From a virus, in the IMG/VR virus record IMGVR_UViG_3300015245_000070, positions 1 through 26,455 of that record: DNA of 26,455 nucleotides, one strand, 5' to 3'. The notes beneath the pieces were generated by a model. That model saw only the letters and a list, made by a program, of their open reading frames with translations, made no database searches and was not told the origin of the DNA. Below, one piece after another: positions 1 to 26,455 of this stretch (its first letter is position 1; each line of letters begins with the position of its first letter). Made by a program: the position numbers and the translations under genes.

Positions 1-685
1 TGTTCTGCACAGCCAACGTTTGAATCACCTGTTTGTGCAGGTTGGTGATGTCTTCTGCGTTCACCGCTTGGAGAATTTTAGAACCGTCTTGACCGGTCCA
101 GCCCTTGCGCGCGGCTTGATAGGCGTTCATCTGCTTGATGTCCGCGATGGACGATGCCACCACATCAGGTGCCGGATTGGCCGCAGCCAAGTTGATCGTG
201 TTGATCTTGTCGGCCTTCCACGTTTGGTCATGGCTGATCTCAAGTTGATCGCCCTCGAACTTGGAAAGCTCCGATATACTTTGAAGTTGCAACGCGGTCG
301 CGCGCTTCGAGTAGATGCGCTTCTGCTCGTCGTTGTCGAGAGCATCCACGTTCTTCGAGATGCGATCCTTCCACCACGCTGCGGTATCCGTGGTCAAGCC
401 TTTGGCATACGCTCCTTGCCGGGTGGTGCGCGCATCCTGCTCGTACTGAATGTAGTCCGCCTTGTCCTGGGCTTCAGTCTTGAAGATCGCGTCAGCATTC
501 TCACGCTGCTGCATGTCGTAGGCGACCGCAGCAAGGCCGGTGCCGGCAACTTGAAGCGACTTGCCGAACGCCATCTGATCGACCGAGCGCGAATCAAGCA
601 GCGCGGGCGATGCGATGCTCTCTACCCGCGCGTTGGGCAGCGGAGCCGGTGTTGCCTGGGGATTGTCGTAGGTAGGAACTTGCAT
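1..685 (-). CDS. Internal virion/ejection protein, N-terminal part (runs off window)
   Basis: An open frame starts at the ATG at 685 (MQVPTYDNPQATPAPLPNAR) and stays open to base 1, giving 228 N-terminal residues of a larger protein. The start lies 2 bases beyond the stop of the 688-1224 gene. The N-terminus is followed by a long, charged, mostly helical stretch rich in Ala, Gln, Lys and Asp, with no signal peptide. Its place after a T7 gp14-like gene fits a T7 gp15/gp16-type internal virion protein that helps eject DNA through the envelope. This is inferred from order and composition. The catalytic or C-terminal part is outside the window. Confidence 0.7.
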   Translation of the reverse strand, partial: MQVPTYDNPQATPAPLPNARVESIASPALLDSRSVDQMAFGKSLQVAGTGLAAVAYDMQQRENADAIFKTEAQDKADYIQYEQDARTTRQGAYAKGLTTDTAAWWKDRISKNVDALDNDEQKRIYSKRATALQLQSISELSKFEGDQLEISHDQTWKADKINTINLAAANPAPDVVASSIADIKQMNAYQAARKGWTGQDGSKILQAVNAEDITNLHKQVIQTLAVQN

Positions 686-687
686 GG

Positions 688-1224
688 CTAGGTGAGCGTT
701 GCGCCGCTCTTACGAATGTTGTACCAGCTCGACGCTACCGAGCCCACTCCGGTGAGCAACGTAGTGGCTGCATCCAGCCCAGGACGTTCCGCGCCCGCTC
801 GGTAGCGCAGGAACCGCGCGTTGTTGCGGTCGTTCGTTGCAGCCACGTCGTAGCCCCACGCTTCCTTGAGCGCATTGTCCTTGATGATCTGCGAATCGCG
901 CTCGCTCATGACTTCGGTGCCTTCGAGGATAGCCATTGGCGATCCGCTTTCCAGGCTCACACCGCTTGCCGCCAAGCCGGCGCGTTGCGTCCCTTCGAGC
1001 TGCCGGGCTTTGAATCGCGCATTCTGCACAGCGACTTCACCGCGGTACTTCGCGTCCGCGGACTTCGCCGTGTCCAATGCCGCATTGGTGTCCGCGGTGT
1101 TGGCTTGGATTTCGTAAGCCGCCTTGTCCGACTTGCCTTTGGTGTACGCGGCAGCGGTAGCCATGAGCGTGCCCGCACCCTGGATACCCAACGCTGCCGG
1201 GCCTAGATCAGATGCGCTGCACAT
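688..1224 (-). CDS. Internal virion protein, T7 gp14-like
   Basis: 178 residues, close to the 196 of T7 gp14. The N-terminus (MCSASDLGPAALG) is followed by a small Gly/Ala-rich hydrophobic stretch, then a long helical region (about residues 28-90) with many Ala, Lys and Gln, then SGVSLESGSPMAILEGTE, a pattern common in podovirus internal virion proteins. It ends with a second weakly hydrophobic segment (TTLLTGVGSVASSWYN). The start overlaps the 3' end of the GNAT gene by 17 bases, and the ejection protein gene follows. The role, inferred from family and context, is a virion-internal protein ejected to help form the DNA channel. Confidence 0.75.
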   Translation of the reverse strand: MCSASDLGPAALGIQGAGTLMATAAAYTKGKSDKAAYEIQANTADTNAALDTAKSADAKYRGEVAVQNARFKARQLEGTQRAGLAASGVSLESGSPMAILEGTEVMSERDSQIIKDNALKEAWGYDVAATNDRNNARFLRYRAGAERPGLDAATTLLTGVGSVASSWYNIRKSGATLT

Positions 1225-1675
1225 ACGTCACTTCCTTTCGCATACCGATACCGTGATCGTAATAGCCAAGAGCGGTGAACATTTTCGCCGTCTTGCCGTT
1301 ATCGATTCCCGCGCTCACACCAAGCTCAAGCATCTTCACCCCGCGCTCGGCGGCTGTAGCTTCGAACGCTCGCACCAGCCGCAAGAATGCGGTGCATCCC
1401 CTGTGCGCCGGGTCCACGAAGATCGCCACATCCGACGCGATCTTGTCGTGGCCCCACAAATGTTCGACCACCACAAAAGCCAGCAAGCCGACGATTGTCT
1501 CATCTTTGCAGGCCACTAAGATACCGTTATTGGCGATCAACCGTTCGATCACCACTGCTGCTTTCTCGATAGAGAAATCCAGCTTCAGAAAGTTTGGCCC
1601 TTCATCACGCATACGCCGCCCGAGCGAGAGCAATTCTTCCGCGTCGGCCGGCGTGGCTAGTCTGATGCTAACCAC
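1208..1675 (-). CDS. GNAT-family N-acetyltransferase
   Basis: 155 residues with a recognisable GNAT fold: beta1-alpha1 at the N-terminus (VSIRLATPADAEELLSLGRR), the central strand pair (NGILVACKDETIVGLLAFVV), the acetyl-CoA strand and loop (DVAIFVDPAHRGCTAFLRLV, where a degenerate Q/RxxGxG/A is seen as RGCTAF), and the C-terminal MLELGVSAG...TAKMFTALGYYDHG. A GTG start at 1675 has GAAGG upstream and overlaps the end of the nozzle gene by 8 bases. Acetyltransferases of this kind often sit among podovirus tail genes. The substrate is unknown. It might modify a virion or host protein, but nothing here shows which. Confidence 0.85.
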   Translation of the reverse strand: MVSIRLATPADAEELLSLGRRMRDEGPNFLKLDFSIEKAAVVIERLIANNGILVACKDETIVGLLAFVVVEHLWGHDKIASDVAIFVDPAHRGCTAFLRLVRAFEATAAERGVKMLELGVSAGIDNGKTAKMFTALGYYDHGIGMRKEVTYVQRI

Positions 1676-4502
1676 CGACTGCCACCTTCAACGACATCGC
1701 CAGCACGGTGAGCGGCAATGGATTCTCTTGGCGAATAGCGATCCCGCCGTCTTGGTTCCAGCTCGGATCGATCTTAATGGGGAACATCCCGCTCACCATG
1801 TTGGGCGGTGAACCCCACGGCTCGGTCGTGCGCTGCTTGACTTCGCGCAGCTTGGTCAAGCTCGGCCCGACCTTGATGGTGGAAGATTGGTAGACGCGCA
1901 GCATCACTTCGTCCACGTTCTTCGTCACGCCTTGACCGGATGCTGCTGCCTCGAATGAAAGCGGCAGCGTTTCGATGTCGCAGTTATAACCGATGCCGAC
2001 AGAGATGACGCTCGCAGCTTGCGGCAAAGCTATCGCCCCGTTGGTGACAACCAATCCCGGTATAACTGCGCCGTCTGCGAGCACCGTAACTGGCACGCCT
2101 TCAAGATGGTAAAGCCCTCCGGTGATGGCCGCGGTCGGCGCTCCGTTGTAGGTGCTGCCGGCATCCACGAAGAACGAAGACGCGAGCGTAGTCAGTTGCC
2201 GCGTGCGCTGACGTTCGAAATACCGCACCGTGCGGCCATTGATGACCCGACGAATGATTGCGTAGAGCACATCCTCCGTGCCCTCGGGTGTGGCGCAGAC
2301 CGATTCGAAGAATCCGGTGGTGTCTCTGTGGAACCACGCGACCACTTGTTGATCGGGCACATAGGTGAGCCCAAGCAGCACACCATCGGAACGCACCGCC
2401 CAGGCGAATGAGTATGGCGCTCGCGTGTACGCCATGCTCTTGATCGTGAACGTGTCGAAAAGATGCGGAGCCATAACCGACAAGTCATTCGATCGGTAGC
2501 TCTGCTGTTGCCAGATAAAGTTCAACTCTCGAACTCGGCATCCCCTATCCTGTGCGTACAACACCGAGCCGCCGACCACGATAGGCGTGACGTTGCTCGC
2601 TCCAACGTAGTCTTCAGGTGTGTACGAAATGTTGGAAGGCGTCACCGGGCCTTGGCCGCTCGAATTCAATTTCCACTCACCGCCCGACGTGAGAAGAATC
2701 AAATCGGTGCTCGGAATGATATGGCGAATAGTGTCTGCGCGACGCGCTTTGAGCTGCACCGAGATGCTATCGTCGGCCAGTCCAGGTATGCGGTACGTCA
2801 AATTGCTTTCAGTTCCCGAGCGCGTGGCGAACACACCCTGCGGTGCATTATTCGAGCCGGCGAACCAGCGACGACCTTGGTAGTAACCGACCGTGCCAGG
2901 GAAATTGTTCGCGGTAGAGATGACATCATTCGAGATGGGCGGCGTGAACGTGGCATCGGGAAGAATGTTGGCATCAACGAAAGTTCCCGCCAGCGAAGAA
3001 GAGCCGATGAAGCCGTACAGCCCATTTGCTTTTTTGTAAATGTTGTAGCGCAGAAACGTAGTGCTCGACGGCAGTGGCGATGGCATCAACCGAATGCTGT
3101 TGCTATGCCCGACAACAGTTAGGTCGTTGTACACACCGACGAGTCGAGCAAGCCCGCTCGTGCCGGCGAACACACCGAAGCCCGTAGTGCCAAGAGCTAC
3201 CCCGGTGTTCTCATCTCGAATAGTGAAGGTGTTCAACGCTGGAACAGTGTTGATGATGCCGAAGTAAGGCTGCGCCGGGAAGCCGGCAATAGTGAAGTTC
3301 TCCAAACACACCGGATCGCCTACGACGAAACCGTGATTCACGTTGGTGGTAAACACGCCAGGACTGGCGTTGGTCATAGCCGTCACCCACCCGGCCAAGC
3401 CTTGCGCAACGCCGATGCCGCCCGCCGCGATAGACGTGGTGTCTATGCTGACAGCAGCATTCAATCGACGCATCGTGAAGGTGGTGGCTAGTGGAACGCT
3501 GTCCACTTGGCCGATGAAGTAGTCAAACCAACCGTTCGCTCCTACCACAGTCACGACAGCGACGATCTGATTCACCACGAATCCGTGCGCGGCAGCAGTA
3601 GTGAACAATGCAGCAACCGCGCTCGTGACGCTATTGATACCGGCTACCGCTCCGGTGGTGGTGTGCATACGCGGACGATACGATTGCGATTCTTCCAGCG
3701 TGCCGTTGAGCGTGAAGGTGATTAGGTATTCTTGCAGCTTGGGCGCGCCGCCACCGCCGACAGTGAACATCAACTGGCTCGCGGAATTCACCGGCACAGC
3801 GATGGGTGCCATGCTGGCAATCGCCAACGTCCAGTTCACCGCGCCAAGCCGCTTCAGCTCTCGCTTGTCGTAGCTCGGATGTGTAATCGTCATCACATCC
3901 GCTGACTGCGTGTAGTGCAAATCTTGCAGGTCCGCTTCTAAGTAAGGGGATGCGATCTCGTACACACGCGCGCCTGTGCCGCCAGCGGTGTACGCACCAT
4001 ACGCCGTCGTGTTGATGTTCGTGCCGTCGAAGTAGGTGAGCTGGTAGGTGTTCGCTGCCGCTCCCGCAACAGTCACGAAGCGCCCGTTCAGTTGCGTCAT
4101 GCCGCCGATGCCGGATAAGAAGATGACTTGTCCATTGGCGTAGCCATGCGCGTTCTGCGTCACCACGCCAGGGTTGGCCTGGGTGATCGCGGTGATCGCA
4201 CCGCCCGCTTCGAGCACGGTGCCTGCTTGCGTGTGGAAACGGATGTACTGATCTCCAAACTCCAACTGATAGGCTTGCGCCGTGTTGAAGATGAACGGGA
4301 TGAGCACCGACTGCTTGGCGCTGTTCTTCGTTTCGAGGATGTACTCGAAGCCTGGGCTGTTGACGACAGGACCGTGCGGCAACACTTCAAAATTGCGGCA
4401 CGTCTTCAGCCCGGTTTGAAACTTGGATAGATCGATGCGCCCGAACAATTCAGGCGTAATCTCACCCGCAGAGAAGGAGCGAGTAAGTGTTGCGACTCTC
4501 AT
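1668..4502 (-). CDS. Tail nozzle protein (tail tubular protein B, T7 gp12-like)
   Basis: 944 residues, against 794 for T7 gp12. The N-terminus (TRSFSAGEITPELFGRIDLS, then KFQTGLKTCRNFEVLPHGPV) is the hallmark start of podovirus tail nozzle/stabilisation proteins. Three similar inserts at about residues 103-178, 289-365 and 373-450 each carry a T-x-A-xPGVVT...HGF/HGY-x-x-G pattern resembling the E1 FCCH-type repeat often detected in phage tail proteins. The C-terminal half has the typical WFAGSNNAPQGVFATRSG and GGEWKLNSSGQGP segments. The ATG overlaps the gatekeeper stop (ATGA at 4499-4502). It forms the distal tail tube. Confidence 0.92.
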   Translation of the reverse strand: MRVATLTRSFSAGEITPELFGRIDLSKFQTGLKTCRNFEVLPHGPVVNSPGFEYILETKNSAKQSVLIPFIFNTAQAYQLEFGDQYIRFHTQAGTVLEAGGAITAITQANPGVVTQNAHGYANGQVIFLSGIGGMTQLNGRFVTVAGAAANTYQLTYFDGTNINTTAYGAYTAGGTGARVYEIASPYLEADLQDLHYTQSADVMTITHPSYDKRELKRLGAVNWTLAIASMAPIAVPVNSASQLMFTVGGGGAPKLQEYLITFTLNGTLEESQSYRPRMHTTTGAVAGINSVTSAVAALFTTAAAHGFVVNQIVAVVTVVGANGWFDYFIGQVDSVPLATTFTMRRLNAAVSIDTTSIAAGGIGVAQGLAGWVTAMTNASPGVFTTNVNHGFVVGDPVCLENFTIAGFPAQPYFGIINTVPALNTFTIRDENTGVALGTTGFGVFAGTSGLARLVGVYNDLTVVGHSNSIRLMPSPLPSSTTFLRYNIYKKANGLYGFIGSSSLAGTFVDANILPDATFTPPISNDVISTANNFPGTVGYYQGRRWFAGSNNAPQGVFATRSGTESNLTYRIPGLADDSISVQLKARRADTIRHIIPSTDLILLTSGGEWKLNSSGQGPVTPSNISYTPEDYVGASNVTPIVVGGSVLYAQDRGCRVRELNFIWQQQSYRSNDLSVMAPHLFDTFTIKSMAYTRAPYSFAWAVRSDGVLLGLTYVPDQQVVAWFHRDTTGFFESVCATPEGTEDVLYAIIRRVINGRTVRYFERQRTRQLTTLASSFFVDAGSTYNGAPTAAITGGLYHLEGVPVTVLADGAVIPGLVVTNGAIALPQAASVISVGIGYNCDIETLPLSFEAAASGQGVTKNVDEVMLRVYQSSTIKVGPSLTKLREVKQRTTEPWGSPPNMVSGMFPIKIDPSWNQDGGIAIRQENPLPLTVLAMSLKVAVGG

Positions 4503-5170
4503 GCGCGAGCTGCTATTGAAGCCGGCGTGGAGTTATTGTACGGATTGGACTGCCGAGCGTTGGCGTCAGACATTTGAGCCCTCGGCAAATCGAACTTCAG
4601 GAACATCTCAAGCTGCTTCTCCGCGACCGCGACACCATCCGTTCCTTTGATGATCGGTCCGGCGAGAAACGATGCGAGATAGCGCGCGAGCGCTTGCACC
4701 ATGAGCGGCGTGAACTTACCGGTGTCGGTCAAGGTTACCCGGTAAATCATCTGCGCTAAGTCGGTGTTCGTGTACACCACTTGGCTGTCGTCGTCAAGCG
4801 ATTCGACAACGAAATCCTGCGAGTTGAGTGTGTCGGTCGCAGCCGGCGTAAGGATGTTCGTGTTGACCGTCGAGAACAGATCGGGTAGCGCGTCGGGCAT
4901 CAAGACCGCAATCGGCTGAATGCACTTGTTTGGAAGCGCGTAAGCAAACGCCCAACCGATCGGTGGTGTGATGGCGAGTTTGGCGAGATTGGCACGGCGC
5001 GTGTTGCAGCGCCAGGGATGTATCTCCAGCAGCGCATCGCGCGCCATCGGGTAGAACCGAGCGCAGTGCATCGCTTGTACGCTGCCATCGGGCGGCGTGA
5101 TCGCCGTGACTACGGCCTCATCACCGAGATGCCCGAGCGCGGTATTGCAGATGTCAACTTCAGACGCCAT
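4499..5170 (-). CDS. Tail gatekeeper/adaptor (tail tubular protein A, T7 gp11-like)
   Basis: 223 residues (T7 gp11 is 196). The N-terminus EVDICNTALGHLGDEAVVTA and the following ARDALLEIHPWRCNTRRANL match the conserved pattern of podovirus head-tail adaptor proteins: a helical start with 'N-x-AL-x-x-LG', then 'R..LL..HPW..A..R..L'. It docks under the portal and carries the nozzle. The ATG at 5170 has a strong GAGGGGAAGCGT leader. The gene lies just after the hairpin terminator at 5191-5214, so the tail genes may have partly separate expression from the head genes. It is translationally coupled to the nozzle gene through ATGA. Confidence 0.92.
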   Translation of the reverse strand: MASEVDICNTALGHLGDEAVVTAITPPDGSVQAMHCARFYPMARDALLEIHPWRCNTRRANLAKLAITPPIGWAFAYALPNKCIQPIAVLMPDALPDLFSTVNTNILTPAATDTLNSQDFVVESLDDDSQVVYTNTDLAQMIYRVTLTDTGKFTPLMVQALARYLASFLAGPIIKGTDGVAVAEKQLEMFLKFDLPRAQMSDANARQSNPYNNSTPASIAARA

Positions 5171-5182
5171 ACGCTTCCCCTC

Positions 5183-5216
5183 TAAACAAAACGGGAGCTG
5201 CTAGCAGCTCCCGTTA
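5183..5216 (-). terminator. Rho-independent terminator, leftward
   Basis: A perfect inverted repeat, ACGGGAGCTGC (5191-5201) / GCAGCTCCCGT (5204-5214) with a 2-base centre, is followed on the minus strand by TTTGTTTA. It lies between the 5241-5474 gene and the tail gatekeeper. The 11-bp GC-rich stem plus T-rich tail fits an intrinsic terminator for the head operon. Because tail genes follow on the same strand, read-through or a promoter within the leader must serve them. Confidence 0.8.
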
Positions 5217-5240
5217 TCCAGCGACCTTGCAGCCGGTGAG

Positions 5241-5474
5241 CTAGGCGAGATCGTCGGCGAGAGCTGGTTGGCCGGCCTTGACCGGTTTGAACCACGTCGG
5301 CGCAATGGTGATCTTCTTTCCGGTTTCCTTGCCGAGAACGTCTTTCTCGTTCTCCACCTTGGCCGTCATGATCGACTCGGGCATCACGAATTCCTCGCCC
5401 GGTTCGCGCAGGGCAGTGCCGTCGAAACCCCGGCCGATTGCCACCACTCGGATCATCTTCACGTCTTTCCCCAT
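5241..5474 (-). CDS. Small conserved phage protein, paralogue of 5501-5713
   Basis: 77 residues. The core RVVAIGRGFDGTALREPGEE, then FVMPESIMTAK, then APTWFKPV aligns residue for residue with the neighbouring 70-residue protein (VVALRRG...YEAGERFVVPESLMTAK...APRWFEPV), so the two are tandem paralogues. This copy has a longer linker (about 14 extra residues) between MTAK and the WF motif. The start has an AAGGAAGCGC leader. Small beta-rich proteins with a 'G-E-x-F-x-V-P-E...WFxPV' pattern are common beside phage capsid genes, but I know of no assigned function. Confidence 0.75.
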   Translation of the reverse strand: MGKDVKMIRVVAIGRGFDGTALREPGEEFVMPESIMTAKVENEKDVLGKETGKKITIAPTWFKPVKAGQPALADDLA

Positions 5475-5500
5475 GCGCTTCCTTTCTTTCCTGGGTTAAA

Positions 5501-5713
5501 CTACTCGGCCGGTTTGGCTTCCTCGACCGGTTTGGCTTCTTCGACCGGTACGGGCTCGAACCAGCGCGGAGCGACAGGATTGCCCTCAGCGTCCTTCTTC
5601 GCGGTCATCAACGATTCGGGCACCACGAACCGCTCACCCGCTTCGTACACCGCTCCGAGATACAGCCCGCGACGCAGCGCCACGACCGCGACCATCTTTT
5701 TTTCTTCCGACAT
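5501..5713 (-). CDS. Small conserved phage protein with repeated acidic-Pro tail
   Basis: 70 residues. Residues about 8-53 form the same small domain as the 5241-5474 protein. The C-terminus is a micro-repeat, PVPVEEAKPVEEAKPAE, encoded by near-identical units of about 18 bases at 5510-5550 that could expand or contract by slippage. The leader AAAGGAAAGATC precedes the ATG at 5713. It lies downstream of the cement protein gene and a hairpin at 5737-5759. The function is unknown. A minor capsid-associated role is suggested only by position. Confidence 0.75.
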   Translation of the reverse strand: MSEEKKMVAVVALRRGLYLGAVYEAGERFVVPESLMTAKKDAEGNPVAPRWFEPVPVEEAKPVEEAKPAE

Positions 5714-5736
5714 GATCTTTCCTTTTCGAGAGTTGA

Positions 5737-5759
5737 GCCGCCAGCACTACGCTGGCGGC
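5737..5759. other. Intergenic hairpin without T tract
   Basis: A perfect 9-bp inverted repeat, GCCGCCAGC (5737-5745) / GCTGGCGGC (5751-5759), with loop ACTAC lies just after the cement protein stop. No T run follows on the minus strand, so it is not a typical terminator. It could stabilise the abundant capsid messenger or act as a weak pause site. This is inference. Confidence 0.55.
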
Positions 5760-5767
5760 ATCGTTGG

Positions 5768-6256
5768 TTACACGTCGATGGTGAAGCCGACCGGGTAGAT
5801 GACGTTGCGCTGCACGTCCGGCGAAATCCATCCGAGAATCGCACCCGCGGTGAACGGGCCGGTGGCAACCGTGTAGCGCAGCCCCAGGAACCGTTTGTAA
5901 TTGTCGTAGGGTAGCGCCACGCGCACGAGCACCGTGTTCTTCAGGATAGCGGCCTTGCCGATGGCAGCGGTCGAGAAGTGGACGACCGGCGAAGACGCAA
6001 GCGTCGCAGCCGAGTCCGATTCGAGCGTGATGGTGAGCGTTGCGGCACCCGCTGCCGCGAAGTCGGCCGAACCGTCCGATTGCACGAACAGAATGGTTTC
6101 GGCGGGATTCACGCCCTCGTCCGCGAGAGCCGGCGATGCCGCCTGTCGCAGATCGATGACGTTGGCCGAGATCGCTGTGGCCGTTACTGCCGAACCGGAC
6201 TTCACACCCGCAGCGGTGGTGGTGCCGTCGAAAGTCGTTTGGAGATCGATGAACAT
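5768..6256 (-). CDS. Bbp16-like capsid cement/decoration protein
   Basis: 162 residues, beta-rich and low in Cys. The pattern FIDLQTTFDG...VIDLRQA, then ETILFVQSDGSADFAAAGAA (compare 'V..D....F'), then LVRVALPYDNYKRFLGLRY and a C-terminal GAILGWISPDVQRN...YPVGFTI matches the Bbp16 family of phage capsid cement proteins as I know it, including the ending 'Y..G.T'. Such proteins sit as trimers on the capsid surface. It is downstream of the major capsid gene, as in BPP-1-like phages. The leader AAAGGGCACACCAA supports the ATG at 6256. Assignment is by pattern only. Confidence 0.78.
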   Translation of the reverse strand: MFIDLQTTFDGTTTAAGVKSGSAVTATAISANVIDLRQAASPALADEGVNPAETILFVQSDGSADFAAAGAATLTITLESDSAATLASSPVVHFSTAAIGKAAILKNTVLVRVALPYDNYKRFLGLRYTVATGPFTAGAILGWISPDVQRNVIYPVGFTIDV

Positions 6257-6295
6257 TTGGTGTGCCCTTTCTGTTTGGGGTTGGCCGCTCGGGAG

Positions 6296-7468
6296 CTACG
6301 ATACGACGGCTTCGGTGGTCAGGATTTGATCCACCGTGCGGATGGGCACGCCGAAGAACTCGGTCTGCTTCTGCACGTAGCCCGGCGACACCGTACCGAA
6401 CTGGTTGGCCGCATCACGGATCGAGAGCGCGGCGTTCGACTTGTCGATGGCGGCGACCGAGAGCATTTCCTTCACGGTGCGCGTTGCGTAGAACACCGGA
6501 GTGCCCATACCCATGAAGGGGATGCGCGCCATTGCGCGGGTCATCAACTTGATGAGCGCGGTGGCTGCGGTCGGCGCTTGCGAACCGGTTTGGCCCACGA
6601 GATCGGACACGTCGATGTTGGCGATGCGAACCACGTAGCGCCAGTCGCGCACCGTCAGGCCGCACTTCCACTGCCAGTGGTCGGCCAGCGCGCGGTAGCG
6701 GTTGTTGTTGGAGTCGAACGCATCGATCAAGCCCAGGTCTTCGTGGTTGAGCCCCGCCTTCGAGCCCTTGGGGAACAGACCGATCACGGTGTTTTTGCCC
6801 CATACCACGAGCCACACGCTCGTGTTGTCCGCGCCGGCACCGCCCGCGCTGATGACGTTCTGACCGTTGACGGCACCCGAGATCGTCGAGAAGCGCGGTG
6901 CCAGCCCCATGAAGCGCTCGGGGTTGACCGCGGTGTTTCCGTAGATCAGCGTTTGCGCCATCGCTTGGTTCATGGCTTCGAGGAACGCCTGGGCTTCCAG
7001 CAGCCGGAAGGATTTGTCGTTGCCGTTCAGCGCAGCCACGTCCTTGTCCAGCTCGGCGCGCGTTTCGAGCATCCCGCAGGCGTCTTCGATCTGCGCTCGC
7101 ACGGTCTTGCTCGGGGGCACGCCCTGATACATCTGCCGCCAGATCGCGGTGGGGAGTCCCGTTCGCACGGTCGTCTTGTGGCCGGTCGGAAGGTTGCCTT
7201 CCATGAACGGCATGTCGAGCAGGATTTCGTTGGTCTGATTCAGCAGCTCCACTACCGTGGCGGTGGAACCGTCCGGGTCGAGAGACTTGGCCCAATCCAG
7301 CAACGTGACCTTGCCGCTCACGCCGATGGTCGCGCCGGTTTGACCGAACATCTGCCGGACGCCGACGACTTGGCCCCCGAGCACCCACGCTGCGAAATAC
7401 GGAACGCCGTAGATCAGCGCGAAGGCGAAGATGAACGGAACCAGTAGGGCAAGGATATGCTGGATCAT
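6296..7468 (-). CDS. Major capsid protein with hydrophobic N-terminal extension
   Basis: 390 residues. From about residue 56 it follows the BPP-1-type (Bbp17-like) HK97-fold capsid protein: TLLDWAKSLDPDGSTATVVE, LNQTNEILLDMPFMEGNLPTG, RTGLPTAIWRQMYQGV, then DKDVAALNGN, MNQAMAQTLIYGN and a C-terminal FFGVPIRTVDQIL. In relatives the protein starts close to the 'LLD.AK..DP' segment. Here a hydrophobic stretch (about residues 4-33, ILALLVPFIFAFALIYG) precedes it. The ATG at 7468 has a strong AGAGGAG leader 8 bases away. Inner starts, including the ATG at 7351, lack a clear one. The extension may be cleaved or may be a fused membrane segment. Confidence 0.92.
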   Translation of the reverse strand: MIQHILALLVPFIFAFALIYGVPYFAAWVLGGQVVGVRQMFGQTGATIGVSGKVTLLDWAKSLDPDGSTATVVELLNQTNEILLDMPFMEGNLPTGHKTTVRTGLPTAIWRQMYQGVPPSKTVRAQIEDACGMLETRAELDKDVAALNGNDKSFRLLEAQAFLEAMNQAMAQTLIYGNTAVNPERFMGLAPRFSTISGAVNGQNVISAGGAGADNTSVWLVVWGKNTVIGLFPKGSKAGLNHEDLGLIDAFDSNNNRYRALADHWQWKCGLTVRDWRYVVRIANIDVSDLVGQTGSQAPTAATALIKLMTRAMARIPFMGMGTPVFYATRTVKEMLSVAAIDKSNAALSIRDAANQFGTVSPGYVQKQTEFFGVPIRTVDQILTTEAVVS

Positions 7469-7495
7469 TTTGGTGCTCCTCTTATGAAAAAAGTT

Positions 7496-8368
7496 TCACG
7501 AATTGGGCCACAACGATTCTTCGGGCGACTTCGGGCCGGTGCGCGCTTCGGTGCCGCCGATGAACTTGTCGTCGGGACCGACGAGCTTGCCGATGCGGTA
7601 AGCCCATCGCACCATCTCGGGATGGTTGCCCATGCCGCTGTCTTTCAGAAACTTCTCCAGCGCGGGCGTGCCGAATAGCTTGAAAGTTTTCTGAGCGATG
7701 GCGGAATTCTCCGCGAACTTGTCGCCGCCGTACTCGGGATCGATAGCTGATTTGGCGATCCACTCGTCGCTTGCCGTGCGGGCAAGACCGAGCACAGACG
7801 CCACGTGGTTCTTGGCGACGACCGGCGCGAGCCGATCCACGATGGCCTGCGCATCTTCCTGAGATAGACCCAGGTCGCGCGCCACGGTTCGGAATTCGGT
7901 GATGACCGGAGCGTCGAGCTGTATGCCCTCGGGCGGTGTGAAGTCCGCGTACTCCTTGGGGGCGAGCGCGCGTCGCGCTTCGAGCTTCGTAGCTTTTTCC
8001 GCTGTTTCCGCGGCGGCTTTGGCAGTCGCCTTGTCGGCGTCTTCCTTGGCACGTGCTTCCGCGGAGAGTCCAGCGCGGCGAGCGCTTTCGGTGGTGGCTG
8101 CTTCCGCCTTCTTGGCAGCGGCGTCCGCGTCGGCTGTTGCTTTTGCGGCAGCGGTAGCATCGGCTGTCGCTTTCGCAGCAGTTTCCGCAGCGGCCTTTGC
8201 CTCGGGCGAATCGGCAGCAGGAGCGACGACGGCAGCGGTCGTCGCAGCAGGGGCGTTCGCTGGTGCAGCGGTTTGTGCAGCGTTGGGCGCTGCGGCTGCG
8301 GCCGGGGCGACGGTTGCGGCGGCGGGTGCTCCCGCGGTCGCTACGCCTGCTGTGCCTTCTTCAGCCAT
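7496..8368 (-). CDS. Capsid scaffolding protein
   Basis: 290 residues immediately upstream of the major capsid gene, the usual place for a scaffold. The first 95 or so residues are low-complexity Ala/Pro/Thr, followed by a helical Ala/Lys/Glu coiled-coil-like stretch (about 95-135). The C-terminal domain has PKEYADFTPPEGIQLDAPVI and FRTVARDLGLSQEDAQAIVD, then SDEWIAKSAIDPEYGG. This 'Y.DF..PEG..LD......F......GLSQ..AQ..VD' pattern is typical of podovirus scaffold or capsid-assembly proteins. It overlaps the Bbp19-like gene by 28 bases. The strong Ala bias gives long shadow frames on the other strand. Confidence 0.85.
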   Translation of the reverse strand: MAEEGTAGVATAGAPAAATVAPAAAAAPNAAQTAAPANAPAATTAAVVAPAADSPEAKAAAETAAKATADATAAAKATADADAAAKKAEAATTESARRAGLSAEARAKEDADKATAKAAAETAEKATKLEARRALAPKEYADFTPPEGIQLDAPVITEFRTVARDLGLSQEDAQAIVDRLAPVVAKNHVASVLGLARTASDEWIAKSAIDPEYGGDKFAENSAIAQKTFKLFGTPALEKFLKDSGMGNHPEMVRWAYRIGKLVGPDDKFIGGTEARTGPKSPEESLWPNS

Positions 8369-8691
8369 GCTTGGTGCTCACCGATCATTTCGTTGTACCG
8401 CTCCGGGCAAAGCTCATGTATCTCTGCTTCCAACCGCTGACCTATGTTCATCTCACCGCACCGAAATGCCACGTCGCCATCAGGCGAACCGAGCCGGTAC
8501 GGATTGCGGTGTAAGCCGGTCAAGCTCAACAACCGCCACATGAATCTTCGGCCCTGACGATGACCCATCAGCCACTTGAGATCGGTCACTTCCAACGCAC
8601 GCAGTTGGCGCTCTGCTGCTTCCGCTTCGGTTGCAGCCGCTTCCTCTGCGCGGGTGTCGTAAGGATCGCGCTCCCGCGTGGGCTTCGCCAT
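8341..8691 (-). CDS. Bbp19-like phage protein
   Basis: 116 residues. A charged helical N-terminus (residues 1-34) is followed by a conserved core: LKWLMGHRQGRRFMWRLLSL, GDVAFRCGEMNIGQRLEAEI and HELCPERYNEMIGEH. This matches the Bbp19-like family found between portal/staple and scaffold genes in BPP-1-like phages ('L....GRRF.W.LL...G........GRRN.G..L.....C...Y..M'). The biochemical role is unknown. Conserved synteny suggests head assembly. The 3' end overlaps the scaffold start by 28 bases. Confidence 0.82.
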   Translation of the reverse strand: MAKPTRERDPYDTRAEEAAATEAEAAERQLRALEVTDLKWLMGHRQGRRFMWRLLSLTGLHRNPYRLGSPDGDVAFRCGEMNIGQRLEAEIHELCPERYNEMIGEHQAWLKKAQQA

Positions 8692-8741
8692 CGATGCGGA
8701 TACTACGCGCGCTTCATCGAATCATGGGCACCGCGAGAAAG

Positions 8742-9110
8742 CTACGTCGCGTCCGGCCACAGCTTCGCCGCTTTGTCCGGCGAGTTGTTGCCGTCGATCA
8801 ATCTCATCGCGGTGATCTGCAACGATGCGCGCAAATCCGCTGTGCCATCCGCGTTCTTGGTGGCACTCGTGCGCGTCACTTCAACGCTCGCCACGAGCGT
8901 GAACGTGTTCGCTACATCCGGCAGCGGAATGCCAAGCTTCTTCAGAACTTCGTCATCGAGATCGAGACACAGCCCCCACGGATATGCAGGCGCGTCATCG
9001 ATGCTCGCCGGCATCGCGTACTCGTCCGGTTGCTTCGGATCGAGCTTCATCGAGATGAGCTTGGGTTTGACTCTGCCCATCGGTGCGTCGGTGGCAGCGG
9101 AATTGACCAT
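8742..9110 (-). CDS. Capsid staple-like protein
   Basis: 122 residues. The core KPKLISMKLDPKQPDEYAMP, then APAYPWGLCLDLDDEVLKKL, then a beta-rich FTLVASVEVTRTSATKN and a final LQITAMRL matches small phage capsid staple proteins: 'K..SM...P......YPYGL...LD.E.L.KLG......G......A.V..TS.........LQIT.M'. These proteins bind at capsomer interfaces and reinforce the shell. The leader GGAGAAACAC precedes the ATG at 9110. Assignment is by recalled family pattern and by its place in the head module. Confidence 0.75.
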   Translation of the reverse strand: MVNSAATDAPMGRVKPKLISMKLDPKQPDEYAMPASIDDAPAYPWGLCLDLDDEVLKKLGIPLPDVANTFTLVASVEVTRTSATKNADGTADLRASLQITAMRLIDGNNSPDKAAKLWPDAT

Positions 9111-9133
9111 GTGTTTCTCCAGTTCGTTGAAAG

Positions 9134-9502
9134 TTATTCTTCGGTACCGAACACCGTGCCGTCGAGCGTTTCGCCCGCGCCCGCACCGGTTGCCGTCAGC
9201 GGATTGTTCGCTGCCGCCGAGAGAATGCCGTTGCCGGGTAGCAGCAACAGCGTCGGTGTGTTCACAACGATTGCCGGCAGACGAAAGATGATCGTGCCCC
9301 CGGTGCCGTCCCGAATGGTGATCGCGCCGGTCAGAACGCCCTCGGCGAAATAGATGCCCATGAAGCGGAATTTCTTTCCCGCAGCCGGCGTCCAGATCGT
9401 CGCCTCGGGATTGATGACCGCAGCGGCAATGATCTTGAAGATGTTCGGTGTGCGCAACATCTCCGGGGGTGAGCCGGCTACTGCAAAATCGAGTGACGAC
9501 AT
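9134..9502 (-). CDS. Unknown beta-rich head-module protein
   Basis: 122 residues, poor in charge and rich in Gly, Thr, Ile and Val (for example KFRFMGIYFAEGVLTGAITI, then RDGTGGTIIFRLPAIVVNTP), suggesting a beta-sandwich or jelly-roll. It has no signal peptide and no Cys. A clear AGGAGCAGCGAAT leader supports the ATG at 9502. Its place between the portal and the staple gene suggests a virion component such as a second decoration protein, but I do not recognise the family. Confidence 0.7.
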   Translation of the reverse strand: MSSLDFAVAGSPPEMLRTPNIFKIIAAAVINPEATIWTPAAGKKFRFMGIYFAEGVLTGAITIRDGTGGTIIFRLPAIVVNTPTLLLLPGNGILSAAANNPLTATGAGAGETLDGTVFGTEE

Positions 9503-9521
9503 ATTCGCTGCTCCTGGTTGA

Positions 9522-11285
9522 CTACGCTGCTACCGCTTGCCCCGGTCCTGAGTACCCGCTGAACTGCGAGATCACATCGGTCAAAGCGTTCTGCTCCATC
9601 GGCCCGGTCTTGGCTTGCGAAAGCGTCTTGGCGGTGTCCGCAGCCGCAGCCATCTGCTGCGCCTTCGCCGCGGCGGCTTGCCGCTGCGCGCGGGTCTGCC
9701 GGATGAGCGCCACTTTGTCGTTCGCCACAACGTACTCGGGATCGACACCGAGCATGTCGGCGTAGCCATCGATGATGTCGTCGAAGTCGAGCTTGTCCAG
9801 GGCATCCGGTTGCTGACCGGACTTCTCCTGAAGCATGGCAATGTTGCCCACCGTCATCACGAGCCGGTCAACACCCTGCACACCGATGGCGCGTTGCGCC
9901 TGCGCGAGCATCGACACAAACTCCACATTCAGCTCTTGGCCCTGCATCTCCTGGGGCGGCGGCGGCACGATCCCGGTTTCGATCATGCGGTCGAACGTTA
10001 TGTCGATCTTCGGTTTCAACAGCTCGTTGTGCAGGCGTTCGAGCACCGGCCCGAGCATCAGCAATTTCTCCTCGTGGCGCTCGGCGACTTCGCGCGCCGA
10101 GATCGGCTGTACGCCGCTGCCGTCTTCGCCGGATTGCGCGAGCATGAGGAACAGATCGACGTAGAAGTTTTCCTTGATCCGCTGGCGGATGTCCCTGATG
10201 TCTTCGAGCTGATCGCGGATGTCCAACTCGACATCGAACATCGTGCGAATACCGCCGCCCGCGCTTGTCTGATCGACGAACGCCGAGCCCCCAGGCAACG
10301 TAGCGAGCGGCATGTTCTTCAGCGATGTGGGAATCTGAAGCGGCGGCTTCACCTTGTAGTCGATGGCCTGCCCCTTGCGGAGCTGACCGTGCTGGAGTTG
10401 CTTGATGTCGCCCAGGCTCTCCATGCCGGGGGAGTTGCCGTAGATGTCGCCGCCGGTCGCGTGCCAGCGCGCAGCGAGCGCGGGAAAGCGTTTGAAGCCC
10501 GATTCCTTCAAGAACTTCTCGCGTCCGCCGCTAATCATCTCCGCGGCGTTCGGTTCTAGATAGCATGATGTGTAGGGCAAATTGCGCCCGAAGGCTTGCC
10601 CCAGGCGGCTGGTGTCGCGCTCACGGTCAGCGCGCGGCTCGATCACGTGGAGCACCGTCACCCAGGCGTCGAGATTCTTCCCGGTGTCCCACATATTTTG
10701 AACCATGCCGCTGCAATTCTCGCGGCCGAACGCCTGCACCATCGCCGCCACGGTCATGTCGTACTCGCGGTACAGCGTGGAGATTTGGTTGCGCGCATCC
10801 ACCGACACCATGTACTCGCCGCACGTGCTTGGGTAGTGGCGCAGCACGTCTTGGAAATCAGGCATGATGATCGACACGCCTGTACCGTACAGACCCAACT
10901 CCTCATACAACGTGTGCAGCGAATTGTAGGTGTTCGAGCGCGAGAAGATCACACGCATGATCTCTGTCACGTTCGACAGCCACGCCTTCACCGGGCCATA
11001 CTTCATCAACGACACGTCGGTAGTCGATAGCCGGAACCATGGACGCGCGGGCGAAGTCATGCCGGCCATGAGCCCCGCGGCGAGCACGCGCAGCGCTCGC
11101 GTGCCGGTGGAGTCGATGATGGAGTTGTAGCGCTTGTCGCCCTTGTTGCGATCAGTCACCAAGAAGCGCCCGGTACGCGGCTGCACGTATTGGCTCAGCT
11201 CACGCCATTGGTTGATCCACGTCGCACGCTCGGTGTAGAGCGAGCCGCGCCGGATCATGTACTGCTCGCGCTTGGTAATCGCCAT
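9522..11285 (-). CDS. Portal (head-tail connecting) protein
   Basis: 587 residues (T7 gp8 is 536). The start (RGSLYTERATWINQWRELSQ, then YVQPRTGRF) and the conserved IIDSTGTRALRVLAAGLMAG, MTSPARPWFRL, ELGLYGTGVSII and GNSPGMESLGDIKQLQ segments identify the podovirus head-tail connector family. The C-terminus (about residues 520-587) is Ala/Gln-rich and probably flexible. It forms the dodecameric ring at the packaging vertex, bound by the terminase and then by the gatekeeper. The ATG overlaps the upstream gene's stop (ATGA at 11283-11287). Confidence 0.95.
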   Translation of the reverse strand: MAITKREQYMIRRGSLYTERATWINQWRELSQYVQPRTGRFLVTDRNKGDKRYNSIIDSTGTRALRVLAAGLMAGMTSPARPWFRLSTTDVSLMKYGPVKAWLSNVTEIMRVIFSRSNTYNSLHTLYEELGLYGTGVSIIMPDFQDVLRHYPSTCGEYMVSVDARNQISTLYREYDMTVAAMVQAFGRENCSGMVQNMWDTGKNLDAWVTVLHVIEPRADRERDTSRLGQAFGRNLPYTSCYLEPNAAEMISGGREKFLKESGFKRFPALAARWHATGGDIYGNSPGMESLGDIKQLQHGQLRKGQAIDYKVKPPLQIPTSLKNMPLATLPGGSAFVDQTSAGGGIRTMFDVELDIRDQLEDIRDIRQRIKENFYVDLFLMLAQSGEDGSGVQPISAREVAERHEEKLLMLGPVLERLHNELLKPKIDITFDRMIETGIVPPPPQEMQGQELNVEFVSMLAQAQRAIGVQGVDRLVMTVGNIAMLQEKSGQQPDALDKLDFDDIIDGYADMLGVDPEYVVANDKVALIRQTRAQRQAAAAKAQQMAAAADTAKTLSQAKTGPMEQNALTDVISQFSGYSGPGQAVAA

Positions 11286-11884
11286 CAGCTTCCCAGGAGA
11301 ATGTTCCGGCCGAGATTGGTGTTCCCCGCCGGCACGCCGCCCGCTCCGGTGAGGAACGTTGAGTCACGCGCGAACGGCCCGTCATCGCCGAATAAGTTCT
11401 TCTTGCGTATCGCCGTGAAGTCCGGTTGCACACCGGCTTGCGGCGGTGGCGGCGGTGCTTCCATCCCCGGCGGCTTCGGCGCGTGCGCGGCCGAGTAGAT
11501 GGAGAACGCCGCGGCGCTGGTGCCGGCGACCGCTGCCGCGAGCTGCACCGCGTCCTTCACGCTCAGCGTTCCGCTCGTAGCTCCGGTTGCCCCTGGCGCA
11601 GCACCGGCAGCAGTTTCACCGACCACGCCCTGCGGCGCAGCCGGTGTGACACCGGTTGCCGCGGTGCTGCCCGATGTCGCCGCTTCACCGGCTGCGGCAC
11701 CGGGCGCAGTGCCCGCAGCCGTCGCGCCGATGGCGTCGATGATGCCCGCCGTCTTGGCGTTCGTAGATAGCGGCTTCTTCTGTATTACGTTGTGAACAGC
11801 GTTGCCGCCTGAGATGCCACCGACCGCGACGCCGACCGGAGCGAGCGCAACGTCGGCGAGATCACGAAGCGCGTTGTGGCACAT
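11285..11884 (-). CDS. Unknown Ala/Gly-rich virion-module protein, MC...TFLTG type
   Basis: 199 residues. The N-terminus MCHNALRDLADVALAPVGVA is followed by a low-complexity Ala/Gly/Thr/Pro stretch (about residues 50-120), a PGMEAPPPPPQAG segment and a conserved-looking C-terminus (DSTFLTGAGGVPAGNTNLGR, then NILLGS). Proteins with this ending are common between terminase and portal genes in podoviruses. I know of no assigned role. Its start overlaps the previous stop (TGATG) and its stop overlaps the portal start, so it is co-translated with both. The ending resembles that of the 55-residue neighbour. Confidence 0.75.
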   Translation of the reverse strand: MCHNALRDLADVALAPVGVAVGGISGGNAVHNVIQKKPLSTNAKTAGIIDAIGATAAGTAPGAAAGEAATSGSTAATGVTPAAPQGVVGETAAGAAPGATGATSGTLSVKDAVQLAAAVAGTSAAAFSIYSAAHAPKPPGMEAPPPPPQAGVQPDFTAIRKKNLFGDDGPFARDSTFLTGAGGVPAGNTNLGRNILLGS

Positions 11885-12051
11885 CAGTGGGTCGTGGCCG
11901 AACCGGAATACCCGGTGAGAAGCGTGCCTTCGTCGGCGGGCGCTTCCTTCTCGTCACCTTCTTTTTTCTCCGTGAGCACGGAGCGCTTCGCAGGTTTCTT
12001 GCGTGATGCGCCAAGCGCCGCGGTGGCGTTCTTCGCTTCGTTTGCGCACAT
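11884..12051 (-). CDS. Small basic/acidic unknown protein, MC...TLLTG type
   Basis: 55 residues: MCANEAKNATAALGASRKKP, a basic Lys/Arg patch, an acidic Glu/Asp patch, then GTLLTGYSGSATTH. A longer frame opens 24 codons upstream but would overlap the terminase end. The ATG at 12051 has an AGGA leader 8 bases upstream and lies 10 bases past the terminase stop, so it is preferred. The C-terminal T-L-L-T-G recalls TFLTG in the next protein. It is probably disordered. The function is unknown. Confidence 0.72.
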   Translation of the reverse strand: MCANEAKNATAALGASRKKPAKRSVLTEKKEGDEKEAPADEGTLLTGYSGSATTH

Positions 12052-12061
12052 CGAGGGTTTC

Positions 12062-13606
12062 CTAACTCCGCATGGTTTCACTCGCGTAGGGATCATACTC
12101 GCGCGCTTTGGGATCATGGGCACCGGTCGCCGGGCCCACCATGTGCTGCAACGATCTGCTCACCACCGGGAACGCAAAGCTCAACGCGAGTGCGTCGGCG
12201 CGATTGGGCGAAGGCAGCTTTCTTTTCTTCATGTCCTTCTTGCCCTCGATCTGAATTTTCCCATCCAGCCGCGGCACAGTCTCGGGGCCAACCAAGTCCT
12301 TGTATAGTTTATAGTCGAGCGGAATCGACCCGCCCGCCTTCAGCCAATCGCGCATGTCCTTCCACATCTGCGCACGCTTGTTCAGACACCCAGGATCGGT
12401 CGAATCCCCCGCGAACCACACGATCTGCCACTCGCGTCCGAGCGTCTTCCCGGCTGACACGATGCCGGTGCCGTAGCCGCCATCGACGAACACCGCATCG
12501 ACCTTCAGCTCATCTTCCAATCTCATGAGCTTGTTCGCCACTACTATATCGTTGTCGTTCTTCGCCATCACGTGCAAAATTTTGTAGCTCAATCCTTGCC
12601 GTAAGCCGATCACCAAATCATCGTCGCCCTCCCACGCCGGGTCGCACGTGAGTATCTTCGGAGCCCAATCGTAGGCATCGATCTTCAGGTGCCGTCCGTA
12701 AGCCGCGTCCACATCCGCCGCGGAAATGTACTGCTTCATCGACATGCTCGGAGCCATGCCGCGCACGCGCACCTTCACGAAATCGCTGTCGATGCCGTAC
12801 TCGACGATCTGCTCGGCGATGTGCTCCTTGTTGGTGATCTGCACGTCGCGTGAGTCGATGTTGCGCGAGCGCCAGCGCTTGCCGCTGAACGTCCCGTTAA
12901 ACCACCCCACGTTCCGGGTGATGTTGCCGAAGGCGAACTTCATCGGCTCACCGTCCGTGAGTCCGCCCTCGCTCACTTCGTCGATGATGTCCGGTATGCC
13001 CCCGCTCTCGTCGAATAAGTAGAAGCTCGTGGCGGTCGGCGCGTGCTGCCCGGCGAAGGCTTCGCTGTTCTCCTCCCGACACGTCTGCGCGGTGCAGAAC
13101 CAATTCTCCGGGTGCGACTTGTGCGTCATGCGCATCGCACCCTTGCCGGTGGTCACTTCGAACCAATGCCCGGTGATGCTCCTCTTATTCCATTTCGCCA
13201 CTTCCGCCCAGGTCTTCGTGGAAAGCTGCTCGCTCGTATTCGCCGTGACCGTGCCATGCGAGAAGGGCCGGCTGCTCATGATGAACTGGACGACCCACGC
13301 GGCCAGCGCACTCTTTCCGATGCCGTGCCCGCTGCCCACCGCTTCGCGGATCGCCTTAACCGGCGTGCGGCCGTTGAACTTATTCGCCCGAATCTGCGCG
13401 CCGAGATCGTCGAGGAATTCGCACGCCCACTTGTCCGGCCCGTATTCACTGTCGTAGATCAACGACCAGGGCTCCAGCAACTTCACGACATGCAGCTCGG
13501 GATCGTTCTTCCAATCGAAGGCGAACATCACGAACCCGAGCGGGTCCGCGTAGAACAGCGCTACGGTGTCAGCGATTTGCTCATCGATGGTGCGCGTGTC
13601 AGCCAT
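12062..13606 (-). CDS. terL: Terminase large subunit
   Basis: 514 residues from the ATG at 13606. The ATPase domain has Walker A GSGHGIGKSA (residues 91-100) and Walker B SFYLFDE (194-200, DE at 199-200). The nuclease domain starts near 318 with LTCDPAWEGDDDLVIGL, followed by AVFVDGGYGTG and a late ADALALSF motif. It cuts concatemeric DNA and drives packaging through the portal. The ATG forms TGATG with the stop of the 59-residue gene before it, supporting a coupled start. An in-frame GTG at 13630 would add 8 residues but lacks a better leader. The small subunit gene lies three tiny genes upstream. Confidence 0.95.
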   Translation of the reverse strand: MADTRTIDEQIADTVALFYADPLGFVMFAFDWKNDPELHVVKLLEPWSLIYDSEYGPDKWACEFLDDLGAQIRANKFNGRTPVKAIREAVGSGHGIGKSALAAWVVQFIMSSRPFSHGTVTANTSEQLSTKTWAEVAKWNKRSITGHWFEVTTGKGAMRMTHKSHPENWFCTAQTCREENSEAFAGQHAPTATSFYLFDESGGIPDIIDEVSEGGLTDGEPMKFAFGNITRNVGWFNGTFSGKRWRSRNIDSRDVQITNKEHIAEQIVEYGIDSDFVKVRVRGMAPSMSMKQYISAADVDAAYGRHLKIDAYDWAPKILTCDPAWEGDDDLVIGLRQGLSYKILHVMAKNDNDIVVANKLMRLEDELKVDAVFVDGGYGTGIVSAGKTLGREWQIVWFAGDSTDPGCLNKRAQMWKDMRDWLKAGGSIPLDYKLYKDLVGPETVPRLDGKIQIEGKKDMKKRKLPSPNRADALALSFAFPVVSRSLQHMVGPATGAHDPKAREYDPYASETMRS

Positions 13607-13785
13607 CAGATTGTCGTGAGCTTTACGCACTTACCGCCGCGGTAGTTCGCATCTTGTGAATAGTTGTGGTGCATCTGGACGCACTCACCGTAGGTCAATG
13701 GGGAAATCGTAACCGGGTAGAGCGCACACGGCTTCGCAAATTTCGCAGGCTGGCACAGGAACACGATGAGCAGCCATGTGCTCAT
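13606..13785 (-). CDS. Small exported or membrane-anchored Cys-rich protein
   Basis: 59 residues, found by reading the minus strand between terminase genes. The N-terminus MSTWLLIVFLCQPAKFAKPC is a short hydrophobic stretch like a signal anchor, followed by a soluble tail with YGECVQMHHNYSQDANYRGG, then KCV. Four Cys (positions 11, 20, 35 and 52) could form disulfides outside the cytoplasm. It starts inside the previous stop (ATGA, 13782-13785) and ends in TGATG with the terminase start. There is no strong leader, so expression probably relies on coupling. The function is unknown. Confidence 0.7.
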   Translation of the reverse strand: MSTWLLIVFLCQPAKFAKPCALYPVTISPLTYGECVQMHHNYSQDANYRGGKCVKLTTI

Positions 13786-13961
13786 GTGTTGGGCATTTTG
13801 AAAATGCCGTATATCGTGACGTTGCTTTTGTCGTTCAATAGAAATTGCAAATTGCCGGGTGATACAGCTTTGAGTGCGCGCGAATCGATCACCGCAAATG
13901 CGCGACCAAAACTTATTTTTTGTGGAGTTGCCAATCTCGGATTTTTTTGCGCGGGGTTCAT
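13782..13961 (-). CDS. Small basic protein between terminase genes
   Basis: 59 residues: MNPAQKNPRLATPQKISFGR, then AFAVIDSRALKAVSPGNLQF, LLNDKSNVTIYGIFKMPNT. It has a basic N-terminus and a beta-like C-terminal half. The ATG at 13961 lies 3 bases after the previous TAA in an A-rich leader (AGAAAATAAAAA), and its stop overlaps the next ATG (ATGA). The DNA here is more AT-rich than its surroundings. The tight overlaps on both sides are the main evidence that it is a gene. The function is unknown. Confidence 0.62.
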   Translation of the reverse strand: MNPAQKNPRLATPQKISFGRAFAVIDSRALKAVSPGNLQFLLNDKSNVTIYGIFKMPNT

Positions 13962-13964
13962 TTT

Positions 13965-14072
13965 TTATTTTCTAAAACCGAATCGCTTTAATACCGTGCG
14001 CACCGCGTCGAGCAACTTGGAAACCCCAAAGTGGGTCTCGCGACCGCAAAGGGTGGTCACCCCCTCGCTCAT
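13965..14072 (-). CDS. 35-residue basic peptide coupled to terminase small subunit
   Basis: MSEGVTTLCGRETHFGVSKL followed by LDAVRTVLKRFGFRK: a short N-terminus and a predicted basic amphipathic helix. The ATG at 14072 overlaps the small terminase stop (ATGA, 14069-14072), and its TAA is 3 bases before the next ATG. It could be a real peptide, or a coupling frame that carries ribosomes to the next genes. Nothing more can be said about its function. Confidence 0.5.
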   Translation of the reverse strand: MSEGVTTLCGRETHFGVSKLLDAVRTVLKRFGFRK

Positions 14073-14671
14073 ACCAACTCGCTCCCGTCGTCCGCTACTC
14101 GCACTGCGCTGCCCTCGATCAGCAAGCCGCGCTCTGCGCTGCGGTCATCGAGCTGAGCAGGAACATCAGCGCCGACGCGTTGCCGGCCAGCGGTGAGCCG
14201 AGCGGTGATGTCCACGTTGCCTTTGTGCTCGATCTCCACACGATCACCGTAAATCTTCGGCACAATCTTCGACACGTACCACTTGCGCGTATCGACACGC
14301 AGCCGCGATCTGTTGATGTGCTCGTGATCGGTGATCTTGACCAGCTCGCCGGTCTTCTCGCTGATGATGTATTCGCTATCTGCGTGGCGGTCATCGCTGA
14401 TTAGAAAGTTCTCATCTACCATCGCTTCGGTGCCCGCCACGCGCGCCTTCATGTATAGCTCTGCGAACTGCGCATCGGTGCCCACCCAATCGAACACCGT
14501 TGCGCGCTGTGGGAATAGCGGATCGGGCTCGTCGCCGGTGTTGATGAGCCCCGCTTTGCCCATCGCGCATATCTTGGCGACGTGCCAACCCCGCCGAAGC
14601 CCTTGCAGGATCAGCGCGCTGTATTTAGCAGTGCGAACAGGGATCATCTGGACTTGAGTCGCGCGAACCAA
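14069..14671 (-). CDS. terS: Terminase small subunit (probable)
   Basis: 200 residues from a TTG at 14671, or 192 from the ATG at 14647 (MIPVRTAKYSALILQGLRRG). An N-terminal HTH-like helix pair (YSALILQGLRRGWHVAKICA) is followed by a helical region, then HINRSRLRVDTRKWYVSKIV and PKIYGDRVEIEHKGNVDITA. The 'R.R.DTRKW...K..PKIYGDR....G' block is typical of phage small terminase subunits. It recognises phage DNA for packaging. Neither start has a good leader, and the frame stays open upstream to about 14784 without ATG/GTG, encoding IRWCPRCKQQRVAFG, so the true N-terminus is uncertain. Bases 14672-14792 otherwise show no clear gene. Confidence 0.85.
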   Translation of the reverse strand: MVRATQVQMIPVRTAKYSALILQGLRRGWHVAKICAMGKAGLINTGDEPDPLFPQRATVFDWVGTDAQFAELYMKARVAGTEAMVDENFLISDDRHADSEYIISEKTGELVKITDHEHINRSRLRVDTRKWYVSKIVPKIYGDRVEIEHKGNVDITARLTAGRQRVGADVPAQLDDRSAERGLLIEGSAVRVADDGSELV

Positions 14672-14792
14672 TCCAAATGCTACGCGCTGCTGCTTGCACC
14701 TTGGGCACCACCGGATCGGTGATAGCGCAGTGGTGAACGCCCTTCGAGCTACGGTGAGCGCGAGAATGCTGCTCGCAATTTATTGCAAGCAA

Positions 14793-15023
14793 CTACTCCC
14801 GGCGCTCGTAGTTGCAGTAGTGCCTCACCGTGGTCTTGGCGATGCCGAACATCTTGGCGAGTCGCCTGTAGCCCAGGTGCTTAGGATGCCCCACCGGGTA
14901 CTCCTCATGGAGCTGGCGCATCAGCTCGATCTCATGATCCCCGAGCGTGGCCTTTGGGTGCGCTTCACCGTGTGTGTACTTCCCGGTGCGGTGAATCACA
15001 ACACGCATTTTCTTACGAGTCAC
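14793..15023 (-). CDS. Small helix-turn-helix DNA-binding protein
   Basis: 76 residues from a GTG at 15023 with GGGAG seven bases upstream. An alternative ATG lies at 15008. The N-terminus is basic (TRKKMRVVIHRTGKYTHGEA), then HPKATLGDHEIELMRQLHEE, and a C-terminal HTH: HLGYRRLAKMFGIAKTTVRH. The HTH resembles those of phage 'HPKA.L...V..IR.......GY..LA..FGIS...V..I' proteins. It sits directly downstream of the repeat array at 15052-15226, so it may bind those sites, and next to the small terminase gene, so a late-gene regulator role is also possible. Both ideas are inference. Confidence 0.75.
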   Translation of the reverse strand: MTRKKMRVVIHRTGKYTHGEAHPKATLGDHEIELMRQLHEEYPVGHPKHLGYRRLAKMFGIAKTTVRHYCNYERRE

Positions 15024-15051
15024 CGGAGGGCTCCCGATGAAGCTCCAGCCA

Positions 15052-15226
15052 AGTTGCAACTTGAGTTGCGAGTTGCACTGCTCCAAAAAATGAATGATTC
15101 ACGATTTGCAACTTGCAACTTGGCGGGGGGGATGTTAATACATCCCCACCCTTTTTCCAAGTTGCAGTTTGCAGATTTGCCCTGCAACTTCCCAACCCGA
15201 GTTGCACCCAAGTTGCACGAGTTGCA
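15052..15226. repeat. Iteron-like array of AGTTGCA/TGCAACT sites
   Basis: Nine exact AGTTGCA or TGCAACT heptamers lie in 175 bases: AGTTGCA at 15052, 15071, 15160, 15200, 15211 and 15220, and TGCAACT at 15107, 15114 and 15183, plus AGTTGCG at 15064. Several are extended to CAAGTTGCA or GAGTTGCAC. Three direct copies at 15200-15226 are spaced 11 and 9 bases apart, near one helical turn. The array fills the gap between the primase-helicase (stop 15267) and the HTH gene (start 15023). It could be a replication origin or a multi-site operator. No gene is credible in this gap. Confidence 0.75.
15128..15147. promoter_or_regulatory. Palindrome inside the repeat array
   Basis: A perfect 8-bp inverted repeat, GGGGATGT (15128-15135) / ACATCCCC (15140-15147), has an AT centre TAAT. 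It lies in the middle of the AGTTGCA array. On the minus strand TATTAA in its core, with TTGGAA 14 bases upstream, is a weak candidate promoter for the HTH and terminase genes. An operator or origin element is equally possible. It has no T tail leftward, so it is not a leftward terminator. Confidence 0.5.
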
Positions 15227-15266
15227 CAGGGCTACTCGCAATTTTCTACGAGTGATTTGAGCCCGT

Positions 15267-17330
15267 TCAGTCATGGTGAACTGGCTCCACAATGCCACCA
15301 TCGAAGCATAGCCGGCCCTTCTCCACCAGCCTATCGAGCGTGGTTTGAGCCACCTGACGGCGCGTATCCCGCTTCCCACCGGCCGGTGGCACACGCTGAC
15401 TGACCACCGCTTCGATCAAGTCGTTAATTTTTACGTCTTCCCCTGTGAGCCCTTGGAGATCATCGAGCACTCGTAGCACAAGGCGCTCAATATCGCCCAG
15501 GGGCGTGCGAGCTTGGGCCGGCTGCGCTCCCGCATCGGTGGGCACCACCACGCAGCTCGTGATGGGGTCACCGTCAGTGTCCGCACCCAGGCTCACCACG
15601 TCGAGCTTGAAGCCCATCTCTACGTCATCGCCACCGTCGCGCAGCTTCGAGATGGTAGCGACGCGCTGTGGGCTGTGAGGGTCACGCACAATCTCGAACT
15701 CCACGTCTTCAGCCCCGCCGATCCCTGACCAGCCTCGCGCGCCCTTGCTCGCATCTTTCCCCGAGTGGTGGATGAGTGCAATCATCGCTCCGGTAGCAGC
15801 TCGCAGCATTTTGCAATGGCCGAGCACTCGGCCCATATCCTCACCGGAATTTTCGTTGGCTCCCGGCGTCACCTGGGCGAGCGTGTCCACGACGATGAGC
15901 ACCGGGCGCGGGGTGAGCGCGAGGATCGCATCGCGCACGGCGTCCACGTTGTCCTTGCGCATGAAGTTCGGGGATGCTGCAAGCACGGTGATCGGCAGTG
16001 CGCTCAGCTCGATGTGGTGGTGTGCCGCGTACGCTTTGAGCCGGTTCTTGAAACCGCGCGATCCCTCAGCGGCGATATACGCGACAGCTCCTTGAACAGT
16101 TTTCTTGCCGCGATATGGAATTCCGAGCGCGACGTGAGCTGCAAGGTCGAGAGTGAAGAAAGATTTTCCGCTGCCGCTCTCACCGAAAATAACAGCAAGG
16201 TCAGCTTGCGGGAGAATTCCCTTGATGATCCATGTGGCAGCTTCGCCTTGGGCGAAGACGTTGGCAGGAAGAAACTCGTAACTTCTTTTTTCTTTCTGTC
16301 CATCTGCTGTTTTTGTGCTCGCGTCAGTATGCGCAGCGCCTCCAGTGCCGGTGCTAGGCTCTTGCGCGTCACGCTGTACCGCTCCGGTGTTGTCGGTGAA
16401 GTCGTCCGCAGCGGTGATGCCGATAGCTTGTAGATATTCTTGATCTGTCCGTGCGGAGCAATGCGCATGCAGACATTTGAAATGCCCCTGTGCAAATCCT
16501 CCTGTATTGCGCGGGAAATACGTTGTGCCTGATTCGCTTCCCTCACCTGGATCGGTATGAGAAGACTCAAACGGACATCGAATATGCAACCGCCCGTCAC
16601 GTTCCGTGGAGATGACACTTCCGATTCGATATAACTGGTTTGCCGTTTCGTCATTAGTGATTGCCTCACTCAGTTTGGTTTTGCGATCGGTGCTGCTCGT
16701 TTCTGTTGATGGCTCGATGCCGAAGGTATTTTGCAAAGTGGCCCACAACAGGCCGAATTGGTATTCATTGAGCGAAATAAACTCACCAGGAATGTCGCCA
16801 CGCCATTTGTAGCGCTCCCCTGATGGGTGTGTACCAGCCGCAATGAACTGTTGACCGGTTGCGAGGAATTCGATGATGCCGTGCGCTGTTTTGATGGCGC
16901 GTTTCGAGTAGTTGCCCACCAGCTCGAACGCCACTAAGAGCTTCGGTGAGTTGTTGCGGTAGCGGATCGCTGCACCTGGAATATGGCGCTCGATACACTG
17001 CTGCACAGCGCTCGCTAACGCGGCATCAGTGATGTCTACGTCCAGCGCACGTATGCGTCGCGTGATGATGCAGATGCCGTAGTCTTCGTTCTTCGACCAC
17101 TGCTCCACTTCGTGAGCGGTGGTGATCTTGGTGGACCAATCGAGAATACCGCCGACTTTGTGGCTACTGTTGTAGCGCGATGGCGTTTTCCCGAGCTGGC
17201 GTAGCTTCGAGTGTTCGCCGATAACGGCGTTTGGATTTGCGACGACCGGTAGCAGATCGCTGGTGAGCCCGAGTACCAGACTGAAGTTGATCCACTCCTC
17301 GCTCGTCGCGCCGAAGCGCAACGTTGTCAT
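15267..17330 (-). CDS. Primase-helicase (prim-pol N-terminus, RepA/RecA-like ATPase)
   Basis: 687 residues. The N-terminal archaeo-eukaryotic primase/polymerase-like domain (about 1-200) has the metal motif LDVDI (96-100) and RYRNNSPKLLVAFEL. A putative zinc site follows (C252, H258, C286, C291, with nearby His). The C-terminal ATPase has Walker A GESGSGKS (383-390), Walker B LIVVDTLAQ (478-486) and a sensor LIHHSGKD (519-526), typical of AAA_25/RepA-type replicative helicases. A C-terminal winged-helix-like tail ends the protein. It should unwind and prime phage DNA. The ATG at 17330 lies 2 bases after the zinc mini-protein stop, and the repeat array lies just downstream. Confidence 0.92.
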   Translation of the reverse strand: MTTLRFGATSEEWINFSLVLGLTSDLLPVVANPNAVIGEHSKLRQLGKTPSRYNSSHKVGGILDWSTKITTAHEVEQWSKNEDYGICIITRRIRALDVDITDAALASAVQQCIERHIPGAAIRYRNNSPKLLVAFELVGNYSKRAIKTAHGIIEFLATGQQFIAAGTHPSGERYKWRGDIPGEFISLNEYQFGLLWATLQNTFGIEPSTETSSTDRKTKLSEAITNDETANQLYRIGSVISTERDGRLHIRCPFESSHTDPGEGSESGTTYFPRNTGGFAQGHFKCLHAHCSARTDQEYLQAIGITAADDFTDNTGAVQRDAQEPSTGTGGAAHTDASTKTADGQKEKRSYEFLPANVFAQGEAATWIIKGILPQADLAVIFGESGSGKSFFTLDLAAHVALGIPYRGKKTVQGAVAYIAAEGSRGFKNRLKAYAAHHHIELSALPITVLAASPNFMRKDNVDAVRDAILALTPRPVLIVVDTLAQVTPGANENSGEDMGRVLGHCKMLRAATGAMIALIHHSGKDASKGARGWSGIGGAEDVEFEIVRDPHSPQRVATISKLRDGGDDVEMGFKLDVVSLGADTDGDPITSCVVVPTDAGAQPAQARTPLGDIERLVLRVLDDLQGLTGEDVKINDLIEAVVSQRVPPAGGKRDTRRQVAQTTLDRLVEKGRLCFDGGIVEPVHHD

Positions 17331-17332
17331 GC

Positions 17333-17539
17333 TTACCTTTTCAGCAAGTCTTTCAGTTTCTTCAGCGCGGCTTCGCCGCGTTCTATTGTTTCGACTGCTT
17401 CGATTGGTGCGAAATTCTTGGTGCTCTTGCAGCCACTACGGCAAACCCAATGGCACGGCTCTACGCTCGCACCGTAGTGCGGTTGATCCTGAAGGATCGG
17501 TTGCTTACAGACGTGGCAGATGTCAGGGGATTGAGTCAC
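17333..17539 (-). CDS. Zinc-binding mini-protein
   Basis: 68 residues. Cysteines are arranged CHVC...H...CHWVC...GC within residues 8-37, a compact treble-clef or LIM-like zinc site, followed by a helical C-terminus rich in Lys and Glu (AVETIERGEAALKKLKDLLK). The GTG start at 17539 overlaps the previous stop (GTGA), and the stop is 2 bases before the primase-helicase ATG. This suggests a small partner produced together with the primase-helicase. The function is unknown. Confidence 0.78.
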   Translation of the reverse strand: MTQSPDICHVCKQPILQDQPHYGASVEPCHWVCRSGCKSTKNFAPIEAVETIERGEAALKKLKDLLKR

Positions 17540-17817
17540 GCCACACCCGGCATCTCGATGATCTCGATATTTTTAAGATCGATGTCATGCTTGGCTAAGT
17601 TGTAGTGGTCTTGAAGCAATCGTGTTTGCGCGGTGTTTGAACGCCACACCGAAAACAATGAGTAGATCACGCGATCCCACGGATGGTTTGTGATAAAAGG
17701 CGCGAATTCCGAAACGTAATATCCACCCACGCTGGTGTTGTGAAATCCAAGATCGCGGTGGTACAGCTCCACGCGAATTCGCGGATCGCTGATGCGGTGC
17801 GCGATGATCTTTACCAT
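17536..17817 (-). CDS. Unknown phage protein (93 aa)
   Basis: The protein starts MVKIIAHRISDPRIRVELYH and contains GFHNTSVGGYYVSEFAPFIT, DRVIYSLFSVWRSNTAQTRL and a C-terminal IEIIEMPGVA. The frame is open 29 codons further upstream, but the ATG at 17817 forms TAATG with the stop of the PagP-like gene, so it is preferred. The residue pattern looks alpha/beta and soluble, with no Cys. It is coupled to the zinc mini-protein downstream by GTGA. I do not recognise a family. Confidence 0.7.
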   Translation of the reverse strand: MVKIIAHRISDPRIRVELYHRDLGFHNTSVGGYYVSEFAPFITNHPWDRVIYSLFSVWRSNTAQTRLLQDHYNLAKHDIDLKNIEIIEMPGVA

Positions 17818-18263
17818 TAGAATTTCACCATCAGCTCGAACCCCCACACCGCTTGGCCGTCTTTGTACTTCGGTGCATAGAAGACATTCGCACCGACGCG
17901 CCATCGGTCGAAGGAGATCACCGGGATGAGCGCCGGGAAGAAGCCACCATTGTTGTGCATCGCGTAGCCGTTCACCACTGCGAGGATCGCACCCAGGTGA
18001 GCGACCTTCACATCGAGCGGGGTGTAGATTGCGCCGGCTACGATGCTGTTGCGGTTGAAGCTGTTCTTGTAGTCGTCGAGCTTCAAGCGCAGATCGGTAG
18101 CAACGGTGTACTCGATGCCCACGCCGTAGTTGCGTTCGTTGTAGCCCTGGGTGCGGTCAAGGTGGTACGACGCTACTGGCAGTGTCAGTCGCGCTTCTGC
18201 GCCTTGCACTTCGGTGATGGCGAAGATGATGGCGCTGACCACGAGCCAGTAGAGGATTTTCAC
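17817..18263 (-). CDS. PagP-like outer-membrane beta-barrel protein
   Basis: 148 residues. A signal peptide (MKILYWLVVSAIIFAITEVQ, then GAEA) precedes alternating beta strands: ASYHLDRTQGYNERNYGVGI, SIVAGAIYTPL, GAILAVVNGYAMHNNGGFFP, ALIPVISFDRWRVGANVFYA and a final aromatic WGFELMVKF, typical of an outer-membrane strand ending in Phe. The 'H.......YNE.N.G.G......' and 'P.......R.G.N....P' patterns match PagP-like phage proteins. PagP transfers palmitate to lipid A. Whether this one is catalytic is not shown. The GTG start has a GAGGG leader and overlaps the regulator stop (GTGA). It could alter the host surface or block superinfection. Confidence 0.72.
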   Translation of the reverse strand: MKILYWLVVSAIIFAITEVQGAEARLTLPVASYHLDRTQGYNERNYGVGIEYTVATDLRLKLDDYKNSFNRNSIVAGAIYTPLDVKVAHLGAILAVVNGYAMHNNGGFFPALIPVISFDRWRVGANVFYAPKYKDGQAVWGFELMVKF

Positions 18264-18532
18264 TTGCGACCCTCACAGCGCTTCGCGTATTCGCAGTGGT
18301 GGCAGACCGGAGCAAGTTCGCTGCGCAAGATCGGTGTCGGGAATTCTTCTCTGAATTTCCCTGTGGCAATCTCGATACGCCGTGCCAACTCGGGGCTCGC
18401 GTGTACTTTGCCCTTCGTGCGATAGCCACCCGCGAGCTGGTAGAGCGTGCCCAGGGTGGTGCGCGCGAGCTTCGCCAATCGCTGCTTCTGCTCGGCGGTC
18501 GCAGCGTCCATCCATCGGCGCATTGCGTTCAC
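18260..18532 (-). CDS. YdaS/Cro-like HTH regulator with Cys tail
   Basis: 90 residues. The helical core RRWMDAATAEQKQRLAKLAR, TTLGTLYQLAGGYRT, ASPELARRIEIATGKF fits YdaS/Cro-type helix-turn-helix proteins of phages. The C-terminus CHHCEYAKRCEGRK adds a Cys/His cluster that could bind metal. The GTG at 18532 has AGGAG 8 bases upstream and overlaps the previous stop (GTGA). The next Met (18523) is too far from that leader. It lies inside an operon rather than at its head, so its target is not evident. The operator-like sequences at 20592-20659 are candidates. Confidence 0.75.
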   Translation of the reverse strand: MNAMRRWMDAATAEQKQRLAKLARTTLGTLYQLAGGYRTKGKVHASPELARRIEIATGKFREEFPTPILRSELAPVCHHCEYAKRCEGRK

Positions 18533-18705
18533 TTCGCTTTCTCCTCTAAGAAACGAGCCAACCGCTCACGGTAGAGCTTGTTGTGCTCGATCTCGTACTC
18601 ACGCACTAGCTGCGCAGCTCTGCGCATGCCGTCTTTGTAGGCGCGCATCACGTGGAGCATCTTGGCAACGCGACGCTCGCAGGGCGGATCACATCTTGTT
18701 GGCAC
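18529..18705 (-). CDS. Small helical protein with N-terminal Cys motif
   Basis: 58 residues from a GTG at 18705 (MPTRCDPPCERRVAKMLHVM) with AAAGG upstream, or 43 residues from the ATG at 18660. The rest (DGMRRAAQLVREYEIEHNKL, YRERLARFLEEKAK) is a single charged helix, probably coiled-coil. The stop lies inside the next gene's start (GTGA) and the 5' end overlaps the lipoprotein gene by 17 bases. The GTG start keeps the C-x3-C pair. The function is unknown. Confidence 0.6.
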   Translation of the reverse strand: MPTRCDPPCERRVAKMLHVMRAYKDGMRRAAQLVREYEIEHNKLYRERLARFLEEKAK

Positions 18706-19012
18706 GATTGATCTGCCTTTGTTCGCGGATCACGTTGAGATTGTTAGCAACCGGTGCGCACGAAATGATGGTAGCCGCAGCTCGGCCAAAGTCGTCCATC
18801 TTGTCCCACTGCGTAATGAACAACCAGATCAGCGCGGCTTTGAACAGCACCAACACGTTATTGTTCGGTATTAGCGGATTGTCTTCCACTGCTCCGATGT
18901 GCTTGGCGTAGACGGTGGTGCCCGCGTCAGCAACTTGGCAAGCGATGGCTACTTCCTTCGATTGAAGACCGCCACATCCTGAGAGCGCAGCGAGGATCAG
19001 CAGCATTTTCAT
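18689..19012 (-). CDS. Small lipoprotein with inner hydrophobic segment
   Basis: 107 residues. The signal MKMLLILAALSGCGG has a lipobox LSGC with the acylated Cys at 13. The mature part has ACQVADAGTTVYAKHIGAVE, DNPLIPNN and a hydrophobic helix (VLVLFKAALIWLFI, about residues 53-66), then a polar tail. A lipid anchor plus a second membrane helix suggests a periplasmic or inner-membrane protein. It is not a recognisable spanin, since it lacks the Pro-rich body and has a transmembrane helix. It is coupled to the preceding gene by ATGA at 19009-19012. The role is unknown. Confidence 0.72.
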   Translation of the reverse strand: MKMLLILAALSGCGGLQSKEVAIACQVADAGTTVYAKHIGAVEDNPLIPNNNVLVLFKAALIWLFITQWDKMDDFGRAAATIISCAPVANNLNVIREQRQINRANKM

Positions 19013-19278
19013 TTCGGCTTTGGGTAGCGCACAAGCAGCAGGCGCATCATGTCGGCTGGTGTCATGTCGTTCAAGGCGAACACCGAGAATTCTTCTTTGT
19101 CAGCGCGAAGTGTGTGGCGCACATAGTACTCAAAATCGAAGATCGCTCCCCGCGGTGTCTCGACGGTGATGGTGCCCATCGCAAAACTTTCTATCACCGG
19201 CAAACGCATATCGGTGCGCGCTTCATCGACTTCGATGCGCGCACCGTCATGAGCACCGCCGATGAATAGCGTAATCAT
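19009..19278 (-). CDS. Conserved small phage protein (89 aa)
   Basis: MITLFIGGAHDGARIEVDEA, then PVIESFAMGTI...FDFEYYVRHTL, then SVFALNDMTPADMMRLLLVR. The 'FIGG..DG.RIEV...P........Y.......VF.L..M...D....L...Y' pattern recurs in many phages, with no known role. The frame is open upstream to 19398, but the ATG at 19278 overlaps the stop of the 53-residue HTH-like gene (ATGA), which settles the start. The protein is soluble with no Cys. Confidence 0.75.
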   Translation of the reverse strand: MITLFIGGAHDGARIEVDEARTDMRLPVIESFAMGTITVETPRGAIFDFEYYVRHTLRADKEEFSVFALNDMTPADMMRLLLVRYPKPK

Positions 19279-19436
19279 CTGCGCGCCATCCGATTGGTCT
19301 TTTCCCACACACCGAAGCGGATGGCATCTGCGAACGACCAACCAAGCCGCAGCCGGCCTTCGATCGTTCTGTGCGGAACGTTGACGAGCTTCGCCCACTG
19401 CTTCAACGTCATCCGCAGACCGTGAGCTTCGAACAT
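19275..19436 (-). CDS. 53-residue HTH-like protein
   Basis: The protein reads MFEAHGLRMTLKQWAKLVNV, PHRTIEGRLRLGWSFADAIR, FGVWEKTNRMARR. The 'T..QWA...N...RTI..RL..GWS...A' pattern is the short HTH module often seen in phage proteins next to HNH or replication genes. The ATG at 19436 forms TAATG with the previous stop, and its TGA overlaps the next ATG. It is a DNA-binding candidate. The target is unknown. Confidence 0.75.
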   Translation of the reverse strand: MFEAHGLRMTLKQWAKLVNVPHRTIEGRLRLGWSFADAIRFGVWEKTNRMARR

Positions 19437-19687
19437 TAGTTGATTGTCCGTCCAGGCACCACGATGCGCTTTTCTTCAGGCACCGCAGCTTCGATCCCCG
19501 CTGCGATCCTGCAACTCACGTAGGCCACCGCGAGCACGCCGTATTGGTCGCCGATCTGCGCAAGCGCTATTTCGGTCATGGCGATGCCGGCTTGCACCAT
19601 GCGCTGATGATCTTCTTCGAGCGTGGCGATCTTCGCAACGATGCGCTCGAAGCGGTCTTGCTCGGGCGTCTTGGTGATCTCGGTCAT
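19436..19687 (-). CDS. Unknown small protein (83 aa)
   Basis: The protein begins MTEITKTPEQDRFERIVAKI and continues ATLEEDHQRMVQAGIAMTEI, ALAQIGDQYGVLAVAYVSCR and EEKRIVVPGRTIN. It is mostly helical, with a mildly hydrophobic central helix (about residues 36-66). The ATG at 19687 overlaps the previous stop (ATGA), and the longer open frame upstream is rejected because it would lie within the preceding gene. It is coupled to the HTH-like gene by TAATG. No family is recognised. Confidence 0.7.
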   Translation of the reverse strand: MTEITKTPEQDRFERIVAKIATLEEDHQRMVQAGIAMTEIALAQIGDQYGVLAVAYVSCRIAAGIEAAVPEEKRIVVPGRTIN

Positions 19688-19986
19688 TTGACGAGTGCTC
19701 GCGCGTTGAACATCATGTCGATGTCGGCCATCAGCTCTTTGACTTCCCATCCGTGCTCCGCGCACAGCAGCGCGCAGAGTGTGGCACCGCTGCGCGCCAT
19801 GCACTCCGACATTTGGGGAAAGCACGTGCAGGGTACGAGCGCCGTCATGTACAGGCGCAGGTTGGTGATCTCGGATGTGACCTTCGCGCGGTACTCACCG
19901 CGCAACGCGATGAGATTGTCGAGAATTTCTTTATTGTTCGCGTCACCGTCTGCGAGGAAACGCTTGATGCGGTCGGCGTCGTTCAT
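19684..19986 (-). CDS. Unknown Cys-containing protein (100 aa)
   Basis: The protein begins MNDADRIKRFLADGDANNKE and has a helical N-terminal half, then TALVPCTCFPQMSECMARSG, ATLCALLCAEHGWEVKELMA. Five Cys in residues 52-75 may bind metal or stay reduced in the cytoplasm. An in-frame TTG at 19998 would add 4 residues, but the ATG at 19986, 2 bases after the previous stop, is simpler. The role is unknown. It belongs to the chain of overlapping small genes. Confidence 0.68.
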   Translation of the reverse strand: MNDADRIKRFLADGDANNKEILDNLIALRGEYRAKVTSEITNLRLYMTALVPCTCFPQMSECMARSGATLCALLCAEHGWEVKELMADIDMMFNARALVK

Positions 19987-19988
19987 GG

Positions 19989-20255
19989 CTACGGCCAATC
20001 CGGGTACACGATAGCCCCGTTGCCTTCGGCGTCGAGAATTTCGTAGGCCGACACGTCTTCGAAAGTGTCGAGCGTATGCGCGATTTGCGTGGGCGAAGGT
20101 GGAAGCGATTCGATGGCCTCAACGATCTCAATGCGCGGACCACTCTTGTCGCGCCATTGAAATTCACTCTCGCGTGTCCACACGCGGATCGTGTATCCGC
20201 CGTGTACGATGCGCGTCATCGATTCGTAGATTCGATTCTTCTGCATGTGTCCCAT
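19989..20255 (-). CDS. Unknown protein, first gene of leftward operon (88 aa)
   Basis: The protein reads MGHMQKNRIYESMTRIVHGG, YTIRVWTRESEFQWRDKSGP, then EAIESLPPSPTQIAHTLDTF and a C-terminal EILDAEGNGAIVYPDWP. The beta-like N-terminal half followed by a helix suggests a small alpha/beta protein. The AGGAG leader 6 bases before the ATG is among the best in the operon, as expected for a leading gene. The family looks phage-specific and I cannot name it. Confidence 0.72.
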   Translation of the reverse strand: MGHMQKNRIYESMTRIVHGGYTIRVWTRESEFQWRDKSGPRIEIVEAIESLPPSPTQIAHTLDTFEDVSAYEILDAEGNGAIVYPDWP

Positions 20256-20589
20256 GCTGCTCTCCTATTGGTGGAGCTACGCGCGTCGTGCGTCGCCACG
20301 AACGCTTTACGCAGGCATTTCCACGCTCTGCAAAATCCTGCTGCTGCGTGTGATCCCACTACGTCAAGCCTTGCCCTCGCACGCGAAGCCCCGTTGATCT
20401 CTGTGGTGGCGGGACACCGCTCCCGCGTACGACCGGTGGTACACGTAACCTGCGCAGGCACCGTGCTCTATGCGACCAGCTCCGCGGGCGATGTGCCTGG
20501 GGTGGGCTGAGTCGATTTACACCACGTTGCGGAGTGTAGCGCCCGCTAAGTGCGGATCGCAAGCTCTTTTCGAACTATCGTATAAGTCA

Positions 20590-20617
20590 TTGTTTAGCAA
20601 AGGCTAAACTTTATTTT
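20590..20617 (+). promoter_or_regulatory. Candidate rightward promoter
   Basis: TTGTTT (20590-20595) and TATTTT (20612-20617) are separated by 16 bases, a moderate sigma70-like fit (3 of 6 and 4 of 6). The spacer is filled by the inverted repeat at 20592-20609. This would drive the operon starting at 20722. It is a prediction from sequence alone. Confidence 0.4.
20592..20609. promoter_or_regulatory. Operator-like inverted repeat GTTTAGC-AAAG-GCTAAAC
   Basis: A perfect 7-bp inverted repeat has a 4-base centre, and the half-site recurs at 20650-20656 (GCTAAACTTT repeated exactly, 47 bases apart) and, with one change, at 20618-20624. The set looks like a repressor site overlapping the candidate promoter. 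The YdaS-like protein (18260-18532) is one possible binder, by inference. Confidence 0.6.
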
Positions 20618-20721
20618 GCTAGACCCCTTGCGTTCAGCATTCAACACACGCTAAACTTTGCGAGCTGGTGCAATCCAGCGCCAGCCCCGCAGCGCCCGGA
20701 TACGGCGCATAGGAGAAGTAG

Positions 20722-21804
20722 ATGGAACTCATGAAAGCATCCAACCAGTGGGCCACGCGCCCGGCCGATGAGCGTTTCACCAGCTTGCTCGACATGCACT
20801 CGCACTTCGTCGAGCAGCGCCAGCTCAGCCGCGCCAAGGTCGTCGCATCGCGCAACATCCACGTGCTCCCCGAGCCCGACAACAAGGGCCTGCTCGTCGC
20901 CGGCCCGCAAGGTCAAGGCTTCGCGCCCACGCATTGGGCGTTCGGTCAGCTCGCTCAGCTCGCGGAAGCGCCCGCATCGTATCTGCGCTCGATCCCCTCA
21001 CCGCTCGCCGCGGACTGCATCAACTACGGCTTGCAGTACAAGCGGGACATCGAGGATGTCGGTCTGCTGCTCTACAAGAACGGCGATCCCATCGTGCGCG
21101 CTGCCACCGGCCCGAACTACGGTCGCATCTGGAACAGCGACATCGTGGGCGGATTGGTCAAGCAGTTCGGTGACGGCATCACCGGAGCGTTCCGCGTGCC
21201 GGGAGAATTCGGCAAGCACGTGGACGTGACCAAGGCCAACACCACGCTGTACGCTGGCGACCGCGATATGTTCGTGTTTCTCGCGGACGAAGATCACCGC
21301 ATCGAGATTCCGAATCGGCGCGACGGTCAAGCCGGTTCGCTCTCGCGCGGCTTCTTCGTGTGGAACAGCGAAGTCGGCAAGACCACGTTCGGCATCGCCA
21401 CGTTCTTGTTCGACTACGTGTGCTGCAACCGCATCGTGTGGGGCGCGCAAGGCTACGAGGAGATCACCTTGCGCCACACCAAGAGCGCACCCGAGCGCTT
21501 CATCGAGGAAGTGGCACCGGCTCTCACGGTGTACGCCAACTCCAGCACCGCGGGCGTGGTCAAGGCGATCGCCGATGCGCGCGCAGCTCGCATCGACAAC
21601 GTGGATGAGTTTCTTGCCAAGCGCTTCGGGCCGCGCATGGTGACGACGTTCCAGGCAGTCCACAAGCTCGAAGAAGGTCGGCCCATCGAAACGCTGTGGG
21701 ACGCGACCACAGCCGTTACAGCTCACGCGCGCACCATCGGATACCAAGATGCCCGCGTCGAGCTGGAACGCCAAGCCGGTGATCTCATGAGGCTCGCGGC
21801 GTAG
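20722..21804 (+). CDS. DUF932 family protein
   Basis: 360 residues. DUF932-type features include an N-terminal ERFTSLLDMHSHF, an ASYLRSIPSPLAADCINYGL helix, VGLLLYKNGDPIVRAATGPN, then FRVPGEF...TTLYAGDRDMFVFL and the later SRGFFVWNSEVGKTTFGIAT, FLFDYVCCNRIVWGAQGYEE. The C-terminal third is helical. Proteins of this family occur on plasmids and phages. Their role is not settled, though they are often encoded beside recombination or replication genes. The strong AGGAG leader and first position suggest high early expression. The product is likely cytoplasmic. Confidence 0.88.
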   Translation: MELMKASNQWATRPADERFTSLLDMHSHFVEQRQLSRAKVVASRNIHVLPEPDNKGLLVAGPQGQGFAPTHWAFGQLAQLAEAPASYLRSIPSPLAADCINYGLQYKRDIEDVGLLLYKNGDPIVRAATGPNYGRIWNSDIVGGLVKQFGDGITGAFRVPGEFGKHVDVTKANTTLYAGDRDMFVFLADEDHRIEIPNRRDGQAGSLSRGFFVWNSEVGKTTFGIATFLFDYVCCNRIVWGAQGYEEITLRHTKSAPERFIEEVAPALTVYANSSTAGVVKAIADARAARIDNVDEFLAKRFGPRMVTTFQAVHKLEEGRPIETLWDATTAVTAHARTIGYQDARVELERQAGDLMRLAA

Positions 21805-21810
21805 TCGCTT

Positions 21811-21841
21811 CTGCGGGTGGGCTCACAAGGCTCGCCCGCAG
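21811..21841. other. Intercistronic hairpin
   Basis: CTGCGGG (21811-21817) pairs with CCCGCAG (21835-21841), extended by G-C and G-U pairs around a small loop. It follows the DUF932 stop and precedes the next gene's leader. There is no T tract, so it is not a standard terminator. It may shield the DUF932 message end or lower downstream expression. Confidence 0.45.
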
Positions 21842-21882
21842 TCACGAACACACCGCAGTCCAACCAACCGAAGGAAATCAAC

Positions 21883-22089
21883 GTGAGCGGACAAACCTAC
21901 AAGTTCAAGAACATCACCGTGCAGAAATACCTTGGTGACGTGAAGAAGACCGGCACCGTCGAACTGTCTATCGACTGGCAGCAAATCGTGGACACGCTCG
22001 GCACCAAGGCTGCGTTCAATCGCTCGAAGAAATCCGGCCTGGGCATCGGCATCAAGGCCAAGTTCATCGAGAACAAGGCGGCAACATGA
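21883..22089 (+). CDS. Small basic protein (68 aa)
   Basis: The GTG start at 21883 with an AAGGAAATCAAC leader gives MSGQTYKFKNITVQKYLGDV, then TVELSIDWQQIVDTLGTKAA and FNRSKKSGLGIGIKAKFIEN. An upstream ATG at 21817 is in frame but lies in the hairpin and has no leader, so it is rejected. The product is basic and beta-rich. Nucleic-acid binding is possible but unproven. The stop overlaps the next ATG (ATGA at 22086-22089). The leader is nearly repeated before the Spo11-like gene. Confidence 0.75.
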   Translation: MSGQTYKFKNITVQKYLGDVKKTGTVELSIDWQQIVDTLGTKAAFNRSKKSGLGIGIKAKFIENKAAT

Positions 22090-22448
22090 CCACACCACTT
22101 CTGGATGAAGTTACACGGCGCACAGGGCTCACCGTGGACGGTAGAGAAGTCGAAGTGACGCTCGTACCGGGCAGCATTGACACCGCTACGCCGGAAGCGA
22201 TTCGCTTTCACCTTGTCGGCATGCACTCGGGTGACAAGACCATTCCGCTGCCGATGTTGCTACGGCTAGCCGGCTTCGACGTGAAGCTGCCGAAGCTCGC
22301 CAAGGGCGTAGCACGACTCTCACCGGCAGAGGAGATCAAGCGACTGTTCGAGCTGCCCGAGCTGGCAGCGCTCGAAGCTGAAGTACAACGCACCACGTCG
22401 CCGGCCGGTCTGCCGATAGTCGTGGAAACTTTGGATGATCTCGCATGA
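22086..22448 (+). CDS. Unknown protein (120 aa)
   Basis: The protein begins MTTPLLDEVTRRTGLTVDGR and has a beta-rich EVEVTLVPG...IRFHLVGMHSG, a helical MLLRLAGFDVKLPKLAKGVA and a C-terminal helix (SPAEEIKRLFELPELAALEA). It is soluble, with no Cys. ATGA overlaps at both ends place it firmly in the operon between the 68-residue basic protein and the 105-residue protein. No family is recognised. Confidence 0.75.
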   Translation: MTTPLLDEVTRRTGLTVDGREVEVTLVPGSIDTATPEAIRFHLVGMHSGDKTIPLPMLLRLAGFDVKLPKLAKGVARLSPAEEIKRLFELPELAALEAEVQRTTSPAGLPIVVETLDDLA

Positions 22449-22762
22449 GCCACCTAGGGCACAAGGATCGCGGTTTCGTTCACGCCTTCTACAAGCCGCT
22501 CAACTACGACATCTCGACGCCCGAAGGCATGGCGAACGCCGTAGAGTGGCAGCTCAAGCTGTTCTCTGTGATCGGTCAAGGCGGGCGGTGGATCGTGCCC
22601 AGGAGCGGCACGATCTACACCATCCACCACAAGACCAAGACGGCGGTGCGCCAGCTCGGCTTTCTGCCCGAGCCCGACATCGAGCGCGTCATCAAGGCCG
22701 CGGGGTGGACCGTCATCGCTATGGTGCGCGCACCGGGCACACCACGACCGAGTGATTGCTGA
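22445..22762 (+). CDS. Unknown protein (105 aa)
   Basis: The protein begins MSHLGHKDRGFVHAFYKPLN, with NAVEWQLKLFSVIGQGGRWI, VPRSGTIYTIHHKTKTAVRQ and EPDIERVIKAAGWTVIAM. It is a small alpha/beta protein. The C-terminal 'P...IERV..A.GW.V' recalls a compact fold seen in phage proteins of unknown role. The ATG overlaps the previous stop (ATGA). The following gene starts 1 base after this stop. Confidence 0.73.
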   Translation: MSHLGHKDRGFVHAFYKPLNYDISTPEGMANAVEWQLKLFSVIGQGGRWIVPRSGTIYTIHHKTKTAVRQLGFLPEPDIERVIKAAGWTVIAMVRAPGTPRPSDC

Positions 22763-22763
22763 G

Positions 22764-22955
22764 ATGATCGCCACGGTCTTTCTCATCGCAACGTTCACAT
22801 CGGTCAGTCCGATGACGCTGCACGATTGCGAATACCGCACCAGTCAACCCAACGCTACCGCGGTGCAGAACATCAGCACGTGGACTCGTGGTGGCTGGCC
22901 GCTGTGGCGTGTCACGTGTTATTGGAAGTCCAATCAACCAAGGAGATCAACATGA
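22764..22955 (+). CDS. Small exported protein (63 aa)
   Basis: MIATVFLIATFTSVSPMTLH is a short hydrophobic signal-like start. The mature part contains DCEYRTSQPNATAVQNISTW and PLWRVTCYW, with two Cys that could pair outside the cytoplasm. An in-frame GTG at 22752 lies within the previous gene and is less likely. The TGA overlaps the ATG of the Spo11-like gene (ATGA, 22952-22955), so the end of this gene doubles as the next leader. The function is unknown. Confidence 0.65.
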   Translation: MIATVFLIATFTSVSPMTLHDCEYRTSQPNATAVQNISTWTRGGWPLWRVTCYWKSNQPRRST

Positions 22956-23860
22956 GCAAGCAGAAATACGAACACCACGATTTCAAGGCCGATTCGCTGA
23001 CCCTCATCAAGCAAGTCAACGCGATCATCGCCGAATACTTGGGTGCGGGATACCGGCTCACGGTGCGCCAGCTCTACTACCAGCTCGTGCAACGGGCTAT
23101 CGTTGAGAACACGCTCAAGAGCTACAAGCGTGTGGCGTCGCTCATCAACGATGCGAAGATGGCGGGGCTCATCGATTGGGACATCATCGAGGATCGCACG
23201 CGCGAATTCATCCGCAACTCGCGGTGGGAGTCGGGCAAATCGATTCTCGAAAGCGTTGCCGCGCAGTTCCACATGGATATGTGGGCGAACCAGCCCAAGC
23301 GCGTCTTCGTCATCGTGGAGAAGGAAGCGCTGGCCGGCGTGCTCGAACGTCCGTGTCGTGAGTACGACATGCCGTTGCTCGCAGCTCGCGGATACCCGAG
23401 CGGCACCGTGCTGCGCGAATTTTCCATTAGCGATCTGATGAGCTGCATCGCGGAGAAGCAGAAGCCGGTGATCTTGCACTTCGGCGATCATGACCCGAGC
23501 GGCATGGACATGAGCCGCGATCTGTCGGAACGCTTCACCACGTTCATCACCGGCAGCGTTGGTAACGGCGACATGGGCGGCAGAGCTTTCCAACGGCTCG
23601 CGCTCAACATGCCGCAGATCGAAGAACTCAATCCCCCGCCCAACCCGGCGAAGCAATCCGATGCGCGCTTTCAGCAGTACGAGCAGGAATTTGGCGGAGA
23701 CTCCTGGGAGCTGGATGCGCTGCCGCCTGAGTATCTCGACAAGCTGGTGCGCGACAACTGCCAAGCGAACTTGGATCAAGCTCTGTGGGATGAGCGCAAG
23801 GACGAGATCGACGACGTGCGTAGCAAACTCCAAGAAGTAGCAGACAACTTCGATGCGTAA
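22952..23860 (+). CDS. Stand-alone Topo VI-A/Spo11-like TOPRIM protein
   Basis: 302 residues from the ATG at 22952 with an AAGGAGATCAAC leader. The long open frame upstream belongs to other genes. The N-terminal winged-helix part has TVRQLYYQLVQRAIVENTLK: the R-x-x-Y-Y pattern matches the catalytic Tyr region of Topo VI-A/Spo11 (candidate Y43). The TOPRIM domain follows: VFVIVEKEALAGVLERPC (E123), ARGYPSGTVLREF and PVILHFGDHDPSGMDM (D179, D181). Known relatives make a 5'-linked double-strand break and use a B subunit for gating. No B subunit (GHKL ATPase) is seen here. B-less homologues from mobile elements have been called Mini-A. Activity is inferred. Confidence 0.82.
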   Translation: MSKQKYEHHDFKADSLTLIKQVNAIIAEYLGAGYRLTVRQLYYQLVQRAIVENTLKSYKRVASLINDAKMAGLIDWDIIEDRTREFIRNSRWESGKSILESVAAQFHMDMWANQPKRVFVIVEKEALAGVLERPCREYDMPLLAARGYPSGTVLREFSISDLMSCIAEKQKPVILHFGDHDPSGMDMSRDLSERFTTFITGSVGNGDMGGRAFQRLALNMPQIEELNPPPNPAKQSDARFQQYEQEFGGDSWELDALPPEYLDKLVRDNCQANLDQALWDERKDEIDDVRSKLQEVADNFDA

Positions 23861-23939
23861 GTGGGAAAAGAAGTTGGCCTTGTGTTTTCTTGCTACTGCG
23901 ATCATCATTGCGGTGGCACTCTCGTTGTTTAACCTGTGA
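23853..23939 (+). CDS. 28-residue single-helix membrane peptide
   Basis: MRKWEKKLALCFLATAIIIA followed by VALSLFNL: a basic N-terminus and one transmembrane helix filling the rest. It begins 8 bases inside the Spo11-like gene's end and stops 16 bases before the next ATG. There is no strong leader, so coupling would be needed. Its small size and composition fit a phage membrane micropeptide. The role (for example a holin-like or regulatory peptide) is unknown. Confidence 0.5.
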   Translation: MRKWEKKLALCFLATAIIIAVALSLFNL

Positions 23940-23955
23940 AGAAAGGAAGTACCGC

Positions 23956-24288
23956 ATGTCTCTCGAAAAAGCAATCGAAGCAAACACCGCCGCGGTAATC
24001 GCGCTCAACGAAACGTTCTCCAAGATGAGCACCACCGGCAACGCCAAGCCCGCGGCAGCAGGAGCCAAGACCACCGCAGCGCCGGCTGCGAACGGCCTGA
24101 CCTACGAAGATATCAAGGTGCCGTTCCTCGCGCTGTGCAAAGCGCACGGTGCGGAAGGCGGCAACGTTGGCCGGGAAATCTGCAAACAGTTCGGGCACGA
24201 AAGCCTCAAGACGGTTAAACCCGAGCAGTTCGCCGAAGTGCTCGCCGTCATCAAGAAGAAGACCGCCGAGCTGCCCCCCGCAGTCTAG
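23956..24288 (+). CDS. Unknown protein with C-terminal helical domain (110 aa)
   Basis: The protein begins MSLEKAIEANTAAVIALNET, has an Ala/Pro/Thr/Lys linker (about residues 30-52) and a compact C-terminal domain: LTYEDIKVPFLALCKAHGAE, then NVGREICKQFGHESLKTVKP and EQFAEVLAVIKKKTAEL. The pattern 'Y.D.......L....G......L..FG...L..V.P..Y..V...' is frequent at the end of phage DNA-metabolism accessory proteins. I cannot name the family. The AAAGGAAGTACCGC leader supports the ATG at 23956 over the earlier ATG at 23890. Confidence 0.75.
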   Translation: MSLEKAIEANTAAVIALNETFSKMSTTGNAKPAAAGAKTTAAPAANGLTYEDIKVPFLALCKAHGAEGGNVGREICKQFGHESLKTVKPEQFAEVLAVIKKKTAELPPAV

Positions 24289-24290
24289 TC

Positions 24291-24512
24291 ATGGGCTTCT
24301 TCAACCGTGTAGCGGGAATGTTCGGGAAGCGTGCGGTGCAGGTAGCCGCTGCTGCGGAGCTGCGTGCGAGGATCGCGGAGTACATCAACCGTCCGACGTT
24401 TCATGCACGCGGCTACCTAACCGCGACGCACCGAACATCCCACCGCACGGTGTCAATGGATTTGCGCGATGCGAAGAAGCGTCGCAACATTGCGAAACGA
24501 AAAGGGAGTTGA
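24291..24512 (+). CDS. Small basic protein (73 aa)
   Basis: The protein reads MGFFNRVAGMFGKRAVQVAA, AAELRARIAEYINRPTFHAR and a very basic tail (RDAKKRRNIAKRKGS). The amphipathic N-terminus and basic C-terminus suggest nucleic-acid or membrane contact. It starts 2 bases after the previous stop. No family is recognised. Confidence 0.65.
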   Translation: MGFFNRVAGMFGKRAVQVAAAAELRARIAEYINRPTFHARGYLTATHRTSHRTVSMDLRDAKKRRNIAKRKGS

Positions 24513-24515
24513 AAC

Positions 24516-24716
24516 ATGAGCATGGCAACTTTGGAGCGCGCAATTCTTCACGGCGCTCGCGTCTTCTTCAACAATCCGAAGCTTCGGCACAAAGACATTC
24601 GTGAATGGAGCACCGGAGCGGTGGGCAAGAACTCCGATGAAGTCCAAGCGTACATCGCCGACCTAGGCGTGAACGTTGCGGTTTCCAAAGAATGCGACAA
24701 GAGGAAGTCAAAGTGA
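24516..24716 (+). CDS. Conserved small phage protein (66 aa)
   Basis: The protein begins MSMATLERAILHGARVFFNN, then PKLRHKDIREWSTGAVGKNS and DEVQAYIADLGVNVAVSKEC. The 'RAILHGARV.F.NP.LR.KDI.EWS' pattern recurs in phages, usually near recombination genes. No function is assigned as far as I know. The GGGAG leader lies 7 bases before the ATG. The stop overlaps the nuclease GTG start (GTGA at 24713-24716). Confidence 0.75.
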   Translation: MSMATLERAILHGARVFFNNPKLRHKDIREWSTGAVGKNSDEVQAYIADLGVNVAVSKECDKRKSK

Positions 24717-26017
24717 AAACAGCTCACGCGATCCTCTCTCCATCCGGTGCCGAGCGCTGGATGACATGTCCCGGCAGCGTGGCACTCGAAGCGCAGTGCC
24801 CAGGCGAAACAAACGAGTACGCCGACGAAGGCACCGCAGCGCACGCGCTCGCGTCGATGTGCCTCACCACCAACAACGATCCGGCTGCGTACGCCGGTCG
24901 GGTATTCCAAATCGTTAACGGGGTGTACTGGCCGGGCATCGAAGCACCAAGACCACCGCTGCTGAAAGGTCACGTCACTTCCATCGTCAACGATTTCACC
25001 GTTGACGACTCGATGATCGAGAACGTGCGTACCTACGTCAACCACATCAGGGAGTACGCTGCTAGCGGCGACGCTGTTCTGCGCATCGAGCAGCGCATGT
25101 CGATCAGCCACATCACTGAAGAAAAAGACGCCTTCGGCACGAGCGACGCGGTGATCGAGTTGCTCGGCCATCGTGAGCTGCAAGTTCACGATCTGAAGTA
25201 CGGCATGGGCGTCCAGGTGTTCGCCGAGCGCAATCCGCAGCTCATGATTTACGCTGCCGCGGCGCTTGCCAAGTTCGATCCAGCCGGAGACAACTTCGAT
25301 CTCGTGCGTTTGATTATTCACCAACCGCGGCTCTCGCATCTCGACGAGTGGGTGTGCCCGGTCACGACTCTACAGGCTTGGGTGAAGAACGAAGTAGTGC
25401 CCAAGGCGTACCACGCGATGTCTACGTTGCTGGAAAAACCCGATGCGGTGCGCCACCATCTGCACGCGAGCGAGCCGGCGTGCCGATTCTGTAAGGCCAA
25501 GGCGACGTGCCCCGAGCTGGCGCGCACCGTGAGTGAAGCGGTGTTCGGGGATTTCGACGCACTCGATGACAAGACCAAGACCGCGCCGGTTATCGTGCCG
25601 GCTGTCACCGATTTGATCGGCCATCGCATGTCGAAGGTGGAGATGGTCGAAGACTGGTGCAAAGCAGTGCGCGCCAAAGCCGATCTGCTGCTGCGCAATG
25701 GCGAGAAGGTCGCCGGCTGGAAGCTCGTCGTCGGCAAGAAAGGCAACCGTAAATGGGGCGACGAGAACGCCGCCATCAAGTTGATGAAGGCGATGCGCCT
25801 GAAGATCACCGAGATGTACACGATGAAAGTGCTCACGCCGACCAAGGCGGAAGCGTTCTTCAAGATGACACCGAAACGCTGGGCGCAGCTTGTGTCGCTC
25901 ATTACACAAGAACCCGGTAATGCGCACGTCGCACCGGAGAGCGATACGCGGTCGGCATTCGTTGTGCCGAACGCCGCGGATGATTTCGCTGCCGATGATG
26001 GAAGCGATTTAGCATGA
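24713..26017 (+). CDS. DUF2800 PD-(D/E)XK nuclease, Cas4/AddB-type Fe-S pattern
   Basis: 434 residues from a GTG at 24713 with a GAGGA leader. RecB-type nuclease motifs are EGTAAHALA (39-47, motif I with His44), GTSDAVI (142-148, D145), VHDLKYG (158-164, D160 and K162) and the Q/Y motif NPQLMIYA (174-181). Cysteines C19, C257, C260 and C266 (ACRFCKAKATCP) repeat the one-plus-three pattern that ligates a 4Fe-4S cluster in Cas4 and AddB. The C-terminal 150 residues are a helical DUF2800 extension (EDWCKAVRAKADLLLRNGEK). It is likely a 5'-to-3' or end-processing nuclease in phage recombination or replication. Confidence 0.88.
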   Translation: MKTAHAILSPSGAERWMTCPGSVALEAQCPGETNEYADEGTAAHALASMCLTTNNDPAAYAGRVFQIVNGVYWPGIEAPRPPLLKGHVTSIVNDFTVDDSMIENVRTYVNHIREYAASGDAVLRIEQRMSISHITEEKDAFGTSDAVIELLGHRELQVHDLKYGMGVQVFAERNPQLMIYAAAALAKFDPAGDNFDLVRLIIHQPRLSHLDEWVCPVTTLQAWVKNEVVPKAYHAMSTLLEKPDAVRHHLHASEPACRFCKAKATCPELARTVSEAVFGDFDALDDKTKTAPVIVPAVTDLIGHRMSKVEMVEDWCKAVRAKADLLLRNGEKVAGWKLVVGKKGNRKWGDENAAIKLMKAMRLKITEMYTMKVLTPTKAEAFFKMTPKRWAQLVSLITQEPGNAHVAPESDTRSAFVVPNAADDFAADDGSDLA

Positions 26018-26166
26018 CAACCCCCCAAGAGAGCCGCAGCGAGGTGGACGATAGCGGGTTGAAGAAGAAGAAGAAGCCAGCACGCAAACGACTTGAGAAA
26101 TCGGCGCTGCTGCATGGGCAAACGGAAACGATCACGGCGATGGACTTTCGTGTGGCGGGAGACTAA
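26014..26166 (+). CDS. Short basic protein (50 aa)
   Basis: The protein reads MTTPQESRSEVDDSGLKKKK, KPARKRLEKSALLHGQTETI, TAMDFRVAGD. A Lys run and Arg cluster (residues 17-28) dominate. It starts within the nuclease stop (ATGA, 26014-26017) and ends 1 base before the next ATG. It is probably unstructured and may bind nucleic acid. The function is unknown. Confidence 0.65.
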   Translation: MTTPQESRSEVDDSGLKKKKKPARKRLEKSALLHGQTETITAMDFRVAGD

Positions 26167-26167
26167 G

Positions 26168-26455
26168 ATGGACGATAGCGAACTGTTACCGTGTCCGCTA
26201 TGCCGCAATGATTACCTTGCTATTCACGGGGAAATGGTCATTTGCGACGTTTGTTCGCTAAACGCATCTAAGAAACATTGGAACAAGCTCGCCGCCCTCC
26301 GCCAGGATAGCTCGGGTGGGGATGAATCAGGTTCGCCGCTTGGTGGTCTTGGTGATGTAATCGCGGAATACGATCGAATCACCGATCACCTAGATTCGCT
26401 TGATGCTGAAGCAGACTTCGTGATGCGTGGCTCAGATTGGCGTGAGATTCGCAAG
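26168..26455 (+). CDS. Lar-like zinc-ribbon protein, partial (runs off window)
   Basis: 96 residues are visible and the frame is open to the window end. The N-terminus MDDSELLPCPLCRNDYLAIH, then MVICDVCSLNASKKHWNKLA, has two CxxC pairs and the trailing W-N of Lar-type proteins ('LLPCPFCG...C..CG......W N'). Lar of the Rac prophage alleviates type I restriction. The fold match is clear, but the function in this phage is inferred. The C-terminal part (GDVIAEYDRITDHLDSLDAE) is helical and unlike short Lar, so this may be a larger zinc-ribbon protein. Confidence 0.65.
   Translation, partial: MDDSELLPCPLCRNDYLAIHGEMVICDVCSLNASKKHWNKLAALRQDSSGGDESGSPLGGLGDVIAEYDRITDHLDSLDAEADFVMRGSDWREIRK

Follow-up and report, generated by a model that had tools for sequence, protein, structure and literature searches.

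A phage-encoded Mini-A protein with the active-site layout of topoisomerase VI A and no accompanying B subunit

The protein encoded at 22952–23860 of the window, which is the whole 26,455-nucleotide stretch analysed here (IMG/VR virus record IMGVR_UViG_3300015245_000070), is almost certainly a Mini-A. The Mini-A family is already named and spread among phages, and the gene of the window is one more member. We add that no B subunit accompanies Mini-A in 41 records, that it has no conserved neighbour, that coupling to an Fe-S nuclease is not general, and that the active site of the topoisomerase VI A subunit (Top6A) is kept without the stretch that holds its DNA latch. An earlier note on this DNA had read the protein as a stand-alone, B-less enzyme of the Spo11/Topo VI-A kind. 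Conservation, fold and profile comparison bear out the layout that it described, and the protein is no longer an open curiosity, since its family has a name.

Gene and family assignment

The features of the window are listed by position and strand, with the basis of each in brackets.

9522–11285, minus strand: head-tail connector (about 56% identity to Bordetella phage BPP-1 and relatives)
15267–17330, minus strand: primase-helicase with an AAA_25 domain, left of the operon and on the opposite strand (family match)
20722–21804, plus strand: phage protein of unknown function, phrog_1362, first large gene of the same rightward run as Mini-A (PHROG match)
22752–22955, plus strand: 67-aa ORF, not conserved beside other Mini-A genes (4-nt overlap with the Mini-A start)
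22952–23860, plus strand: Mini-A protein (Top6A/Spo11-like), 302 aa, winged helix then TOPRIM (ORF, PHROG match, fold model, conservation)
23066–23080, plus strand: codons R39-Q-L-Y42-Y43, winged-helix (5Y-CAP-like) motif with Y43 as candidate nucleophile (codon count from ATG 22952; alignment with archaeal Topo VI-A T-I-R-D-L-Y-Y)
23318–23323, plus strand: codons E123-K124, first TOPRIM acidic residue (alignment with Topo VI-A V-V-E-K-D-A)
23486–23494, plus strand: codons D179-H180-D181, TOPRIM DxD metal-binding motif (alignment with Topo VI-A D-G-D-P-Y-G)
23708–23716, plus strand: codons E253-L254-D255, an ExD motif that may correspond to the Top6A ExE/E342 clasp residue (conserved in 129/131; alignment with Topo VI-A E-x-E-A weak alone, P 0.15)
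24692–26017, plus strand: DUF2800 / PD-(D/E)XK exonuclease (phrog_69), the 'Fe-S nuclease' of the operon (family match)

The Mini-A ORF starts at ATG 22952, 6 nt after a good ribosome-binding site (AAGGAG), and its stop codon ends at 23860; the start shares 4 nt (ATGA) with the upstream ORF. A longer in-frame start, TTG 22826, is mechanically available, and relatives start near the ATG. Scans for promoters and terminators found no more than expected by chance.

PHROG 6247, 'DNA topoisomerase', matches the protein over its full length (E 5.9e-119). Pseudomonas phage NP1 has a single matching gene, gp49, also labelled 'DNA topoisomerase', whose product is 52.9% identical over 96% of the length (E 2e-100), and a 2021 review uses this phage as the Mini-A exemplar in the legend of its Fig. 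4 (PMC7614492). The same review describes Mini-A as truncated Top6A homologues of archaeoviruses and bacteriophages. In accordance with this description, the window protein is virus-encoded, is homologous to the NP1 exemplar, and consists in its 302 residues only of the winged-helix tyrosine domain, with about 42 residues before the tyrosine, and TOPRIM, with no associated B subunit. Mini-A is credited to Takahashi et al. 2020, as cited by PMC7614492, PMC8185306 and PMC8084294; PMC8185306 places it close to Topo VIII, and other reviews state that it occurs mainly on mobile elements and that its function is unknown. Genes annotated 'Topo Mini-A' on two archaeal plasmid records match the window protein, and a plasmid record so annotated matches at E 3e-19.

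The nearest relatives found are in Trinickia and Burkholderia genomes (56–58% identity). Matches occur in 75 records of a phage collection, including Serratia phage Smarc5 (54%), Salmonella phage BP12C (53%), Pseudomonas phages PaMx25 and NP1 (53%) and Achromobacter phage JWF (53%). Carriers are phages, plasmids and viral contigs, and hosts belong to very many bacterial phyla and include two archaeal MAGs. A Pfam search with the window protein alone gave no hit, an NCBIfam search with the Mini-A alignment gave nothing convincing, and PHROGs alone names the protein; family members match TP6A_N (best E 0.021) and TOP6A-Spo11_Toprim (best E 0.0022) marginally in Pfam.

Active-site conservation and relation to topoisomerase VI A

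A scan of viral contigs for relatives gave 52 loci, of which 44 were aligned with the window protein. Across these 45 sequences R39, Y43, E123, K124, D179 and D181 never vary and Y42 hardly does. In a wider set of 131 viral, phage, prophage and plasmid sequences, non-redundant at 90%, Y43 is conserved throughout (131/131), and R39 and E123 are each present in 130/131 with one gap. D179 and D181 are also found in 131/131 each, counts that are biased upwards because the patterns used to fetch many of the sequences included the D-H-D stretch; Y43 and E123 are unaffected. The ExD motif (E253/D255) is kept in 129 of the 131. Position 42 is tyrosine in 125, phenylalanine in five and tryptophan in one, and hence Y43, which never varies, is the catalytic candidate of the pair. 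The earlier note had placed R-x-x-Y-Y, E123 and D179/D181 at these positions and had chosen Y43; the motifs lie where it put them and are conserved beyond chance across the 131 relatives, and loss of both tyrosines in close homologues, which would have spoken against its reading, is not seen.

The fold prediction and comparison with Topo VI-A proposed in that note were carried out. An AlphaFold2 model of the window protein is confident (pLDDT 92.8, pTM 0.85), and its sole significant fold match among 350,542 PDB chains is 1d3y, the topoisomerase VI A subunit (E 1.6e-4, probability 1.00). Over the whole chain, the superposition on 1d3y scores low (TM-score 0.31, rmsd 17.9), and therefore the relation between Mini-A and Topo VI-A is one by domain, with a different arrangement or spacing. 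Sequence searches of the PDB with phmmer and with a profile gave only chance hits, and a fold search against a viral library gave no informative named match. For profile comparison, 11 archaeal Topo VI-A proteins were aligned. Whole-length hhalign reached a probability of only 44% and its global mode told little, and for this reason the domains were compared separately. The TOPRIM halves give P 4.6e-5, with EK and DxDPxG in register; in the winged-helix halves RQLYY of Mini-A falls on RDLYY of Topo VI-A (P about 1e-3), and the ExD motif (E253/D255) is placed weakly on the ExE of Topo VI-A (P 0.15). Fold and profiles both match Topo VI-A by domain, with a 5Y-CAP-like domain present.

On this alignment of sequences, the active-site residues of Mini-A are taken to correspond to those of Top6A, for which the matching residues in the Top6 structures are R102, Y106, E202, D254 and D256 (PMC13040014). 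In those structures E342 of Top6A clasps R102 and restrains cleavage, a DNA latch lies in segment 44–67, and the ATPase state and the B subunit are coupled to cleavage competence (PMC13040014). The stretch before the catalytic tyrosine is shorter in Mini-A (median 42 residues vs 77–109 in Topo VI-A, about 50 fewer), which leaves no room for a counterpart of the latch.

Missing B subunit and gene company

Searches for HATPase_c (PF02518) and the Topo-VIb transducer (PF09239) matched none of 41 Mini-A-bearing records (0/41), seven of which are complete named records, and the controls matched. The earlier note had reported no GHKL B subunit in the window, and we confirm this for PF02518 in what is a linear, probably incomplete 26-kb virus record. 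All ORFs within 5 kb of Mini-A were clustered over 118 loci, in 24 of which, the window included, the ORF picking had missed Mini-A itself; no standing neighbour gene emerged, and the commonest neighbour group, an integrase-like family, occurs at 18/118 loci. The possibility of a small partner concealed in an overlap with the start of Mini-A was also considered and rejected, the adjoining ORFs being unrelated in the window, NP1, BP12C, Smarc5, LWP01 and an archaeal plasmid.

Coupling to an Fe-S nuclease operon, which the earlier note had found suggestive, does not hold as a property of the family, because only 6 of 39 Mini-A records have DUF2800. Record coordinates place DUF2800 near Mini-A in a Listeria phage and tens of kb away in Salmonella and Serratia phages. 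In NP1 the company of Mini-A consists of ligase, Sak4, Cas4-type exonuclease, primase and helicase genes. A replication or recombination setting thus recurs, with different genes.

By its virion genes the phage of the window is a BPP-1-like podovirus, since its connector shares about 56% identity with those of BPP-1 and relatives. BPP-1 and its relatives are phages of 39–43 kb, and the genome here is probably incomplete because the record is 26.5 kb and linear. A betaproteobacterial host may be guessed from the BPP-1-like connector and from the Trinickia and Burkholderia relatives of Mini-A. The phage also has a 148-aa ORF (17817–18263, minus strand) matching phrog_3600, a PagP-like lipid A acylation protein, which is an unusual annotation for phage cargo.

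Several small elements carry Mini-A. One of these is from Paenibacillus durus:

NZ_CP009289.1, 'plasmid', 15151 bp, circular: Mini-A at 5115–6008; Zot-domain ATPase at 2564–3283

Its Zot-domain protein and a PT-repeat-rich protein with a signal peptide give this element the look of one of filamentous-phage type; a search for further relatives of it returned the element itself and, beyond it, a single Moorella phage. A 10341-bp contig binned as Patescibacteria (JALHYA010000013.1) has identical ends of 141 bp and is likely a complete circle; besides Mini-A it encodes a protein resembling a primase-helicase and two that resemble tyrosine recombinases (assigned by eye). The circular archaeal plasmid LC711082.1 (8776 bp) has Mini-A at 5801–6721 with the motif RQIWY, in which W replaces Y42; Mini-A and a zinc-finger protein are its only functionally named genes. 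A short viral contig of 4949 bp with Mini-A has inverted repeats of 144 bp at its two ends, which may be an assembly artefact.

Possible activity and comparison with known systems

We favour, with somewhat better than even confidence, a homodimeric enzyme that, free of ATP control, nicks or breaks phage DNA through a tyrosine linkage, for replication or recombination. By analogy with Top6A, Mini-A would dimerise through its TOPRIM domains, E123, D179 and D181 of one subunit would hold Mg2+, and Y43 of the other subunit would attack the DNA backbone and become joined to the 5′ end, the outcome being a nick or a staggered double-strand break. Y43 and TOPRIM very probably act in DNA cleavage. With no B subunit there is no ATP-driven gate, so that reversible cleavage, or breakage dependent on the state of the DNA (bends, supercoils), would be expected rather than ATP-driven strand passage. 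Such cleavage might be used in phage DNA replication or recombination, and for a B-independent role of this kind we consider the balance to be even; we infer this role from gene company, which is not conserved across the family. Moreover, since cleavage in Top6 is coupled to B (PMC13040014), an enzyme without B could be inactive alone or could use a host protein.

Mini-A might instead be the cleaving half of a true type IIB topoisomerase that borrows its ATPase from the host or from a distant phage locus. The retention of all Top6A active-site residues, including R39 and E253/D255 as candidates for the clasp pair, and the coupling of ATPase state and cleavage in Top6 (PMC13040014) are consistent with such borrowing. 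However, we consider it quite unlikely, given the absence of GHKL and Topo VI-B transducer domains from all 41 Mini-A records, the lack of a conserved neighbour, a host range that takes in a great many bacterial phyla as well as two archaeal MAGs, and the deficit of about 50 residues before the catalytic tyrosine relative to Topo VI-A. In addition, most bacteria, to our knowledge, are without Topo VI-B. It is unlikely, despite the conserved tyrosine and TOPRIM, that Mini-A is an ATP-independent swivel relaxing supercoils in phage replication through reversible tyrosine-linked nicks; phages are normally able to use host gyrase. In favour of a swivel, ATP-free relaxation of DNA is reported for one Topo VIII and, for another, ATP-independent cleavage alone (PMC7614492).

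It is highly improbable that Mini-A is a TOPRIM nuclease like those of JetD/MksG (Wadjet) or OLD/Gabija type, with the tyrosine unused. A few members do show weak hits to DUF2399 (best E 0.00055) and JetD_C (best E 0.029), but Y43 is invariant within an R-x-x-Y-Y motif that aligns with Topo VI-A, and no SMC, OLD or primase family is matched. OLD nuclease and DnaG primase families of Pfam gave no match to the window protein and none shared by the 45 members, one of which grazes the generic Toprim_2 (E 0.21); the match to OLD or primase that would have counted against the earlier reading therefore does not appear. It is also very unlikely that Mini-A is a nicking initiator of replication replacing a Rep protein, at least in small replicons. 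In the 15.1-kb circular Zot-bearing element of P. durus, which encodes Mini-A, none of the seven larger proteins scanned is a recognised Rep, whereas the annotation of the nearest Zot relative, Moorella phage MCACPph1, includes a replication initiation protein. However, this element is one case only, the 10.3-kb circular Patescibacteria contig has a primase-helicase-like protein beside Mini-A, and tailed phages that carry Mini-A encode a primase and a helicase themselves. A broader proposal, in which Mini-A is in general a tyrosine enzyme that cleaves DNA independently of B to start replication or recombination and, at the extreme, is the replication initiator of small circular elements such as that of P. 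durus, seems rather improbable to us; if true, Mini-A would be a Spo11-like nuclease that is autonomous by nature.

Controlled DNA cutting by Spo11, the enzyme of meiotic double-strand breaks, and by Top6A depends on a B-type partner. Mini-A keeps the whole active site and, by sequence, is never with such a partner, and therefore offers a natural test of the A module cutting alone. The literature searched yielded no biochemical test of a Mini-A, and close relatives in Salmonella, Pseudomonas and Serratia phages, some with cultivable hosts, make the question testable.

JetD/MksG of Wadjet and GajA of Gabija are, like Mini-A (whose dimer is presumed), dimeric TOPRIM enzymes that cleave DNA. However, MksG is without the winged-helix tyrosine (PMC10123090), which is invariant in Mini-A (131/131). 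Top6A and Mini-A have R-x-x-Y-Y, E-K, D-x-D-P-x-G and E-x-[DE]-A in the same order. Compared with Topo VI, Mini-A has the catalytic tyrosine and the TOPRIM E and DxD, but not the heterotetramer with B subunits. Spo11 has the same catalytic layout by way of homology to Topo VI-A, so that the likeness is indirect; unlike Mini-A, it is eukaryotic and works with a Top6B-like partner. Topoisomerase VIII, like Mini-A, belongs to the type IIB enzymes of mobile elements, but has the ATPase part that Mini-A is without. The Mini-A of phage NP1 agrees with that of the window in length, motifs, phage-borne location and absence of a B subunit, although NP1 is classed in Nipunavirus, whereas the virion genes of the window phage resemble those of podoviruses like Bordetella phage BPP-1.
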